From positions 40,858 to 104,857 of IMG/VR virus record IMGVR_UViG_3300025133_000042: a stretch of DNA of 64,000 nt; one strand, given 5' to 3'. The stretch is from a virus. Both the position numbers and the translations under genes were made by a program. The notes beneath the pieces are model-generated. The model searched no databases and was not told the origin of the DNA. It saw only the letters and a program-made list of their open reading frames with translations. Of the stretch, positions 1-64,000 are shown one piece after another (position 1 is the first letter of the stretch; the number at the start of each line of letters is the position of its first letter).

Positions 1-218
1 AAGCCAAGAAACCTAGTGTACCATAACTCGCCTGATTCAGCCATTAATAATCTTGTGCCATAAGCAAAACAAATTCCAGTCGGTGTTGCCAACAGTGCAA
101 CTGAAAATAATAAATTATTTCTTGGCCAAGGCCAGACAAACTGAGAATTGACTTGATACCAAGCCAATACATGGCCCAGCGAATAAAGCACCAAGGCTAG
201 AAATATTCTTTGGCTCAT
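1..218 (-). CDS. Membrane protein, partial (runs off left window edge)
   Basis: An ATG at 218 opens a frame that stays open for 72 codons to base 1, so the C-terminus lies outside the window. The product begins MSQRIFLALVLYSLGH and has two hydrophobic stretches (about residues 4-20 and 37-52), so it should be a small inner-membrane protein. It follows the upstream gene (stop at 219) without a gap, as in the rest of this operon. I do not recognise the family. The open frame, the ATG placement and the hydrophobic pattern argue that it is real. Confidence 0.6.
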   Translation of the reverse strand, partial: MSQRIFLALVLYSLGHVLAWYQVNSQFVWPWPRNNLLFSVALLATPTGICFAYGTRLLMAESGELWYTRFLG

Positions 219-581
219 TTAATTTAATTTTGCTGATATCGATAGATTGCGCAATTGACTTTCGCAATATACCTGAGAAAGCGCTATTGTCTCTAAAAGA
301 TACATATCTTCTTCTACTATCATGATTTTTTCAGGATTATCTTCCACGAAAACTGGCTCTTCCATGGCCTCGTCGGCGAGGGCCATCATTTGGCAAGAAA
401 GAGTCAGCCCTTGGCACAACAAAGAAAGAACGGGCATGGACTGAAGTCGTGGATCCTTAGCCAAATAACCTTCTATAAGATCCGCATATATCGCAGCCTT
501 TTCTTCAGATTCCATTGCAAAATCTTCCAAAGATGACAACTGCATTGCATATGCCATTTTAGGCTTGCCTTCTTTACTCAT
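219..581 (-). CDS. Hypothetical protein, 120 aa
   Basis: Unrecognised acidic, mostly helical protein with no clear motif. The ATG at 581 lies inside the end of the upstream glutaredoxin gene (stop at 574), a short overlap typical of this virus and suggestive of translational coupling. A second in-frame Met at residue 9 (MAYAMQ) is a possible alternative start. No signal peptide or membrane segment is seen. It sits in the early/host-takeover part of the window next to glutaredoxin and GroEL; no function is proposed. Confidence 0.7.
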   Translation of the reverse strand: MSKEGKPKMAYAMQLSSLEDFAMESEEKAAIYADLIEGYLAKDPRLQSMPVLSLLCQGLTLSCQMMALADEAMEEPVFVEDNPEKIMIVEEDMYLLETIALSQVYCESQLRNLSISAKLN

Positions 582-840
582 CGGACAACATATTTTTTAA
601 ATCTGTATATCCGCCTATGAACTTAGTCGTATCGATAGGGTTATCGCTGTCACACTGGAAGACCATTGGCACTGTCTCGTGGGACCAAGCAGACTTCATC
701 TCCTTCAAAACTCCAGGTGAATCGTCAAGCGAGATAGTATAGAACTCCTTTTCATAAATAGAAAGGAGTTCTCTTGCCTTAATACAAAAAGGGCATTTTT
801 CTTTTATATAGAGAATGTATTTTTTATCTTGCTCTTCCAT
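574..840 (-). CDS. Glutaredoxin-like thiol-disulfide oxidoreductase
   Basis: Small 88-aa protein with a dithiol CPFC active site (residues 16-19) after a predicted first beta strand (YILYIKEK). It also has a TVPMVF segment carrying the cis-proline of the thioredoxin fold and a late GG pair (FIGGY), all in glutaredoxin order. T4-like phages commonly carry a glutaredoxin that reduces ribonucleotide reductase, and a class II reductase is encoded at 15.6-17.4 kb, so it may serve as reductant; that link is inference. I chose the ATG at 840, just after the upstream stop at 842, over a longer TTG frame start at 867. Confidence 0.8.
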   Translation of the reverse strand: MEEQDKKYILYIKEKCPFCIKARELLSIYEKEFYTISLDDSPGVLKEMKSAWSHETVPMVFQCDSDNPIDTTKFIGGYTDLKNMLSDE

Positions 841-841
841 G

Positions 842-1153
842 CTACTTCTCTTGTAGCCTCCTAGCAACCTGCTCAGTGGTGGCCACGATTGTCATGCTTG
901 TCGACGGGCCGTGCTTAAAAAACACTCTTGTGTAGGACGCGTCCTTATTTAAATCTAGTTGGGAGCAAATATTTTCTCTGTTTGTTTCTGCCTTCTCGTC
1001 AATACAAAAATGACTAATATTTGTTGAATCTACAAAAACTTCGCGAAGGGTCCAGCCATAAATTAGTTTGCCCTTTTGTCCAGTGTTGGAATTGACCACA
1101 TTTGGATCATAGTACCCTGAATCCTCTTTAATTTCAATAAACTTAACAATCAT
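842..1153 (-). CDS. Hypothetical protein, 103 aa
   Basis: Unrecognised soluble protein with mixed alpha/beta character, starting at an ATG (MIVKFIEI). The segment LIYGWTLREVFVDS followed by a C-terminal TIVATTEQVARRL is reminiscent of small phage proteins of unknown role, but I cannot name a family. It lies 3 nt after the upstream gene and 1 nt before glutaredoxin, in one tight operon. Confidence 0.7.
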   Translation of the reverse strand: MIVKFIEIKEDSGYYDPNVVNSNTGQKGKLIYGWTLREVFVDSTNISHFCIDEKAETNRENICSQLDLNKDASYTRVFFKHGPSTSMTIVATTEQVARRLQEK

Positions 1154-1156
1154 TTT

Positions 1157-1381
1157 CTAAAACTCCTTTTTAATATATTTGTTCATTACCCACGCGTGGG
1201 CGCCATTATAGATAATGGTAGTCACGCCGGATTCCATCCACGCTCTCGCAGGGCCTTCTCTCTGCTCGCAAACAACATAGTATCCCGGCTTATCGGGGTA
1301 AAGCACTTCCCAGCTTAAACCATCGTTACTAAGGATGGGGGCGTTCGACGGAACGTACACCAAATCACCGGGTTTGCTCAT
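1157..1381 (-). CDS. Hypothetical protein, 74 aa
   Basis: Starts at MSKPGDLVYVPSN: the ATG at 1381 is preceded at the right distance by GGAGG, whereas the longer frame up to 1465 has a basic, non-conserved-looking leader lying inside the upstream gene. The N-terminus resembles small beta-barrel (SH3-like) phage proteins that begin with a GDLV segment, but this is only a look-alike. It overlaps the upstream gene end (1365) by 17 nt. Confidence 0.65.
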   Translation of the reverse strand: MSKPGDLVYVPSNAPILSNDGLSWEVLYPDKPGYYVVCEQREGPARAWMESGVTTIIYNGAHAWVMNKYIKKEF

Positions 1382-1700
1382 CTTCGGCCTCCTGCGAGGG
1401 CGCCTGCAGGTCATCAGCAGGGGCGCCTTGTTGGGCTTCAGACGCGTGCTGATAGAGCTTGTCAATCACGCTGGAGATTTGTTCCATGGACTGATCAACG
1501 GCATACAGTTCTCTTCTTAGAGCGTGGATATTGTCTTTTATGTTGAGCAGGTTCACTACGCGTAGTTGAAAGCAGTTTGATAAGTTATTCGAAGACTCTA
1601 GAGCTGCGGACAACATCTTCAGCGCATGATCTACTTGCTCTCCAATATCCTCTCTTATCTCGTCATATGTATATTCTTTTGTTAATTTCATAATTTCCAT
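1365..1700 (-). CDS. Hypothetical helical protein, 111 aa
   Basis: ATG at 1700 with GAGGAA upstream, directly after the GroEL stop at 1704. The sequence is almost entirely helical with heptad-like spacing (residues 15-85) and ends in an acidic, Gln/Ala-rich tail. It could be a small coiled-coil protein. It was not recognised; the position immediately behind groEL suggests co-expression with the chaperonin. Confidence 0.7.
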   Translation of the reverse strand: MEIMKLTKEYTYDEIREDIGEQVDHALKMLSAALESSNNLSNCFQLRVVNLLNIKDNIHALRRELYAVDQSMEQISSVIDKLYQHASEAQQGAPADDLQAPSQEAEDEQTR

Positions 1701-1703
1701 TTA

Positions 1704-3269
1704 TTATTCCTCTATCACTGCAGCTGCAGTAGTTATCAGAGTCGAAGAAACGCTAACAGCGTTAGCCAAAGCATTTCTTGTCACCTTCACAGGATCAATG
1801 ATTCCAGCATCATACATGTTAACTAGGTCGTTTCTAGCGAAATCCCACCCAACGTCTAAGTCTGTAGAATCAAGCTTGTTGAGGATGACCTCGTAGCTAA
1901 GATTTGCATTATTTGACATCTGCTTAAGAGGCGCGATGAGGCCATTTCTGACGATTAAAGCGCCCGTCAGGCGGTCACCGGACAGATCGTCTGTGGCAAA
2001 GTGCCGGCAGCGCAAGAGCGCGACGCCTCCGCCGGGGACGACGCCTTCTTCCTGCGCGGCTGTGACGGCTTCGAGAGCGTCCTCAATCCTATGTTTTTTC
2101 TCTACCATTTCAACATCTGTTGAAGCGCCGACTTTAATAACAGCGACTCCAGAAGCTAATCTGGTGATTCTTTGTTGCGTCCTTTCACACTCAACAATAT
2201 CGTCAATCTGTCTAACCAGCTCTTTGAGCATTTCAATTCTTTCTTGAATCACGTCGTTGTTGCCCAAGCCGCCGACAAAAGTAGTTTTGTTCTTTAGAAT
2301 TTCAACGCTCTTACATGTTCCCAGGTCAGACATTTGCACATCTGCCAAGAGTTTGTCTTTCTTCGCGGAGACAAAAGTAGCGCCAATAGACAGTGCCAAG
2401 TCTTCCAAGGCTTCAGTTCTCTGCTCTCCGTAGCCGGGAGCTTTTACTGCAGCGACACGCATGGAGCCACGGACGGTATTCATGATAAGCGCTGCGAGAG
2501 CCTGGCCCTCAATTTGCTCGGCAACAACAACGAAGGGCCGGCCGTCGCGGGCGGCTAATTCCAGCACTGGGAGGATTTGAGCCACTTGGTCTATCTTATG
2601 ATCTGTGACCAGGACCAAGCACTCGTCGTACTCAACGGCCGCTCGTCGTTGGTTTGTAATAAAAGAAGTAGAAAAGTATCCAGAATCAAACTGAAATCCC
2701 TCGATAACATCAAGGGAGGTGTCAAGCGATTTGGCTTCTTCAACTGCGATGGCTCCGTTGTTACCAACCATCTCTACAGCCTCGGCAATGAGCCGGCCAA
2801 TAGTTTCGTCGCCATTTGCTGAAATAGTCGCGACGCTCTCAATCTCCTCCAGAGACTCAACATGCCGGGCCATTCCTTTGAGTTCTTCGAGGACGCGGCG
2901 TAGAGCCATATCCATGCCGCGCTTAAGTTCGACAGTACTCGCGCCCGCAAGAATATATTTCTGTGCTTCGTTGAGAAGCTCGCGGGCCAGGACGGTCGAA
3001 GTAGTAGTGCCGTCTCCAGCATTGGTGTTTGTCTGTGACGAAGCCTGCTTTAAAATCTGTGCTCCAGTATTTTCAATCGGGTCATCCAAATCGACAAACC
3101 TAGAGACTGTCACACCATCTTTGGTAATAATGGGCATGCCATCTTTTTGTTTTAAAATGACGTTGTTCCCGCGAGGACCCAGCGTGCACGCAACCAAATC
3201 AGCCAGCTTATTCGCGCCGGCTAATACTCTAGAATTAAGCTCCTGGCCGGAGCTACATATCTTTGACAT
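1704..3269 (-). CDS. groL: GroEL-like chaperonin (60 kDa, Hsp60)
   Basis: A 521-aa group I chaperonin that should form a ring ATPase folding viral and/or host proteins with a GroES-type lid. It has the TLGPRGNNV nucleotide-binding segment (residues 29-37), the DGTTTSTVL motif (86-94, with the Asp matching E. coli D87), the IEDAL segment before EEGVVPGGGVALL (E. coli D398 region), and a C-terminal AGIIDPVKVTRNAL. The usual GGM-rich C-terminal tail is absent and the protein stops at AAAVIEE, somewhat shorter than E. coli GroEL (548 aa). A GroES-like gene lies at 15.0-15.3 kb. The gap upstream (3270-3322) contains a possible promoter. Confidence 0.97.
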   Translation of the reverse strand: MSKICSSGQELNSRVLAGANKLADLVACTLGPRGNNVILKQKDGMPIITKDGVTVSRFVDLDDPIENTGAQILKQASSQTNTNAGDGTTTSTVLARELLNEAQKYILAGASTVELKRGMDMALRRVLEELKGMARHVESLEEIESVATISANGDETIGRLIAEAVEMVGNNGAIAVEEAKSLDTSLDVIEGFQFDSGYFSTSFITNQRRAAVEYDECLVLVTDHKIDQVAQILPVLELAARDGRPFVVVAEQIEGQALAALIMNTVRGSMRVAAVKAPGYGEQRTEALEDLALSIGATFVSAKKDKLLADVQMSDLGTCKSVEILKNKTTFVGGLGNNDVIQERIEMLKELVRQIDDIVECERTQQRITRLASGVAVIKVGASTDVEMVEKKHRIEDALEAVTAAQEEGVVPGGGVALLRCRHFATDDLSGDRLTGALIVRNGLIAPLKQMSNNANLSYEVILNKLDSTDLDVGWDFARNDLVNMYDAGIIDPVKVTRNALANAVSVSSTLITTAAAVIEE

Positions 3270-3286
3270 AGAAACCTCTCTAATAT

Positions 3287-3314
3287 AGAATAATCACATT
3301 ATATATCAAGTCAA
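3287..3314 (-). promoter_or_regulatory. Possible sigma70-like promoter upstream of groEL
   Basis: On the minus strand TTGACT (3309-3314) is followed after 16 nt by TATTCT (3287-3292). An alternative -10-like TATATT lies slightly further down. The site falls in the only gap around groEL, 18 nt or more before its ATG. The -35 is good and the -10 is weak, so the call is tentative. Confidence 0.35.
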
Positions 3315-3322
3315 TACTATAT

Positions 3323-4732
3323 TTAACTTTGATCCGAATATCTTGGATCTTTTTCGAGCACGTCAGTAATCTTTTCACTACTCTCTAGAGCTGTGACTGC
3401 TGATGCTTGTGCCTTTGCTCTTCGCTTTTCTCTGTAATAAGATCCAATATTATCAGCTAAGTTTTTTGTTTCAGTCAACAAAGTCATGACGTCGCCTTTG
3501 AGCTTTTCGGTATAGATTTCAGCTAGTTGGTCAATTCTATCTTGTGAGAGTTCAAGCGATCCGAAAGTGTGAAGGCCAATTTCAGCATGCAAGTCTTTAA
3601 TCTGCTTCCACGTGGCTTTCCACTGCGTCCCGGCGTCTTTGCCTTCTACTAAAAGCTCTTCTTTCATGAGTCTTTTTTCTCTGGCGTGGAAACTCTCTGC
3701 CATTTCGTTCTCGCGGTCCATAAACGCCGCCATGTCTCTCTCGCCTCCCGCTTTTTTCCTATCGAGTTCCGTGCGCTTCTTGAGGGCTTTCTTTTCCGCT
3801 GCAGCGATTTCTTCCGGGGTCCTAAACTGCTCAGCTTCTTTTGGGTTGTAGCCGCCAGCTTTCAAGAAAGCAGGAATCATTCCTCTTCCATAGCCAGGAG
3901 TCTGCATTATGGCGGCACCTGCTCGCATTCTATTTTCTTTAGAACCGTCAGCGGCCATGGCAGCAAAAGAGTTTTCAAGCTCTGTAGTGCGCATGCGACC
4001 TAGCAGCCCTTCACCACCGCCGACGCCTTCAATAAACGTCAAAAAGTTAGATCTATTGATTTCAAACTCCCAAAGCTGAAGCTGGTCTACGTTCTCACTT
4101 GGAGTGTACTTGAATGCAATTAGATACTTAATCATTGGTTCGCCGCGAACAATAAGATAATCGACTAAGTTTGTATAGCTTCCTTTGGTAACTCCCTGAA
4201 GGGTTAGCAGCTTCAGACTAACCGGAACTCCGCCACCGTAGTCCGAGAAGGCGACAAAATCTTCGATTGGAAGAGTGCCGCCGACCTTGCCAGCTATTTG
4301 CTTGCCACCTGTTAAGGCGGCCATGAAGCCCTCAAACACAAAGCCTGCGGCAGACTCGTTAAAATCGTTTAATGTTGCCTGCAGGGCCTCGATGACCAAC
4401 ATCATGTTAATGATCACGCCAGGAGATCGTTTTCTGGCTGCGGCCTTAGGGTCGAGAAACTTATTAAGGTCTAGTAGCTTCGCCTTGATGTCTCTACCAC
4501 CACGAACAACAGAAAATATTTTCATTATCTGTTCTCTATCTTGAGAGTTGGGATCTCCCCAGGCCTCAGAAGGAGTCCAGGAAGGAAGATCAACGTGCAT
4601 ACTGAATCGTCCGCCAGTGGATTCTTTGGCCTCTGTTAATAAGCCAGCGCCCGACAGCTCGGCTTCAACCAGCTTAGCCAAGTCATTTAAATTAAACTTC
4701 TCTGCATAAAAATCTTCAACGTACTTTTCCAT
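3323..4732 (-). CDS. Large hypothetical protein, 469 aa, probably late-expressed
   Basis: Not recognised. The ATG at 4732 (MEKYVEDFYAEKFNL) has GAGGAG at good spacing, and a longer TTG start at 4747 is less likely. The middle (residues about 100-200) is Gly/Ala-rich and hydrophobic (IINMMLVIEALQATL), while residues 300-460 are highly charged and helical, probably coiled coil. A copy of the putative late-promoter motif lies 16 nt upstream, so despite sitting among early-type genes it may be a virion or packaging-stage protein. This is inference from promoter context only. Confidence 0.75.
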   Translation of the reverse strand: MEKYVEDFYAEKFNLNDLAKLVEAELSGAGLLTEAKESTGGRFSMHVDLPSWTPSEAWGDPNSQDREQIMKIFSVVRGGRDIKAKLLDLNKFLDPKAAARKRSPGVIINMMLVIEALQATLNDFNESAAGFVFEGFMAALTGGKQIAGKVGGTLPIEDFVAFSDYGGGVPVSLKLLTLQGVTKGSYTNLVDYLIVRGEPMIKYLIAFKYTPSENVDQLQLWEFEINRSNFLTFIEGVGGGEGLLGRMRTTELENSFAAMAADGSKENRMRAGAAIMQTPGYGRGMIPAFLKAGGYNPKEAEQFRTPEEIAAAEKKALKKRTELDRKKAGGERDMAAFMDRENEMAESFHAREKRLMKEELLVEGKDAGTQWKATWKQIKDLHAEIGLHTFGSLELSQDRIDQLAEIYTEKLKGDVMTLLTETKNLADNIGSYYREKRRAKAQASAVTALESSEKITDVLEKDPRYSDQS

Positions 4733-4747
4733 GATGTAACTCCTCAA

Positions 4748-4761
4748 CTTATAAATAGATT
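4748..4761 (-). promoter_or_regulatory. Putative late-promoter motif (CTATTTATAAG)
   Basis: Minus-strand AATCTATTTATAAG, a copy of the recurrent ACTATTTATAAT element, 16 nt upstream of the ATG at 4732 with the ribosome-binding site just after it. Such close spacing would give a very short leader, as in T4 late mRNAs. Confidence 0.5.
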
Positions 4762-4774
4762 CAAGCTGCTAGAA

Positions 4775-5455
4775 TCAGACGATAATATCTGCGATTCCCA
4801 AATCAACTGCTTGCTGGGCGTCGAGATATACATTTGTCTTCTTGGCCATCAACTTTTTGATGTAGGCAGGAGTCATGTCTGTCTCGGCGGCGAGGGCGAG
4901 GGCATATTGTTTCTGTGTGAACTTCGTCTCAGCAAACTCGTTCTCCATATCAGCAATATGCCCGCTGTGGCCTGAGTTGACTCCATGAATCATGACGCGG
5001 CAATGCTTGCCAATCTTCCTCTGTCCTTTCGTGCCTGCAGCAAGAAGAAGCACGCCGGCGGACATGACCTTGCCAATGCCACAAGTAACGACTGGGATTG
5101 TTTCTCTCACGTATCTTATCACGTCGTATACTGAAAACATCTCCGAGGCTTGTCCGCCATAGGTACTAACATAAAACTCAATGGGGCCAGGCTCTTCTTC
5201 AGCTGGGTCTTGCATGATGTCCTTCTGAAAGAGGAGGAGGCTAAAAACAGCTTCCTGGGCCTTGATTTCGTTGACATCTCCATAAATACCCGTCATATGC
5301 ACTGGCCTCGGAGCCGCGGCTAGCATATCCATGATCATGCCCTTGTCTTCTTCGGGTGGATTTTCAGCGGTATCCGGGACGTGCGGGCCAGGGTCCGAGT
5401 CCGAGTCCGAGTCCTTGGTGCCTCGACGGCTGGGCTTGGTTGTCTTGGTAATCAT
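4775..5455 (-). CDS. clpP: ClpP-like serine protease
   Basis: A 226-aa protein with the ClpP fold signature: FYVSTYGG (94-101), the nucleophile region GKVMSAGVLLLAAG with Ser132, the RVMIHG segment with His157, and the terminal AVDLGIAD. The third catalytic residue is not evident: by alignment to E. coli ClpP the Asp position falls on Ala204/Lys205. The first about 40 residues are an Asp/Ser/Pro-rich extension not found in bacterial ClpP. Phage ClpP-like proteins can be prohead proteases, but a gp21-type protease is present at 49.8 kb, so this copy may act in proteolysis during takeover. It starts at an ATGA overlap with the upstream gene. Confidence 0.88.
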   Translation of the reverse strand: MITKTTKPSRRGTKDSDSDSDPGPHVPDTAENPPEEDKGMIMDMLAAAPRPVHMTGIYGDVNEIKAQEAVFSLLLFQKDIMQDPAEEEPGPIEFYVSTYGGQASEMFSVYDVIRYVRETIPVVTCGIGKVMSAGVLLLAAGTKGQRKIGKHCRVMIHGVNSGHSGHIADMENEFAETKFTQKQYALALAAETDMTPAYIKKLMAKKTNVYLDAQQAVDLGIADIIV

Positions 5456-5823
5456 TTCATCTCCTCGTCTATGATTCTCATTGCGCTATTCCAATCTTTA
5501 AATTTCAGATTTCTCATTATGTGTTTGGGCAGTGCAGCTAATAACGAATTAATCGCTATTATTCTCCATAACTTAGACATCTCCTCGTCTTGATTCTTTA
5601 TGGAATCTAGTTCTAATATAGGCATGCCCGACTCTTCTAACAAGGTGTATTTTATATTTTCCGACATTTTCTTAGTTTCGTCGGCAATTCTCATAGCTCC
5701 TATGCAATTTTTAATTGTTGTGTTATAAACTTCAATTGATTTGCCTACGTCAAAAAGCCCAGACAAAAACTTATAACTAATTACACCAGCCAAAAAATAG
5801 AATAAGGCCTCGTATTGCTCCAT
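5452..5823 (-). CDS. Hypothetical protein with N-terminal membrane segment, 123 aa
   Basis: Residues about 6-24 (ALFYFLAGVISYKFLSGL) form one membrane-spanning segment; the remainder is helical and soluble and probably faces the cytoplasm. It ends in an ATGA overlap with the ClpP-like gene, so the two are translationally coupled and could work together, for example as a membrane anchor for the protease. That pairing is inference. Family not recognised. Confidence 0.7.
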   Translation of the reverse strand: MEQYEALFYFLAGVISYKFLSGLFDVGKSIEVYNTTIKNCIGAMRIADETKKMSENIKYTLLEESGMPILELDSIKNQDEEMSKLWRIIAINSLLAALPKHIMRNLKFKDWNSAMRIIDEEMK

Positions 5824-5835
5824 AAAACACCATAA

Positions 5836-5864
5836 AAAAAGGCAGGGGGATACCCTGCCTTTTT
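5836..5864 (-). terminator. Intrinsic terminator (near-symmetric)
   Basis: A hairpin of AAAAAGGCAGGG and CCCTGCCTTTTT around a 5-nt loop, lying between the acidic protein gene (stop 5887) and the next start (5823). Because the stem is flanked by A and T tracts it could terminate in both directions. Confidence 0.8.
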
Positions 5865-5886
5865 AGTTAAAAATCTCTTTTTATTC

Positions 5887-6414
5887 TTACTGCCCTGCCA
5901 AAATTCTTTTTGCGACGCGGCGGGCGACCATGTTGACCACCTCGTCGAGAGTCTCCTCTGACTCTTCCAAGTTATTTTCCTTCTCTTCAAGAGTCTCCTC
6001 TGACTCTTCCAAGTTATTTTCCTTCTCTTCGAGCGGGTGCTTGGACTGCTCCATCATCTCCTCCTCAGGCTCAGGAGGAGGGCCTTCTTCCTCAGGAACA
6101 GGGACTTCTTCTTCGGCGGGGCCGGCGTCATCTTCGACTTCAATGTCGGCGCCGGTGTGCTGCTCAATAACAGCTGCCAGATCCCGGACCAAAGCCTCGA
6201 CATCGACGGAGCCGTCTGCTGGTGCCTCCATCTCATCTTCGGGTCCGGGGGAGAGGTCGACCGGCGCTTCTTCGGGCTCGGGGCCCATGTCCAGCTCATC
6301 GTCCTCAGACACGTACTCCTCTGTTAAGCGAGTAACAAAGCCATCAGCCAGCTTATTCATGTTGGCATATTTCATCATATTGCGAATTTCATTTTCTGTA
6401 AGAAGGTTTTTCAT
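5887..6414 (-). CDS. Highly acidic repeat protein, 175 aa
   Basis: Begins MKNLLTENEIRNMMKYANM, an N-terminal helix of the kind seen on several late genes here, followed by about 120 residues extremely rich in Glu, Pro and Asp. It includes two tandem copies of a 14-residue unit (core LEEKENNLEESEET) encoded by a 42-nt repeat. A basic C-terminal helix (VARRVAKRILAGQ) ends the protein. The ATG at 6414 was preferred to an upstream GTG at 6420. The putative late-promoter motif upstream and the terminator downstream make it a single-gene late unit. Acidic phage proteins of this type can be internal head or scaffold-like proteins, but the role is unknown. Confidence 0.75.
   Translation of the reverse strand: MKNLLTENEIRNMMKYANMNKLADGFVTRLTEEYVSEDDELDMGPEPEEAPVDLSPGPEDEMEAPADGSVDVEALVRDLAAVIEQHTGADIEVEDDAGPAEEEVPVPEEEGPPPEPEEEMMEQSKHPLEEKENNLEESEETLEEKENNLEESEETLDEVVNMVARRVAKRILAGQ
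5949..6030 (-). repeat. Two tandem 40-nt repeats (42-nt period) inside the acidic protein
   Basis: Identical 40-nt units at 5949-5988 and 5991-6030, in frame, encoding a duplicated 14-residue acidic segment. Copy number could change by slippage or recombination without a frameshift. Confidence 0.9.
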
Positions 6415-6436
6415 AAACACAGTACTCCTAGCGTCT

Positions 6437-6450
6437 TTTATAAATAGTAG
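6437..6450 (-). promoter_or_regulatory. Putative late-promoter motif (CTATTTATAAA)
   Basis: Minus-strand CTACTATTTATAAA, matching the recurrent element, 22 nt upstream of the acidic protein ATG at 6414. Confidence 0.5.
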
Positions 6451-6473
6451 TTAAGTTTTTATAAAGCAAATTT

Positions 6474-6707
6474 TTAATCACGGTCAAAATGCTTCTTTAT
6501 TTTGTGCAAGATCTTGTCTTCTAGCTGCTTTATTCTAACATAGCTCAAGCCCAAGCGATCTCCGATTTCGCGAAGAGTCATTGGCCCGTTGATGTTAACA
6601 CTTTCAAGCGTACAGTTTAAATCTTTACTATAGCTTATCCAGTATCTGCATTCTTCTACCGGGCATTCTACGTTTAATCTTTTGCATGTTTCTAGGCACT
6701 TTCTCAT
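6474..6707 (-). CDS. Sigma-70 region 4-like DNA-binding protein
   Basis: A 77-aa protein whose residues about 42-72 (TLREIGDRLGL then IKQLEDKILHKIKK) match the helix-turn-helix of sigma-70 region 4.2, which reads the -35 element. The N-terminal half carries four cysteines in CxxxC-like pairs (C4, C8, C15, C20) and could bind a metal. Only region 4 is present; there is no region 2. It might act as an accessory or partial sigma, analogous in principle to the small T4 factors that reprogramme host RNA polymerase. It starts in an ATGA overlap with the upstream gene. Function is inferred from the motif. Confidence 0.8.
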   Translation of the reverse strand: MRKCLETCKRLNVECPVEECRYWISYSKDLNCTLESVNINGPMTLREIGDRLGLSYVRIKQLEDKILHKIKKHFDRD

Positions 6708-7045
6708 AATTCGGGGTGCTCCATTTCAATTATATCAAAAATATCATCTAGCTCGTCCTTGTCCAAGCCAAAATTAAGTGAGGCTTCTGTTGACGCGGCG
6801 TGCATCTTCTTTATATATTCTCTCTTGGGCTTGCCCTGTATCACGTGCAGCTCTTTGAAATTCTCTATAAAAGACAAGATATTTGAATCACTTTCTAGAT
6901 ATCCTGTAATCATCATTCTAAAGAACTGAGATTGGCTTAAGTTGTCGTACTGACATCTTATTCGCAGCTGCGCTTGGCGGTCTTCCGAATCATAAAACAT
7001 GAACTTCTTTCTGGTTTTTGGATCGGGCCTTGTGGGATCTTTCAA
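6704..7045 (-). CDS. Hypothetical protein, 113 aa (TTG start)
   Basis: Unrecognised, but with a striking conserved-looking core (KKFMFYDSEDRQAQLRI then SQSQFFRMMITGYLE) that resembles small phage DNA-binding or regulatory proteins. A ribbon-helix-helix-like fold is possible. I chose the TTG at 7045: it overlaps the upstream TGA as TTGA and has GGAGG five bases before it. The stop forms an ATGA junction with the sigma-like gene, so the IMPDH, this and the sigma-like genes are translationally chained. Confidence 0.75.
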   Translation of the reverse strand: MKDPTRPDPKTRKKFMFYDSEDRQAQLRIRCQYDNLSQSQFFRMMITGYLESDSNILSFIENFKELHVIQGKPKREYIKKMHAASTEASLNFGLDKDELDDIFDIIEMEHPEL

Positions 7046-8064
7046 CCGTTCCTCCAAAGAATGTGCGTGTTACTTTCTAATTGTGCTGCGCTTGACTGTA
7101 AGATGAAATGTCTCTTACTTTGAAGTTCTTTAATGCTTCGCACGCCTGTATAAGACAAGCCGCTACGAATGCCACCATCGATATCTTTAAGGATATCATC
7201 AACGGACCCCTTATAAGGCACCATAGTTGCGACGCCTTCTGGAGTGGAGCTTTTCCCCCTCCAATCTCGTTGGGCCTCCTTCGACGCCATGCCTCTGTAT
7301 TCCTTGTACTTTTCGCCCTTCGCACCCACTAGGACCTCGCCGGGTGTTTCGTCCGTGCCTGAAAGCATTGAGCCGATCATTATAAAATCAGCGCCTGCTG
7401 CTAGGGCCTTCACCATGTCACCTGTTGTTTTAATGCCGCCATCAGCAATGATTTTGGTATCATAACTAGTCTTCGAGCACTCCAAAACACTTTGAAACGT
7501 GGGTACCCCGTGGCCGGTCACGATTCTCGTAGAACAAATAGAGCCGCCGCCGATGCCGACGCGGATTGAGTCCGCGCCCCACTCTGACAGAGTCTCGAAG
7601 GCCTCAAGTGTCGCGACATTCCCAGCCATAACATGGACAGCCTCCCCAAACAAATCTTTAAGTTTCTTAAGACAGCCTTCCATCATCTTGTGGTGGCCGT
7701 GGGCAACATCGACACAAAGAATACTTGCGCCGGCAGAATAAAGAGCAACAGCGCGGTCCTGATAGTCTCCTGACATTCCGATGGCTGCAGCAATCTTTTC
7801 TTGACGCGATACATCTTTGATATACGACACCATCTCCACTTGCTCAGGAATGGTGTTGTATCTGTGTATTATCGCTAGGCCGCTGTTCTTATCCATCGCC
7901 AGGGCCATCATCGTTCCTGAGACAGTGTCCATGGGCGAAGCAATCACCGGAAGTCTAAAATTGTGTTTACCCAACTGGGAGCTGGTATTCACCTCGCGCC
8001 TGGACTTAATATCACTCAGCTGCGGGACCAGCAGTATATCATCAAACGAATATGTTTGTTTCAC
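7042..8064 (-). CDS. IMP dehydrogenase / GMP reductase family enzyme
   Basis: A TIM-barrel enzyme of 340 residues. It has the [10 protein letters not shown] segment (39-48), the catalytic loop GGGSICSTR (172-180, Cys177), the phosphate-binding [10 protein letters not shown] and [10 protein letters not shown] segments, a flap beginning YRGMAS, and VPYKG followed by GGIRS. The two CBS domains normal in IMPDH are absent. TRIVTG after the Cys and the terminal QLESNTH look IMPDH-like, but length and lack of CBS fit GMP reductase, so the reaction direction is open. The GTG start at 8064 overlaps the upstream TGA (GTGA) and has GGAG eight bases upstream, which decides against the longer TTG frame from 8097. 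Probably tunes guanine nucleotide pools. Confidence 0.9.
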
Positions 8065-8408
8065 TTTAAAGTCTCCAAATATCTCTGCAAGTACCAAATC
8101 GCCTTTTCTATATCTTTTTTCGGCTCGCCCTTCATGTTGTGCCGTGCGACGTATTTAATCACGTTGCCGCAATGAAAGCCTAGGCCCCAATCTTCAATAA
8201 TATCAATAACTTCGTGCTGGCCTTGGTTGTAGTGTTTTGGGTGGTCAACTTTCGAAGCGGGCGCAGGGGCCGGATCTCTAAACTGCAAGTCCTTATAGGG
8301 GTCCTGGTTATATACAATGTCAGGCTCGCTAGGCATGGAGCCTTGATGGGGCCAAGGACTTTTGACCTTCTTAACTAGCTCTCTCCACTCTTCTTTGCTT
8401 ATCTTCAT
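8061..8408 (-). CDS. DUF3310 (SaV-like) phage protein
   Basis: The C-terminal half (residues about 56-113) is a textbook DUF3310 domain: HPKHYNQGQHEVIDIIEDW, GNVIKYVARH, then KKDIEKAIWYLQRYLE. This small domain is widespread in phages and often annotated as a nucleotide kinase, but its reaction is not established. The N-terminal about 50 residues are Pro-rich and low-complexity. It sits between dUTPase and the IMPDH-family enzyme, which fits a role in nucleotide metabolism. The stop is overlapped by the next gene as GTGA. Confidence 0.85.
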   Translation of the reverse strand: MKISKEEWRELVKKVKSPWPHQGSMPSEPDIVYNQDPYKDLQFRDPAPAPASKVDHPKHYNQGQHEVIDIIEDWGLGFHCGNVIKYVARHNMKGEPKKDIEKAIWYLQRYLETLK

Positions 8409-8411
8409 TTA

Positions 8412-8921
8412 TTAAAATCCGTGCCCGATGCCATCATTGAGGGGGTTCTCGCTGGCCGGCTTGATATCCGTACTTCCCAAAGCACCGTGGCCTCGGTCGC
8501 TCATAGTAATAGGATACCAATCATAAAGACCGCCATCGACGCGCTCAAGGGCTCTAAAGTGAACGACGGGGACCATAACTAGCTGTGCAATCTTATCGCC
8601 GGCGGCGATGTGTTGCACCTCAGTTCCAACATTGTGTAAGTCGATGAAGACTTCTCCATCATAGCCGCTGTCGATGATGTGGGCTCCGACAACAAGAGAG
8701 CGCTTGGCGCCCATGCTAGAACGATTACATACTTGCAACATATAGCCATGTGGAATTCCAAATGTCAATCCCGTTGATAGAAGCTGGCTTTCGCCCGGCT
8801 TAATCGTCGCCACGGAGACGTTTGGGTCTCTAGGACAATAAAAAACGTCCAGCCCAGCATCGCTGGGGTTCGAGCGCATCGGTGGCCTTGCATCAGGCCT
8901 CATTTTATATTCTAAAATCAT
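8412..8921 (-). CDS. dut: dUTP diphosphatase (dUTPase)
   Basis: A 169-aa trimeric-type dUTPase that removes dUTP and supplies dUMP. Motifs occur in order: I SDAGLDVF (20-27), II RSSM (67-70), III GAHIIDSGYDGEV (79-91), IV GDKIAQLVM (108-116) and V RGHGALGST (143-151). The ATG at 8921 overlaps the preceding TAA (TAATG) with GGAG upstream. A longer in-frame start at 9035 would run into the previous gene and is rejected. It works with the class II reductase and the dCMP deaminase-like enzyme of this window to shape dNTP pools. Confidence 0.95.
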   Translation of the reverse strand: MILEYKMRPDARPPMRSNPSDAGLDVFYCPRDPNVSVATIKPGESQLLSTGLTFGIPHGYMLQVCNRSSMGAKRSLVVGAHIIDSGYDGEVFIDLHNVGTEVQHIAAGDKIAQLVMVPVVHFRALERVDGGLYDWYPITMSDRGHGALGSTDIKPASENPLNDGIGHGF

Positions 8922-9196
8922 TATAATACTCCATTTTCTTTCTCTACTTGTTCGATAATTGATTGAGCTTTGTTCCAGCAATCTGGACAATATAGTCTTA
9001 CAACTTTTTGCTCCTCTCTCACGATCACATTCCATGTCGTTACGTGCTCTTTCGATTTTTTATCAAAAGGCGCAGCACACGCTGCACATTCGTCGTCAAG
9101 CATATCAAACATCATTAGCTTCTTGGCCATTTGCTTTTCTGCTTTCTTCTGCTTTTTTAAGACGTTGCGCGCCATTTTTCTTTTTAAGCTTCCCAC
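8921..9196 (-). CDS. Small zinc-ribbon-like hypothetical protein
   Basis: Basic, Lys-rich N-terminal helix (residues 5-30), then two CxxC pairs (ECAAC about 38-41 and YCPDC about 75-78) separated by a beta-like stretch, consistent with a four-cysteine zinc ribbon. The GTG at 9196 overlaps the DnaE stop (TAGTG); an ATG at 9175 (MARNVLKK) is an equally possible start. Located between dnaE and dut; role unknown. Confidence 0.75.
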   Translation of the reverse strand: MGSLKRKMARNVLKKQKKAEKQMAKKLMMFDMLDDECAACAAPFDKKSKEHVTTWNVIVREEQKVVRLYCPDCWNKAQSIIEQVEKENGVL

Positions 9197-12100
9197 TAGC
9201 CTAGCATCCTAAACGTGTGGCGAATTGATCGGGTGCTAAACCCCCAGTCTTCGCTATATTGAAGCTTTGCGGCATAAGGCCTGTTGATGTAAATATGATC
9301 ATCATCTTTAATCCCCCAGCACTTAATAGAGCTTGTCGTTGAAGTGTCGTCGATGACCTTGACAATCCAATAAAGCTTGTCATTTTTAGTTTTCTTGGGA
9401 ATGATTTCTCTCGGTATGAACCAAGAGATGCCCAAATCCTCATCGTAGTTGCCCAGCGGCGGGACCATGTTTCTGTTGATGGCCTCTCGGATTCTCTTAG
9501 TCAGGACCAAATCGAAAGGAAACATACCAGTAAGAGAAGAGACAAAATCAATCTTCTCTTCTCTCGTAAAATCCTCTTCTGGGGCGTATAAATTAATGTT
9601 TTCTTCCAGCTTCTTCTGACTCTTTGGCTTGTCTTGGATGCATGACATCCAAAAATGCTTGCAGCCAGTAAACCTCTCGTCGACTAATGAATCTAAAGCA
9701 CCGCTGCGACAGAGCACATCTAGTGCTTTTTTGTTCAATTTTGAATATACGATCTCTTCATTATATAGCAACTCCTCGACAGTGGTAAAAGGACGATTGT
9801 TGAGAATCTGCTCAACAGCCTTTTCGCCTAGGCCCTTGATGGAGCTGAAAGGCTGGATGAGGGTCTTCCCATCGCCTGCAATCTCCCATTGTTCAGTCGA
9901 GGTGTTGATGTTGATCTGCTCAATATTAAACCCATGTTTCTGAGCAAGGCTAATAGCTGCCTCTTTGCGAGATTCTGGCTCTTTGTCAAGGAAAGCTGCA
10001 GCCCAGCACTCAGGATAGTAGTTAAGAAGCCAGGCGCACTGGAAAGACAAGATTGAGTATGATACCGCATGCGACTTGTTAAAGCCATAGCCAGAGAAGT
10101 ACTCAAATTTCTGCCAAAGGCCTTGTGCCGTTGACCGATCGATGCCCTTCTCGACGCAGCCGGCAATAAACTTATCATAAATCTTGTTTTTTGCCTGTGC
10201 CCCCTTACCTGTACCTTTCTTGGTAAGGAGCTTGCGCAGCGCGTTGCCTTCATCCATTGTCAAATCCTTACCCAGCTTGTGAGCAAGAAGCGCAATCTGC
10301 TCTTGGAAAATCAAGAACCCTGCAGTTTCTTCGGTCACTCCTTTATCTAAGTCATTGAGATAATTAATCTCCTCAGGGCTGTGCTTGGCCTTAACATACC
10401 GCTTGTCCACTCCTGCGCTCAGGGGGCCTGGTCGATAAATAGAAGTAATGGCCGAGATATCAATAATATCTTTTGGCTTTGCGCGCTTGCAAAACTTTTG
10501 GGCTCCAGCGTTTGTAAACTGAAAAACGCCCATGAAATTTCCCTTTTGGAAAATGTTCTCATATACTTTTTGATCACTGAGATCGATCTTATCTGGGTGG
10601 AGCTTGGAATCATAATACTCCTTAATATCTTGGAAGGAGGGATTCTCGTTTCCATGGTATCGTTTTAAAACATGCCCGACTGCAGATTGGATCATCTCCA
10701 GGGTAGAGAGGCCGAGCAGATCAAACTTAATAAAACCCAAAGGCTCAAGGTGTCTAACGTTCTGGCCTTCCGACCAGGGCGTCTGGACAACCCCCTTCGA
10801 GCAGATAAGAGGCATGTGCCTGTCAAGATCTTCTCCAATCACGACGCCGCCGGCGTGGCGGCTCGTGGACCTCACTTGTCCTACTAGTGCTTCGACATGG
10901 GTCTTGATATCGGGATACTTGTCTAGAAACTTAATCAGCGAATCGGAATACTTCATCACCTCCTCGAAAGTTGGAATGTACATTCCTGCGCGAATGCCAT
11001 GATCTGCCTTTGCTTTTGGGGTTGCCTCCCTCACCATTCTTCCGGTGACAGAGTTGACCTCGACGAAAGGTACGTCGTAGAGCTTGCTAATATCCTTAAT
11101 CAACGAACGCAACTGAAGTGTGTTGAAGTTTGAAATGGGCACGACAGTTGTGTCTCCCCATTCCTTGGCAAGAATTTCTTTAAGCCCGAATGCATCGCTA
11201 ACATCGTAATCAATATCAGGATAGTCGGTCGCATCCGAGCGCAGAAAGCGGCTGAACAGAAGGCCATACTTAATCGGATCTACCTGAGTAATCCCAAGCG
11301 CGTACGCGACAAGAGAGCCCGCAGCGGAGCCGCGGCCGGGTCCGGAGAGCATGTGCTTGTTTGCCATGTCGCTAATCGCCTTCATGGTTAGGAAGTATTT
11401 GCTAAACCCCCTCTCGTTAATAACTGTAAGTTCATGCTTAAGACGGTCAATATATTCTTTGTTGTTGTCGAAGCCAAGCTTGCGAAGGGCAGCGATGGAC
11501 TCTTTGATGAGCGTCTCCTCTGCATCAGCGCCGGAAGGGACAACGAATCCAGGCAAGCGTACTGTGTCGTCTGGCATAAAAGCCTCAATTCGCTCATTCG
11601 CAATCCAGTGGGTTTTCACGAGAGAGTCATAAATCAAGTCATCATCATACTCAACGCCACACTCTTTGGAATACTTCTTATAGGACTCCCACATCTGATC
11701 GCCGTTCTTGGGGTATAGCTCCATGCCCATCTCGTCAACGTCAACTGGAAGTTCAGACTTGAGATATTCGGGCTTGTTCTTCGATTTACCAAGCCAACCT
11801 AAGCGCTTATAAAGCTCTCGGTCTTTCCAGGCAGCGGCGCTTGGGTAATGTGAATCAGCAGTAGAGATAAGGTCAATGTCAAACTCCTCATGCATCTGGA
11901 TGACATATTTATTTAGCTCGTGCTGCTCTGGTACATTGTTCCATTGCAGCTCGCCATACCAGCGGTCTCCAAGACAATCCATCATCTTGCGTGTGGTGGC
12001 CCTCATGGCGCCCAGGACTGCTTCAGGGCCGTCGTCGCGATTGTTCCAATAGTCTTTGGCGTAAACGCCGCCAAGACACGCAGAAGAGGCAATAACTCCC

Positions 12101-12627
12101 TCGCCATGCTCCTTTAAGAGCTTGTAGTCTAGCCTAGGCTTGCGATAGAAGTTATCACCCTGGTGAGAGTCAGAAACTATCTTGAAGATATTGTTCAAGC
12201 CAGTCTGATTCATAGCTAGCAACACAAGATGACCGCTATTATTAAGTTTGCTGGACTTGCCCTTAGAAGCCGTTTCGTCTTCTGCTTCGACTTTATCTGT
12301 GTCGTTGATGACCTTACGTGCTTGCTTCTTATCTTCTTTAATTCGATCGTACTCTCCCCTCCACTCCTCGATGGAGGCAATAAAATAGGCCTCGACGCCG
12401 AAGATTGGCTTAAAGGTCTTGCCTTGGGACTGCATCTTCTTTGCATGCAGAACCTGATAAGACAGACCATTCATGTTCCCATGGTCTGTCAAAGCAAGGG
12501 CCTCCATGCCATTTTCATATGCAAAGTCCATATGGTCTTGCGGATATCCAAAACCATCGAAGACCGAACCAGCAACGCTGTGTGCGTGCAAACCCACGAA
12601 GGGAATCTTACTCTCTTTTCTATTCAT
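9196..12627 (-). CDS. dnaE: DNA polymerase III alpha subunit (DnaE-type, C family)
   Basis: About 1143 residues, essentially full length against bacterial DnaE (about 1160). Visible in order: an N-terminal PHP domain (GLHAHSVAGS, LALTDHGNMNG), the palm GRGSAAGSLVAYALG, the catalytic pair in PDIDYDV, the third acidic residue in KFDLLGLSTLEM, then YRPGPLSAG, LIFQEQIALLAHKLG and a helix-hairpin-helix (IKGLGEKAVEQIL). All catalytic aspartates are present, so it should be an active replicative polymerase. The ATG at 12627 (MNRKESK) has AGAGG upstream; ATG at 12645 and TTG at 12696 are less likely. C-family polymerases are uncommon in T4-like viruses, which normally use family B. Confidence 0.95.
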   Translation of the reverse strand: MNRKESKIPFVGLHAHSVAGSVFDGFGYPQDHMDFAYENGMEALALTDHGNMNGLSYQVLHAKKMQSQGKTFKPIFGVEAYFIASIEEWRGEYDRIKEDKKQARKVINDTDKVEAEDETASKGKSSKLNNSGHLVLLAMNQTGLNNIFKIVSDSHQGDNFYRKPRLDYKLLKEHGEGVIASSACLGGVYAKDYWNNRDDGPEAVLGAMRATTRKMMDCLGDRWYGELQWNNVPEQHELNKYVIQMHEEFDIDLISTADSHYPSAAAWKDRELYKRLGWLGKSKNKPEYLKSELPVDVDEMGMELYPKNGDQMWESYKKYSKECGVEYDDDLIYDSLVKTHWIANERIEAFMPDDTVRLPGFVVPSGADAEETLIKESIAALRKLGFDNNKEYIDRLKHELTVINERGFSKYFLTMKAISDMANKHMLSGPGRGSAAGSLVAYALGITQVDPIKYGLLFSRFLRSDATDYPDIDYDVSDAFGLKEILAKEWGDTTVVPISNFNTLQLRSLIKDISKLYDVPFVEVNSVTGRMVREATPKAKADHGIRAGMYIPTFEEVMKYSDSLIKFLDKYPDIKTHVEALVGQVRSTSRHAGGVVIGEDLDRHMPLICSKGVVQTPWSEGQNVRHLEPLGFIKFDLLGLSTLEMIQSAVGHVLKRYHGNENPSFQDIKEYYDSKLHPDKIDLSDQKVYENIFQKGNFMGVFQFTNAGAQKFCKRAKPKDIIDISAITSIYRPGPLSAGVDKRYVKAKHSPEEINYLNDLDKGVTEETAGFLIFQEQIALLAHKLGKDLTMDEGNALRKLLTKKGTGKGAQAKNKIYDKFIAGCVEKGIDRSTAQGLWQKFEYFSGYGFNKSHAVSYSILSFQCAWLLNYYPECWAAAFLDKEPESRKEAAISLAQKHGFNIEQININTSTEQWEIAGDGKTLIQPFSSIKGLGEKAVEQILNNRPFTTVEELLYNEEIVYSKLNKKALDVLCRSGALDSLVDERFTGCKHFWMSCIQDKPKSQKKLEENINLYAPEEDFTREEKIDFVSSLTGMFPFDLVLTKRIREAINRNMVPPLGNYDEDLGISWFIPREIIPKKTKNDKLYWIVKVIDDTSTTSSIKCWGIKDDDHIYINRPYAAKLQYSEDWGFSTRSIRHTFRMLG

Positions 12628-12667
12628 ATTTGCCTCTGCAGACATTATAGAGACACAAAAGAGGAAA

Positions 12668-12868
12668 TCAAACAGAAAGTGAATTATCTTTTTCAAAGAG
12701 GTAGAGACCAGTCTCTTCTAGGTTCAGCCTCTTTGGGATGGCTGCAAGCGGAAGAAGGCCATGAATGACAAAGACCAGGCCGGTGAGAAGCAGGCGCGCT
12801 CCAATTCCGCATGCAAAAAGTAAATGCTCCAGATATGACATATTTTTCTCTTGTAAGTGTTTAAACAT
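12668..12868 (-). CDS. Small membrane protein, DUF6356-like
   Basis: A 66-aa protein with a hydrophobic core (residues about 14-43) containing YLEHLLFA and FVIHGLLPLAA, the pattern of the DUF6356 family of short membrane proteins (conserved His in an IHGLLP-type segment). The ATG at 12868 overlaps the end of the upstream gene and has GGAG nine bases upstream. Function unknown; the family is recognised from the pattern only. Confidence 0.65.
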   Translation of the reverse strand: MFKHLQEKNMSYLEHLLFACGIGARLLLTGLVFVIHGLLPLAAIPKRLNLEETGLYLFEKDNSLSV

Positions 12869-13637
12869 CGTCTTCTACTCCTATACCGCTTAACTCGTTT
12901 TTCGGTATTAACGCGGGCTTTTGCAATGACTGCGAAAGAGCCTCTAAGTAAGTATCCCAACAAACAATACTGTCATAAGTTTTTATCTCTATCTTTTTAA
13001 AATTATTTACTTCTTCAAATATTCTTATGTCTTGGTCATTGTACCTATCATGAGAATATTTTTTTATAATCACATCCAAAGTTGAAGGGGGGAAGCTGGC
13101 GCCCAAGAAATCATTAGTCGCTATTGACTTGCCCTCAGAAGAGAGAGATATGCTTTCGCCTGAGCTTATTTCAGATCGGTATGGCTGTATGCAGCTTGGG
13201 TCGTATACCCCGCAAGGAAATGAAACATAGTAGCTTGTGGGCTTGAGCCATTTGCTCATCCCAGCTGATATCTTCTTCGATGTCAAGCCGCCGGCTAGAA
13301 TTGAAAGCCAAGTGTTCTTCTGTTTGTAGAACCTTACGCCAACAGGAACATAGTATATCTTTATAAGCTTTCGATGCTCGTCAGGATATCTAGCTCTTGT
13401 TCTATTAAAGTAAACAGGATCATAGACGTAATCGCCGATTGCGTGGCGGACCAGCGGCTTGGTGTCGTCGTCGCACACTAGCCAGATTGTATTACATCCA
13501 GCATATGCGCACTCTATTACAGCGCGTTCGATGGCCAAGTAATTTAATGATATTGGCAACAAGGCGGGCCCGACAGGGCTGGTGATTTCAGACTCAATGC
13601 CTGAAACAGGGATTATTCCGGCTATATGTCGTATCAT
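12861..13637 (-). CDS. Putative nucleotidyltransferase-fold protein, 258 aa
   Basis: The N-terminus (IAGIIPVSG, then SPVGPALLPISLNYLAIERAV, then TIWLVCDDDT) resembles the Rossmann-like start of sugar-nucleotidyltransferases, where a Pro/Leu segment precedes the first helices and the base is recognised. The classic GGxGxRL nucleotide loop is not present, so activity is doubtful. The C-terminal 80 residues end in a charged tail. It lies between two unknown genes and upstream of dnaE. The fold assignment is a weak guess. Confidence 0.65.
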   Translation of the reverse strand: MIRHIAGIIPVSGIESEITSPVGPALLPISLNYLAIERAVIECAYAGCNTIWLVCDDDTKPLVRHAIGDYVYDPVYFNRTRARYPDEHRKLIKIYYVPVGVRFYKQKNTWLSILAGGLTSKKISAGMSKWLKPTSYYVSFPCGVYDPSCIQPYRSEISSGESISLSSEGKSIATNDFLGASFPPSTLDVIIKKYSHDRYNDQDIRIFEEVNNFKKIEIKTYDSIVCWDTYLEALSQSLQKPALIPKNELSGIGVEDDV

Positions 13638-13647
13638 TAAGAACCTT

Positions 13648-14298
13648 TCAGGAAGTTAATTCTACCACATGATAAAGTTGTTTTTCAATTGGGTAGACAT
13701 CTCTCTTCCAGAGATTCATCTTGGTCTCTACTCCAGCAGAGGAGAAAAGCTTTTCTAACTTCTGTCTTATAGTTGTGTCCGAATACTCTAGATCTTGAAG
13801 GTCTTCGGAAGTGAGATGCTGTTCGACGAGAACATCCCTCTTGTCGTTCTTTTGATCTATTCTTGTAGAAGGAAATGTCTTAATTGATTTAACCTTGCCC
13901 CAAGTATGGTACTGGACTTCCAGGGTCTCTGATGAGCCTCGTACATCAAGCCAGTCTATGACCCTGTAATAGTCTACTTCGCTATCTACTTCCGAACAAG
14001 CGACGTTCGACGCGCTGAAGAGATGCACCCTGGGACAAACAATGCTTGTCTTAACTCGGGGATGATGCACTATCATTCCGTCACGCAAATCAATAGCGAC
14101 GGGCGGGGTGGTAAAAGGCGTACGCCCTTCAAGGGCGGCGTTCCAGAGCATGCTAGCTGCCATTTCTTCTTCTGGTTCATATGAGTGATATTTTAACCTA
14201 GAGTTGAGGATGATGTTTAAGCCGCACTCATCTGCGAACTGCATAGCGGCCATGGTGTGGCCAATAACAACATCCTCTTCCAGATTTAAAACTAGCAT
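13648..14298 (-). CDS. Hypothetical protein, 216 aa
   Basis: Unrecognised. The sequence suggests an alpha/beta N-terminal domain (MLVLNLEEDVVIGHTM then NIILNSRLKYHSYEPEEEMA) and a charged C-terminal half. The ATG at 14298 overlaps the transglycosylase-like gene stop by 7 nt. No signal peptide is seen. It may act together with the following nucleotidyltransferase-like gene, from which it is separated by 10 nt. Confidence 0.7.
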   Translation of the reverse strand: MLVLNLEEDVVIGHTMAAMQFADECGLNIILNSRLKYHSYEPEEEMAASMLWNAALEGRTPFTTPPVAIDLRDGMIVHHPRVKTSIVCPRVHLFSASNVACSEVDSEVDYYRVIDWLDVRGSSETLEVQYHTWGKVKSIKTFPSTRIDQKNDKRDVLVEQHLTSEDLQDLEYSDTTIRQKLEKLFSSAGVETKMNLWKRDVYPIEKQLYHVVELTS

Positions 14299-14960
14299 CC
14301 AGGCACAAAGTTTCTTTCTACTTTAATAAGGCGATGCCATTTTTTGAGCAAGGATAGGTGCAACGGCTTTTCTCGGCAACGGCCGTCGGCTTTTGGGGCT
14401 CTGATTGCGGTGACCCATGCAGCAACCCACCGTCGTTCCGGAGTTTTGTATCTGCAAAGACTTTTGACTTTTGGCAACCTCTTTATTATGTGCTGCATCC
14501 AAGCATGGGCCGCGGCCACGTGGTCGGATCGATCGATCCCGTATCCCCTCTTCTTATTTTCCCACCATGGCCACATCTGTAGAATGCCGAGTGCCATGGG
14601 CTTCCTTTTCGATTTGCTGAATTTATGATCCCCCTTGGCATTGGGATTGTATCCGCTCTCCTTGCAGGCGGCTGCAAGGAGCATCCCGCGAAGTGACGCA
14701 GGAACTGAATATTGTTTTTCAATTTCAATCAAATCATTAATTATGCCTTCACTTGCTAGCGACACGTTCTTCACGTTCCTGCAGTTGATAATGGCCTGCT
14801 CTCTTATTTCTTCATAAGTTACAGGGCCGTCGACGTCATTTGAGATGGGGTTGACGAACGCCGGCGCCTCAGTCTCATAAAGATTAATCAAGCTGACATA
14901 AGGATTCGTGTCTCCAGGAGCCAGCGCTTGCATCACAAGGATAGGTAATATATACTTCAT
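14292..14960 (-). CDS. Lytic transglycosylase / lysozyme-like exported protein
   Basis: The 222-aa product starts with a signal-like hydrophobic helix (MKYILPILVMQALA). Its middle carries the SLT-type lysozyme fold pattern: a helix with AACKESGYNPNAKGDHK, where the Glu of KESG is the expected catalytic acid, followed by ALGILQMWPWW. It should cleave peptidoglycan glycan strands. I preferred the ATG at 14960, which places the signal sequence first, to a TTG at 14978. It sits behind groES rather than with the holin-like genes at 62-63 kb. Confidence 0.75.
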   Translation of the reverse strand: MKYILPILVMQALAPGDTNPYVSLINLYETEAPAFVNPISNDVDGPVTYEEIREQAIINCRNVKNVSLASEGIINDLIEIEKQYSVPASLRGMLLAAACKESGYNPNAKGDHKFSKSKRKPMALGILQMWPWWENKKRGYGIDRSDHVAAAHAWMQHIIKRLPKVKSLCRYKTPERRWVAAWVTAIRAPKADGRCREKPLHLSLLKKWHRLIKVERNFVPGC

Positions 14961-14995
14961 ACTTAAAGAGATCTCCAAAGCTCCATATAAGTAGT

Positions 14996-15268
14996 TTACT
15001 TATCAGAATCAACAAAAGCAATTACACTATTTTCTGGAATAATATGAAATACTTGGCCGTCATACTGGACTTCTTCTAAAAGGTGAGCATGAACCAATAG
15101 TCGTGAACCTCTGACAAGGTCAGTGTAGTCATTAGGCTGTACAAGCTTAACAAATACATAAGGCTGGTCTCTTTCCTTAAAATTATCAGGAACCAACACA
15201 AGATTTTTTTGCTCCTGTGCTGATTCCACTGGCGTAACTATTAAATATTTATTAACTGGGTGTAACAT
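14996..15268 (-). CDS. groS: GroES-like co-chaperonin
   Basis: A 90-aa protein with the GroES (Cpn10) layout. It starts with PVNKYLIVTPVE, has a mobile-loop region whose hydrophobic anchor is LVL (E. coli IVL) and a barrel core ending GQVFHIIPENSVIAFV, comparable to EYLIMRESDILAIV. It is as short as E. coli GroES and less similar than the GroEL is, recalling the divergent T4 gp31. It would cap the virus GroEL at 1.7-3.3 kb and/or the host ring. The gene lies behind a good sigma70-type promoter at 15.55 kb. Confidence 0.82.
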   Translation of the reverse strand: MLHPVNKYLIVTPVESAQEQKNLVLVPDNFKERDQPYVFVKLVQPNDYTDLVRGSRLLVHAHLLEEVQYDGQVFHIIPENSVIAFVDSDK

Positions 15269-15269
15269 T

Positions 15270-15518
15270 TCACACCTTTTTATCGTTTAGTTCGTTAAAA
15301 TAGCTAGTAAACTGAGTAATATCATCGCCCTTGCGAAGCATTCTATAAGCTCGAACAGCTTGCCTCATCTCATCTCGGGAGAGCCACCCATTTCGAGCAT
15401 AGTTTGTACGCAAATCGCGCTTATGCTCCTTATATGGCTCCATCTCATCTTCAATCGCCTTCAGGGCCCGAACATACTCAACAACATAATCTTCTTTCGA
15501 CATATAATCAGTAGACAT
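15270..15518 (-). CDS. Hypothetical protein, 82 aa
   Basis: Unrecognised small charged helical protein (MSTDYMSKEDYVVEYVRALKA...). ATG at 15518 with GGAGG six bases upstream, an excellent ribosome-binding site. It is the first gene after the promoter at 15550-15577 and ends 1 nt before the GroES-like start, so it is co-expressed with the co-chaperonin. Confidence 0.75.
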   Translation of the reverse strand: MSTDYMSKEDYVVEYVRALKAIEDEMEPYKEHKRDLRTNYARNGWLSRDEMRQAVRAYRMLRKGDDITQFTSYFNELNDKKV

Positions 15519-15549
15519 ATCAACCTCCGTGTGTCATAACTGCACTACA

Positions 15550-15577
15550 ATAATAAACACATTAGTTTTCTTGTCAA
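15550..15577 (-). promoter_or_regulatory. Sigma70-type promoter for the groES-led operon
   Basis: Minus-strand TTGACA (15572-15577), 16 nt spacer, TATTAT (15550-15555): a perfect -35 and a 5/6 -10, in the gap between the reductase stop (15587) and the ATG at 15518. Host RNA polymerase could use it for early transcription of the genes downstream. Confidence 0.7.
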
Positions 15578-15586
15578 GGCATTATA

Positions 15587-17443
15587 CTAAATAACCTCGC
15601 AAGACCCTCCCGAACAGGCCAGCTCGCCAGTTAAATTAGTATTGTCATCAAACTCAACAACTTTTGCGATATCAACTTCGCGCAGAGAGCATGCGAGATT
15701 TTCGTACTCTTCCTTTGTACAGTCTTCAAATGGCGCCTGCTTGTACGTGTGGTCCGAAAAAGGCAAAACAGATAGGCCGTTATAAGTCGCTCTGTTCTCC
15801 CACATCCATTCACGAACAACATCCCATTCGTCCTCTCTGATAGAAACAGTCGCAGATACATTATGTGTATTCTGGCCGCGGCCATGGCCGGGGCGGACCC
15901 AATCAGAAGATATTTTCTTAATCCGACGAAGCAAATCCAAGCACCCTTCCTGTCTTGTAATCGCATTCTCTGGGGCCCTCTGGGGAACGGAAATAACAGC
16001 TGTATCATGGGGCCTAAAAAATTCATCCTCAACCAAATCGGCGTTATGAATAGCCAAATGCGTATAGATGGCTTCATTCTTGCCAACACGTAGTCGACGA
16101 ATATAATAGTCGTTATGCCATGCATGGATACCACTAGATGTCCCCAGCGTTAAAGATGTTGTTCCTGCAGGCTTAACACAGGTTGTCCGAGTGGCCGGCC
16201 GAATGTTGATTAAGGACGCGACGCGTCGGTTTTCTCTCCTAACAACGGAAGAAGCCGATTTCATATTTAAATCCAAAACGCGGCCGGAGGCAATACCAGT
16301 CATGGAGACCCCAATAAGCGCATCCTTTTCTGTTGTCCGGCGCCACACGTCGCGGAGATAATGAAAATCAGTATATCCTGCTTGCAAGGTTGCAATGAAG
16401 CTGGCTGCGCGGCAGCGGCTCTCATAGTCCTCTTGGCCGGTAAGATCAGAAGCGTTAACCTCGACCAAGTTGCAAAATTGATATGGCCTGAGGGCGATCT
16501 CGCAACACGGATTCGTGCCCCAGTCTTTGTCGTTTGAAAAATAGAACCCGGGCTCGCCGGCGCCGCTTGCTCTCACTCTTTCCCAAATTGAATTGAAGAA
16601 ATCTTTTGTTATAAGGTGTCGCATGAGGACAACTGAGTTGTTGGCTCTTCCTCGCTGAGGATTTGTCTCCCACCAATCTCCTGTCTTTGCTGCAAGCATT
16701 TCTTCATCTTCTGCGGAAAAAAGTGAAATAAGAGCAGCCCGACGGATCCCCCCGGCAAGAACAGCATCAGCAATATGACAAATGATATCATGCACTTCGA
16801 TAGGCTCAAGCTTGTCACCGCTCTCCTTCGCATCAAGAATTCCTCGTATCTTAAGGAGGCATTCTTTCAACGGTTGAGGGCCGGGAGCTTTGCCTCCAGA
16901 TGTAACTAGTCTGCTGCCTTTCGGACGGATGTCAGAAAAATCAAATTTTAATTTTGATCCGCCTTTAAAGTATGAGTTAACTAAAACCTTTACTGCGTCG
17001 GCCCATCCTTCGATCGAATCACCGATAAGATATCGCCTAGAGCGCTTTGCACTCGGCATCTGAAGTTCCGGGAGCTTATCAACATGGTGCCTTTGAACAG
17101 AATATCCAACACCAGTGCCGCCAAGAAGGAGAAACATGCACTCAGAAAAAGAAGCGACATGATCGATAGGCATATAAGCACAGTTGTATATCCTGTTAGG
17201 TGCCACTTCAATCGGCTTGCCCCCGAATTGCATGGAGCGCATGGATGGTAAAACTTTTTTCGCATAGACGTAATTATAAGCCTCTTCGACTTCAGTCCTT
17301 AAATTCGGATACTTCTTAAGGTGCATGGCCTTGTTGCGATCGACTAATTCCTCCCAGGTTTCACGTCTGTCTTCCTGCTTCAGATATCTTGCATATTTCA
17401 TATAAACAGTGATATCTGACAAAATTTTACTAGCTAGGTCCAT
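15587..17443 (-). CDS. nrdJ: Adenosylcobalamin-dependent (class II) ribonucleotide reductase
   Basis: A 618-aa single-chain reductase making deoxyribonucleotides. Visible: NCAYMPID with Cys88, GGTGVGYSVQ (108-117), the radical-cysteine loop NPCCEIAL (311-318), FCNLVEVNASD (323-333), KPAGTTSL, and the C-terminal shuttle cysteines CSGGSC (610-615). The absence of a separate small subunit and the GGTGVGYS and NPCxEI pattern indicate the B12-dependent type, which needs no oxygen. This implies that the host can make or import cobalamin. Preceded by the helicase with a 14-nt overlap. Confidence 0.92.
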   Translation of the reverse strand: MDLASKILSDITVYMKYARYLKQEDRRETWEELVDRNKAMHLKKYPNLRTEVEEAYNYVYAKKVLPSMRSMQFGGKPIEVAPNRIYNCAYMPIDHVASFSECMFLLLGGTGVGYSVQRHHVDKLPELQMPSAKRSRRYLIGDSIEGWADAVKVLVNSYFKGGSKLKFDFSDIRPKGSRLVTSGGKAPGPQPLKECLLKIRGILDAKESGDKLEPIEVHDIICHIADAVLAGGIRRAALISLFSAEDEEMLAAKTGDWWETNPQRGRANNSVVLMRHLITKDFFNSIWERVRASGAGEPGFYFSNDKDWGTNPCCEIALRPYQFCNLVEVNASDLTGQEDYESRCRAASFIATLQAGYTDFHYLRDVWRRTTEKDALIGVSMTGIASGRVLDLNMKSASSVVRRENRRVASLINIRPATRTTCVKPAGTTSLTLGTSSGIHAWHNDYYIRRLRVGKNEAIYTHLAIHNADLVEDEFFRPHDTAVISVPQRAPENAITRQEGCLDLLRRIKKISSDWVRPGHGRGQNTHNVSATVSIREDEWDVVREWMWENRATYNGLSVLPFSDHTYKQAPFEDCTKEEYENLACSLREVDIAKVVEFDDNTNLTGELACSGGSCEVI

Positions 17444-18803
17444 TTTTTCTTTCCTTCTTGAATTGTTTGTAGTGTTCTGTTAGGCTTTTTGCTAACTGCC
17501 GTGGTGAGCTACTCTGGTTTATAACAGAAGGATCAATAGGTTCCAATACTTGGAGTGTAACATTGCTTGTGTCGATATGCATAGGGAACACTAGGCCGTC
17601 GGGGCCGTTGCGATTTTTTGCAACAAACATTCTTGCAGTATTCGCATTTTTGTCCCTGATTGTCCTTGAAATAGAACAAATAAAGTCCGCTACAAAACAC
17701 TTGTTAAACGCCTCCGAAATAGATTCCATAGTTACAACTTCTGCGTTCAATCCAGTCCTGTTTGTTTGGGATGCCGTCCACAGCGGGCACTTGTTTTCTT
17801 GCGCAATTGCCCTAAGGTCTTCATAAATAGACTCTAGTTCATTCCTTTTCTCCTTGAAGTTTGTGCAGCTTCGGAGCAAATCAGCGTAATCTACTATAAT
17901 CATGTCGATTTTTTGATTTTGTTTTTTTAATTTTTCTATATGAGATCTGATAGTATTGGGCGAGGCCGTTTTGGTCGGATACTCTTTAATAATCAATCGA
18001 CCTGGAATATCAGCAATGGCCTCCATGACCTCGTCCTTTCTATTAAAAAGAGTCGACAGAGGAATTCCGGATATGCAACTATCATATCTCTGACCAGTAA
18101 TTTCTTCGGAAAGCTCTAATGTGTAGTGCACTACATTTTTTCCAGTCTTAACGGCTTGGACGCCGAGGTGCGCTAGCGCCATAGATTTGCCGGCGCCCGT
18201 TGGTGCAATAACAACTCCCAGCTCGCCGGTCCCTAAGCCGCTCTTTGTCAATTTATCAATTCTGCTCCATCCAGTGGTAATCGGATTTCGTATTTTAATT
18301 TCATATCGGCGCTCAAAGTCTTTAATAAAGTCATGACCAAAGTCATTGTCCATGCCAAGCTTAAGTGCGTTGTCAATCACATTCTTGACTTCATCATAAG
18401 ATGAATTTTGAACCAGATCAACAGATTGTACCAAGGCCTCTTTCAGCTTTTGCCTCTTGCAGAAATCAAGAGAAGTAGATTTAATATACTTCTCGTCTGG
18501 AATACTGTTCTTTATCAACAGTCGGGCAAAATAATCTCGAACCTGCTTTTGGGTCGATTCATTCTCGTTATCCATCTCGGTGCGCAAAATCGTTGCCAAT
18601 GTCTGCTTCGTTGGATGGACGCCATATTCATTACGATAATCAAACAGCTTCTTGATAAACACCCTCAGGTATTTAAGCTCGAAAAAGTTAATATCTACAA
18701 TTTCTTCCATTTGATCCGCGAATGGACGATCTTCAATTATTAGATGAAGAAGGTCCTCTTGGAATCTCTTTCCATATTTTGAAAAGTCCGCTTCTAGTTT
18801 CAT
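17430..18803 (-). CDS. 41: Replicative DNA helicase (DnaB / T4 gp41-like)
   Basis: A 457-aa RecA-fold hexameric helicase. Walker A APTGAGKS (200-207), Walker B MIIVDYADLL (301-310), the arginine-finger/H4 region with ASQTNR and a terminal KNRNGPDG segment match the DnaB/gp41 family. The N-terminal about 150 residues are helical, as in primase-interacting domains. It would unwind DNA at the fork ahead of the DnaE- or PolA-type polymerase. No primase is seen in this window. The start has AGAGG upstream. Confidence 0.92.
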   Translation of the reverse strand: MKLEADFSKYGKRFQEDLLHLIIEDRPFADQMEEIVDINFFELKYLRVFIKKLFDYRNEYGVHPTKQTLATILRTEMDNENESTQKQVRDYFARLLIKNSIPDEKYIKSTSLDFCKRQKLKEALVQSVDLVQNSSYDEVKNVIDNALKLGMDNDFGHDFIKDFERRYEIKIRNPITTGWSRIDKLTKSGLGTGELGVVIAPTGAGKSMALAHLGVQAVKTGKNVVHYTLELSEEITGQRYDSCISGIPLSTLFNRKDEVMEAIADIPGRLIIKEYPTKTASPNTIRSHIEKLKKQNQKIDMIIVDYADLLRSCTNFKEKRNELESIYEDLRAIAQENKCPLWTASQTNRTGLNAEVVTMESISEAFNKCFVADFICSISRTIRDKNANTARMFVAKNRNGPDGLVFPMHIDTSNVTLQVLEPIDPSVINQSSSPRQLAKSLTEHYKQFKKERKNGPS

Positions 18804-18836
18804 TTCCTACCTCTTAAACAGAATAGCTACATTTTA

Positions 18837-19802
18837 TTAGTTGTCTAGACACATCTTGTTGAAGTGTGCAAATAGATCAATAAAGTTTGATTCGCCAAAG
18901 CTATCCTTGGCCATCATCGTGATAAGCTTGGTTTTTGAGTACTCAAAAGAAAACCCCTTAACAACCTCCCGAATGTGCTTTTTGGCGCCAATGGTCAACA
19001 AAGGGGCGTACAGCTGCATCATTTGGTAGTTTCTATCCAGAATGTGCTGCTTATCCAGCACAGTCTGGTAGATTTTCACATTAGATTTTCTAGATGTTTC
19101 CTCAGCGAAATCCAACACATCGCTAAGTGTTGCTGACTTGTCTTCACAAAGAAAAGGAAATCGCTTAGCCACGGTCTTCAGTCCAGCGCCTCCGATACCC
19201 TCAAGATTGTCCGATTTGTCGCCGGCCATTGCACGGGCCATGGCAAAATTGCAAGGGTGAATGTCGAACTTTTCAACAATTTTGTTTTTATTAAGAATTT
19301 CTTTCTGGATTGGCCGGTAAAGCACAGTCTTGTCATCCAAGAGTTGAAAGAAATCTTTATCGCTCGATACAATAATTTTCTGATGATCTGAAAGCTCCGG
19401 CATTTGGCAGAGATGCGCAATGATATCGTCAGCTTCAGTTGACTTAAATTTAAATTGCACTATTGGCATCTCATTATAAAATTCAATAATCCTAGTTTGC
19501 TGCCAGAGCTTGTTCTCAAACTCTTCTTGCTCAGAAAGATTTCTAATTGCTCGATTCAAGCGGATTGCTTTACGGCCGGCTTTGTAGTCTTTCTTGATAG
19601 ATTTTCTTTTCGCGGAGCCGCCTTCGCCATCCCAACAGATGTAAATTTCATCTGGCTTCGTCTCTCGAACTAGCTTTTGAAGCGACTGTATGCACCCCTT
19701 TAGGCCGCCGATGGGGTTGCCATTAGTTGAAATGCTGGGGTTAACAATATAGTTGCGAAAAAAAAGATTTAGCTGATCAATTATCAGCACTCTTTGTGTC
19801 AT
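18837..19802 (-). CDS. 5'-3' exonuclease / flap nuclease (T4 RNase H-like)
   Basis: A 321-aa PIN-like nuclease. N-terminal VLIIDQLNLFFRNY carries the first metal-binding Asp. EADDIIAHL, VSSDKDFFQLL and the H3TH region AMAGDKSDNLEGIGGAGLKT supply the other acidic residues and the DNA-arching helix. It should remove RNA primers and 5' flaps, and fills the role of the 5' nuclease domain missing from the PolA-like protein at 26-27 kb. The ATG at 19802 has AGAGGA upstream, overlapping the previous gene by 26 nt; the longer frame from 19874 is unlikely. Confidence 0.9.
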   Translation of the reverse strand: MTQRVLIIDQLNLFFRNYIVNPSISTNGNPIGGLKGCIQSLQKLVRETKPDEIYICWDGEGGSAKRKSIKKDYKAGRKAIRLNRAIRNLSEQEEFENKLWQQTRIIEFYNEMPIVQFKFKSTEADDIIAHLCQMPELSDHQKIIVSSDKDFFQLLDDKTVLYRPIQKEILNKNKIVEKFDIHPCNFAMARAMAGDKSDNLEGIGGAGLKTVAKRFPFLCEDKSATLSDVLDFAEETSRKSNVKIYQTVLDKQHILDRNYQMMQLYAPLLTIGAKKHIREVVKGFSFEYSKTKLITMMAKDSFGESNFIDLFAHFNKMCLDN

Positions 19803-20142
19803 TGAGGTCCTCTCTGTAAATTCTACTTTTAAACTGTTTTGCACGGGTGACCAGGAACGAATATACGCCATCAATTTTTAGCGCTTCGGCTGACATCCTG
19901 CTGATGTGCCTTTTTAATGTAGGCTCCAAGATAAAAAATTTAACCTTTAAAATAGTTCTTTCTACTGTTTCAGAAACAGGCTTCGCTGGTTCAACAACCG
20001 TCGTTGTTGTGATACCGCAAACGCCTCTTAGATTGTCAGTCAGAACTGTTAAATTCTTAGATCGATCGGACCTTAAAACGACAGTAGCTACATAGAGTTG
20101 GTCTCTAAAGACTTCTAATATGAGATCTTTCAAATTCTGCAT
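19777..20142 (-). CDS. Hypothetical protein, 121 aa
   Basis: Not recognised. Two beta-rich stretches (LYVATVVLRSD and ERTILKVKFFILEP) flank a Thr/Val segment (CGITTTTVVEP), compatible with a small ferredoxin-like fold; it ends in a basic tail. The ATG at 20142 follows GAGGG and was preferred to the ATG at 20157. Co-transcribed with the exonuclease. Confidence 0.7.
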   Translation of the reverse strand: MQNLKDLILEVFRDQLYVATVVLRSDRSKNLTVLTDNLRGVCGITTTTVVEPAKPVSETVERTILKVKFFILEPTLKRHISRMSAEALKIDGVYSFLVTRAKQFKSRIYREDLNDTKSADN

Positions 20143-20169
20143 TTTTTTCCCTCGCATATTAATTAGTCT

Positions 20170-20631
20170 TTAAAGTTTGTACATCTCTATTCCACCGTAA
20201 TTTGTAGTATAAAAAACTCGTTTAATCCCCGCAGACTTCATAATTGAATGGCACATCTTACATGGCTTGCTCATTCTGAACTCGCCTTGGTTATTGATCC
20301 GGCAAACAAAAATATCTGCGCCGGCGGTTTGTTCCTTCGACAATCCAGAAACGCATTCAGTCTCCGCGTGTCTTGTTGCAGGGCCGCAGCCTTGCGGTCG
20401 AAAGCGATCAGCGAAAGAAGTAAAATCATCTTTGTTGTAAGCCGATCTAATAACTGAGCCGCCTTTGACTAAAACTGCGCCATGGCGGAGCTTTCCGTAA
20501 TCGCTATTCGCCGCTTGGGCTCGTGCCGCTTCAAAATATCTGTTAATTCTACCAGACATCCGAACAGCGGTGCCGGCAATAGAGGTGCGATTTGTATTTT
20601 CCGTTGCCACTTTAAAAATATCGTCGCGCAA
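20170..20631 (-). CDS. Cytidine/deoxycytidylate deaminase-like zinc enzyme
   Basis: The zinc site of the deaminase superfamily is intact: HAE (residues 88-90 counted from the TTG at 20631) and PCKMC (123-127), after the typical KLRHGAVLVKGGSVI strand-loop. Best guess is a dCMP deaminase feeding dUMP for thymidylate synthesis, in line with the dUTPase at 8.4 kb, but substrate residues cannot be assigned. The start is ambiguous: the TTG at 20631 overlaps the upstream gene by 20 nt, while an ATG at 20559 (MSGRINRYFEAA) would give a family-typical N-terminus. Confidence 0.82.
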   Translation of the reverse strand: MRDDIFKVATENTNRTSIAGTAVRMSGRINRYFEAARAQAANSDYGKLRHGAVLVKGGSVIRSAYNKDDFTSFADRFRPQGCGPATRHAETECVSGLSKEQTAGADIFVCRINNQGEFRMSKPCKMCHSIMKSAGIKRVFYTTNYGGIEMYKL

Positions 20632-20923
20632 TCTTTCGGCGCTTCTTGGGCCGGGTGGGAACTGGAGGGCCGGCCCTAAGGCGCGTCATGGCGTTGTGGA
20701 GGCGAATACGAGTAAGCGAATTCATATCACTGTGGCGCTGGGCGCTTTCAAGCGATAAGTTAGAGGCATTCGAATTCGCAGAATAGTGTGGGACGCCTAG
20801 GGAATAAGAAGAACGATAAGAAGGCAGATCATGGCCCGGGCCAACGTTGATGGTAATCGGCGTACATGCTGTAGCTGCGGTAGCCATCGCTATGGCCAGA
20901 ATGATTCCCCTATAATACTTCAT
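20612..20923 (-). CDS. Small lipoprotein
   Basis: A 103-aa protein with a classical lipoprotein signal: a positively charged start (MKYYRG), a hydrophobic helix (IILAIAMATAA) and the lipobox ATAC with Cys at about residue 20. The mature part is Ser/Asn-rich and ends in a basic PTRPKKRRKIARRYF tail. It could be an outer-membrane-attached protein; an o-spanin or an exclusion lipoprotein are possibilities without further support. Directly downstream of uvsX. Confidence 0.72.
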   Translation of the reverse strand: MKYYRGIILAIAMATAATACTPITINVGPGHDLPSYRSSYSLGVPHYSANSNASNLSLESAQRHSDMNSLTRIRLHNAMTRLRAGPPVPTRPKKRRKIARRYF

Positions 20924-20926
20924 TTA

Positions 20927-22036
20927 TTATTCCTCTTTATCAATATCATAAAAGCTAGATGCATCTGCCTCTCTCTTTTCAAACTTTAATATAACCTCGT
21001 CGTCCATCAAAGTCAATACGCGGGTCCTAAATTTCTCACTTTTTAGCTTTTCCATCCATCTAGAAGCTTGAAATTTCTCAGAAGTTCCATCTTCATAGAT
21101 CAGGTTGTACCATGCGCCTTTCTGTTCGACGCTTTTAGAGCCTTTAATCGCCTCGAACCAGCTTTCTTCATCTTGAATGCCGATTCTGCTCCCCCACATA
21201 ATCTTGAAAGTGCATTGGCGGCCTTCGGTGCCAAAGCGACTCTTTTTAAGTGTCACTTTTACTTCCGAACCCACCCTAAAGCCATTCTCATCCAACAAAA
21301 AGCTGGCCTTGGCTTTACGCTTGGTCAGCCAAATGCGCAGAGAATAAGCATAATGCATTGCTTTCCCGCCCGGGGTTACGTAGGGCTCGACCATAGCCTC
21401 CGAAGGACTTCTTGTGATATTCGTCTTAAGCTGATTAAGCACGAGCAACGTTGATTTGCTATCGGCAATCGGAATCGCCAATTTGGACATTCCCTTTGCC
21501 AGAATACGAGCCTTGACTGCCATGGACGACTGTGGATTAAAATCTCCCTCGACGTCGCTAATGGCAGGCGTTAAGGCAAGGCTATCCCAAATAAATAGCA
21601 TTCTGTTGTCATTTGACCCTAGAAGCTCTTCGACGGTCTCCAGAACAAACTCCACACTTTGCGCCTGCACGTACAACAAATTATCTAAGTCGCAGCCCGC
21701 GTTACTCAAAAAAGTGGGATCGATGGCGGACTCAGAATCAAAATAAATGACATCAATACCCATCTTTTGGGCGTTTGCAGCAACTTGTGCTGCCATATAA
21801 GACTTTCCAGACCCTTCGAGGCCTGCAATTTCAACAATTTTGCCGAGTGGGACGCCTGCGAGGCGGCCCCTGCAAATCATTGAATCGAGCCAACGAGATC
21901 CAGTACCAATCCAATCGGTTACTTCTGTTGGATTTTCTTCTTTCAAATCGTAGGCAACATGCATGCCTGCTTTCTTGTTGATGAGAGTCCTCATCTCATC
22001 TAAATTCAACTTACCAAGTTTCTTTCTCTTCGCCAT
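20927..22036 (-). CDS. uvsX: UvsX-like (RecA family) recombinase
   Basis: A 369-aa strand-exchange ATPase. Walker A GLEGSGKS (72-79), the YFDSESAIDP segment (98-107), Walker B LFIWDS (147-152) and LLVLNQLKTNI (about 196-206) are in RecA/UvsX order, with TPGGKAMHYAYSLRIWL following. It would coat gp32-covered single strands and drive recombination-dependent replication together with gp46. Its start overlaps the end of the small membrane gene upstream by 26 nt. Confidence 0.93.
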   Translation of the reverse strand: MAKRKKLGKLNLDEMRTLINKKAGMHVAYDLKEENPTEVTDWIGTGSRWLDSMICRGRLAGVPLGKIVEIAGLEGSGKSYMAAQVAANAQKMGIDVIYFDSESAIDPTFLSNAGCDLDNLLYVQAQSVEFVLETVEELLGSNDNRMLFIWDSLALTPAISDVEGDFNPQSSMAVKARILAKGMSKLAIPIADSKSTLLVLNQLKTNITRSPSEAMVEPYVTPGGKAMHYAYSLRIWLTKRKAKASFLLDENGFRVGSEVKVTLKKSRFGTEGRQCTFKIMWGSRIGIQDEESWFEAIKGSKSVEQKGAWYNLIYEDGTSEKFQASRWMEKLKSEKFRTRVLTLMDDEVILKFEKREADASSFYDIDKEE

Positions 22037-22304
22037 TGGAGCCTCTTATTTCCGGTATTTCCATTGTCTGATCAGGGTCTTGGACCGGGAGATCAAACGG
22101 TGTATAATTAATATAATCACGTTTTAGCTGGTCGGCAAGAGAAATCAGCAAGGGCTCTACTCGATCCACCTTGGTGACTATTTCCTCGTGCTGTGCGTGG
22201 TGTCGCTGGCGTGAGCTGAACATCTTACTTTCCAAAATAGCCCCAGTTCCCAGGCCAAGACAAAATAAACTTATTCCGAACCCAGTATATAATAAAGCTT
22301 CCAT
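22011..22304 (-). CDS. Small N-terminally anchored membrane protein, 97 aa
   Basis: Residues 3-26 (ALLYTGFGISLFCLGLGTGAIL) form a membrane anchor; the rest is a charged, soluble helix and tail. Not recognised. The ATG at 22304 is preceded by a 72-nt gap containing a copy of the repeated hairpin; the end overlaps uvsX. Confidence 0.65.
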   Translation of the reverse strand: MEALLYTGFGISLFCLGLGTGAILESKMFSSRQRHHAQHEEIVTKVDRVEPLLISLADQLKRDYINYTPFDLPVQDPDQTMEIPEIRGSNGEEKETW

Positions 22305-22338
22305 AGCTATTACTAACTAGTGCTAAGTATTTGAAAAT

Positions 22339-22380
22339 AAGGCCTCTGTAAACCCAGGCCTTCCTGTGGGATATAGCTAC
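22339..22380 (-). repeat. Post-stop hairpin element, copy A
   Basis: Minus strand from the FKBP stop codon: TAG CTATATCCC, ACAGG, then a perfect 7-bp stem AAGGCCT/AGGCCTT with a 10-nt loop GGGTTTACAG. Copy B (22827-22868) is the same over 42 nt with one substitution. The upstream CCC can pair with the loop GGG, so an H-type pseudoknot is possible. It may be a terminator, an mRNA 3' stabiliser or a recombination site. Confidence 0.75.
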
Positions 22381-22802
22381 TCTAGCTCGACCAGCTCGAC
22401 TTCGAAGTTAAGATGTTTCCCCGCAAGGGGATGATTGTGATCTAACACAACTGTATCTTCCTCTACAGAAGCAATCGTCGCGGCCATCGGAGCACCGGTG
22501 TCGGTGGCGCCATAGACCGTCTCGCCGACATTGAAATCGAAATCACCAGGAAACATGTTCTTTGAAGTTGGCACTAAAGCGCTAGGGTTCACGGGGCCAT
22601 AGGCTTCTTCAAGCCTAAACGTCTTTTTCTCGCCTACCGACATTCCAACCACTGCAGACTCAAAATCTGGCAAGAGCATGCTCGAACCAATCTCGAAATC
22701 AAGAGTCTCGTCGCGATAATGCGAATTGTCGAACTCCGTTCCATCATCTAGGGTGCCTCGGTAGTGTACCTTGACTTTCTGTCCATTTTTTGCTTTAAGC
22801 AT
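22377..22802 (-). CDS. FKBP-type peptidyl-prolyl isomerase, SlyD-like
   Basis: A 141-aa protein-folding enzyme. The FKBP core shows VKVHYRGTLDDGTEFD (10-25) and LLPDFESAVVGMSVGEKKTF (43-62). The inserted chaperone flap (about 68-118) and the following VVLDHNHPLAGKHLNFEVEL (118-137) are diagnostic of the SlyD subgroup. The metal-binding His-rich tail of bacterial SlyD is missing. It should catalyse proline isomerisation and bind unfolded chains. The gene stands alone between two nearly identical 42-nt hairpin elements, which looks like a transferred cassette; it is probably of cellular origin. Confidence 0.92.
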   Translation of the reverse strand: MLKAKNGQKVKVHYRGTLDDGTEFDNSHYRDETLDFEIGSSMLLPDFESAVVGMSVGEKKTFRLEEAYGPVNPSALVPTSKNMFPGDFDFNVGETVYGATDTGAPMAATIASVEEDTVVLDHNHPLAGKHLNFEVELVELE

Positions 22803-22826
22803 AATATAATCCTTATTTTTAAGTTC

Positions 22827-22868
22827 AAGGCCTCTGTAAACCCAGGCCTTCCTGCGGGATATAGCTAC
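22827..22868 (-). repeat. Post-stop hairpin element, copy B
   Basis: Nearly identical to copy A, beginning at the ParB-like stop codon (TAG CTATATCCCGCAGG, then the AAGGCCT/AGGCCTT hairpin at 22827-22850). Lies directly upstream of the FKBP ribosome-binding region. Confidence 0.75.
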
Positions 22869-23806
22869 TTGCCTAGAATATCTTCTAGTTCGTCAATATA
22901 AGACTTGAAAATTTTATTAAAAGCCCTCTTGGAGATTTGGTGGTCCTTGCACGTGCTCTGAAAATGCTTCAAAAATCCAACGGCAATAGACTCTGCGGCC
23001 CTGTTGGTCACATTGCCACCCTCTCTCTTATAATGTGTGGTAAAACTCCTTGCGTTCTTATGGTAGTTGACCGCACCATCAAAATAGGAAATAAAAGCCT
23101 CTTTCGCATTGGAGCGGCTATGCAGATCGGTGTTTTTGTAGATCAAAGCCATGGCGTGTAAAAGCTCTGCTTGACAGCTAGACTGCTCGGGCCATGTGCT
23201 TGTGTACAGCTTAGCCGCACGTTCCAGCGCTTGCAAATTGGTTGCAGCCAGCGCTTTTCGAAAAGCCTGAATCTTGACTCGCGTTTCAATCGTAGAGCCT
23301 GTGCAGCCAACAGAACTGCCTTTTTCCCCAGTTCCCATGCTAACAGTAAGTCCACACTTTTCTAGGCACTTTGCTGTTTTTCGTGCCTCGTCGTGGTTGG
23401 CGTGATATTGATGGACAAAAAGCTCTTCGCTGGTAAGACATATCTTGCCGGTCTTATTACGGTGAATAAACAACTCACTAATCTCCCTCTTGTCTTTCAC
23501 CAGACAAACAACAGCTTGCATGGTCTTGTCCTCTGGAAACGCCAGGTTCCAAAGTGCTCGACTGTGATCACCATCAAATAACAGCATCTCGCCGTCGGGG
23601 AGCCTCGCCACATGAGGGGGGTCCCACAAGCGCATATCAAATCCTAGCAGTCCGCCAACATACTGATTGAGTGCTTTTGTGGTTGTCTTTCTATTGAGAT
23701 ATGAATCGATATCAACAGAAACCTGCTCAATCGTTGGCTTCTTACTATAAGTGATCTTAAAATTATTCTGCAACGTAACTTCGTTGCCGTATATTGTTTT
23801 AGACAT
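22865..23806 (-). CDS. ParB/sulfiredoxin-fold nuclease-like protein, 313 aa
   Basis: Residues about 60-110 contain PPHVARLPDGEMLLFDGDHSRALW, split here as DGEMLLFDGDHSRAL, followed by AVVCLVKDKREISELFIHRNKTGK. This is the ParB N-terminal (DGxHR-type) signature seen in many phage ParB-like proteins. The C-terminal 150 residues are helical and unassigned. It could be a DNA-binding or nicking protein; a partition role is not implied. The gene is bounded by hairpin copies B and C. Confidence 0.65.
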   Translation of the reverse strand: MSKTIYGNEVTLQNNFKITYSKKPTIEQVSVDIDSYLNRKTTTKALNQYVGGLLGFDMRLWDPPHVARLPDGEMLLFDGDHSRALWNLAFPEDKTMQAVVCLVKDKREISELFIHRNKTGKICLTSEELFVHQYHANHDEARKTAKCLEKCGLTVSMGTGEKGSSVGCTGSTIETRVKIQAFRKALAATNLQALERAAKLYTSTWPEQSSCQAELLHAMALIYKNTDLHSRSNAKEAFISYFDGAVNYHKNARSFTTHYKREGGNVTNRAAESIAVGFLKHFQSTCKDHQISKRAFNKIFKSYIDELEDILGK

Positions 23807-23833
23807 TATTTCTCCTTTTGTAAATTAATGAAT

Positions 23834-23878
23834 AAGGCACCTCTTAGCCCGTGCCTTCCTGCGGCTCATACAGAGAAC
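23834..23878 (-). repeat. Post-stop hairpin element, copy C (covariant)
   Basis: After the TAA of the 23879 gene: GCCGCAGG, then the stem AAGGCAC/GTGCCTT with the 10-nt loop GGGCTAAGAG. Compared with copies A and B, two base pairs have changed on both sides (C-G to A-T, T-A to C-G). Loop length, its GGG start and AG end, and the flanking GCAGG are kept, so the structure looks selected. Confidence 0.7.
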
Positions 23879-24340
23879 TTAGTTCTCAATATTCAAAACG
23901 CCTAGGTCGGTGCGAACTGACGTTGACCAGCCATTAAAGACGTACTCTGGGGTTGATAATACATCTCCAACAGTTGTTTTTACGCTAGCTTCTAGATTGA
24001 AGAAGCCACGCTTATAATCGTAACGCTCCGTAGAGCGTTCAATAAAGCCCATATCCCAAAAGTTCTCAGCGATCACATCACTAACAAATTCTTGAAATCC
24101 AGAATAATCACGAGGATATTCTTCTAAATAGTCGCCATCGCGAAGGTCCTGAATCACACTGTTAAGGAACCCAGTCGTAGCTACTAGGCCTGCCACAGTG
24201 TCGGCGAAGCCTGTATCGCGCAAAACTTCTTCTTCATAGCCATCCCAAGCATGAACGACATCGCCGCCGGTGGTATAAGTCAGAGTGATATTCTTGTCGT
24301 TGCTTAGGCCTGCGGCCTTTAGTTTCTGATGAAAACTCAT
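23879..24340 (-). CDS. Hypothetical protein, 153 aa
   Basis: Not recognised. Begins MSFHQKLKAAGLSND at an ATG with AGGGGA upstream, 11 nt after the gp32 stop; the longer frame to 24385 is not supported. Acidic, with aromatic-rich segments (ENFWDMGFIERSTERYDYKRGFFNLEA region). It is co-transcribed with the SSB, so a role in replication or recombination is possible. Ends at hairpin copy C. Confidence 0.7.
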   Translation of the reverse strand: MSFHQKLKAAGLSNDKNITLTYTTGGDVVHAWDGYEEEVLRDTGFADTVAGLVATTGFLNSVIQDLRDGDYLEEYPRDYSGFQEFVSDVIAENFWDMGFIERSTERYDYKRGFFNLEASVKTTVGDVLSTPEYVFNGWSTSVRTDLGVLNIEN

Positions 24341-24350
24341 TTTTTGTCCC

Positions 24351-25103
24351 CTAAGAACCAAGAAGCTCGTTAAAAGCAGCGTCAACTTCGGTTACCTGCG
24401 TGGATTTATTGTATCGACTTGACTCGCTTGAAACCTCCTCTGCGTCCTCTTCGTTTAAGAGGAATTCATCAAGCATTCCTTGAACCTCCTGCGGCGTCTT
24501 GCGAGAATTCTCAAAAACCACATTAAAATCAGGCACTTGGTCCAACATCGAGGAGATGGTATCTTCATCGCCGGCGAGTGGGGATGATTTACGACGGGGC
24601 GTGATAGTTGTCTGCGGGAACTGTGCGCCGGGAGGCTTTCCGTAGGTAAGAACAAGGTCAGTGCCCTCGTTAACATCAGTAATGTCTCCATACTCAGGAT
24701 TCAATACCAAGTTGAGCAGCTCCTTGTAAGCCATCTTGCCAAATCCCCAAAGGCGTACGCCTTGGTCTTCCTCACCGCGGACGAGAACGGGAGCGAAAAA
24801 GCGCTGACGGGCGCTCAAATTCTTTGCCATCTTGACGGCGTCATCTGACCCGTCGCGATAGAGTTGACGAACAAAATCATCCAAAGGATCTTCCTCTCCA
24901 AAGTTCTTCTTCGGGCTTAAAAAGCTTGCGTTCTTGCCCAAGTTGTAATGGAACCAGTACTCCTTAAACGGGTCGCCGTCAGAAGTGGGAACAATGCGAA
25001 TTGTCTGCTCTCCGTCCTCTGGGCGCCAAAAAGCACTCTTTCCGTTGCCGCGATTTTCCAAGGCCTCGCGCTTTGCCTTCATCTTCTCTAAATCAATACC
25101 CAT
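24351..25103 (-). CDS. 32: Single-stranded DNA-binding protein (T4 gp32-like)
   Basis: A 250-aa protein with the N-terminal basic segment (LEKMKAKREALENRG), the first OB-fold strands KSAFWRPEDGEQTIRIVP and FKEYWFHYNLG, and the WGFGKMAYKELL segment typical of gp32 relatives in marine T4-like phages. The C-terminus is acidic (NEEDAEEVSSE) as needed for protein-protein contacts. The T4 zinc-binding Cys/His cluster is absent. It should cover single-stranded DNA at the fork and load UvsX. The 5' leader holds a strong hairpin, relevant because T4 gp32 represses its own translation. Confidence 0.87.
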   Translation of the reverse strand: MGIDLEKMKAKREALENRGNGKSAFWRPEDGEQTIRIVPTSDGDPFKEYWFHYNLGKNASFLSPKKNFGEEDPLDDFVRQLYRDGSDDAVKMAKNLSARQRFFAPVLVRGEEDQGVRLWGFGKMAYKELLNLVLNPEYGDITDVNEGTDLVLTYGKPPGAQFPQTTITPRRKSSPLAGDEDTISSMLDQVPDFNVVFENSRKTPQEVQGMLDEFLLNEEDAEEVSSESSRYNKSTQVTEVDAAFNELLGS

Positions 25104-25134
25104 AGTCTTTCTCCTTTTGCTTTAAGCTATAGTA

Positions 25135-25156
25135 CGGTCAGCGAATATTCTGACCG
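25135..25156 (-). promoter_or_regulatory. Leader hairpin upstream of gp32-like gene
   Basis: Perfect 7-bp stem CGGTCAG/CTGACCG with an 8-nt loop, 31 nt before the gp32 ATG and 30 nt after the tubulin-like stop. There is no T tract behind it, so it is unlikely to be a terminator. In T4 a leader RNA structure nucleates gp32 binding for autogenous repression; the same role is possible here. Confidence 0.5.
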
Positions 25157-25186
25157 GCTTTGTTATATGATAGCTACCATTTTTTA

Positions 25187-26026
25187 CTATGAAAATAAAT
25201 TTTCATTTTGTATGATAGTCGCCGAATGGGTCGTAAAAACATAATCATTTTCATACTTTGTAGCATAAATGCTGTATGACGCTCTGACGTTTTCATTAGA
25301 AGTAGATTTAATTTTTTGATTTATTTTCTTAAGCAGGCCAGGCGTCTCTGCGATCTTAGATTCGCTAAGGGCGAATATGTACTCCTTCTCGCGCACGTAA
25401 TTTAATTTATAAAACAAGCTTTCATCATTTGTGTCAAAATTCATCTGCCCTATTGTTTTGATTTTAGCTGTAAGAGGCGGTTCCGACGAGATGGACATCA
25501 CGGGAGCAGAGTGACTGAAAATATTCATCATGTGGATGGTGTTCACTATGGCTTGATTTATCGAGTTCCAATATTCACTGAGAGTTGTGTCTCCCACTAT
25601 TCCTTCCATCTCTAAGTTTGAGATGAGAATAATCTGCTCCAACAAGCCCGATCTTGTATATTCTTGAAGTATGTTTCTAACCGCGAACTCTCTCTTTTTC
25701 GCATCTGGCGAAAGCATTTCGACATCAGGCTGGATATAAGCGACAGAAAGGCTATTGCCTTTTAGGCCCTCAAGCAACCTCAGTGCAGCGCCAGTTATGT
25801 TTCCTGAGCCTGCGAGGACGAGACACACAGCACCAAGCTTGTCGCCAAACTTAATGCGACGAAATCTTTTCTCATAGTCTTCCATGCTGACTTGCTCTTT
25901 AATCTTTTTAAAGCTTTTATAGCCCTTGTTGGCTGTGTCGACACAAAAAGTATTATATTGTGGGTGCTGAGCAAAAAGATTGGCGATCTTGCAGCCGGCC
26001 TCGCCGAGACCGATAATTGTTTCCAT
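25187..26026 (-). CDS. Tubulin/FtsZ-like GTPase superfamily protein
   Basis: A 279-aa protein whose N-terminal half follows the FtsZ/tubulin nucleotide domain. It has a first strand and loop IIGLGEAGCKIANLF (4-18), FCVDT (27-31, like FtsZ NTD), and a glycine box LAGSGNITGAALRLLEGL (71-88, in place of GGGTGTGAAP). Then SLSVAYIQPD, KKREFAVRNILQEY, and EYWNSINQAI with Asn157 at the guanine-contact position of helix H7. The catalytic T7-loop NxDxxD is not evident, so GTP hydrolysis may be lost. It might form filaments or be a regulatory relative. Encoded directly before the SSB, ATG start. The fold is inferred from motif order only. Confidence 0.65.
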   Translation of the reverse strand: METIIGLGEAGCKIANLFAQHPQYNTFCVDTANKGYKSFKKIKEQVSMEDYEKRFRRIKFGDKLGAVCLVLAGSGNITGAALRLLEGLKGNSLSVAYIQPDVEMLSPDAKKREFAVRNILQEYTRSGLLEQIILISNLEMEGIVGDTTLSEYWNSINQAIVNTIHMMNIFSHSAPVMSISSEPPLTAKIKTIGQMNFDTNDESLFYKLNYVREKEYIFALSESKIAETPGLLKKINQKIKSTSNENVRASYSIYATKYENDYVFTTHSATIIQNENLFS

Positions 26027-26055
26027 TATAAACCTATTCGCTTTGCGCTGGCAGA

Positions 26056-26403
26056 TCAGGCTTGGGCTGTTTTGGCGGCCATCTTGGCACGGCGTTTGGC
26101 CGTCGCGGCTTGCTCGCCGCCAAGACGAGATACGTCGGATTTAATATTAATTCCTAGATAATCAGCAATAAGAGTTAAATACTGTCTTTTCTCTACGTCG
26201 CTAGCGCGTTCTTTAAATATGTCCATATGCGTCTGAGCGCGACTCATCATCTTCTCGAACGCTGTCGTTACCGCGGTTTTTGAGGCGTCGCGGCCTGAAA
26301 CTGCAGTCGGTGGAGCGCCTAGGCGATCGGCGGGCTCGGCCTCTAACAAGCCAGAGATTTCTTCTTTGATAATCTGTTTAAGTCGTTTTTTTGTCATGCT
26401 CAT
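26056..26403 (-). CDS. Hypothetical protein, 115 aa, probably late
   Basis: Starts MSMTKKRLKQIIKEEISGLLEAE, an amphipathic N-terminal helix similar in style to those of the acidic protein at 5.9 kb and the 49.3 kb late gene. The C-terminal end is Ala/Lys-rich (KRRAKMAAKTAQA). A copy of the putative late-promoter motif lies 20 nt upstream, across the polA stop codon. Unknown function; it may be a minor virion or DNA-associated protein. Confidence 0.7.
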   Translation of the reverse strand: MSMTKKRLKQIIKEEISGLLEAEPADRLGAPPTAVSGRDASKTAVTTAFEKMMSRAQTHMDIFKERASDVEKRQYLTLIADYLGINIKSDVSRLGGEQAATAKRRAKMAAKTAQA

Positions 26404-26422
26404 GTTAAATTTCTCCCAGTAG

Positions 26423-26436
26423 CACTATAAATAGGC
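26423..26436 (-). promoter_or_regulatory. Putative late-promoter motif (CCTATTTATAG)
   Basis: Minus-strand GCCTATTTATAGTG, which includes the TAG stop of the PolA-like gene, 20 nt before the ATG at 26403. Because it coincides with codons for Ala-Tyr-Leu-stop, it could be chance. Confidence 0.35.
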
Positions 26437-27612
26437 CGATAAGTTCTTTAAGTCCCCGTAATTTTTACCGGCGCTTAAACTAGCTCTAAACTTGCCAAAC
26501 TGTGTATCAGAGAATATTTCAATCATGTCTTTTAGAATATCGCGGTCTGAATCACTGAAGTCGATAACAGCACTATCATGCACACAAAAAGAAATATACG
26601 ACTTTCTACCTTTTAACATTTTATCAATTTTCATAAGCTGTGTCAAGAACAAATCGCTTGTTGTGCTCTGAACAAGATAGTTCAGCGCTTTGTGATCTGT
26701 TGCCGCTATTCTTCTTCCGAATGGTGTGTGGACAAACCCATCGTAATAATACTCATCTAAAACCTGCTCTCTGCTAAAAACCGCTTCAAGCTTCTTGTTG
26801 GAAGCTTTCGGGTTGTAAAGCCATGCAAAGACTTTCTTTTTAACCTCATCCCTTGTTTTCTTGCCCTTAAAGACAGTTTCCCCAATCCACTCATGGATGT
26901 CCCCTTCAGGCTGGGAAGCGCCGTTAAGGGCCAATAAAGTGCGTAATTCGGCGGCATTATAGTCAATCTCGACAAACCAATCGTTGTTAGGCCGGATAAC
27001 ATGGCGATGTCGCTTATCTAGCGTCAGAATAGGAAAGCTGGATGTCTTTGTCGTGAGCCTTCCGGTGGTACTTTTCCACTGATCATACAAGATACTCGCT
27101 TGGCCAGAGTCAATTTTGTTTTTCAACTTACGACCGGTCAAACTAGCCAGATTTATATCCTTTGCTGAGAGATTTAATCTCTGATTCGACATTTTTGTCA
27201 CCATTCTTGCTAGATCAACAAGAAAATCATAATTTTCTGGCTTTTCGATTGTGTCAAAGACGTGCTTGGAGATTTTATTTTTCATTTCGCAAAGCTTAAT
27301 TAAGTAATTTTTTGGCACCAAATCGTAAAAACAAACATCATTCAAATCAACCTTACAAGTTGCAAAAGCTTTAATAAAAGCCATTCCTTTTTTGTGCAAG
27401 ATATCGTATTCATCCTTGAGATCGACGGGGCATGCTTGCTGAAGGCTGCTTCCCAGAGACCAAATATGCGCATACAAAATTTCTTCGCCTTGAACGTGTT
27501 CAGTGTATGCCCAAGTTTTTTGCAAATCTAGATCGGTGGTGTCATAATGCAGCTCGTTGTTGCAATAAACGGCATGACATTCTTGCTTTTCGTCAAATGC
27601 TTGAAAAAACAT
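26425..27612 (-). CDS. Family A DNA polymerase, polymerase domain only
   Basis: A 395-aa PolA-type catalytic domain without 3'-5' or 5'-3' exonuclease domains. Visible: STTGRLTT (181-188), motif A FVEIDYNAAELR (213-224), motif B with R254, K258, F262 and Y266 in the same 4-residue spacing as E. coli Pol I R754/K758/F762/Y766, YLVQSTTSDLFL, and motif C CVHDS (343-347; the usual VHDE Glu is Ser). All positions needed for nucleotide binding and both metal aspartates appear present. It is much shorter than Klenow (605 aa). A similar stand-alone polymerase domain is known in Rhodothermus phage RM378. GTAAGGAG precedes the ATG. Confidence 0.88.
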   Translation of the reverse strand: MFFQAFDEKQECHAVYCNNELHYDTTDLDLQKTWAYTEHVQGEEILYAHIWSLGSSLQQACPVDLKDEYDILHKKGMAFIKAFATCKVDLNDVCFYDLVPKNYLIKLCEMKNKISKHVFDTIEKPENYDFLVDLARMVTKMSNQRLNLSAKDINLASLTGRKLKNKIDSGQASILYDQWKSTTGRLTTKTSSFPILTLDKRHRHVIRPNNDWFVEIDYNAAELRTLLALNGASQPEGDIHEWIGETVFKGKKTRDEVKKKVFAWLYNPKASNKKLEAVFSREQVLDEYYYDGFVHTPFGRRIAATDHKALNYLVQSTTSDLFLTQLMKIDKMLKGRKSYISFCVHDSAVIDFSDSDRDILKDMIEIFSDTQFGKFRASLSAGKNYGDLKNLSAYL

Positions 27613-27688
27613 CTTTCTCCTTACTTTGAAGGCCTATCTGCGACTGATGCTGCAGCGATGTGGAGGCCAGAAAACCACTCAGACACCT

Positions 27689-29236
27689 CTAATAGCCGCC
27701 TGGTGACTGGCCAGAAGTATTGCTAGGTGCAACTGAAGGCGTCATTGCTGCCTCCAACAGGTCGTCTCCGGCCGGCGGTTCGGAGAACTGCTCATCGTCG
27801 ACTTCCTGAGCGGTTTGATCATGAAAAGGGCCCTTTCGGGGGGTGTGTCTTGATAGTTCATCATAAACTATAAGATCGCGGACGGCCTTCGTAAAGAATC
27901 CAGTTTTAATATTTTGCTTCTTGCGATATGCATTGATGTCAAATAATATTTTTTTAACAGTTTTTTGGAATCCGTAGGCCCTATAATACGACATTAGTCT
28001 CCCAAGATCGGAAGCTATTTTAGCTGGCTCAATTTTTATCTTATGTTCAGCCACTTTAATCTGATAATAAAAATTTAACCAGAATTTATCATCGTAATCG
28101 ATATAATATGCGGAGTTGGTACGGAGATTTCGTTCTTCGTCAAATGCGCGCATGGGCGTTCTTGTCGCCTTGCCAACTTTTAATGTCTCGGTACCGTTGA
28201 TGTGGCATCTTCTGGTGTATGGAACGTCAACATCTGGCATGAAACCAACGTAATTGTTGTAAAAAGCCACCATGTGAAACTTTAATAACTCCACATCAAT
28301 CCTGAAAGCATCTTTGTATATTCTCTTCATTAATGATTTCATGGTTAAGTCATCACCGAGCATAATTTGCTTTTGTGCGCCGGCGCGCATCTTCGGGTGA
28401 TTTAAATTTGCCACCAGGCGCCAAGGGATGTTCTTATCAACCATAAAGCCATGAGTCGTTGCCATTCTTTTGTAAATTGGAAAGAGCGGAGATATAAAGA
28501 AGTTTGAAAATTTATTTGCATCATCATCGTAGTCAGACTGATTTACTTCTATTGTGCAGCCGTTTACATTCATTGGGCAATATGCAGACTGTATGAAAGA
28601 GCTGAATGTTATAGGTATATCTCTGGCAGCTAAGTGACAAAAATCTATGAAATGCTTAACAAAGTGTTCAAAAATTAATATTTTTGAATGCTGGTTTGAT
28701 AAATAATCCGTCGTAAGGGCGCGATACAAAGTCGACATATGCTCGTGGTACAGAATCGAAGGGGATTGCCAAGCTTTCGAAACGTTCAAAGGAAACATAG
28801 ATTGTTCTTCTAGCGCGTCGATGGGCAGAAAGCCGCCTGCTTTACGAATATAACTTTCAGCGTTAACCACCATCTCTTCAAACAGATCAACAACATAATT
28901 TATAGCGAAAAGATCCTGGCTGACGGCAGAGGTAAACTGCTTTAAATATATCATATCTGACAAGTGTATGGGCATGCCAGCAGGGTCGACCTTACCAAAC
29001 TCAGTTGTGGTATTCCATGTGTCGATTAGACCAAAGTCTTCACCTTCGATCTGCTGAAATGCCTTTTCTTTGTAATATAGCCTCTCTTCAAACAGCAAGC
29101 CTGAATCAAGATAATTGACGCCAACTGGCAAATCTCTTTCTTCATCAAATGGCCTTGCGCCGCGGTCGGCTAATATCCTTTCTTCTTCGAAGGCCAATTC
29201 GGGAGATGCTTCATATATTTTTACATTATCACTCAT
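27689..29236 (-). CDS. Large structural-type hypothetical protein, 515 aa
   Basis: Not recognised. The N-terminus repeats short FEEER/FDEER segments (about residues 16-55 and again near 365), the middle is helical and aromatic-rich, and the C-terminus is a flexible Pro/Gly/Ser tail. It follows the baseplate-region genes with a 27-nt gap and is the last gene before replication genes, so a baseplate or virion role is the best guess. Confidence 0.75.
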   Translation of the reverse strand: MSDNVKIYEASPELAFEEERILADRGARPFDEERDLPVGVNYLDSGLLFEERLYYKEKAFQQIEGEDFGLIDTWNTTTEFGKVDPAGMPIHLSDMIYLKQFTSAVSQDLFAINYVVDLFEEMVVNAESYIRKAGGFLPIDALEEQSMFPLNVSKAWQSPSILYHEHMSTLYRALTTDYLSNQHSKILIFEHFVKHFIDFCHLAARDIPITFSSFIQSAYCPMNVNGCTIEVNQSDYDDDANKFSNFFISPLFPIYKRMATTHGFMVDKNIPWRLVANLNHPKMRAGAQKQIMLGDDLTMKSLMKRIYKDAFRIDVELLKFHMVAFYNNYVGFMPDVDVPYTRRCHINGTETLKVGKATRTPMRAFDEERNLRTNSAYYIDYDDKFWLNFYYQIKVAEHKIKIEPAKIASDLGRLMSYYRAYGFQKTVKKILFDINAYRKKQNIKTGFFTKAVRDLIVYDELSRHTPRKGPFHDQTAQEVDDEQFSEPPAGDDLLEAAMTPSVAPSNTSGQSPGGY

Positions 29237-29263
29237 ATTTCTTGAATTTCCTAAAATAGCTCG

Positions 29264-31945
29264 CTAAATGCCGACCACGTCGCTGACCGCGTCAACGGCG
29301 GCGTCCCACAGTCCGCCAGCCGGGGCATCTCCGGAGGGTTGCTCAGGGGCGGGCGCTGTAGCATCTGAGGTGCCTTGCAGCTTACCGGCGGCCATAAACA
29401 GTGCTTGGATCTTTGTAATAAACTCCGATGCCGTTATAATATAGTTAAGCTTGTTGCATTGGTAATACCCTCCGATGCCCAAGCGCTGAGATAGAGATTC
29501 AGCATCATTTGTATTTCCTAAACTCAAGGAAGACAGGTTAAAGAAAAAAGGATATCCAATTTTAAAAAAAGTATGCCCAAGCATCTCAAGAGTCAAATCA
29601 TATCTTGCGCCGCCTGAGATGTCGCCGCCTAATTTTGGCCGGCCATCCTTGGGGAAAGTAAGCGCCTCTGCCATGAATGGCTGCGTATTCGTGTCTATTG
29701 AGAACGTTTTAACTGGGGTGTCCGATGTGCCAGCAATAATATGATGAATGCCCTTGCCCTGGTCGGAAGAAGCATCGCCACTTAAGCCCGTAAAAACATA
29801 ATTCGGAATATATATCAAATTGTATTCTTTAGTTTTGACCAGGCTGACGGAGGTCGAGAGATACGAAAGGTTGTTTAGTTTCATTCTTGCGTAGCTCTCA
29901 TCAATATAATTTTGGCCCGTGCGGCCGTCGGCGGTGGCGTAGCCCAGACAAGGGTCGTCCGGACCATGTTTCTTGATGCTGATAGGCATGCTATGAGCAT
30001 ATTGGACATTCTGACCAGAGGATTCTAGACGACATGTCTCGCCGAGGGCGCCTGGGAGCACTGATTTATTTAATAGGTGCACAAAATCTCTAAAAAGGAG
30101 GTTCCCTCTGGCCGGCTTAATAAATTTATTTGTCATGAAGTCGATAAAGAAATCAACAGAAATTGGAATGTCCGCAATGTTTGCGCCAGATCGGGGATTT
30201 GACTGGCCGGCGCAGGATTCAGTTCTTAGCAACACAGGGCCTAGAATAGGCGTCGGAAAAGTATCCATTCGGCCGCCCTTGACATACTCCTCGTGGAACG
30301 GTCCGTCGGGCTTCCTAAGGATATTTAATGCAACCTCTAGAATATCGCCATAATGAAAAAAGGAAATATCCATAAATTTATCAGATTCAAACTCGGGATG
30401 GGCATCGCCTAGGGCGACTTCGACAGCCTTGGTGGCTTTTTCTAGTTTTTCGGGACTTGCGCTGGTCGAATAATGTATAGAAAACTTGCCATTTATATCC
30501 TCAAGCTTCTTCGTCCGCTTCGAGGTGGCATCGTCGCCCGACTGGCCTTTGGTTTTTTCTTCTATCACGGCTTGGAGCTGGCGGGCGGCATCAAGTTTGC
30601 CCTCAACGGCAGAGTTGCCAGATGCGACAGTGGCGGCGCCTAAGAGTTTATTATAGACTGCGCATTCATCGGCTGCCAACTTTCTAACATCTTGGCTTTG
30701 TAAATTTTCTCCCTTCGCTATTGCTCCCAATAATGCAGTCGGAACTGTAATCACCTTTATATAAGATCTCTGGGGAGAGGTTTGTTTATATTTATTTCCT
30801 GCGTTAAACAACTCTTGCATAAATCTTGACATAGCCTCGTCTTTTAAGTTGTTTGTGGCTTTCGATATAAGATTGTTATATCTTTTTATATCCTCCTGGT
30901 CGGCGGCGTCGACCTTCGACCCCCTGGCCCGGGCTTCGCTTTTTACTTCTTCAATATTTTTCCGAAGAATATTAATGCGCTTCTGCTCGTCGGCAGTCAT
31001 CATCAAGTCCGTTCGAGGGTCTCTATAAATGCCATCCACGGCGCCGTTATAGGTCATTTCAAGCTCGACGGAGCCATCTTCGTTAAAAGACAGTTGGTGT
31101 TCCCGCAAATGAAGTCTAAGGACCCGTTTAGACTTCTGTATGGCTTTTTTGATCTCTTTAAATTTTCCTCTAGAAACTCCAATCTTTGAAGGATCTAGCT
31201 TTGGTATTTTATACCCAACATGCAAAATTGCCTGAGTATCCAAGGGGTCATATCCTTTTTCCGTGTTTATGCTTCTGGTCACCAAATCAGAATAAGGCTT
31301 GCCAGATGCGGTACCGGCTTTAGATGTGAACGTTCCAAAACTCTTAAAAAACAATTTGACTTTCACAACTAGAGTATTGCCTTCTTCGGCTGGCTGGCTT
31401 GTGAGATCCTCAATCTGCACCTCTAAAATTCCAGCATCAGTGCCTTTTTTCTCCGATATTGATCGCCCGGGCCCGGTACGGCCTTTCTGAGAGCCTGGCA
31501 TGTTGGCTAGCGTGTCGCTACTATCAAAAAAGTATTCGTGCTTGACATTATTCCTATCGACTCCAAACAGCCTGATCTCTGGCACCATATGCGATATTAA
31601 AGGAGAGGGCATCTTAAAGAATGAGCTGGCTTCTTTTACTTTATGAATATAGCTGATCATTCCAGCTGGATTTTGCGAATCCATCATAATAAAGTTGCGA
31701 TATAAATTTTTCTTATTTTTTGTACGTGGGTTTTCCACCAAAGGAGAGCGCCCAAAAAGAGCTGCCAGCACACATTGCGCGTGCTCCAGCCTTGTTTTTC
31801 GAACAACGTCTTCGTCCGTCGTAGTTTTGGCGCCTTTTTCCTTGGCTGCCAGGCTGCGAGCTTTTTTATCTTTTTCCACACCAGCTCGCACTTCAGCGGC
31901 CTCAGCGGCATCGTCGGCACCGGCCAGGTCCTCGTCGCTAATCAT
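29264..31945 (-). CDS. Large baseplate/tail protein, possibly hub-like, 893 aa
   Basis: Not matched with certainty. The first 50 residues are Ala/Asp/Glu-rich, the middle has coiled-coil stretches (about 310-450), and the C-terminal region (LEMLGHTFFKIGYPFFFN, then RLGIGGYYQCNKLNYIITASEFITKI) resembles the last domain of phage baseplate hub proteins, where a strand-rich tail-hub fold ends in a helix. It is positioned after the gp53-like gene, as expected for baseplate components. Confidence 0.75.
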   Translation of the reverse strand: MISDEDLAGADDAAEAAEVRAGVEKDKKARSLAAKEKGAKTTTDEDVVRKTRLEHAQCVLAALFGRSPLVENPRTKNKKNLYRNFIMMDSQNPAGMISYIHKVKEASSFFKMPSPLISHMVPEIRLFGVDRNNVKHEYFFDSSDTLANMPGSQKGRTGPGRSISEKKGTDAGILEVQIEDLTSQPAEEGNTLVVKVKLFFKSFGTFTSKAGTASGKPYSDLVTRSINTEKGYDPLDTQAILHVGYKIPKLDPSKIGVSRGKFKEIKKAIQKSKRVLRLHLREHQLSFNEDGSVELEMTYNGAVDGIYRDPRTDLMMTADEQKRINILRKNIEEVKSEARARGSKVDAADQEDIKRYNNLISKATNNLKDEAMSRFMQELFNAGNKYKQTSPQRSYIKVITVPTALLGAIAKGENLQSQDVRKLAADECAVYNKLLGAATVASGNSAVEGKLDAARQLQAVIEEKTKGQSGDDATSKRTKKLEDINGKFSIHYSTSASPEKLEKATKAVEVALGDAHPEFESDKFMDISFFHYGDILEVALNILRKPDGPFHEEYVKGGRMDTFPTPILGPVLLRTESCAGQSNPRSGANIADIPISVDFFIDFMTNKFIKPARGNLLFRDFVHLLNKSVLPGALGETCRLESSGQNVQYAHSMPISIKKHGPDDPCLGYATADGRTGQNYIDESYARMKLNNLSYLSTSVSLVKTKEYNLIYIPNYVFTGLSGDASSDQGKGIHHIIAGTSDTPVKTFSIDTNTQPFMAEALTFPKDGRPKLGGDISGGARYDLTLEMLGHTFFKIGYPFFFNLSSLSLGNTNDAESLSQRLGIGGYYQCNKLNYIITASEFITKIQALFMAAGKLQGTSDATAPAPEQPSGDAPAGGLWDAAVDAVSDVVGI

Positions 31946-31946
31946 T

Positions 31947-32291
31947 TTAATACCCCATGTAGTCTAAAATATACTCTAAAGGCAGAGGAATGTTAATTAT
32001 ATCTCCAGGAGATAGTAGAAATTCAGCCGGCTTTTTGTTGAAAGCAGCGATGACCCACCACATTTCAGGATCATCGTAAAATTGAGCAGCCAATTTTTCA
32101 AATCTATCTCCCATCTCCCATGGCCTTGTCACAATATTTAAAGTTTGGATTTCTCCTTGTGTTGGATATCTGATGGTTGGGCTTCGATACTGGAGGATGG
32201 AGTTTCGGCCAAGACGTCGCCGGAAATCCTCATATATAACACTCCTGTTCCTCTTTACTCTTCTGTTGTTAAATCTAGATATAATGCCCAT
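31947..32291 (-). CDS. 53: Baseplate wedge gp53-like / LysM-like protein
   Basis: A 114-aa protein whose second half (DRFEKLAAQFYDDPEMWWVI, then FLLSPGDIINIPLP) has the Trp-Trp and PGD..IP pattern shared by T4 gp53-type wedge proteins and small LysM baseplate proteins. It should lie in the baseplate wedge or hub. It directly follows the tube-initiator-like gene, the usual order behind a tape measure gene. Confidence 0.72.
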   Translation of the reverse strand: MGIISRFNNRRVKRNRSVIYEDFRRRLGRNSILQYRSPTIRYPTQGEIQTLNIVTRPWEMGDRFEKLAAQFYDDPEMWWVIAAFNKKPAEFLLSPGDIINIPLPLEYILDYMGY

Positions 32292-32309
32292 CTTTTATTT
32301 ACCTTATGG

Positions 32310-33098
32310 TTAGTTGACCGTGCTCTGGTGTTTAGGCAGCGACCGGTCGACGTCGGTGCCGCCGCTGGAGCCCCCAATCACCGCGTCAGCTCTTGCTTGT
32401 GCAACGGCGTCGCCGGTGACGCCAGTATCCGCGGTGGGGGTCGTCGGGCCGGCCGTATTTGGACCACCTTTCCAGCCAGTATCAGAGAAAGTACTAATAG
32501 CGTGGCCATCTTCGCCCCAGCCGCGTGCCTTTCCTGCGTGCAGGGGCTTAAATGTAACTGACAATTTTATTAGTTTTGGATAAAACTTGCTTCCTTCATA
32601 GAACATGCCCGGCTCCATCTCTGGAGTAAAATTAAGTCCAGGTATTATTCCCAACAAAAGACCATTAGTGCCCTGCTCATCTTCAATCAGATTATTAAAT
32701 TTGATCTGAAACAAGGGAGCTGTGGATATAATATAATGATCTCCGGCACCTGCGTGAGCATAAGAAGGATATAACAGCGACTGAAGTCGCTTAACTTTTT
32801 GTAAGTTCTCCTGCGCCGTGGTGGCATCTTCAGCGGGGATATCGATCGCAAAATCTATCTGCCTTTTTGTATTTTGAAAGGAATATATTGGGTCCATGCG
32901 ACCATAAGTGTTGGTTTCGACGAACTCCGCCGTGACGTTGTCACTAAAGCTGGTTAGAAATGCAGGAAAAATAATTGGCTCATCATAAAGACCCCGCGGA
33001 TTGTGGAACTCTATCACCTGGCCGGCCGCGATGAGAGCCGTGACGTTAGCGCGGGACTGGGCCGCGTCCATCTTACCTTTTATAGTACCTAAACTCAT
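32310..33098 (-). CDS. Putative baseplate tail-tube initiator, 262 aa
   Basis: Residues 40-200 carry FPAFLTSFSDNVTAEF, TYGRMDPIYSFQNTKR and FKPLHAGKARGWG, a pattern I associate with tube-fold proteins of contractile tails (gp48/gp54-like). The last 50 residues are Gly/Thr/Ser-rich and probably disordered. Its position right after the tape measure protein supports a role capping the baseplate end of the tube. Assignment by context and fold-like pattern. Confidence 0.6.
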   Translation of the reverse strand: MSLGTIKGKMDAAQSRANVTALIAAGQVIEFHNPRGLYDEPIIFPAFLTSFSDNVTAEFVETNTYGRMDPIYSFQNTKRQIDFAIDIPAEDATTAQENLQKVKRLQSLLYPSYAHAGAGDHYIISTAPLFQIKFNNLIEDEQGTNGLLLGIIPGLNFTPEMEPGMFYEGSKFYPKLIKLSVTFKPLHAGKARGWGEDGHAISTFSDTGWKGGPNTAGPTTPTADTGVTGDAVAQARADAVIGGSSGGTDVDRSLPKHQSTVN

Positions 33099-33104
33099 TA
33101 AATG

Positions 33105-36100
33105 TTATCCCGTTATTTGAGAGCCTCCAGTAATACGTAGTTTGCGATCTATTTCCGGCTTCAATTCTTCAATAATTCCTTTGGCAAAAGCCTTTCGGCC
33201 GTCGCGATCCATATATAAGTTAAGCGTGCGTGCGCTGCCGCCTGCAGCCGGCGCAGTTGTAGTATCTGCGGACTTTTCAGCGTTCAGGCCGATCAATTCT
33301 CCAATCATGTTTCCTATTTGCGTAAACACGCCACTTTCGGCTGCTGCAGCTGCCTCGGCCAGGCGGGCGGTCTCTCGCATCATTTCCGCAATGCCTGCTG
33401 ATTGCTCTGGCGAAGAGGCTGCGGTGGCCTCCACGACGCCACGTACGTGCGCCATCGTCTCGGATGTATCAGGCGTGAAAGAGCCGATCTCTTTCATCGT
33501 CATTCCTATTGTCAGCATATTGAAGGCGTTGAGCTTGTTAACAACCTCAACGAGCCGCTCAAATTCGCTAACCATGAGAGATAACGTGCTAATTTCAACT
33601 AGATCTGCCATTCCAAAGGTCTCAAGAACAGCGTTGAGATCTGTCAATCTCCCAATCATCGAGCCTAGAACATCGTTTTGCTGTGTAAACGACAGAGCCA
33701 TCAATGCCGCGCCGGTGCCGGCAGCGAGCATACCTGCTGCTATGGCGGCTAGCATGGGCAACGTCACAATAGATGTCACTGAAAAAGCCAATAAGGCTGC
33801 GTCTAAAGCTAAAATGCCGGCCGAAAAGGCTAAAAGGCCCGGGCCGGCGAGAGCGGCGCCGATACCAGCAAGAACAGTGGCTCCGGCAAGAAGAGCAACG
33901 CCGGCTGCGGCTGTGATCGCAGTAATCGTGATTCCCAGTAGGGCCAATGCAACGAGGCCAAGGCTGGCTGCGAGACCAACCATGGACGCAGCTGCGGCTG
34001 CAGTGCCCTTAGCTAGCGCCATCATGGCCGTGGCTGAGAGAGAAATGCCAGGGGCGCCAACTTTAGAAGCTATACCTAATGCAACCATAGCTCCTGCCAG
34101 TATGCCTAATCCAATGTACAAGGGCGGAGAGAACATCGGCAACAGAATAACAGCTGCAAGAGCTAACAAAATGCCTGTCGCGAGCATCAGCTTCACGCCC
34201 AAAGAGGCCGAAGCCAAGCCTAGTACACTAAAGGCACCGGAGAGCGCATAAGAGGCAGCTGCCATGGCGTATTCAGCTGCAATCGCGAGGCCCCTTTGGA
34301 TTATGGAAAATCCTCTAACTATAATCCCGCGAGATTCCGCTGCAGTCTCAAGTCCGGTGGCTGCGGTGCTGGCCCCTTTGGCGCCGATGCCGAGCCAAGA
34401 CTGGGCCCTTTCTGAAATACGACTCAAAATGCCCTGTTTTCTCACAGTATCTGCAGAAAGCTCTGCTGCAGCTTCGGTGCCTATAGCCAGAGCCGCGGCG
34501 ACCCTTGAGGCGGCTTGCTTATCTGTCGCAGCGCTTTCAAGGCTGCGTGTTCCGGTCCGGACGAGATCTTCGGCTGCGCCGGCGCCTTCGACGCCGGCCT
34601 CAGTAGCCGATGCTGCCATTGAAGCGATAGTCGACGCGGTGAGCTTATCGATGGCTTTTGTTAGGGTGCCGACGCCGGTCACCTTTGCAAACATGCCTGC
34701 GGTGGCCCAGGCGGTCGCCTTCGCGAACAAGAGCATACTGCCGATGGCGGCGGCGAGACCGGTGACGATCACAATCCATGGAGATTCATCAAAATAATCA
34801 ACAAAAGCAATGAAGGCATCTAAAAGGCCGCCGACCAAGCCCATGAGAGGCCCGATGGCGATCGTAAATCTCTCAAGCGCGGAGTTCCATTTTGCTCCAA
34901 ATGAGGCGGACGCTTTAGCAAGTTCCTTCATCCTTTCTGGGCTCATCTTCAGGCCTTCGACCTCGCTCATTTGAGCGTCCAGCTCAGCAGTGGACATACC
35001 CAGCAGCTGATTCGCTTTCGCCATATCAGTGATGCCAAGTTTGGCAGCAATAGCTTTTTGCTCATACTTGCTCAACGAGCTGAAAGACATATTTGCGGCT
35101 TCCATGGACCCAACAAGCAACCTAATTCTTTCTTCCTCGGAAGCTCCAACCATTTGCAAAGAATTTAAATATTGACCGCCTAAAATAGCGTTCAATCCTG
35201 ACACAGCTTCAGCTGCGCCTTGAAAAGTGTCAAACTGCTCAGTTATTCCAAGCAAGTCTGAAGTTGACATGCCGGCAACTTTTGCTGCAGCTGCAACGCC
35301 CAAAAACACCTTTTTAGCGCCGGCGCCATATACAGCCAAAGTCGACAAGCTATCTTGGAACTCTTTTTGCAGTCTGTCTTGTTCGCCATACAGCTTACTC
35401 GATGCAGCGGTGAGGTCCATTGTCATTTGTATGGCGTCATCCGTGGTCATATTAAGCGCTGTCGTTGATTCGTTTAATAGCCTAGCACTTGTTTCGCCAG
35501 ACACGCCGATAGCATCAAGCTGAACAACGACATTTTTTAGGTGTTTTCGGGCGTCGGGGGCCACAGTGGAGAAGGCCCTGAAATTGCTCAGCAGGGCCGT
35601 TGTCGCTTTGGCGCCATCTTCCATAAGAACATGGAATTCTTTGTTTTCTACGTTGGTTGTGGTGATCATCTGGTGATATTCACCAGTCAGGCCTGTAGAT
35701 TTTGTAAAGTTGGCCAAAAGCTCATCTTGCGTTTTGATGAGGTCAATTGTGTTCTGTGTCAATGAGGCCATTGCAGTGCTAAAGAGACCTGCGGGATGGA
35801 CGGCGCGGGCGAGGGAAACGCCGACTTGAGCGATTGATTGACCGGTGGCGGAGAGCATCTTTCTCATGTCGCCACCAGAGGCTTTTTCTATCTTACCAAA
35901 AACTGAGTTTTTATATGCGTCTGTTTTCAACATCACCAAGCCGGTGATACTGCTGATTTTGCTGTCGATGCCGTCAAGAGTGCCGTGAAGATCTTTGTTA
36001 AACTTGGCATGCTTAGCCAGCTCGCGACTTTGAATCTTGAGCATGGCAATTCTTTTATCGAGTTCTTCGTTGTGCTCGACGGCCTCGCCGGTCTTGTCGT

Positions 36101-36485
36101 ACGCGTCCTCAAGCTCTTTAACATTTGCCGCCAGCAGCTGCTGCTGGAAGTCCAGGTCTTTGTTCTTGGCGTCAAGGCGTCTTTGGAGGATGTTTTGTTC
36201 TATAGCATTTTGTTGCTGGATGTGGCTGCCCAAGGCCTGTTGCCTTTTTTCTTTTAGCTCGACGACCTCCAGCTGCTTTTCTAAGATACCCAAAAGATCT
36301 TTTTGATCTTTGATTTGTGCTCCCATGTCCGCGATTGATGACTCAGACACAGCTTGGCCTAGGGCGGCCTTCGAGGCTGCTTCGTCGAGAGGTGATTCGC
36401 CCGTATCTGCAGTTCCCTTCTTCGTACCCACAAGCTTTTCAAGTGCTGTTATAAGCCGACTTAGTTGTGCATCGTTGACCGCCAT
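33105..36485 (-). CDS. Tail tape measure protein
   Basis: At 1126 aa, the longest tail protein here. The N-terminal about 200 residues are coiled coil with Gln/Lys/Glu heptads, residues about 300-560 are helical, and residues about 570-960 hold several long Ala/Gly/Leu hydrophobic segments typical of membrane-active tape measures. It ends in a short soluble domain (LYMDRDGRKAFAKGI). It would set tail length and pass into the host membrane on injection. The identity rests on size, composition and its place between tube and baseplate genes. Confidence 0.85.
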   Translation of the reverse strand: MAVNDAQLSRLITALEKLVGTKKGTADTGESPLDEAASKAALGQAVSESSIADMGAQIKDQKDLLGILEKQLEVVELKEKRQQALGSHIQQQNAIEQNILQRRLDAKNKDLDFQQQLLAANVKELEDAYDKTGEAVEHNEELDKRIAMLKIQSRELAKHAKFNKDLHGTLDGIDSKISSITGLVMLKTDAYKNSVFGKIEKASGGDMRKMLSATGQSIAQVGVSLARAVHPAGLFSTAMASLTQNTIDLIKTQDELLANFTKSTGLTGEYHQMITTTNVENKEFHVLMEDGAKATTALLSNFRAFSTVAPDARKHLKNVVVQLDAIGVSGETSARLLNESTTALNMTTDDAIQMTMDLTAASSKLYGEQDRLQKEFQDSLSTLAVYGAGAKKVFLGVAAAAKVAGMSTSDLLGITEQFDTFQGAAEAVSGLNAILGGQYLNSLQMVGASEEERIRLLVGSMEAANMSFSSLSKYEQKAIAAKLGITDMAKANQLLGMSTAELDAQMSEVEGLKMSPERMKELAKASASFGAKWNSALERFTIAIGPLMGLVGGLLDAFIAFVDYFDESPWIVIVTGLAAAIGSMLLFAKATAWATAGMFAKVTGVGTLTKAIDKLTASTIASMAASATEAGVEGAGAAEDLVRTGTRSLESAATDKQAASRVAAALAIGTEAAAELSADTVRKQGILSRISERAQSWLGIGAKGASTAATGLETAAESRGIIVRGFSIIQRGLAIAAEYAMAAASYALSGAFSVLGLASASLGVKLMLATGILLALAAVILLPMFSPPLYIGLGILAGAMVALGIASKVGAPGISLSATAMMALAKGTAAAAASMVGLAASLGLVALALLGITITAITAAAGVALLAGATVLAGIGAALAGPGLLAFSAGILALDAALLAFSVTSIVTLPMLAAIAAGMLAAGTGAALMALSFTQQNDVLGSMIGRLTDLNAVLETFGMADLVEISTLSLMVSEFERLVEVVNKLNAFNMLTIGMTMKEIGSFTPDTSETMAHVRGVVEATAASSPEQSAGIAEMMRETARLAEAAAAAESGVFTQIGNMIGELIGLNAEKSADTTTAPAAGGSARTLNLYMDRDGRKAFAKGIIEELKPEIDRKLRITGGSQITG

Positions 36486-36496
36486 CTAAAAAATAC

Positions 36497-36802
36497 CTAT
36501 TTAACTGGCCACCTCAGGCCTGTAACTTTCTCAAAAGCCGACACGGCGCGAGTGAGCATGCTAGCATTACGATGCGTCCTCGCATCTGCCAAACCATGCT
36601 TTATATATGCATCCATATATTTCTTTTCGCTCGACAAGGCTCTGCCAAAAGCTTCAACTTTTCTTTTTTCGCCTTTGATCATTGCTGTTATAGGGGCATT
36701 TCCAAACATTGAATCCAACATATAACGAATTTGTGCACCCATGAGCATCAATTTGCTCTCATTCATGGCGTCCAGATCTATAACTATTTGCTTGTCTTCC
36801 AT
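36497..36802 (-). CDS. Hypothetical protein, 101 aa (tail assembly region)
   Basis: Unrecognised helical protein (MEDKQIVIDLDAMNESKLMLMG...). It lies immediately before the tape measure gene, where many contractile phages encode tail assembly chaperones, so such a role is possible. AGAGGA precedes the ATG; a terminator and a TATAAATA box lie upstream. Confidence 0.7.
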   Translation of the reverse strand: MEDKQIVIDLDAMNESKLMLMGAQIRYMLDSMFGNAPITAMIKGEKRKVEAFGRALSSEKKYMDAYIKHGLADARTHRNASMLTRAVSAFEKVTGLRWPVK

Positions 36803-36832
36803 AAAATTTATCCTCTAACTAAGTTAATTAGT

Positions 36833-36840
36833 TATTTATA
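36833..36840 (-). promoter_or_regulatory. TATAAATA box (T4 late-promoter consensus)
   Basis: Exact minus-strand TATAAATA, 31 nt before the ATG at 36802 and just after the terminator. It is the classical T4 late orientation, opposite to the more common CTATTTATA element in this window. Confidence 0.45.
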
Positions 36841-36841
36841 C

Positions 36842-36870
36842 AAAAAGAAAGCCGCTACTTGAGCGGCTTT
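36842..36870 (-). terminator. Intrinsic terminator after the 36873 gene
   Basis: Perfect 9-bp stem AAAGCCGCT/AGCGGCTTT with a 5-nt loop, followed on the minus strand by CTTTTTG. It starts 3 nt after the stop at 36873. Confidence 0.85.
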
Positions 36871-36872
36871 CT

Positions 36873-37121
36873 TTATCTAGACCTCGACTTTGCTTTCTGA
36901 TTTGCCTCATTAGCTGCAGCCTTTTCTTTTTCCTTTTCTTTGCTAAGGCGCTCTAGAAACCACTTTCTCAAACCCACTGGGAGACTGTATGCCTCAGTAA
37001 AGCTCCAGCCGCCATAATATTTTAGCAAAAAGAACTGTTCGTAGACTTGTTCAATATATTCATCATTTAGGCCAAAAAAACTCCGCAGTAAGCGGAACCT
37101 CCACGTCTGATGTCTCTCCAC
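36873..37121 (-). CDS. Small conserved tail/baseplate protein, 82 aa (start uncertain)
   Basis: Core FFGLNDEYIEQVYEQFFLLKYYGGWSF is split here as FFGLNDEYIEQVYEQ and YYGGWSFTEAYSLP, then RKWFLERL and a Lys/Glu/Ala tail. I associate this pattern with small proteins next to gp26 in marine T4-like phages, possibly a gp51-type hub assembly factor. The listed GTG at 37121 overlaps the upstream gene by 59 nt and lacks a clear ribosome-binding site. Translation may instead begin closer to the FFGLNDEY segment, where GGAGG lies upstream but only a CTG is in frame. Confidence 0.65.
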   Translation of the reverse strand: MERHQTWRFRLLRSFFGLNDEYIEQVYEQFFLLKYYGGWSFTEAYSLPVGLRKWFLERLSKEKEKEKAAANEANQKAKSRSR

Positions 37122-37947
37122 AAAAGTTACAGAAAAACTCTTGGCTCAAATCATAGTTTGGCGTTAGTTTACTGTAAACCGATCGAAAGTGACGGGCGTC
37201 AGCTGCCGGCATGCTCATGACAAATTGATTAATTTGGCCGCGGTCTGTAACACCATTGAGAGTTACGATTGCGCGCTTCATCTGCTCTGTCAGAATTGAG
37301 TCGCCTAGATGACCTAAGAGCTTTTGCTTTTTGCGACTTTCCACAACCTTTGAAAGATAGTTCTCGTCATCGCCAGTTAACAAGCGAACTTGAGCCAGGA
37401 CCTGGGTTCTCGGCAAAACAAACGCAAAAGTAACATCGTCAACCCTAGTAAACCCTTCTATCTCTGGCTCATCGATTGAATCGGGGTGGACATTTTTGCC
37501 TGCGGCCAAGTTAAAACTAAAGACCGAAGCCTCGTCGCAGCTTGGACATGAAATCTTAGCTGAATAATCAGCACCGTAAGCCAGCATTCTGGTCATGACC
37601 AAAATAGCATTTTTATCGCCAATTAAAAGATCGGAAACTTTTATCCTCTTGTCAACAACAAGTGATTGAAGCAGACGATCAATAGCGATGCCTTTCTTGA
37701 GCAAAGTACGAGAAGTCAAAATCTCCTCGTCTTTTGCTGTCATATGGCGGATCTCTATAGTCTCTTGCCCGTGCAAAGGATGGTCCTCTGCGTAAAACAT
37801 GCCCCTAGAAGGCAAGTCAACATGCTCCGTAGGAACGACAAAAGTCAAGCCAACTGGGTTGTCAACTTGACCGGTCGGTTGAACAGCTGCGACGGGCGCC
37901 TCTTGTGCGGAGCTGGCGCCCGTCCTGTTCTTATTATTTCTAGCCAT
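37063..37947 (-). CDS. 26: T4 gp26-like baseplate hub protein
   Basis: A 294-aa member of the T4 baseplate (gp26-like) family. It has LPSRGMFYAEDHPL, then IEIRHMTAKDEEILTS, LLIGDKNAILVMTRMLAYG, and a zinc-knuckle made of CPSC and CNFC near the middle and C-terminus. In T4 gp26 acts in building the baseplate hub. The gene lies between the tube gene and the small gp51-like gene. Confidence 0.82.
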   Translation of the reverse strand: MARNNKNRTGASSAQEAPVAAVQPTGQVDNPVGLTFVVPTEHVDLPSRGMFYAEDHPLHGQETIEIRHMTAKDEEILTSRTLLKKGIAIDRLLQSLVVDKRIKVSDLLIGDKNAILVMTRMLAYGADYSAKISCPSCDEASVFSFNLAAGKNVHPDSIDEPEIEGFTRVDDVTFAFVLPRTQVLAQVRLLTGDDENYLSKVVESRKKQKLLGHLGDSILTEQMKRAIVTLNGVTDRGQINQFVMSMPAADARHFRSVYSKLTPNYDLSQEFFCNFCGETSDVEVPLTAEFFWPK

Positions 37948-37991
37948 TTATACCTCTTTGTTTTAAATGATTTTTAGCTATTAGCCGACGA

Positions 37992-38621
37992 TTAGTTACC
38001 GACGATTAGGGTCCCCGGCAAAGTAGAGAATGCTTGCGGCTTCGTCCTGACCAGGCCGGTCAAGTTGTGGGCATTTAGCTTAGCGTAGTCATATCTCATC
38101 GTCATGGTGATCTCAACAAGATCGTCGCTGGTGTAATCCAAGTCGCCAAACTTGACTTCTTTTAACCATGCATTATAGAGCATCCACTCTTCTAATACTT
38201 CACCGCCTGTAGCGAGGGGCTCGCCGGTCGAGTTACCGCTCTCGCCGCCGGCGAACTGATCTCCAAGCATCTGGATTCTTATGTCACCCAGGGCCGCGAC
38301 GGCTGCGCCTTTGGACATGGTGATGACATCGCTAGAAGTCTCAGGAGGGAAATAGCCACTATTAATCAAAATATCATAAACGCTCTGGGTTGTGTCAGGA
38401 GATCCTGGATCGACAAACGTAACATCAACAGTGTTCCACTCGACGCGGCCGGGGTAATAAAACTTATGATTGATGTAAGTATGCTCACTCTCAGAAACTG
38501 AAAAAGAAGGCTTTGTAACTTTCTTTGCCACCCAAGGCTCAAAGCCGCCGACATAGACTAGAAATCTATAATTTCTTTTGGGCTCCGGCTGCCCTAAATT
38601 TGTACTTGACCAAAATGCCAT
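37992..38621 (-). CDS. 19: Tail tube protein (T4 gp19-like)
   Basis: A 209-aa tube subunit beginning with the typical RNYRFLVYVGGFEPWVAKKV strand, followed by SFSVSESEHTYINHKFYYPG and WNTVDVTFVDPG, and ending with EITMTMRYDYAKL. These are the beta-sandwich features of gp19-type tubes. It follows the sheath gene, the classic 18-19 order, and has its own copy of the putative late motif about 38 nt upstream. Confidence 0.93.
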   Translation of the reverse strand: MAFWSSTNLGQPEPKRNYRFLVYVGGFEPWVAKKVTKPSFSVSESEHTYINHKFYYPGRVEWNTVDVTFVDPGSPDTTQSVYDILINSGYFPPETSSDVITMSKGAAVAALGDIRIQMLGDQFAGGESGNSTGEPLATGGEVLEEWMLYNAWLKEVKFGDLDYTSDDLVEITMTMRYDYAKLNAHNLTGLVRTKPQAFSTLPGTLIVGN

Positions 38622-38659
38622 CTGAGTGATCTCCTGTTTGTACCCTATCGTACTGGTGT

Positions 38660-38673
38660 ATTGTAAATAGTAG
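38660..38673 (-). promoter_or_regulatory. Putative late-promoter motif (CTATTTACAAT)
   Basis: Minus-strand CTACTATTTACAAT in the 81-nt gap between sheath stop and tube start, 38 nt before the tube ATG at 38621. Confidence 0.55.
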
Positions 38674-38702
38674 GACGATTATAAATTCGTCCCGTGTTTT
38701 TG

Positions 38703-41700
38703 TTAGTCATCGAAGGCAGCACCTTGATTCGTAATGTTGAAGTCGATTGCAATGTACTCAATCGATTTCGCTGGCTTCAAGAAAATCTTAGCGTATAGCA
38801 CGTTTCTGTCAACCAAATCTGGCGTCGTAGTTGTATCGTCCAAGACTACTCGATAGTCTTCGAGGCCCATGCCAGCTTTCACGCTTTTCAAGAACGGCTC
38901 GACCTGGCCAGTAAATCGGTTCCAAGTGACCTTGCTATTCTGGTCAAATAAAACGCTGTTCGCAATTCTTGATATCTTCTTCTTAAGGAAGATGAGCAGT
39001 CTTCTGACATTTACCCTGTCGAGCGCGCTCGGTGTCGCTTGAAGCGTCTTCTGTCCAAACACGACGAGACCTTCGGATGGGAACGACGCGATTGGATTAA
39101 TATTAGCATCGTACAAATCATCTCTGTCCTTCTTCGAAAGCTTTTGCGTGACGTTCACAACAGGCAGACCTGCTGCGCCCTGAGAAAGGCCACCGCGGTT
39201 GAAACCAGCTGGCGCGAACCAGACGCTTGATTTTCTCTCAGAGTTCGACATGACACCCAGAGCTATTACCGAGGGCGGCATGAACAGCTTGTTGTTTGAT
39301 AGCTTGTCGACGATCTGCACATATGGGTAATATGCTGCAGCAAAACTAGAATCAATATTTCTATCTTTCATCAGCTTGACCGCGTTGTTAACGTCGCCTA
39401 GGCGTGCCTTGTAGCTGGTTACATCCTCTGCTGCCGGCGTGTAATCAGACTCGACATCGATAATTGCCATGGCGTCGGCGCGGGCCTCAACAGTGTCGAT
39501 GAGGTGCTGCGTCAGCGTTGCCGACCTGATATTTGGCGCGACAGCGAGGTTGTATTCGACATCTTCTGGATCTGAACATATATCGATGGCCTGCTTTACA
39601 GTATTGTAAGCGTAGGATGACTTTTCAGTCTGCCCATTAACGACATGGTGGCCAAAGGGATCCTTTTCTCTAATGTTCAAGCCATCGGAGCCTCCGAATA
39701 ATGGGAATGTGAATGCATCAGCGCCATACAGAATCGTCGCCTCCCAGCCTGTCCTGGTTAGCGCGCCCTTCGTATGACCGTCTTGATCCGCTGAGATCGA
39801 CAAGCCAGCTATACGGGAGCCCGAAACGTACGCATGACTCACGGTATCAGATACCCCCAGAGCATTAGACCCTGAGATGACGTCATCAAGCGTAAATATA
39901 TGAGGGATCTCAAGATTGGCGCCGAGAGAGCCCTCGTCAGAAAAGACCATCTCCGCGCCGTCCGAGTTCAGCAGGCGGTCCGGAAGACCCCTCAGGAGAT
40001 CGACCATGCTCTCATCATAGAGGCTGCTGGCTGAGCGATGAGTCCTCATGCCATGGAAGGCAGTTGCATTTGAAGGCAATGGGTTGTCCGAAGAAGAAAG
40101 CCTCATGGCGATAGTGGGGAACAAGAACGACGCAGTAAGATCGTGGGTGCCAGATGTTGTTGTGACGGCTCCAGTTAAATGGTAAACGGCATCGGCGAGC
40201 GATCGCAACGGAAGATCGGTGGTGCCGGCATTGGTGTAAGCGGTACCTGCGCCGGTGGCGCCGTCCGGGGTGTGGCTGTCGCCAAAGACTTGGAACTCGC
40301 CGATGGATGGCCCGGATCCGGTGCCCACAAGGGAAAATCCCTTGAACCTTGGGGGGCCATAGAAGCCAAAAGGCGCCATGGCGGGACTCGGCGGGCCTGA
40401 GTCTTCGATATCCGCATGCATCTCAATACGAACAAACTCAGATGCGTTATCATACTGTCCGTACTCTTTGTTCCGGCCTTCAACACTATCGAACTCAATG
40501 TACTTATCGCCAATTCTACTGGCAATGTAATTCGCTGAATTGGGATTCAAAGTCAGATTTGTATATCGCTCTACCTCGCGAATCTTGCCGTCGTTGTCGC
40601 TCAGCATTCTTAATGATAGCGTAAACGTCGACCATGGATTCGCATTGTTTTTAGGCGCTCTGATGTTTTCGATGCTTGCCTTGAGGTTGTGCATTTCGTA
40701 CGAGCCTGCGCCGCGAGAGTGAAGCTTGAAGAGCTTTGTTTGTGCGCGGGCATTAAATGCAGAATACGCGCCCATGTCCTGGCTGATAACCCAGCCAGAC
40801 TGGGCCGGGCGATGGGCGTACTTATTGTTACCGAAAGCTAGCGAACCATTCGACAACTGAAGAACGATGCCCAAACTGCCGCCGGCTGCTTCCACGTGAC
40901 CATCGCCGCCGGTGCCGACGGTGTCTTCTAAGAACTGGTCATATGTTTCGCCCAGCCAATAAGCTTTGGCCGCTGTGGTGACACTTGCATTCGTTGCGGC
41001 CGGATTTGTGCTCATAACCTCTCGAATATATTCTTGGCTGTTTCTATCAAAGTTGACAGCAAACTTCTCCACATCCACACTAGGATCCGTGCCAGATATG
41101 ACTTCTAGAGTAAATGTGTGATTGCTGCCCTGGCTGTACATCATCACGCCTGCAGAGGCCGTCGTTTCGGAGCACACCACGGCTGCCGAGCCGCTGGCGC
41201 GCACGGTGCCAGACAATCGCAGGGCAGAGCCGCTGTTGCAGTAAACTATTGCAGCCAATGCGCCGGTGGAGGGCGTCAGGTCCGCGCCGATGGTGGCATC
41301 TGTAGAAGATGAAGCACAAATAAACAAGCCGTAAGCGCCGCCTTGGTGAGCGATGCCTTGCGCGGTGGCAAACTGCTTTTCCGTTGCCCAGCCAGCATAT
41401 CCTGCTGTGGCCGCCTCTGAGTGTTCTTCGCCAAGGAGACGCACAACAGTGATAGGCGAATTATTCTGCAACCAGGCTTGTGCTGCATATGAAGCATAAG
41501 TGGGACTTGTGAGGATGCCGGCACCGTTTCTCCAGACATCCTGCGGGGGGATACCAGCGTTTGGTGTGCCAAACTTTTCAATAAACTCCGAAAAAGAGTC
41601 GACTCTGACAGGGCGCATGGCTGGGCCTCTGCGAGTGGCGCCAATAACCAGCGGGCCAATATTGGCCGGGCTGGCTGGCAAGGCAGAATTATCAATTTCA

Positions 41701-41747
41701 TTGATGAAAACGCCTGGTGAAATGAATTTATACTTCTTGACGGACAT
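38703..41747 (-). CDS. 18: Tail sheath protein (T4 gp18-like)
   Basis: A 1014-aa contractile sheath subunit. The N-terminus SPGVFINEIDNSALPASPAN and GPLVIGATRRGPAMRPV and the C-terminal half (VARNVRR-like segment DRVNVRRLLIFLKKKISR, then KSIEYIAIDFNIT) match gp18-type sheaths. The protein is longer than T4 gp18 (659 aa), with the excess in a variable surface region in the middle. The ATG at 41747 has AAAGGAG upstream; the frame extends to a TTG at 41771, which I reject. Confidence 0.95.
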   Translation of the reverse strand: MSVKKYKFISPGVFINEIDNSALPASPANIGPLVIGATRRGPAMRPVRVDSFSEFIEKFGTPNAGIPPQDVWRNGAGILTSPTYASYAAQAWLQNNSPITVVRLLGEEHSEAATAGYAGWATEKQFATAQGIAHQGGAYGLFICASSSTDATIGADLTPSTGALAAIVYCNSGSALRLSGTVRASGSAAVVCSETTASAGVMMYSQGSNHTFTLEVISGTDPSVDVEKFAVNFDRNSQEYIREVMSTNPAATNASVTTAAKAYWLGETYDQFLEDTVGTGGDGHVEAAGGSLGIVLQLSNGSLAFGNNKYAHRPAQSGWVISQDMGAYSAFNARAQTKLFKLHSRGAGSYEMHNLKASIENIRAPKNNANPWSTFTLSLRMLSDNDGKIREVERYTNLTLNPNSANYIASRIGDKYIEFDSVEGRNKEYGQYDNASEFVRIEMHADIEDSGPPSPAMAPFGFYGPPRFKGFSLVGTGSGPSIGEFQVFGDSHTPDGATGAGTAYTNAGTTDLPLRSLADAVYHLTGAVTTTSGTHDLTASFLFPTIAMRLSSSDNPLPSNATAFHGMRTHRSASSLYDESMVDLLRGLPDRLLNSDGAEMVFSDEGSLGANLEIPHIFTLDDVISGSNALGVSDTVSHAYVSGSRIAGLSISADQDGHTKGALTRTGWEATILYGADAFTFPLFGGSDGLNIREKDPFGHHVVNGQTEKSSYAYNTVKQAIDICSDPEDVEYNLAVAPNIRSATLTQHLIDTVEARADAMAIIDVESDYTPAAEDVTSYKARLGDVNNAVKLMKDRNIDSSFAAAYYPYVQIVDKLSNNKLFMPPSVIALGVMSNSERKSSVWFAPAGFNRGGLSQGAAGLPVVNVTQKLSKKDRDDLYDANINPIASFPSEGLVVFGQKTLQATPSALDRVNVRRLLIFLKKKISRIANSVLFDQNSKVTWNRFTGQVEPFLKSVKAGMGLEDYRVVLDDTTTTPDLVDRNVLYAKIFLKPAKSIEYIAIDFNITNQGAAFDD

Positions 41748-41784
41748 ATACGTGCTCTCCTTTAAAGGCAAACCTAAGTTTTCT

Positions 41785-41798
41785 CTATTAAATAGTGT
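41785..41798 (-). promoter_or_regulatory. Putative late-promoter motif (ACTATTTAATAG)
   Basis: Minus-strand ACACTATTTAATAG in the gap between the 41824 gene and the sheath gene, 37 nt before the sheath ATG. Confidence 0.5.
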
Positions 41799-41823
41799 TA
41801 AAAAAGTCGAATAGTAATTTTAC

Positions 41824-42705
41824 TTAGTCTCTATAGTCTGTTAGACGCCCGTCTACGACCATTTCCGGCGAGTCCCCAGTAATTACCCTTTCTCTGCCTA
41901 TTTTAACGGTAACAAAATTTTGCCTAGTTTCTATTTTTGGGAGATCGTCATTCTTATCATCTCCTATAATATATCCTAAAACTTTAAAGTTTAATTTGGT
42001 CTCATATTTTCTTTCTTCCTGAGCCAGAGAAGAAACGTTGTTATTGGCGCTATAACTGTCCTGTAAAAACAGCTCATAAGTATGACCATTGTGATGTAAA
42101 GGAACATAGCTTATGCCCAACCCAGCATTGAGAAATGGAGTTGTCATTTCGTTCATTTGCTGCAGATACTCAGATCTAATGCTTATATTATATTCAACAT
42201 CGATATACATTGGCATCGGCACAGTGATCGTTTCGTATACAACTTTGGTGTTTTTAAATTTATTTGTCGACTGGCCGTAAAGACGCTTCGATACTGCATT
42301 GGCGTTGTCGCTCGTCTTATCTGCAACAATACGACGAGCAATTTCAATCCGACCACGCTTGCCGTCGCCGGGCTGGGCTATGTTACCAAAAACGCCGCCT
42401 TTTCTCGACATGTCCTTGTTTATATTGGTTCTCTCAATCATGATTGACGGTAATATAAAAACGCCGTTCGCATCTCTTAAGTCCGGATTATTTTTGACTT
42501 GGAAGGAGCGCTCGGCTGATACCCACGTCACTGGTACCTCTTTTCGGCCGGTATTCGCGTCAACATATATATTCAGAGATTTTATATAATTATAAAGAGC
42601 TGTGTCGATATCCTCCAAGGTTGAAGGGTAAATTATATCCTCTTTAACGACAGAGGGATCATCAACTTCTGTGTAGCTGTAATCTTTTTCTTTATTGTAG
42701 CCCAT
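41824..42705 (-). CDS. Neck/tail completion protein (gp15/gp3-like position), 293 aa
   Basis: Encoded between the neck and sheath genes, where T4 has its tail completion genes. It has the segments SLNIYVDANTGRKEVPVTW, ETITVPMPMYIDVEYNISIR and FKVLGYIIG, a beta-rich pattern recalling tail sheath stabiliser proteins. Starts inside the end of the upstream gene (14-nt overlap). Assignment by position and pattern. Confidence 0.7.
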   Translation of the reverse strand: MGYNKEKDYSYTEVDDPSVVKEDIIYPSTLEDIDTALYNYIKSLNIYVDANTGRKEVPVTWVSAERSFQVKNNPDLRDANGVFILPSIMIERTNINKDMSRKGGVFGNIAQPGDGKRGRIEIARRIVADKTSDNANAVSKRLYGQSTNKFKNTKVVYETITVPMPMYIDVEYNISIRSEYLQQMNEMTTPFLNAGLGISYVPLHHNGHTYELFLQDSYSANNNVSSLAQEERKYETKLNFKVLGYIIGDDKNDDLPKIETRQNFVTVKIGRERVITGDSPEMVVDGRLTDYRD

Positions 42706-43186
42706 TGAACGTCCCCTCTCGTGCCCTCACACACTTCGCAGATATCTCATAGCGATGATCGACCTGGCCAAATAACTGCTTAGGCTCAGATAAAGTGACA
42801 ATCTCATATATAATGTCGCCATATTGCACGAAGTCGCCGGTTCGAACAAACAAATCTTGATCTTCCGTTAATCTTCTCTTGTGAAAATGAATAGTTATCT
42901 CAGCGTCTCTGTCCATGCCGTAAGCCTGGTGGTTGGTTTGATATGACTCCCACTCTACCAAAGCGTAAACTCTTATCGGGGGCGCAAAGGCCTTGGAGAT
43001 CGACTCGCCATAAATCGGATGAAAGTTTGAAGCGTCGATATCAATTGGGTAGTAAACAACCTGCTGGCCGACGACGCGCTCAATAATTTCATCGTTAACT
43101 TGTTTTACTAAATCGCGCTCTTTCTTGTTTATAAAAAGAGGCGGTGGTGGAGCAGTAGGTTGTGACCATTTGTTTTCATTCGACAT
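42692..43186 (-). CDS. Neck protein, T4 gp14-like, 164 aa
   Basis: After a Pro-rich start, KKERDLVKQVNDEIIERVVG and YPIDIDASNFHPIYGESISK match my recollection of gp14-type neck proteins of T4-like phages, which also begin with a helix preceding a YGE segment. It would join the head to the tail. Lies 4 nt after the gp13-like gene. Confidence 0.72.
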   Translation of the reverse strand: MSNENKWSQPTAPPPPLFINKKERDLVKQVNDEIIERVVGQQVVYYPIDIDASNFHPIYGESISKAFAPPIRVYALVEWESYQTNHQAYGMDRDAEITIHFHKRRLTEDQDLFVRTGDFVQYGDIIYEIVTLSEPKQLFGQVDHRYEISAKCVRAREGTFNGLQ

Positions 43187-43190
43187 TTAT

Positions 43191-44477
43191 TTACCCAACA
43201 TATATGTTATAAGGAACATTCTGCATGATCTTGTTTGTATTATCCATCATCTCAGAGTCGCTAGCAACCAACTTGGGATATGTAAGCTCGTCAAGCACAG
43301 TTTTAAGCTCCTCACGGAGGGCATTTTGTTCCTCTTTGGCTTGGGACAATAATTCGGAATGATTTAATGTTACACTTTCTCCTGGGATTGGTATTGTCGC
43401 GAATTTACCTCTAATTTGCCCTAACATCTCTTTGCATAGAGATAGTGCGAATCTTCTAATCCATTGTTTGCCAATACTATTGATGCTCTTGTAGGGAAGA
43501 TTGCCAAACGGCAAGGTATTTAAGTTATTGACGCCCTCTGTGCCTGATGCTCGCGATGACTCACTCTCGTCCCATGGGTCAGTAGCCAAGGTAAACTCCA
43601 CGTAAAGATTATCTGGGCTGATATCCTGAGGCACAGGAAATAATCTCAACTTGTTATTTTTAATTTCGTATGAATAGTGAGAATTTCTTGTATAAATGGT
43701 GTCTTCGTAGGCCATGGCCTGCATTTTATTCTGCCACGCTGGAATAACCTCAAAAGTAGAATCATCTGCGTACATGCCATAAGTCGACAAGTTACCAATT
43801 GCATTAATGCCGCCATAGTATCCAAAAAACCTCCACATTGCGTGCGGCGTCTTGTAGTACACTCTGCGAATCGTAACCCTCTTGTCGCCAACCTTGTTGT
43901 AAAAAGCGCTAGTTGCGCTATCCGAGGAAGAGGAGATCATTGTCTGCAAGTCATAATCTTGTTGACCGGAGGTTAAGTCAATCGATGCAGAATATATATT
44001 TTCAGTCCCGCCGATGCCTGCTTCCATCGCAACTGTATCGCCAATGTGCTTGGCATAGCCCAGAGTAAACTTGGGCATACGCAGCTCGATGCTGGAACCT
44101 GAAAGTGGAGAATCGCTGGTGTGCATGCCATCATGATCAAAAGACCCAGTTGTCGCGCCGAGGGCTTGCCCAAGGGTGTTCTTCCCTTGGTGTATGTTGA
44201 CGATATACGAATATTCTAGAACCGATTCTTCATAAGCTGCAAAAATGTTTTTTTGAGTTATCTCAATATCTAAAACATCACCACCAAGTTTACGAAATGT
44301 GTAGTTTACTTGATCTATGGCGCCTGAAACAAAGTTGGCATCGTAAAGATCGGATCCGGTATCGGCGTATATGCCATATGGATAATTTGCTACTGTTGCA
44401 GCGTCAGATGTGCTACCAGTTTCAGGTAAAATATTAGTTGGCGCCGTTTGGGACGGCCTTAAGGTTGGTAGCGACAT
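43191..44477 (-). CDS. Neck/head-completion protein, T4 gp13-like, 428 aa
   Basis: Located just upstream of the gp14-like gene. The beta-rich middle (RVYYKTPHAMWRFFG then EVIPAWQNKMQAMAYED) and the helical C-terminus (KQWIRRFALSLCKEMLGQIRGK, written here in part) fit gp13-like neck proteins of marine T4-like phages. The first 60 residues are low in complexity. The name is based on position and general pattern. Confidence 0.72.
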   Translation of the reverse strand: MSLPTLRPSQTAPTNILPETGSTSDAATVANYPYGIYADTGSDLYDANFVSGAIDQVNYTFRKLGGDVLDIEITQKNIFAAYEESVLEYSYIVNIHQGKNTLGQALGATTGSFDHDGMHTSDSPLSGSSIELRMPKFTLGYAKHIGDTVAMEAGIGGTENIYSASIDLTSGQQDYDLQTMISSSSDSATSAFYNKVGDKRVTIRRVYYKTPHAMWRFFGYYGGINAIGNLSTYGMYADDSTFEVIPAWQNKMQAMAYEDTIYTRNSHYSYEIKNNKLRLFPVPQDISPDNLYVEFTLATDPWDESESSRASGTEGVNNLNTLPFGNLPYKSINSIGKQWIRRFALSLCKEMLGQIRGKFATIPIPGESVTLNHSELLSQAKEEQNALREELKTVLDELTYPKLVASDSEMMDNTNKIMQNVPYNIYVG

Positions 44478-44515
44478 TCATGAGATCTCCTAGAATGTAA
44501 TTAGTTTCTAGAAGC

Positions 44516-44824
44516 TCATTTCGCCGGCTTGCTTTTTTTCTTTGGCTTTGCAGCGGCTTTTTTTCTCCAACTCTTCTTCGGTGCGGGCTTCGCTACTTCC
44601 ACAACTTTCTCAATAACCTCAGCTACTTCCTCAACAGCCGTTTCAACAAGGGCTTCCACCACTTCTTCTTTTGCCTGTTTAATTTGTACAGTTTCTTCTT
44701 CGGTAATTACGCCGTCAGCTTCAGCTTCTTTTATGACGCCTCGTAGGCGATTGTAAGTTTCTCTTACAGAGGCATACTTTTTAGCATATTTTGGACTATG
44801 AAGTCTCTTTTTACGTTTACCCAT
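44516..44824 (-). CDS. Small basic-tailed late protein, 102 aa
   Basis: Begins MGKRKKRLHSPKYAKKYASV, has a central acidic coiled-coil helix (residues 40-80) and ends in a histone H1-like Lys/Ala/Pro tail (KSWRKKAAAKPKKKSKPAK). Such a tail suggests nucleic acid binding, perhaps packaged with DNA. ATG at 44824 with AAGGAGA and a putative late promoter motif close upstream. Preceded by a terminator, so it is an independent unit. Confidence 0.72.
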   Translation of the reverse strand: MGKRKKRLHSPKYAKKYASVRETYNRLRGVIKEAEADGVITEEETVQIKQAKEEVVEALVETAVEEVAEVIEKVVEVAKPAPKKSWRKKAAAKPKKKSKPAK

Positions 44825-44842
44825 TATAGGTCTCCTTGGTTG

Positions 44843-44856
44843 ATAATAAATAGTGT
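44843..44856 (-). promoter_or_regulatory. Putative late-promoter motif (ACTATTTATTAT)
   Basis: Minus-strand ACACTATTTATTAT, 9 nt after the terminator hairpin and 18 nt before the ATG at 44824. Confidence 0.6.
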
Positions 44857-44865
44857 GAATATAAC

Positions 44866-44897
44866 AAAAAACCCCTTGTCTGTAAAAGAGCAAGGGG
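44866..44897 (-). terminator. Intrinsic terminator after the 44922 gene
   Basis: 7-bp stem CCCCTTG/CAAGGGG with a 12-nt loop, followed by TTTTTT on the minus strand. Confidence 0.88.
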
Positions 44898-44921
44898 CTT
44901 TGATGTTGTGGATATTAGGGA

Positions 44922-45386
44922 TTAGCCTTGTACACCAGCGTCCGCACTTATATCTAGTGTGACTCCATTAACATAATATTTATTACCATCACAAATAAAT
45001 TCATAATGGGTTCCACCTTTAGCCTCTCCGTTAATCTGAAGGTAGTCAGCATTTTCATCTAGTAGATATTGCCCCGCGTCTGCCTGGGCTTCGCCAACCA
45101 GGATGGTTATTAAGTCAGCAACAAAAGTTGATGCCCCGGCTGCTCTAACCTTAATAAGGCAATTGTCGCTACCAGCATCCAAAACTGTGGTTTTAACGAT
45201 AAATTTGCACCACCAGCCAGCACCAGCTTCAGATGGGTGCGGAAGGGAGTGTACCATGGTCTCACTGTAATCAGTACCATCCAACATGAAGACGGTGCCG
45301 CACGCGGCGGGTTGTATCGAGGTTGCGGTGGTTGTCAGCGCTTCAACCTTCTTTCTATCTGCTGAATATCTTCCTAGTTTACTCAT
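44922..45386 (-). CDS. Probable head-associated protein, 154 aa
   Basis: A single gene framed by its own motif and terminator right after the capsid gene. The product is Ala/Gly/Thr-rich and looks beta-stranded (CKFIVKTTVLDAGSDN, VADLITILVGEAQA, HYEFICDGNKYYVNGV). That resembles small decoration or fibre-associated proteins, and a similar KYYVNG ending occurs in virion surface proteins. Not identified further. An independent late unit this close to the capsid suggests high-copy expression. Confidence 0.68.
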   Translation of the reverse strand: MSKLGRYSADRKKVEALTTTATSIQPAACGTVFMLDGTDYSETMVHSLPHPSEAGAGWWCKFIVKTTVLDAGSDNCLIKVRAAGASTFVADLITILVGEAQADAGQYLLDENADYLQINGEAKGGTHYEFICDGNKYYVNGVTLDISADAGVQG

Positions 45387-45428
45387 GTTCGTTTTCTCCT
45401 TTTAAAAAGGCGCCTTGCCTTATCAATC

Positions 45429-45442
45429 ATTATAAATAGTGT
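45429..45442 (-). promoter_or_regulatory. Putative late-promoter motif (best match, ACTATTTATAAT)
   Basis: Minus-strand ACACTATTTATAAT, 43 nt upstream of the ATG at 45386 and 24 nt after the capsid terminator. Confidence 0.6.
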
Positions 45443-45465
45443 TTGGATATCATAAATACCAAAAT

Positions 45466-45499
45466 AAAAAACCCCGCCAAGAGAAACCTCAAGGCGGGG
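45466..45499 (-). terminator. Intrinsic terminator after the major capsid gene
   Basis: Stem CCCCGCC/GGCGGGG, with additional pairing GAG/CTC inside, followed by TTTTTT on the minus strand; 24 nt after the capsid stop. Confidence 0.9.
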
Positions 45500-45522
45500 C
45501 TAGTTTGTTGGCTATCTAGCTA

Positions 45523-47340
45523 TTAGCTTGCGCCAGCTTCACCAAGGAGTCCGCGTACAACCACGAGGCCATACATATCAGGTCGGACCATCTTCTTGGC
45601 GTAGCGGGTCATGACTCCCTTACGGGGCACGAAGTCCTCTACACCAAAGATGGTGGGAGTGACCTGTAGCGGGACGTAAGGAGCGTAAACATATCCGCTC
45701 TCCAAGAAGCTTCCGCCCTTGCGGCCAACGAGGACCACGTTGCGGGGGAAGTAAGGATCAACCCAGACATCCCACTTGCGGCTTAAGCTACCAGCCTTGA
45801 CAGTGCCGATATCACCCTTGTTAGCGTCGGCAGTAACGTTAGCACGGAAACCGGACGTGAACTCAAGGATATTGGCGACCTCGGGAGAAGTGACGAGGAA
45901 CGTCGCTCCACCGCGAAGTGTCTTTCTGTGGATCTGAGCCGAAACATCATTGACCGTCTCAATGAGGGTCTCGTACCACTCGCTTACCGTACCAGTGAAG
46001 TCCGGAGCTGCGGCGGTTGCGCCAAGCTCTGCACCGGTAGTGCGGTTAACGAATAGACCCGGGGCACGTGACCAGTAGTACGTACCAGCCTTAGCGCCCT
46101 GAATGAGATCGTTGAGGATCTCACGATCAACCTCTAGAGCAATCTGCTCGGAGAGGAGCGAAGTAAGCTCAACCTCAGCGTCGAGGTTGTGATAAGCATT
46201 GAGATCCTGAGCAAGCTCGGGAGTCCACTTTGCCTTGAGCTTCTTGGTCATCGCAGTGACAGGCACTGAGTCGACATTGAGGTCGATCTCGGGGATGTCA
46301 ACGTTAAGACCAGAAGTGCCAGACTTAGTATCAGGCGAGCCTTCCAACGGGAAGTTAGAGCCACGAACATTACCAAGCTCGACATTTGCAAAAAGGTCAG
46401 CGACAGGATAACTAGCAACACCAAGCTGATCCTTGTCGGCGCCGACTTGGAAATCATCACCTTCAAAGTTAATATCGCCGGCGGCAGAGTCCACGAGAAC
46501 GATACGAAGACGATCCATCACAGCGGTGCCTGCTGAAGAAATCAGCTGAGTTAGGCGACGTACGTGAGACGTCGTTGATAACATGTCATTGACGGCTCCG
46601 CCAGAATCGTCGAAACCACGAATCTGGCCGGAAGCCGTTTGGAGTTCGATCGCAATTAAGTTATCTCTATTCAAGGTAGACGAAATCGAATCAAAATCGC
46701 AATCTAGAACCTGGATCTTGTAAGTTGAATTTGCCAAAACGTCGGGATCCCACTTGATAAGCTTCTTCTCTGCGTCCGTAAGAGCGCTAACAAGCTTGCC
46801 GTTGGTGGTGAGCTGCTCGGTGATGATGCCCAAACCAGCCGTATCGGCCGCGTCGACAGAACCAGTCGGTGAAGAATAGCCGGTCTGCAGGCCGTAAAGA
46901 CCTCCGCCGGACTCCAAGATATCAGTGACACCGCCAGTCAGCTGCGAACCAACCACGCCGCCGCCGTAAAGCGATTGATTGGCAGTGAGCCCAGCCGTGC
47001 CATCAGTGTACTGGAAGTCCATGAAGAAGATGAGGCCGGATGGCAAACTCATCGCTTGGACAGAAACAAGTTCGTTAGCAACGAGGCTACCGAAGACGCG
47101 GCGGACGATGGGGAATGCGACGGACGCAAAACCCTGGACATCGCCAGCTGCCATTGATGAAGCTTCCTTTAGAAGCTGCTTGGCCTGGTTCTCTAAGAGA
47201 ACTGCCATTGTGTTTTTTGATTGATCATTCTCAAGACCCTCAAGAAGTCCTGTGCGTTCCCACTTTTCTAATAGGGCAGCACCTTCCTTCTGAAGAGATC
47301 TCTCTTGAATGCCTTCTGTTAATTTATCGAGTACAGACAT
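45523..47340 (-). CDS. 23: Major capsid protein (T4 gp23-like)
   Basis: A 605-aa HK97-fold capsid protein. The N-terminal region (about 60 residues, helical and charged) precedes FASVAFPIVRRVFGSLVANELV and QAMSLPSGLIFFMDFQY, the hallmark of gp23 in T4-like phages; DVWVDPYFPRNVVLVGRKG and the terminal MVRPDMYGLVVVRGL also match. Candidate gp21 cleavage sites of L-x-E type occur at LLE (48-50), so the first about 50 residues may be removed during maturation (inference). The scaffold gene sits 1 nt upstream and a strong terminator follows. Confidence 0.96.
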   Translation of the reverse strand: MSVLDKLTEGIQERSLQKEGAALLEKWERTGLLEGLENDQSKNTMAVLLENQAKQLLKEASSMAAGDVQGFASVAFPIVRRVFGSLVANELVSVQAMSLPSGLIFFMDFQYTDGTAGLTANQSLYGGGVVGSQLTGGVTDILESGGGLYGLQTGYSSPTGSVDAADTAGLGIITEQLTTNGKLVSALTDAEKKLIKWDPDVLANSTYKIQVLDCDFDSISSTLNRDNLIAIELQTASGQIRGFDDSGGAVNDMLSTTSHVRRLTQLISSAGTAVMDRLRIVLVDSAAGDINFEGDDFQVGADKDQLGVASYPVADLFANVELGNVRGSNFPLEGSPDTKSGTSGLNVDIPEIDLNVDSVPVTAMTKKLKAKWTPELAQDLNAYHNLDAEVELTSLLSEQIALEVDREILNDLIQGAKAGTYYWSRAPGLFVNRTTGAELGATAAAPDFTGTVSEWYETLIETVNDVSAQIHRKTLRGGATFLVTSPEVANILEFTSGFRANVTADANKGDIGTVKAGSLSRKWDVWVDPYFPRNVVLVGRKGGSFLESGYVYAPYVPLQVTPTIFGVEDFVPRKGVMTRYAKKMVRPDMYGLVVVRGLLGEAGAS

Positions 47341-47341
47341 T

Positions 47342-48472
47342 TTAAGATTCCTCCTTGTTGTTAAATGAATTATTAATACCTGCTAGTATTTTCCAGCGAT
47401 CTATTGCTGGGTCTTTTTTAAATTGCTGTCTTTCCGTATTACGTCTAGACATAATCAAAGTTGAAGTCGTTTTGTTAACTGCCTCGCTCAACGATTGTGG
47501 CTGATTGGTGGTGCTGCCCGCTGCGCTCTGAAGTGTTTCAAAGATTATCTTTGCTTCCTCAACTGTCTTCGATTCTGACAATGCTTCGACAACTTTTTGT
47601 TTATGCCGCTCATTAATGGAGTTGTTTGTCAAAACCTGATTTGTATATAAAAGACGCGCGTTGGTTAAATTAGTCTCAACCAACTTATCTTTAGCCTCTT
47701 CTATAATACTAATGTATGTTTGTTTTTCTTTGTTGGAGTTTGATAGCGCTTCATTAAGCTCTGCAATCTTAGCTTCCAAACTTTCGTTCGTCTTCTCAAG
47801 ACCTTCCGAGGCCTTCCTCATGGCAGCCATCTTCTCGCGACGTTCAGAGTCCTGCTCTAGAGCGAGAAGTTCTTCTTCTGCTAGCTCAACGACGGTGTCG
47901 GCAACCAAATTATGGCCCGGGCGGTGTGTGTCGACGCTAAGATCTACCGTAAGGTGCTCTTGAATCTCTGTGGAGTCGTCTGCAGATTGCTCACCTTCTC
48001 TTGCAGCCTCTTCGGGCGTGGATGAAAATGCGTCCTCTTCGACGAGTGTGCGGAGCTGATCGAGGTCTACGTCAAACACCTCTTCTAGCATGGGCTCTTC
48101 TCCAGTCATTTCTATTGCTGCAGCTTCTCGGTCAAAAGCCGGGGGCTCTGGCTCGCCGGCTTCAAGCTGCTTAAGAAGATCGTCGACATTAATCTCTATT
48201 TTTGTAGTTTCTTGGTCGTCCGGACACGCGCAAGCCTCTTCGCCATCGACGCTAGCCATGGGCAGTTCTGGCATTTCTGCCTCTGGCTCGGCCAGGGCCG
48301 GCTCTGGGAGGGGATCTTCCAACGCCATTTCTTCATCTTGTTCCAAGATGGTCTCAACAGCCTCTTTAATTTGGCTAGAATACTTTTCTAACAACGATGC
48401 CTCAGCTGACCTTACTGCAGCTTCCTTCAACGCAGTGGCATCAATTATGGCCTGATCAAGCATGTCTGACAT
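47342..48472 (-). CDS. 22: Prohead scaffold protein (T4 gp22-like)
   Basis: A 376-aa protein located just before the capsid gene. It is strongly acidic in residues 45-210 (Glu/Asp/Pro-rich), then coiled coil (about 215-300), with a basic C-terminal region (SRRNTERQQFKKDPAIDRWK). This is the typical layout of scaffold/core proteins degraded by the gp21 protease. The sequence itself is low in conserved motifs, so identity rests on order and composition. Confidence 0.85.
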   Translation of the reverse strand: MSDMLDQAIIDATALKEAAVRSAEASLLEKYSSQIKEAVETILEQDEEMALEDPLPEPALAEPEAEMPELPMASVDGEEACACPDDQETTKIEINVDDLLKQLEAGEPEPPAFDREAAAIEMTGEEPMLEEVFDVDLDQLRTLVEEDAFSSTPEEAAREGEQSADDSTEIQEHLTVDLSVDTHRPGHNLVADTVVELAEEELLALEQDSERREKMAAMRKASEGLEKTNESLEAKIAELNEALSNSNKEKQTYISIIEEAKDKLVETNLTNARLLYTNQVLTNNSINERHKQKVVEALSESKTVEEAKIIFETLQSAAGSTTNQPQSLSEAVNKTTSTLIMSRRNTERQQFKKDPAIDRWKILAGINNSFNNKEES

Positions 48473-48493
48473 ATCACAACTCCTAGAGATTCA

Positions 48494-48507
48494 AATGTAA
48501 ATAGTAT
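48494..48507 (-). promoter_or_regulatory. Putative late-promoter motif (ACTATTTACATT)
   Basis: Minus-strand ATACTATTTACATT, 22 nt before the scaffold ATG at 48472, ahead of the scaffold-capsid pair. Confidence 0.55.
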
Positions 48508-48551
48508 ATATTTTTGGAAAAAGACACTTTATATACAGCATGGCAAGGTAG

Positions 48552-49121
48552 CTATATATTGATGCCGGATCCAGAAATATATGTATCGGACATTCTCTCT
48601 GCGGGGATATTAGTCAATTCTGCGTATACTTGATAGCTTGATGTCACATTCGCGCCGGCGCCGACGTTCATCAAACAAACATGATCAGTTCGCACGCCGA
48701 AAGTGATCTTCTGTCCATAATTAGTAGTGCCTGTGACATACTGCAAGATATGTACATGTCCTTTTGAATACTGCATCGGTGCAGAATTAGCTGCACTAGT
48801 TCCAGTCAGGGAAAAGGTATTTTTGCCAGCTTTATCAGTTCCTGCGGCATCTTGCGGACTACCAAAAAACACCAACAAGTTGTTGGTAAACTCGTTGGTG
48901 CTGCTAGCAACAACGAACTTATTTGGGATAGTCTGAACAGTTACCGACTTGGCGACCCGCGGGAACTCAAATTTAATGATACTGCCGCTATTCTGCGAGG
49001 CCTCTAGGTACGAACAAGTTAAAAATGGCGTGCCGGCGGCCTGGTAGGATCCAACATGACCCAAACCAACTCCCGTTGATCCACCAAATATCGCCTGTTT
49101 TGTGGTTGCGTCTGTTGCCAT
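48552..49121 (-). CDS. Probable head decoration/structural protein, 189 aa
   Basis: A Gly/Ser/Thr/Ala-rich beta-type sequence (QAIFGGSTGVGLGHVGSY, IIKFEFPRVAKSVTVQTI, YQVYAELTNIPAERMSD). It lies between the bS21-like gene and the scaffold gene. The composition suits a capsid-surface or head-vertex protein. No family was recognised. Confidence 0.7.
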   Translation of the reverse strand: MATDATTKQAIFGGSTGVGLGHVGSYQAAGTPFLTCSYLEASQNSGSIIKFEFPRVAKSVTVQTIPNKFVVASSTNEFTNNLLVFFGSPQDAAGTDKAGKNTFSLTGTSAANSAPMQYSKGHVHILQYVTGTTNYGQKITFGVRTDHVCLMNVGAGANVTSSYQVYAELTNIPAERMSDTYISGSGINI

Positions 49122-49124
49122 TTT

Positions 49125-49352
49125 TTACCTCTCTCCGTTGCATGGGTTTCTCAAAGCTTCTGCTTTTTGAGCATTTCGCTTCTTTTTGAGCTTTTCTCTT
49201 CTTCTTTTCGTTGAGGGCTTCTCATAGAACCTCTTATCCAGGAATCTCTCAACAACTTTTTCTTTCTTACATTTTTTAATGAATCTTTTTATTAGTCTTG
49301 TCTGGTCGCCTCTGCAATCTTTCAAGCGAACTACAACGTTTGCGCTAGCCAT
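49125..49352 (-). CDS. rpsU: Ribosomal protein bS21 homologue
   Basis: A 75-aa basic protein. The segment KRFYEKPSTKRRREKLKKK (about 40-58) is the bS21 signature (E. coli has REFYEKPTTERKRAK), and the N-terminal VVVRLKDCRGDQTRLIKRFIKKC matches the preceding helix. bS21 sits near the mRNA exit and helps initiation. Phage bS21 homologues are known and could be inserted into host 30S subunits to favour viral messages. The gene overlaps the upstream stop by 8 nt and lies inside the head operon, so it is made late. Confidence 0.88.
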   Translation of the reverse strand: MASANVVVRLKDCRGDQTRLIKRFIKKCKKEKVVERFLDKRFYEKPSTKRRREKLKKKRNAQKAEALRNPCNGER

Positions 49353-49770
49353 TATTTACCAACTTGCTCCAATTATTACTTGCCAGCTTCATTATTCCAG
49401 CTATATCTACACCAGAATCTTTTGGTGAATAGCCAGACAACGGGTTGGCGCCTGATTTTGCTTCGGGAGGTATCTCCTCCACTCCACTAAATAGATCCAC
49501 ATTTCCAAAACCAACTGATTCATTTAATCTTTTAATTCTTTCTTGTCGTTGGGCTTCCATCTCTGTAGAGCGCCGGTCGAGATCTTGTTTCGTTGGTCGA
49601 GCCTTCTTGGGACTCTCTACCGTAAGGCCTTCGACAACAACTTTTTGTGTACTTAAGCCTTGCGCAACTTCTGTTACTATTCCAGATAAAACGCCCTCTT
49701 CAAAAATGCACTCTTTTATACACTCTTTTATAAGGGGTTTAAGTATTTTTTTTAATTCTGTTTTATTCAT
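49345..49770 (-). CDS. Hypothetical late protein, 141 aa
   Basis: Starts MNKTELKKILKPLIKECIKECIFEEG, an amphipathic helix like other late proteins here; the rest is charged, with a Ser/Gly-rich C-terminus. It sits between prohead protease and bS21. It may be a small prohead core protein that is processed by the protease; no motif proves this. Confidence 0.68.
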   Translation of the reverse strand: MNKTELKKILKPLIKECIKECIFEEGVLSGIVTEVAQGLSTQKVVVEGLTVESPKKARPTKQDLDRRSTEMEAQRQERIKRLNESVGFGNVDLFSGVEEIPPEAKSGANPLSGYSPKDSGVDIAGIMKLASNNWSKLVNNG

Positions 49771-49794
49771 TACTAGCCTTTTCTTATATTTTTT

Positions 49795-50424
49795 TTAATC
49801 CTTAAGTATGTCTCTGATGATATCATTAATCTTTTGATCTCTGTTGCCAAGAGATTCATTCATTCCGATAGTTATGCCGGCGGGGGCCGTATTATTCCCA
49901 GTTGATAAGTACGCTCCGGGGGTGGAGGGCTCCGAAACAATATCAAAACAAATTAGTTGAAAGTCGTCTTCGACAATTGTCTGGCCATTGTGCTCTTTGA
50001 CCGTACCTAGGCCGCGGGATGAAATACCTAATTTGACACCAGACTTAACCAATGCCTTTAGAATATTGCCGGATGGAGTATCGAGTACCTCGATCTTGCC
50101 AATAACGTCACTGCCCATAAAGTGCAGCTTGCTGACCAAATGACTTGCATTCTTTAAATTAATTACAGAACTCTCTGGATGGTCCAGCTCACCTAGGGCT
50201 CTTCTTTCTTGAATCGACCTCTGGTAAGCCTCCACTTCTCTTTGTAGCGTCGGCAAACGGTATATTCTTCCGTTTCCATTCTTAACGCCTGCTCTTTGAC
50301 ATACGCCAACGAGATAGACAGTACCATTATTGGCGCGATCGCGCTCAGATTCAGTCAAAACGTCTACGGGGCAGCGGCCCTCAGGGCATAGTTCAAAATA
50401 TTCTTGTAAAAGTTGTTTAGCCAT
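49795..50424 (-). CDS. 21: Prohead protease (T4 gp21-like, S80)
   Basis: Contains NGNGRIYRLPTLQREVEAY, the catalytic-His segment ALGELDHPESSVI, and GKIEVLDTPSGNILKALV followed by VKLGISSRGLG, where the Ser of SSRG is the expected nucleophile. This is the gp21 (peptidase S80) fold, distinct from the ClpP-like gene at 4.8 kb. It should cleave scaffold and capsid at L-x-E sites during maturation. The ATG at 50424 was chosen; a GTG at 50439 in the same frame adds five residues and cannot be excluded. Preceded by terminator and micro-ORF. Confidence 0.92.
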   Translation of the reverse strand: MAKQLLQEYFELCPEGRCPVDVLTESERDRANNGTVYLVGVCQRAGVKNGNGRIYRLPTLQREVEAYQRSIQERRALGELDHPESSVINLKNASHLVSKLHFMGSDVIGKIEVLDTPSGNILKALVKSGVKLGISSRGLGTVKEHNGQTIVEDDFQLICFDIVSEPSTPGAYLSTGNNTAPAGITIGMNESLGNRDQKINDIIRDILKD

Positions 50425-50450
50425 TGTATTGTCATCCACACAAAATGTAT

Positions 50451-50473
50451 AAAAAAGCGGGGCTCACCCCCGC
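50451..50473 (-). terminator. Intrinsic terminator upstream of prohead protease
   Basis: Stem GCGGGG/CCCCGC with a 5-nt loop followed by TTTTTT on the minus strand. The TGA of the 21-aa micro-ORF lies in its loop, so translation of the peptide could disrupt the hairpin. Confidence 0.85.
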
Positions 50474-50529
50474 ATGCTATAGCTGCCAGAACAGCATCGA
50501 CGGACATCCGGCATGTTTTGCCTTCTCAT
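50464..50529 (-). CDS. 21-aa micro-ORF with perfect Shine-Dalgarno
   Basis: Frame MRRQNMPDVRRCCSGSYSMR plus one Gly, 21 residues. The ATG forms an ATGA overlap with the stop of the membrane protein gene and is preceded by GGAGGTGA, the full anti-Shine-Dalgarno complement, at ideal spacing. The stop falls in the terminator loop. It could be a leader peptide controlling readthrough into the prohead protease, or a chance frame behind a strong site that also codes for the GGDS end of the upstream protein. Confidence 0.4.
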   Translation of the reverse strand: MRRQNMPDVRRCCSGSYSMRG

Positions 50530-50840
50530 TGTGAATCACCTCCTTGCGTCCTATTTATTTTCAATCCAAAATCATCTAAAATCATACTGAAAAAATAACT
50601 TGTTCCTGCAGAAATACAACCACATAAAAATGCATTTACTAAATTGTATTCAAAGTTAAATAGTTCTGTAAAGCTATTGATACTCCACAAAAATACTCCA
50701 ACCCAAAAACCGACACAGAGAGGGCAATGAAATAAGACGCTCAGCTTGCCATCTTTGGGCCTTATTGGGTTAAAAATTGAGCCGTAAACTAAAATAAAAG
50801 TCATGCCATACGCGGCCAAAATAAAATATAATAAACTCAA
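50526..50840 (-). CDS. Small polytopic membrane protein (TTG start), about 104 aa
   Basis: Two or three hydrophobic segments (SLLYFILAAYGMTFILVYG, HCPLCVGFWVGVFLWSI, AFLCGCISAGTSYFF) and a CPLC motif. The TTG at 50840 has AGAGG five bases upstream, whereas the longer frame to 51008 has a basic leader lying inside the upstream gene. Not recognised at family level; CPLCVGFWVG-type segments occur in small phage membrane proteins of unknown role. Placed between structural genes. Confidence 0.65.
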   Translation of the reverse strand: MSLLYFILAAYGMTFILVYGSIFNPIRPKDGKLSVLFHCPLCVGFWVGVFLWSINSFTELFNFEYNLVNAFLCGCISAGTSYFFSMILDDFGLKINRTQGGDSQ

Positions 50841-50856
50841 AGCTGCCTCTTTTTTA

Positions 50857-51435
50857 TCAAGCTCTATAAGTTGTCGTCGCAGAAATACCAAAAGGCATGT
50901 GGCCGGGCTGGATGGAACCCTTTTTCTCCCTGTGGTACTTTTGCGGATCAAAATCAGTCGACTCGTCAGGCAGAGGCGCCGCGAGGCGTTGGTCCTGCTC
51001 CTTCTCAAACGCTACCTCGAAGTCAATCTGAGGTCTCTCGTTATCCAAGAACTTGGCTATCGTTAAAAGCGCATGAGGGACAGGCTTGTAATCCGTAGAC
51101 TCTAACAAATCAGCTTCAACGCTAGCATAAAAATCGCCGCCTTGTACAGTTTTTAAATCAATTATTCCCCTTTCAAAAAGGAACTTAAACAGTCGATTTT
51201 GGGTTTCATAAATGGCTTCGCCAAACAGCTCTTTAGCAAAAGCAACAATTCTCTTATCCTTTGTAATGACAATATCAATGTCGTTATGATCGAAAATCAT
51301 AACATCGCCGCGGAGATTTCTCCTAGCTTTTAAGTCCAAAGTCTCAACAACCTTGGGGCGCTCGGGAGAGCTAACTTTGATTCTCAGAGCATCTGATCGC
51401 TTTTTGTTCTTAAATACTTTAATATTAATTGCCAT
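50857..51435 (-). CDS. Conserved-type late protein, 192 aa
   Basis: Unrecognised. Its N-terminus is basic (MAINIKVFKNKKRSDALRIK), the core VMIFDHNDIDIVITKDKRIV, written in part, looks like an alpha/beta domain, and the C-terminus is charged and probably flexible (DPQKYHREKKGS). It sits between portal and prohead protease, where T4-like phages keep small head-assembly genes. The start overlaps the preceding gene end by 11 nt. Confidence 0.7.
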   Translation of the reverse strand: MAINIKVFKNKKRSDALRIKVSSPERPKVVETLDLKARRNLRGDVMIFDHNDIDIVITKDKRIVAFAKELFGEAIYETQNRLFKFLFERGIIDLKTVQGGDFYASVEADLLESTDYKPVPHALLTIAKFLDNERPQIDFEVAFEKEQDQRLAAPLPDESTDFDPQKYHREKKGSIQPGHMPFGISATTTYRA

Positions 51436-52219
51436 TTTCTTTCATCTCGTGTGTTAGCTGCTGCAGCTTGATTATCTTCTCCACCAAACTATAATTAATC
51501 TCGTGTTCCCTGAAAGAGCCTAAAACTTCTAACAAGCTTTCTTTCTCGGATACATGAGATTCTAATATTTCTTTCTTTATTCTTCCTATTTCCTCGTTTA
51601 AGAACAACTTAAACTCTAGGTTGTCCCCAGGATCAGTAATAAAATGTCTTAAAACCTCCCTCTGCTCTCTCAAGAGGGCCTTGTTGTATTTCTCATTGAA
51701 CTTCTTGAAGAAGGTCTTCACAACCAAGCTATCAACTTTGTGTCCTGGCTTCTCAAGCTGTTTGCTCTCCTTCGTCAGAAGGCCAATAACTTGGTTTTCT
51801 AAAAGCACTTGCTCTTTGGCATTGCCAGATTTGTTAAAAATCTGATATATCGTAGCAATATCTTTATATTGTGGAACAAAGTTGCCAAAAACGGAATTTC
51901 CGAGCTGTTTGTTGATCTTGTTGATTAGTGTATTTTGTTCATTAAATATTTTTTTTCGATCCAGGCTGCTGTACCTCTCTTTTGACTCGGACAAGAGGCT
52001 TCTGGAAAGGTTCTTATCGAAGCTTGAAGTCTCTAGAAGGCATTTATAGATCTTCAGCTCTCTTGAAAGCTCTCTTGACTTAGAGAAGCATTCTTTAATA
52101 ATCTTCATCGCTGTCTTTTCTCTTCCTTTATCACTTTCAGCCACCGCCTTCGTGACTTCGCGAATAAGAGCTTCAAATAAAAAAGCTGTATTTCTTTTTT
52201 TATTATGTTTGAACTTCAT
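51425..52219 (-). CDS. Conserved-type late helical protein, 264 aa
   Basis: Starts MKFKHNKKRNTAFLFEALIR; the ATG at 52219 with GGAAAG upstream lies inside the portal gene end. Almost entirely helical with long charged heptads (residues 40-250) and a coiled-coil appearance. The strong basic N-terminus and the position after the portal suggest a head-assembly or core protein. Family not named. Confidence 0.72.
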   Translation of the reverse strand: MKFKHNKKRNTAFLFEALIREVTKAVAESDKGREKTAMKIIKECFSKSRELSRELKIYKCLLETSSFDKNLSRSLLSESKERYSSLDRKKIFNEQNTLINKINKQLGNSVFGNFVPQYKDIATIYQIFNKSGNAKEQVLLENQVIGLLTKESKQLEKPGHKVDSLVVKTFFKKFNEKYNKALLREQREVLRHFITDPGDNLEFKLFLNEEIGRIKKEILESHVSEKESLLEVLGSFREHEINYSLVEKIIKLQQLTHEMKENGN

Positions 52220-54188
52220 CTTTATTGTCTTTCCTTTCCATGACTTCAATTAACTTCTTAATTTCAGCATTTGTTGTGAGGATTTCGTCTTCCACCTGAG
52301 AATAATTAGTCTCTATACCTTCCATTGTCATTTTGCCGATGCCAAGTAGCGGGGAATAGCCTTGTAAAAAGTTTCTGTCGACGGCCTTCACGCCAGAAAC
52401 GCCTGACATAGCATGGGCTCTTCGACGTCGGGCGCCGGCGTGTCGATTATCTCCCTTTCCGCCATCTTTTGCCTGTTTCGGCAAATACCATTTTGAATTG
52501 GACTTATCTGTCGTAGTTACTTTTTTACCAAATATGCTCTTTCCAGTGACCTTTACTGGCTCGTCTCGCGACCCTTCGCCCTCGGGGGTTGCCAGGAGAA
52601 CAGAATCGTTTTCTTCGGCTCCAGGCTCTTCATCGCCTAGACCGAGATCTGGCTCGCCCAGCGCTCCGGCGCCGAGATCTTCTCCTGGGCCAGCGCCTAG
52701 GGCGCCTAGGCCTGCTTCGTCTTCCGCGGTAATAGACTCGGCTGCTTTTTCCAGCGATGCTATCAGCTTCTTATCGTAGAACATCTCTTGGGTCATACGA
52801 ACAAACTCTTTTTCAGAAAGGTTGAATAAGTTTTCTGCGACCCAGCGCTTAGAGAAGTAGCCCTCTGTGGCCGCAGAGGCAACTTCAAACTTGGTTCTCC
52901 AAGATTCCAGCTCTTGAAGCTGCGCTAGCTTTGATGGATTGTTAAGTTTGATTTGAAACGAAGTAAGATCCTTTCCGCGGTAGCCTCTCGTAAACAAATG
53001 GACAACACAAATCTTCTCCAGCTCAGATACAATTGAGCGCTGAAGTCTCTGGACTGTCCTTGCGAAACGAATATCCTTTTGAGCCAAAGTAGTCTTGTCC
53101 TCGTCGGCGCCGTCACCTCTAGAAAGATAACTAGCTGGAATCTTAAGGGCACTAAAGAGCTTATCTCTAAGATATTTAATATCATCGATGTCGCCGGTAT
53201 ATTGGCCCCCGGGGAGACTTTCAATCCTAGAATTCTGGCCGCCGCGGACGGGAACAAAGTAATCTTCTTCAATACTTAGCGGATTGTAGCGAAGATCAAC
53301 TTGCCCGGTGTCTGGGTCGACAATTTGGTTGCGTTTCATTTGAGTCATAACACGTTGCATATATTGTTCGACATCTTGCGGCGCTATATTTCCAACATCA
53401 ACGTAAAAAACCCTCCTTTCTGGAGAGCGAACGATACGATAAGCCATAACTGCATCTTCCATGAGAGTCAACTGACGCCAGATGCGGCGAGCCGGCTCCA
53501 AGATAGAGGTGCCATATGGAGAGTACTTGTCGTTGCCCAAGATACGAAAATGCGCGACCTGCCAGTTCTCAAGCGTCAGGCCGGCGGAGTTCCATTGGTA
53601 TTGAACATAGTTGGGATTCTTATCATCTTCGCCTTCTAGCCGTTCGATCTCTGCCAGCGGAAGAGAGACAGCATATTTGATCCCTTCGCCTTCGTCAATA
53701 TCTAAATATAAAAAGAAATCTCCAAACTTGCACATCGAGCGGGCCCAGCCGAAAAGATTGAACTCGATGTTTAAAACCTTAAACATTAAGTTCTCTATCT
53801 CAAGCTTAATTTCCTCGTCATATGTCTTTACTGTCAAGATCTTGTGAAGTTCTGAAGATGTAGAGATCTCATCTGCATATATGTCCATGGCAGAAGCAAT
53901 TTCAGGCATGTACTCCATTTGATCAAAATCAATATACCTTTCAGCACGATTTTGATTTGACATGTAGTTGGCCGTCAGGTTGCCATACGCCGAGTGATGC
54001 TCATCTGACCTCTTGAATGTTTGGCCGCTGGCAGACTTTATCCTGCTGCTGTGCATGTCAAGCTGCGATCTTCGCATGCGACGTTGATCTTGCTTACGAT
54101 ATGTTTGCAGCGGGCCTGATAATAGCCTCGTCAGTTGTCTAAACAGTTTATTTTGTGGATTGTTTGGGTTTGATTTTCTATCTGCCAT
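52203..54188 (-). CDS. 20: Portal protein (T4 gp20-like)
   Basis: A 661-aa portal that forms the dodecameric DNA entry ring. Segments QMEYMPEIASAMDIYADEIS, NLFGWARSMCKFGDFFLYLD and YRIVRSPERRVFYVDVGNI followed by IPASYLSRGDGADEDKTTL match gp20-type portals of T4-like phages. The C-terminal about 150 residues are Gly/Glu/Asp-rich and probably disordered. It starts 7 nt after terminase. Confidence 0.95.
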   Translation of the reverse strand: MADRKSNPNNPQNKLFRQLTRLLSGPLQTYRKQDQRRMRRSQLDMHSSRIKSASGQTFKRSDEHHSAYGNLTANYMSNQNRAERYIDFDQMEYMPEIASAMDIYADEISTSSELHKILTVKTYDEEIKLEIENLMFKVLNIEFNLFGWARSMCKFGDFFLYLDIDEGEGIKYAVSLPLAEIERLEGEDDKNPNYVQYQWNSAGLTLENWQVAHFRILGNDKYSPYGTSILEPARRIWRQLTLMEDAVMAYRIVRSPERRVFYVDVGNIAPQDVEQYMQRVMTQMKRNQIVDPDTGQVDLRYNPLSIEEDYFVPVRGGQNSRIESLPGGQYTGDIDDIKYLRDKLFSALKIPASYLSRGDGADEDKTTLAQKDIRFARTVQRLQRSIVSELEKICVVHLFTRGYRGKDLTSFQIKLNNPSKLAQLQELESWRTKFEVASAATEGYFSKRWVAENLFNLSEKEFVRMTQEMFYDKKLIASLEKAAESITAEDEAGLGALGAGPGEDLGAGALGEPDLGLGDEEPGAEENDSVLLATPEGEGSRDEPVKVTGKSIFGKKVTTTDKSNSKWYLPKQAKDGGKGDNRHAGARRRRAHAMSGVSGVKAVDRNFLQGYSPLLGIGKMTMEGIETNYSQVEDEILTTNAEIKKLIEVMERKDNKDEVQT

Positions 54189-54194
54189 GTTGTA

Positions 54195-55769
54195 TTATCC
54201 CTTCAGGAGCCATATATATTCTAGTTGTTGCTCAATAGCGCGACGGTCAGTAACCGCTTTGTGGCCTTCCATGCCAGAAATCGTCGTGTTCATTTTTGTA
54301 TTTGATTTCGTCATGCAATCTAAAAACGCTTTCTTGTAGCTGATTTCTCTCTGGTTAACTGAGAATGCAATGTCTCTCACCCAACAGCCTATAGCACAAG
54401 ACATAATTAGGTCGTCATTGTACTTTTTCATCGCTTGGGGTTTGCCATTGTGCCACACGAATGTTTTCATCTCATTATAAAGCCTTTTCGAATATATATT
54501 AATCATTTTGTTGCGAATAAACTCCTCAAACTTCGCGACGACAAGAGGCCTAGTCTTCGATGTCATTGAAAAGCCGACGACCGTATTAGTTGAATTCTCG
54601 GCAACGAGAGGGTCAACGTATTCATGAGTTGATTTATAAGAATAAAATAAGTTAGGATATTGTCGCTCTTGAAGCTTATCTAAGACAGTCCAGCCTACAG
54701 TATTGTTTTCTACTGCAACCATGCAGTTCCCATACTCTTTTCCTGCTTCCTGTACAATATTTGCAAATATATCAGGAGTTGGCTTGCCCTTGTATTCCGC
54801 GACGATTTCCATGGTTTCTATTTTGAAAATGTGAAAAGCAGAGAAATCTTTTCCGTCTCCTCTGGCGACGTCGCCTGCAAGAAGATATGTGAATTGTGGG
54901 TCGTGCTCTTCCCAGATCCAAAAATTCCTATCGAAACCTGTTCTATGCTTTGGATCTTTTATATTCTCCTCAACGCGTGTCATATCGTCTGGATGGAAAA
55001 CAGTCTCTCCAGACATATTGAAGTTACATTCAAGCTCCTGGGCGATTTGGCGACGGGACATATTCCTCGTCTCGTTGTCAAACCATTCTCTGTCGCGGTC
55101 AGGATGGGCGTCCCAAGGAAGAGTTGTCAAATAAAAATCATTTGTATTTGACTGGGCGTCGACGCATGCCTGGTGAAACCAGTTGCCAACGCCATTAGGC
55201 GTCGAGAGTGCGATACACCGACCTCCAGTTGACAGCGTGGGATATAGGCCCGTCCACAGTTCCGCGAGACCTTCGACGTGAGCGGCCTCATCAATAACCA
55301 AAAGAGAGAGGGCCTCTGAACGGCCTGCGTCTCCAGAAGTTGAGCTAGCTTTAATTTGGGATTCATTTGAAAGTTCAAAAGAACTTCTATTGTCAATTGT
55401 AATATTTGCGATCGCAAGCCAATCTGGAAGATTTTTATGCATCGCCTTTACCTTTTTAACTAAATTTGTTGCAGTACCAAATTTGGTGGCGATAACAAGA
55501 ATATTTTTGTCGCGATGGAAGTTCATCATCCAGCAAATATATGCAGCTGTAATCGTAGATATGCCGAGCTGGCGCGCCTTAAGGATAAGATTAAAGCGGT
55601 TATTGTTGAAATCCGATATTAAATTGTCTTGAAAGTCATATAGCTTAAAAGGGATAAGGCCTTTCATTGGATGAGATATTTTCACGTAGCTATTGATGAA
55701 ATAGCCAGGATCTTTTCCACACCTTACAATCTCTTTTAAAGTCTCTTTTCTTGTCAAGTGTTGAGGCAT
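54195..55769 (-). CDS. 17: Terminase large subunit (T4 gp17-like)
   Basis: A 524-aa packaging motor. ATPase: the deviant Walker A ARQLGIST (65-72) and Walker B LLVIDEA (156-162). Nuclease: YLLAGDVARGDGKDFSAF with its metal-binding Asp, and VAVENNTVGWT further on. It pumps DNA through the portal, which is encoded next. No small terminase subunit could be identified among the short genes at 55.8-57.3 kb, although one of them might be it. Confidence 0.96.
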   Translation of the reverse strand: MPQHLTRKETLKEIVRCGKDPGYFINSYVKISHPMKGLIPFKLYDFQDNLISDFNNNRFNLILKARQLGISTITAAYICWMMNFHRDKNILVIATKFGTATNLVKKVKAMHKNLPDWLAIANITIDNRSSFELSNESQIKASSTSGDAGRSEALSLLVIDEAAHVEGLAELWTGLYPTLSTGGRCIALSTPNGVGNWFHQACVDAQSNTNDFYLTTLPWDAHPDRDREWFDNETRNMSRRQIAQELECNFNMSGETVFHPDDMTRVEENIKDPKHRTGFDRNFWIWEEHDPQFTYLLAGDVARGDGKDFSAFHIFKIETMEIVAEYKGKPTPDIFANIVQEAGKEYGNCMVAVENNTVGWTVLDKLQERQYPNLFYSYKSTHEYVDPLVAENSTNTVVGFSMTSKTRPLVVAKFEEFIRNKMINIYSKRLYNEMKTFVWHNGKPQAMKKYNDDLIMSCAIGCWVRDIAFSVNQREISYKKAFLDCMTKSNTKMNTTISGMEGHKAVTDRRAIEQQLEYIWLLKG

Positions 55770-55773
55770 GCTA

Positions 55774-56271
55774 TTAAGCCTCTAGTTCTAAAAATCTCTT
55801 AAAGTCATCCTCTAAGCGGTCATCGCTTGGTTCTGAATGATCCTCTGAACCATCCATTCCACCGATATTATAGACCTTTGTTGCAGTTAGAAATACGCGG
55901 ACTCTGCTTGTTGACTGAACAAGTATATCACATTCAGTTGGCTTAGTCAAAGTGAGAGCGCTGCCAGTGACTTTCTTGTATTCTTTCTTAAGCCACTTGA
56001 CGATATCTCCCATCATCTTTTCGCACTCATTCTCTATGTTGCCGTCGTAGACGTCTTTGAGGAGTATGTCAGATTGATATGAAACGATTAGTTTTGTACC
56101 ACCAACTCTAACGTTAAAACCATCCATCTTCCTGCTATCCACCATCGGATTGCCTTCTTCTCTTTTAAGACCAATTTTAATTGGCTCACCCTTATCATCT
56201 AGCGCGCCGTCGAAGGTATTTGCTGCTGCCTGCGCGATTCCGCGAACTATATCAAGTGTTTTTTGTGACAT
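55774..56271 (-). CDS. Conserved-type hypothetical protein, 165 aa
   Basis: Unrecognised alpha/beta protein (GNPMVDSRKMDGFNVRVGGT, KLIVSYQSDILLKDV) with an acidic C-terminal helix (DRLEDDFKRFLELEA). It lies 4 nt upstream of terminase and 1 nt after the previous gene. Position allows a packaging or head-completion role; nothing in the sequence proves it. Confidence 0.72.
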   Translation of the reverse strand: MSQKTLDIVRGIAQAAANTFDGALDDKGEPIKIGLKREEGNPMVDSRKMDGFNVRVGGTKLIVSYQSDILLKDVYDGNIENECEKMMGDIVKWLKKEYKKVTGSALTLTKPTECDILVQSTSRVRVFLTATKVYNIGGMDGSEDHSEPSDDRLEDDFKRFLELEA

Positions 56272-56649
56272 CTATTTCTCTCCTGGCCTCCAACCATCGA
56301 GCCATCTTGGCTCTCTATCTTCTATATATTGGATAAAGCATTTTTCGCAAGCTTCATACTTTAAATAGTATATATCATCTCTAATCGTCTTTATTGTGCT
56401 GTGACAACACGAACAACTTTTTAAACCAACTTTCGACTTGTTAGGTATGATATAAAAGCCATCTTTTAAAATCTTCTCACTGGTCGTTTCGAGCTGCCGC
56501 TTTCTAGATTCAAACTCATTTAGTTGTTCTTTGTAGTCCTTTTCTTTTTCAGGCGTCCATCCAGACTTTGGATTCTGGATTGCCTCTGGGCCATATTTTT
56601 TATTTATAGCTTTCTCAATAGCTGCAACTTTGTTTAAATCTTTTTCCAT
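56272..56649 (-). CDS. Zinc-ribbon-like protein, 125 aa
   Basis: The C-terminal half has a CxCC cluster (SCSCCHSTIK) and later CEKC (YEACEKCFIQY), a likely four-cysteine zinc site. The N-terminal half is helical and charged. It might be a small DNA-binding packaging factor such as a terminase small subunit, but this is speculation. A weak match to the late motif overlaps the region just upstream. Confidence 0.7.
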   Translation of the reverse strand: MEKDLNKVAAIEKAINKKYGPEAIQNPKSGWTPEKEKDYKEQLNEFESRKRQLETTSEKILKDGFYIIPNKSKVGLKSCSCCHSTIKTIRDDIYYLKYEACEKCFIQYIEDREPRWLDGWRPGEK

Positions 56650-56656
56650 ATAACAA

Positions 56657-56670
56657 GTAAAATAAATAAC
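56657..56670 (-). promoter_or_regulatory. Weak late-promoter-like motif (TTATTTATTTT)
   Basis: Minus-strand GTTATTTATTTTAC, only 7 nt before the ATG at 56649. The lack of the leading CT of the consensus and the very short spacing make it doubtful. Confidence 0.25.
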
Positions 56671-56712
56671 TCAATGGCTTGGGTACCATATTACAACATT
56701 AAAGCCCATTTG

Positions 56713-57264
56713 TTAACTCGTATCACCAAGTTTCATCCAGCGCACGGAGCCTCCACCGACGTCAATGCTATAAAGAATTACGCCTGTGCCGACTGTTAAT
56801 GTTTTTGTTACACTCCCGCCAGTAGCGTCTTTAAAAGTTAGTTTAGGGGCGCCGGAGGATGTTGTAAGGCCGATAACAATCTTCACAAAGCCCGTGGCGG
56901 CGGCGTCCGCTAATGTTCCAGTAACATTGCCAGCCCCAGCAATAACTACGCTAACAGGTTTCGTTGCGTCCAGGTCGTCGTCTGATGTAATACTTTCGGC
57001 GCCTAAAACTATTTTTCTAAATAATCCGAAACTGTCTTGAGCTGAGTCTACGTTAGCTGCGACGTTGCCGGCTTGTGTGGAAAGCTGTAATTTTTTTCCA
57101 GATACCACCGGCTGCAGGGTCACATCACTTGAATCATTATTTATCTGTAAAAGTTTGGTGCCGCCGGCTGCAAAATAAACATCGCCGCCAGTGGCGTCTA
57201 AAATAATATCATGAGAACCGCTAATGTGGGTATCATTACTATCATCTTGAAGTCTCGTTGCCAT
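56713..57264 (-). CDS. Small structural/fibre-associated protein, 183 aa
   Basis: Repetitive beta-rich sequence (SGSHDIILDATGGDVYFAAG, TKLLQINNDSSDVTLQP), of the kind found in tail fibre shafts. It lies immediately after the large S74-type fibre gene and may be a fibre accessory or a split-off domain; phage fibre genes are often fragmented this way. Confidence 0.68.
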   Translation of the reverse strand: MATRLQDDSNDTHISGSHDIILDATGGDVYFAAGGTKLLQINNDSSDVTLQPVVSGKKLQLSTQAGNVAANVDSAQDSFGLFRKIVLGAESITSDDDLDATKPVSVVIAGAGNVTGTLADAAATGFVKIVIGLTTSSGAPKLTFKDATGGSVTKTLTVGTGVILYSIDVGGGSVRWMKLGDTS

Positions 57265-57300
57265 TGTTTTCTCCTTCGTACCATAGCTACTATTATAGCA

Positions 57301-60300
57301 CTATAGTTTTAATTTGTTTTTTAAAGTATCAATTATTGTCTTTAAATCTGTTATTTGTTCTTGCTGTTCTTTGACTGCCTCAACCAAAAGAGCAGTCATG
57401 CTAGCATAATCGATACCAAGAGTGTCTTGATTGCCTGCTTTATAAACAACTTCGGGAACAATTTCTTGTATCTCTTGGGCGATGAATCCAATATCGGCCT
57501 TACTATCAGAATTCCAAGTATATGAAACGCCTCGCATAGATAAAACTTTATCAAGGGGGTTTTCAAGAGTTGCGATATCGTGCTTCAAAGTTTCATCCGA
57601 ATAAGTAATAAACGCATTTGCTTTCACGGTACCATAAGTGCTGTTATTGGGAAGAACCACGCCGGTGCCATTGCCAACAGTAACGATATCGCGCGCAGAG
57701 CCCGCGACCAGCGCGTTTAAAATAATGCTACCGTCTTCTTCTCCATCGGTAACATCCTCTGAGAGGGCTCTAACATATGCATAAGTAATCGCTTCTGGGG
57801 TGCCAGCGTCATTTTCACCAACAAAATTAATGTCACCTAACACATCGTCATCAGCCGCGTTGGCGCCGTCTTTGTTAAATTTAAGTATTGCGCCAGCGGC
57901 GTCATTATTCGTATTTTTAAGCTCGAAAACTGGTATAGAAGAGCCGCCGGACGACGCTAGAATAAGTCCAGTATCTTCAGCGTGAGTCAGTGTAATCTCT
58001 TTATCTGCGCCGAAATGAATCGAGCCCGAATTCGATAGTAATATAAGATCATCGCCTATAACTGCATCTAGAGCAACAGACAAGCCACCGTCAGTTTGCA
58101 AGGATCCGTCGGTTGTTGAAGTGGCTGCTGTCGTATCGTCAGTCACAATCCTTCCGTCAGCCGAAACGGCGCCTGCGGTTGTTATAGTCACACCAGAACT
58201 GCCGATCCCGCCCCCGAAGGTTGCGCCGGCGGTGCAGACCATTGATGCCACAGTTGCAACGCCAGTATCAAGCGTACTAGAACCATTGTCAATGTTGCCG
58301 AAACCACTTGTAACACTACCAGCGTTCAACGCCCCCACAGTAACCATGTTTCCGCCGCCAACAGAGTTGGCATCGAAATAAGTCTGGAACGTTTGCACTG
58401 TCGTATGTTTCATAGTACCGGCGTCGTTGGTGAAGATACCATCGCCATTGGCAACGGCAGTGGTGCCTACACTAGAGCCGCCGTCCAAGAGCGCAAACTC
58501 AGCAGCAGTAACAGCCGAGGAGGCATCAGTCGCAGTGCCGGCCAGCGCAGGAATGTAATATGTACCTGCTGATAATGCTGGTAGTTTGAATGTCGCATCA
58601 GCTGTCGGGTCAACAACACCAAGAACTGTTTCGTGAGCATTTGGAGTAGTGCCCTCAAAAGTAAAGGAACTTGTAATATGAATAGTGGTGCTGTCCACAG
58701 TTGTTGTGGCGCCACTTACAGTCAAATCACCAGTGACCGTCAAGTTGTCGTTGATCGTGGTCTCCGAGGTGCTGTGACCAATACTAATTGCAGTTCCGGA
58801 AATACCAGTACCAATAGATACTGATTCGCTAGAGTTTGCAGTATCCACAATGAGGTAGGCATCGCTGCCTTGTTTAATCGTTAATGCGGTGGCAGAGTTG
58901 TCACTTACTGCGATATTAATATCTGTACCATCTGCGCTGATACTATCCAGTGCAATATCGCCGACATTGGTAACGTCCGCATCATTAAAAGATGTCGCGC
59001 CAAATGTGTTTGCTGCTGCTGTAGAAGTTAAGCCGGCTGCTGCAGTAACACCACCGCCATCTGCAATAGTAAGTGCGTTATCGCCGTCAGTATATCCAAT
59101 ATTGGCCGTTTGCACTTCACCAGAACAAAGCACGTTCCCTGTTGTTGTAACTGAATCGATATATGCGTCCTTCCAGCGTACGCCAGTTGTGCCTAAATCA
59201 ACACTGCTGTCTGTTTGCGGCCCGAAGAGGGAAGCGGAAACATAAACTTGCTCTGCGTTATCCGTATAGAAATGTATTTCATTGGCAGTTTCAAAATCAA
59301 TTTTGGTCTGAGCGTCTTCGCCTAGAACGAGATCCGTTGCAAGGACTGAGGTAATGCCTGTTTGTGCTCCGGCGAGCAGGACCGCGGTGCCCTCAACTGT
59401 AATTTGGCCAGATGATGCCCTTGCGATAGTCGTATCCGATGCGTGTCCAAGCTCAACTGTGCCGAGAACAACCAAAGCATCTGCAGACATATCCCATTGA
59501 ACATACTTGCCTGTAGTTTCACCAAAGAATTTGAAGTCGACACCATGATTATCTGCACCACCAATCAAGGTGCCCTCGGTATTTCCATCTGCGTCCCAGT
59601 GTACACCAACATGAGCAGCAGTGCCAGCAGTGTACATATATAAATCTTGACCCGATCCTGCACTTGCGCCGACCTTCGTAACACCGCTGACAGTCAGCCC
59701 TTGACTGTTCGTAGTAAGTGTTGCGCCAGGTTCATCAATGGTCTTATCGTCTCCATCACAGGCCATAATAACACCAGCAGTAGTGAAAGTGCTTCCTGCA
59801 ACGACGTCGCCGTCTTCGCCGCCGCCGACACTTGACATATCTGCAGATACATCCATGAACTGTTGCAAATACCAATTTGTTCCATCAAATGTCCACACTG
59901 TGATGTCACCTGATGCAGTAGTGATATTAGTTGAACCGCCCTTTAGAGTTCCACTCACATCAAAGATAACAGCACCAGTAGATATAACTGTGATTGTTTG
60001 GCCGGCGACTCCATCATCGAACGTTGTAAGTGTCTGTGAACTGGCATGAGTTTTGAAAAGATTTCCGGTCGCGACAGAAGGAGTCGTGTCGCTAGAACCA
60101 AATGTAACAAATGTTTCTGATGGACCGCTGAAGGCAGCTGCTCCAGCAACATGGAGCCTGCAGTTTGGACTAGCCGTTCCGATGCCGACGTTATCCATAA
60201 AGGAAACCGTGTTACCAGAACCAGATTGAAGAATTGAACCTGAAAAAGTAGTGGTGTCATAAAAAACACTAGAGCCACTCTTCTCAAACGTTCCTGAGAC

Positions 60301-60534
60301 GTTTAAACCACCAGAGACCTCCATTGTTCCTGAGACGTTTAAACCACCAGAGACCTCCATTGTTCCTGAGACGTTTAAACCACCAGAGACCTCCATTGTT
60401 CCTGAGACGTTTAAACCACCAGAGACCTCTACTGGAGATCCGCCGGAAAGCGTGCCTTTAATTTTAACATTATTTTCAAAAGTAACAAGGCTTCCGGTTG
60501 TTGGAAGGATGTTATTTACATAAAGATTGCCCAT
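57301..60534 (-). CDS. Tail fibre/spike with C-terminal S74-type chaperone domain
   Basis: 1077 aa. N-terminus: four tandem 12-residue EVSGGLNVSGTM repeats. The long middle is Thr/Ser/Gly/Asp-rich beta structure, with LGHASDTTIARASSGQ shared with the neighbouring fibre. The last about 100 residues (DETLKHDIATLENPLDKVL, YTWNSDSKADIGFIAQEIQE, then a helical EQQEQITDLK tail) are the intramolecular chaperone/auto-cleavage domain (peptidase S74), which trims itself off after trimerisation. It is probably the host-range-determining fibre. Confidence 0.92.
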   Translation of the reverse strand: MGNLYVNNILPTTGSLVTFENNVKIKGTLSGGSPVEVSGGLNVSGTMEVSGGLNVSGTMEVSGGLNVSGTMEVSGGLNVSGTFEKSGSSVFYDTTTFSGSILQSGSGNTVSFMDNVGIGTASPNCRLHVAGAAAFSGPSETFVTFGSSDTTPSVATGNLFKTHASSQTLTTFDDGVAGQTITVISTGAVIFDVSGTLKGGSTNITTASGDITVWTFDGTNWYLQQFMDVSADMSSVGGGEDGDVVAGSTFTTAGVIMACDGDDKTIDEPGATLTTNSQGLTVSGVTKVGASAGSGQDLYMYTAGTAAHVGVHWDADGNTEGTLIGGADNHGVDFKFFGETTGKYVQWDMSADALVVLGTVELGHASDTTIARASSGQITVEGTAVLLAGAQTGITSVLATDLVLGEDAQTKIDFETANEIHFYTDNAEQVYVSASLFGPQTDSSVDLGTTGVRWKDAYIDSVTTTGNVLCSGEVQTANIGYTDGDNALTIADGGGVTAAAGLTSTAAANTFGATSFNDADVTNVGDIALDSISADGTDINIAVSDNSATALTIKQGSDAYLIVDTANSSESVSIGTGISGTAISIGHSTSETTINDNLTVTGDLTVSGATTTVDSTTIHITSSFTFEGTTPNAHETVLGVVDPTADATFKLPALSAGTYYIPALAGTATDASSAVTAAEFALLDGGSSVGTTAVANGDGIFTNDAGTMKHTTVQTFQTYFDANSVGGGNMVTVGALNAGSVTSGFGNIDNGSSTLDTGVATVASMVCTAGATFGGGIGSSGVTITTAGAVSADGRIVTDDTTAATSTTDGSLQTDGGLSVALDAVIGDDLILLSNSGSIHFGADKEITLTHAEDTGLILASSGGSSIPVFELKNTNNDAAGAILKFNKDGANAADDDVLGDINFVGENDAGTPEAITYAYVRALSEDVTDGEEDGSIILNALVAGSARDIVTVGNGTGVVLPNNSTYGTVKANAFITYSDETLKHDIATLENPLDKVLSMRGVSYTWNSDSKADIGFIAQEIQEIVPEVVYKAGNQDTLGIDYASMTALLVEAVKEQQEQITDLKTIIDTLKNKLKL
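60290..60433 (-). repeat. Four tandem 36-nt repeats in fibre gene
   Basis: Units start at 60290, 60326, 60362 and 60398; the last diverges at its end. Each encodes one EVSGGLNVSGTM-type segment. The repeats are in frame and contiguous, with no spacers. Confidence 0.95.
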
Positions 60535-60548
60535 GATTTATTTTTTCC

Positions 60549-60562
60549 CATAATAAATATGT
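60549..60562 (-). promoter_or_regulatory. Late-promoter-like motif (ATATTTATTATG)
   Basis: Minus-strand ACATATTTATTATG between the two fibre genes, 14 nt before the ATG at 60534. Confidence 0.35.
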
Positions 60563-62062
60563 TTAAAGTTCAGAAACATCTTTGATTTTTAAGACGGCTC
60601 CGGACTGTACAGTTAGTGTTATGCCATCGTTGAGCGTTATTGGACCCAACATTAAAGCATTATAGCCGGCCATAAGAGTAGTTGTTGCAGCAATGGCCGC
60701 CTTGTTCGCCACCATGTTGGCCATGACTCCGCCAAGAGCGATCAAAGTATTTCCATCAAAAGTTAAATTTGCCTCGGCGTCCAACTCTGTCGTTGTGGCG
60801 CCGATTGTAACCAGCCTGTTCTCGGCGTTGTTATTTAGAGCGGTGATTGTACCAACATTTGTTAGATTGGAGCCGTCGCCATAAAAGGCAGAGGCCGAGA
60901 TGTTAACCGATGCAGAAAGACTCCCAACTGCCAAATGGCCAGTAACTGATAAGTCTCCTGCGACCGACCCAGTGCCGGTGAGCGTCATGCCTGTAAACTG
61001 AGGGCTGTCTCCGGTACCCACGCCGATCGACGTACGTAGTGTAGCGCCGGATTCTGCAACAGGATCAGTAGAGCCGTCTCCAACAATCATTTCGCCATCA
61101 GATAAAACGGCCATGGCCGTGACCGCTCCAGTGCCCGAGCCCAGAAGAACTCCTCCGTCCGTTAAAGTTGAAGCTCCGGTGCCGCCATCTGAGACGGGAA
61201 CGTCAGTTCCGCCGGCCCTATAAATAATATTCCCTTCAATATTAACATCACCAGAACTGGCGCGTGACAAAGTAGTATCGCTGGCATGTCCTAGCTCAAC
61301 ATTACCAACAACTTTAATATTGCCAGTAACTGATAAGTCTCCTGCGACCGACCCAGTGCCGGTGAGCGTCATGCCTGTAAACTGAGGGCTGTCTCCGGTA
61401 CCCAAGCCTAGAGATGTCCTAGCCGTGCTGCCATCTTCATAGGCAAAACTGCCAGAGCCATTTGCAACAATAAACTTGCCATCTCCACTGACCGAGCCGA
61501 GAGTTTCTAAGTCAGCGAATATTTCATTTGCCATCTTGCTAGCAACTATTGATCCAGCTAGCATAGCATTTTCTACAGCTCCATTCGCGATGGTCATCGC
61601 GCCACTAGCTGCAATCGTTGCATCTCCTGATACATTTGCGAAAATAGAATTCTGCAAGTCTTCGAAAAGAACTTTCTTTTCGGTGCCATTGTCAGAGACC
61701 ATAAAATGATCTTGAGTTAAGTGGAGTGTTGCGCCGGCAACTGCACTAAGGGCATCAATGTCTGTTGAGCCGCCAGATCCAGGCAAGTTGCTAACTAATA
61801 CTTTCTTTGTGGAATTGTCTGTAACATCCTGTATGACAACGTAATCACCAGAAGCTGCTGTTGTGCCAAGAGCAGAAAGCTCGCTAGCGTCCAGCGATAA
61901 GACTGTTTGGCCGGTGGATGTGGACCCGGATATGCCAGTGCCGGCGGTGACAGAGAGGTCGGACTTAAGTGACGCTAAATGAATATTTTTAATTATTCTT
62001 TCTAGTTCTTGCCTGGTGTAGCTGCCAATACTGTTGCGAACTCTAGAACCACGATTGGCCAT
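60563..62062 (-). CDS. Repetitive tail fibre-like protein, 499 aa
   Basis: Thr/Ser/Gly-rich beta-repeat protein starting MANRGSRVRNSIGSYTRQEL at an ATG that overlaps the previous stop as TAATG; the longer frame to 62143 is not needed. It contains two copies of GTGDSPQFTGMTLTGTGSVA encoded by an 82-nt identical repeat, and an LGHASDTTLSRASSGD segment shared with the S74 fibre. It probably forms part of the same fibre or a side fibre. Confidence 0.8.
   Translation of the reverse strand: MANRGSRVRNSIGSYTRQELERIIKNIHLASLKSDLSVTAGTGISGSTSTGQTVLSLDASELSALGTTAASGDYVVIQDVTDNSTKKVLVSNLPGSGGSTDIDALSAVAGATLHLTQDHFMVSDNGTEKKVLFEDLQNSIFANVSGDATIAASGAMTIANGAVENAMLAGSIVASKMANEIFADLETLGSVSGDGKFIVANGSGSFAYEDGSTARTSLGLGTGDSPQFTGMTLTGTGSVAGDLSVTGNIKVVGNVELGHASDTTLSRASSGDVNIEGNIIYRAGGTDVPVSDGGTGASTLTDGGVLLGSGTGAVTAMAVLSDGEMIVGDGSTDPVAESGATLRTSIGVGTGDSPQFTGMTLTGTGSVAGDLSVTGHLAVGSLSASVNISASAFYGDGSNLTNVGTITALNNNAENRLVTIGATTTELDAEANLTFDGNTLIALGGVMANMVANKAAIAATTTLMAGYNALMLGPITLNDGITLTVQSGAVLKIKDVSEL
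60939..61020 (-). repeat. 82-nt direct repeat, copy 1 (fibre gene)
   Basis: Identical by eye to 61323-61404 over 82 nt (from CCAGTAACTGATAAG to CCGGTACCCA on the plus strand). Confidence 0.9.
61323..61404 (-). repeat. 82-nt direct repeat, copy 2 (fibre gene)
   Basis: Second copy of the 82-nt repeat at 60939-61020. Recombination between the two would delete 384 nt, exactly 128 codons, in frame. Confidence 0.9.
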
Positions 62063-62520
62063 TATTTTCCAATCTCCACTGAAGCATAAAATATACCAAT
62101 TGACAAAAGAACGCCGGCGATGACGCCGCCAGCAAACCACCAATGAGAATAGTCATTCATCTCTTCTTTGAGGGCCGCGTTCAATTGTTTAATTTCTGTC
62201 TCTCTGAGCGAGAGAATATTTTTATTTAGAGACTTATAATTATCGAACTCGACTTGAAGCAGGTCTAAGCTTAGATTTTTATTCGTTAGTTCTTTTTGAA
62301 ATTCCTTTCTAAGCTGCAGCTCGACCTCAGTTCTGAGGTATTTCTCGTTCGTAATCATCTTGGCTGCAGCGATAGAGTCGAGCAAAATTCCAGCATATGG
62401 CGCTTCCTCGTTCATCTCGATAGAGTAAACTTGTCCATCCAGTGGCGCCTGTGCAGGTGCCGCAGTGGGAAAGATTATAATTGATAAAGCAACAATTGTC
62501 GCTATCAGCTTACGAAACAT
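62062..62520 (-). CDS. Exported membrane protein with signal and C-terminal anchor, 152 aa
   Basis: N-terminal signal sequence (MFRKLIATIVALSIIIFPTAAPAQA, ending in an AQA-type cleavage site), a helical coiled-coil middle (residues 55-120) and a C-terminal membrane segment (WWFAGGVIAGVLLSIGIFYA). It may be a spanin-like or envelope protein working with the two membrane genes upstream. The ATG at 62520 was preferred to GTG at 62526. Confidence 0.72.
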   Translation of the reverse strand: MFRKLIATIVALSIIIFPTAAPAQAPLDGQVYSIEMNEEAPYAGILLDSIAAAKMITNEKYLRTEVELQLRKEFQKELTNKNLSLDLLQVEFDNYKSLNKNILSLRETEIKQLNAALKEEMNDYSHWWFAGGVIAGVLLSIGIFYASVEIGK

Positions 62521-62522
62521 AT

Positions 62523-62921
62523 TCACCTCTCAACTAGTTGTGCATCCAAAATCTCAGCTATCCTCCTAGCTAATTCTTCTGGATTGTCTTCATACTCCTT
62601 AACCATCTCTTGCAGTTCCTGCTCTTTAAGTCCTTCGAGCTGCTCGATCTTTACATCAAACTGCCTCTCGATCTCTTTTAGTTTGTCTTGGCTGGCCTTA
62701 ATAGCTTCTTTTTGTTTTTTGTCCTTCTCAGCATTGCTTTCATTGATAATCTCTATCTCTTTGTTGTACCTTTCTTTTTGTTCCTCAAGAAGCTTGAACA
62801 TCTTGTTCTTCGACCCCTTGCCAGAAAATAACAACAAAATTCCCAGTATAAGGATAACGGGGAAATACCAATAATTCTTAAACCAAACCCAGGCTTTTTT
62901 CCAAAAAATCGCCGTCAACAC
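62523..62921 (-). CDS. Membrane-anchored coiled-coil protein (i-spanin-like), 132 aa
   Basis: One N-terminal membrane segment (YFPVILILGILLLFSG, residues about 19-34) followed by a long Lys/Glu coiled coil (38-110). This is the architecture of inner-membrane spanins. Starts with a GTG at 62921. It lies in a block of three small membrane genes with the holin-like gene, supporting a lysis role by context. Confidence 0.68.
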   Translation of the reverse strand: MLTAIFWKKAWVWFKNYWYFPVILILGILLLFSGKGSKNKMFKLLEEQKERYNKEIEIINESNAEKDKKQKEAIKASQDKLKEIERQFDVKIEQLEGLKEQELQEMVKEYEDNPEELARRIAEILDAQLVER

Positions 62922-62923
62922 TG

Positions 62924-63118
62924 CTATGCCCCATGCTTCCAGCGGGCCGCGATATCAACAAGCGCTTCTGAGCCAATATAGCATAAAGTGACTGCAACCC
63001 AGTCCTCACTTGTTAAAGAACTAGTTGCAACCAACCAAGTTGCGGTGCCCCATGCTAAAAATTTACGGGATATAAATCGATTTACGTGCTTGTCTAGCCA
63101 CGCTGTTATTCTTGCCAT
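62924..63118 (-). CDS. Holin-like small membrane protein, 64 aa
   Basis: Two hydrophobic segments (FLAWGTATWLVATSSL and WVAVTLCYIGSEALVDIAAR) and a charged start and end. Small two-segment proteins with a YIGSEAL-type second helix are often annotated as phage holins. Starts behind a good copy of the late-promoter motif. Assigned by topology and context, without a signature motif. Confidence 0.65.
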   Translation of the reverse strand: MARITAWLDKHVNRFISRKFLAWGTATWLVATSSLTSEDWVAVTLCYIGSEALVDIAARWKHGA

Positions 63119-63135
63119 GTTATAAGTCTCCTATT

Positions 63136-63149
63136 AATATAAATAGTTT
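63136..63149 (-). promoter_or_regulatory. Putative late-promoter motif (ACTATTTATATT)
   Basis: Minus-strand AAACTATTTATATT at the boundary between the gp46-like gene end and the holin-like gene, 17 nt before its ATG. Confidence 0.55.
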
Positions 63150-64000
63150 ACTCATTTACATATGCCTTGCCGTTATTTTTCTCAATTAATATCTGGCTGT
63201 CAACAATGTCCTTTAAAGAATCCAAGTGTGATATAAGAAGAACGGTTTTAAATTGAGTTTTAATCATATCAAGAATTCTAATAAAGCCTTCCATATTATC
63301 CGCATCAAGAGCTGTTCCAGGCTCGTCTAAAATAAAAACGTCGCCTTTTGGCAGGGTTGAGACGTTTAAAAGAGCCAGGCGTATGGCCATGGCGGCGATC
63401 GTCTTCTCTGCGCCAGAGCCCATTTCGATGGGGCGCGGTTCATGGCGAGGATGTTTAATTAAGATGTCAAGTTTTTTATCGTCACTTTCAAATAAAATTT
63501 CAAAATCAACAATATTGGTCAAAATTTTTGATACCTCGTCATTAATAATGGGCAGGTGCTTCTTAATGATGTCGTAAGAAATACCATTAGCATGCATGCA
63601 GCGCATGAAAAGATCAGCCGAGGTAAATTCGCTCCTCATGTCTTCGAGGTATTTCTTCTGCTCTTCAAGCTCTGTGTTTCTCTGTTCTTCTCGGCCGGCC
63701 GAAGTGTAGAGGAGCACCAACTCCTCTCGAAGAAGAGCGAAGGCTTTCTTGGCAGTCGATATGTCGCCTAAAAGAACTGCTTTGTCTTTTTTCATATCAT
63801 TGAAGCTGATAATCAATTCGCAGTTCTGCTCATAAAGTCTTTCTTTGTCTTTTAGAATAGAAAGAGCGTTGGTGGCTTTCATTAGTTTGAGCTTGTCTTT
63901 TTCAATATCAAGCTGCAATTTAGATACCAAATCTTTCTGAGTTACCCTCTTGTCTTGTAGCTTGTAATATTTCTCTACATGATTGTCGAGCTTTGGGAGA
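63148..64000 (-). CDS. 46: Recombination/repair ATPase gp46 (SbcC/Rad50-like), partial
   Basis: The frame is open to the window edge, so only the C-terminal about 283 residues are present. They include a coiled-coil stretch, then the ABC signature loop MGSGAEKTIAAMAIRLALL, Walker B DVFILDEPGTALD and the H-loop LLISHLDSL. In T4 gp46 pairs with the nuclease gp47 to resect ends and degrade host DNA. Its partner should lie beyond the edge. The TTG at 63930 is internal, not the start. Confidence 0.92.
   Translation of the reverse strand, partial: LPKLDNHVEKYYKLQDKRVTQKDLVSKLQLDIEKDKLKLMKATNALSILKDKERLYEQNCELIISFNDMKKDKAVLLGDISTAKKAFALLREELVLLYTSAGREEQRNTELEEQKKYLEDMRSEFTSADLFMRCMHANGISYDIIKKHLPIINDEVSKILTNIVDFEILFESDDKKLDILIKHPRHEPRPIEMGSGAEKTIAAMAIRLALLNVSTLPKGDVFILDEPGTALDADNMEGFIRILDMIKTQFKTVLLISHLDSLKDIVDSQILIEKNNGKAYVNE

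Follow-up and report, generated by a model that had tools for sequence, protein, structure and literature searches.

The stretch of viral DNA analysed here (the window) is 64,000 nucleotides long and was taken from a virus record of 104,857 bases. It contains a gene, here called F, that lies within a cluster of replication genes on the minus strand. The features of the cluster are as follows.

25187..26026, minus strand: F, a predicted tubulin/FtsZ-fold protein of 279 amino acids with an ATG start (assigned from the predicted structure and a profile alignment)
24351..25103, minus strand: gp32-type SSB, the invariant downstream neighbour of F (Pfam gp32, E 1.2e-13; PHROG SSB, E 8e-24)
26056..26403, minus strand: a gene of 115 amino acids between the polymerase and F, found at only one other locus (L019) and outside the conserved unit
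26425..27612, minus strand: short family A DNA polymerase (PolA-type, 395 amino acids; PolA below), upstream of F in nearly all relatives
20927..22036, minus strand: UvsX/RecA-type recombinase
18837..19874, minus strand: 5'-nuclease (T4 RNase H-like; PHROG exonuclease)
17430..18803, minus strand: DnaB-type replicative helicase

The SSB gene begins 83 bp downstream of F, and the wider context is T4-like, with genes for a tail sheath, portal, major head protein and terminase in addition to DnaB and UvsX/RecA. Nucleotide genes, a ribonucleotide reductase among them, are found close to F in the window, and a dCMP deaminase-like gene was detected in some but not all of the loci that carry F.

Several other features of the window were recorded. 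The phage carries two polymerases, the family A enzyme at 26425-27612, in which motif C reads HDS and not HDE, and a large PHP-type enzyme resembling DNA polymerase III alpha at 9196-12696. A complete GroEL chaperonin gene is located at 1704-3269 (PHROG, E 6e-136) and a putative ClpP-like protease gene, recognised by reading only, at 4775-5455. A protein of 313 amino acids (22865-23806) that appears ParB/nuclease-like by eye gave no match in Pfam or PHROG and occurs in few relatives (L026, L035). The 115-residue protein at 26056-26403 has an N-terminal KRLKQIIKEEI-type segment which by eye is like short leader-like segments of other genes of this virus (for example at 49345-49770), and is possibly a shared targeting or assembly tag.

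The F protein contains all of the motifs listed in the preliminary description, and in the order quoted there: GLGEAG (residues 6-11), FCVDT (27-31), AGSGNITGAA (72-81), IQPD (98-101) and EYWNSINQAI (151-160). Searches of the window protein against Pfam, PHROGs, NCBIfam, PADLOC and the PDB sequences gave no match, and no relatives were found among 50,697 phage records queried with the window protein and a hand-made consensus; three matches with E values of 7-9 from the latter search were dismissed as noise. No description of the family was found in the open-licence literature. Relatives were obtained from IMG/VR, where a protein-pattern scan gave four at 35-36% identity, and the alignment of these was used for a wider search. 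Besides the marine T4-like source virus, hundreds of related viral contigs carry the family (at least 259 IMG/VR loci that passed a tblastn check). The best 80 of 259 were kept, and an alignment of 71 distinct F sequences (A2) was built from IMG/VR. Ten residues are invariant in all 71 sequences (G6, G8, G11, Y24, Q121, R125, S126, M166, N168 and Y258). The median dN/dS of F was 0.066 over 28 close pairs, indicating strong purifying selection. PolA (0.062) and SSB (0.054) gave similar values, and UvsX (0.031) a lower one. The low dN/dS, together with a family alignment containing invariant residues, identifies F as a selected protein and not a chance open reading frame.

A cellular origin of F was considered and rejected. 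The sole match in a genome was in the WOR-3 chromosome record CP070664 (L086, 5500-11000), in which PolA, F, SSB and UvsX lie on a phage piece between runs of N, making this metagenome-assembled genome a chimeric scaffold and the match not a host gene; F was absent from the other 146 genomes of the WOR-3 phylum. The canonical FtsZ sequences encountered in phage records were mostly short, unannotated or misfiled, resemble bacterial contamination and are not relevant to F.

Predicted fold of F

The structure of F was modelled with AlphaFold2 using alignment A2, giving a pLDDT of 92.1 and a pTM of 0.90. The model has the two-domain tubulin fold, and when it was compared with the PDB using Foldseek, a check proposed in the preliminary description, the 50 best matches listed were all FtsZ or TubZ, with a best E value of 2e-13. 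The TM-scores against these structures were 0.61-0.72 (by query length) over approximately 315 columns, which cover both domains. Among viral models (BFVD) the best match was A0A6J5RW92 (TM 0.77, E 8.6e-13), followed by other phage proteins named as tubulins or cell-division proteins.

Profile comparison pointed in the same direction. Alignment of A2 with a profile of 27 FtsZ proteins using hhalign gave 157 columns with an E value of 4.9e-5, a probability of 67.6 and a score of 42.8, while the controls, consisting of reversed profiles, neighbouring phage proteins and 40 column shuffles, scored at most 21.3. The alignment pairs GLGEAG of F with GVGGGG of FtsZ and GSGxISGA with FtsZ GGGTGTGA; N137 is paired with the Asn of the FtsZ IPN motif and N157 with the guanine-contact position of H7. 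The window protein gave no hit at the curated cut-off of Pfam PF00091, for which the best family member had an E value of 0.003, and no Pfam tubulin family match was obtained in the whole virus record by a search that detected 13 of 14 control genomes. Across A2 there were weak Pfam matches to TrkA_N in 19 of 71 members (best E 8.8e-6) and to Tubulin in 9 of 71 (best E 0.003), and it is the predicted structure that decides between them in favour of tubulin. That F belongs among ordinary Rossmann proteins of the NAD(P) type and resembles FtsZ only superficially, as the greater number of TrkA_N matches might suggest, is highly improbable, because the structural match to FtsZ spans both domains at an E value of 2e-13, no NAD(P)-type fold was present among the 50 best PDB matches listed, and the FtsZ profile alignment continues beyond the Rossmann motif through H7. 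The preliminary assignment of F to the tubulin/FtsZ superfamily, made from motifs, is therefore supported by the AlphaFold2 and Foldseek results and by the decoy-controlled profile-profile alignment, and on the basis of the model F is almost certainly a divergent member of that superfamily.

Nucleotide pocket and filament-forming parts

The elements of the predicted structure that correspond to the nucleotide pocket, and the loop that replaces the T7 region, are located in the gene as follows.

25991..26011, minus strand: T1 loop GLGEAGC (residues 6-12); G6, G8 and G11 invariant in 71 of 71 sequences, C12 in 70 of 71
25784..25813, minus strand: T4 glycine box AGSGNITGAA (72-81); family form [GSA]GSGx[IV]SGA, aligned with FtsZ GGGTGTGAA
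25724..25735, minus strand: IQPD (98-101); family form YI[KR]PD, aligned near FtsZ T5 (VTKPF)
25514..25582, minus strand: central helix H7 (149-171), motif HMxN; N157 aligned to the guanine-contacting Asn/Asp of FtsZ H7
25463..25513, minus strand: loop replacing T7 and H8 (172-188); no helix and no conserved aspartate

The pocket residues G6, G8, G11, G73, G75, S78 and N157 are invariant or nearly so in A2. The tubulin signature G-G-T-G-[ST]-G is not found in the family, its central Thr-Gly being lost, and a glycine box of the form GGGxTSGA is retained in a few members. No conserved Asp corresponding to the T7 motif NxDxxD was present at residues 172-188 in the 71 sequences. Secondary structure assignment of the model with DSSP gave a loop at 172-188, a strand at 189-195, a short hairpin and then a strand at 211-221; the second domain of the model has neither H8 nor H9. 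Since the loop at 172-188 contains neither a helix nor a conserved Asp, F lacks both the T7 motif and H8. The glycine-rich T3 is also absent, with only a short segment separating D30 from the strand at residue 66. In the model the chain stops directly behind the final strand and has neither a linker nor a conserved peptide nor an acidic tail. What was noted earlier for the single window protein, an altered glycine box and a missing T7 loop, applies to the whole family of 71 sequences. Taken together, the alignment and the model suggest that F would bind nucleotide but is unlikely to carry out the canonical GTPase and polymerisation cycle.

Conservation and divergence of the cluster

In nearly all of 85 F loci the gene order was PolA-type polymerase, F, SSB, UvsX, 5'-nuclease and DnaB. 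To avoid the circularity of fetching loci by F, further loci were chosen by SSB alone, which gave 79 new loci, 76 of them with enough upstream sequence. F was present in 76 of these 76, usually 50-160 bp before SSB. F belongs to the core genes of a clade of marine T4-like viruses and is situated between the PolA-type polymerase and SSB. The adjacency to gp32 that had been singled out in the preliminary description is real but is not an oddity of this virus; it recurs almost without exception across a large clade of viruses and suggests a link with the replication module.

Cultured relatives, as judged by SSB, have the same cluster without F. In Flavobacterium phage immuto, Microcystis phage Mel-JY01 and their IMG/VR relatives the position of F is filled by an unrelated protein of approximately 150 amino acids (for example L200 1346-1801, L201 4867-5256 and L204-L283; alignments A4 and A5). 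Among the loci examined, F was present in 162, the small protein in 140 and both in none; in loci with neither, no PolA was detected, and many of these end just upstream of SSB. A quick SSB tree of 90 rows separates the loci with F from those with the small protein by one branch (SH-aLRT 100), indicating a single change of occupant in the sampled data. The small protein is not a shortened F, as there is no profile similarity (probability 0.1) and its predicted structure is different, and its model (pLDDT 84) gave no structural match in the PDB. As it has no recognisable function of its own, it gives no hint of the role of F. A gene of 428 amino acids before SSB in the Microcystis phage was considered as a longer form of F and rejected, as it gave no match.

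F is among the least conserved proteins of the cluster, with a median identity to the window of 38%, compared to 45% for PolA, 67% for SSB and 74% for UvsX; F and PolA are both fast-evolving. The pairwise distances of F and PolA gave a partial rank correlation of 0.61 with the other genes removed, a value that none of 300 permutations reached, and 0.58 after the gene upstream of PolA was added. The corresponding correlations with SSB were 0.07 and 0.10, although SSB is equally close on the other side, and that with UvsX was about 0. This pattern suggests functional coupling of F and PolA, or co-transfer of the two neighbours. It is not proof of contact, because UvsX and the 5'-nuclease also co-vary (0.52).

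Role of F and comparison with known systems

Phage tubulins have been described from large-genome phages, where they form filaments used for partition or to centre the phage nucleus (PMC7950403). The F family suggests instead that a cytoskeletal fold has been reused for another job, probably as an aid to viral DNA replication. The favoured reading, to which a probability of roughly 0.36 was assigned, is that F is a nucleotide-binding, non-hydrolysing accessory factor with a tubulin fold that belongs to the polymerase/SSB replication module. F would keep a nucleotide in its conserved T1/T4/H7 pocket, would neither hydrolyse GTP in the canonical way nor form canonical protofilaments, and would act as a monomer or small oligomer. 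Its likeliest partner would be the adjacent PolA-type polymerase, which F could load, clamp or regulate. The accessory subunit of mitochondrial Pol gamma, which reuses a tRNA-synthetase fold, offers a parallel. Given that a large PHP-type DNA polymerase is also encoded in the genome, gap filling or, together with the 5'-nuclease, the completion of Okazaki fragments may be the task of the short PolA. It is doubtful whether F has gone further, leaving the cytoskeleton to become a stable subunit of the viral DNA polymerase or replisome. If it has, this subunit would have become fixed in one major clade of marine T4-like viruses, with an unrelated small protein in its place in the sister clade. 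The low conservation of F counts against an accessory factor in so far as it would equally fit a protein that interacts with the host.

A host-facing protein would be expected to diverge quickly, as F does, and could be an antagonist of host division, a tubulin-fold mimic that adds to the end of the FtsZ filament and blocks the next subunit. A chain terminator of this kind requires the nucleotide (top) face that F retains and the loss of the T7/H8 (bottom) face that F lacks, and unrelated phage inhibitors of FtsZ exist in lambda Kil (PMC3961180), T7 Gp0.4 (PMC13423816) and P1 Icd (PMC11897509). The identity between F and FtsZ is, however, about 11-15%, making mimicry of a contact surface doubtful, and F is a fixed core gene of a replication cluster whose divergence follows that of the polymerase. 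Host-takeover genes are usually accessory and scattered, and this reading is considered unlikely.

The preliminary description had raised a PhuZ-like filament. In such a reading F would be a cytomotive protein similar to PhuZ or TubZ, with an atypical longitudinal contact, that positions or separates replicating phage DNA as known phage tubulins do (PMC7950403, PMC4244570); genome positioning would suit the proximity to replication genes, and the glycine box of phiKZ PhuZ, read from its translation, is also non-standard. The idea is weakened by the family-wide loss of the T7 aspartates, H8, T3 and the C-terminal tail, since T7 mutations in PhuZ abolish GTPase activity and yield non-dynamic filaments (PMC7950403). 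A non-exhaustive scan of neighbouring genes recognised none that was TubR-like, and a filament appears rather improbable.

Conservation of the pocket after loss of the catalytic and filament parts, with ribonucleotide reductase and other nucleotide genes nearby, could also describe a sensor of nucleotides that regulates the nucleotide metabolism or transcription of the phage and is merely housed in the replication operon. The invariant neighbours of F are however the polymerase, SSB and UvsX, while the nucleotide-metabolism genes are variable, and a sensor is quite improbable.

F represents a large unnamed family, belonging to the core replication genes of common marine viruses, in which the tubulin fold and pocket were kept and the parts for hydrolysis and canonical polymerisation dropped. 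It would be either a tubulin recruited to DNA replication, as favoured here, or a phage-encoded filament or poison of FtsZ that functions in the absence of T7.

When F was compared with known members of the superfamily, the best viral structural match, A0A6J5RW92 (named FtsZ, from an uncultured Caudovirales phage), was a longer protein of 452 amino acids with 18% identity to F. F shares with FtsZ the two-domain fold over approximately 315 aligned columns and the order of T1, glycine box, T5-like strand end, conserved Asn and H7 with its guanine-contacting Asn. It differs in being 11-15% identical, in lacking the T3 GAGA loop, T7 NxDxxD, H8, linker and C-terminal peptide, and in that the window protein is undetected as FtsZ by Pfam, NCBIfam or PDB sequence search. 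TubZ also has the tubulin fold, and TubZ 2xkb was among the best PDB matches of F (E 8e-12), but F lacks the T7 loop, C-terminal helix and tail. Compared with the TubZ cassette, the neighbours of F are a polymerase and SSB, with no TubR recognised beside it among the neighbours scanned. PhuZ, like F, is encoded by phages, has the tubulin fold and carries a non-standard glycine box; the F profile gave no significant match to the single phiKZ PhuZ sequence compared (probability 1.1). PhuZ keeps the T7 aspartates and a C-terminal tail, both of which are missing in F, and is a protein of phiKZ-like jumbo phages, whereas F is located in the replication cluster of T4-like viruses.
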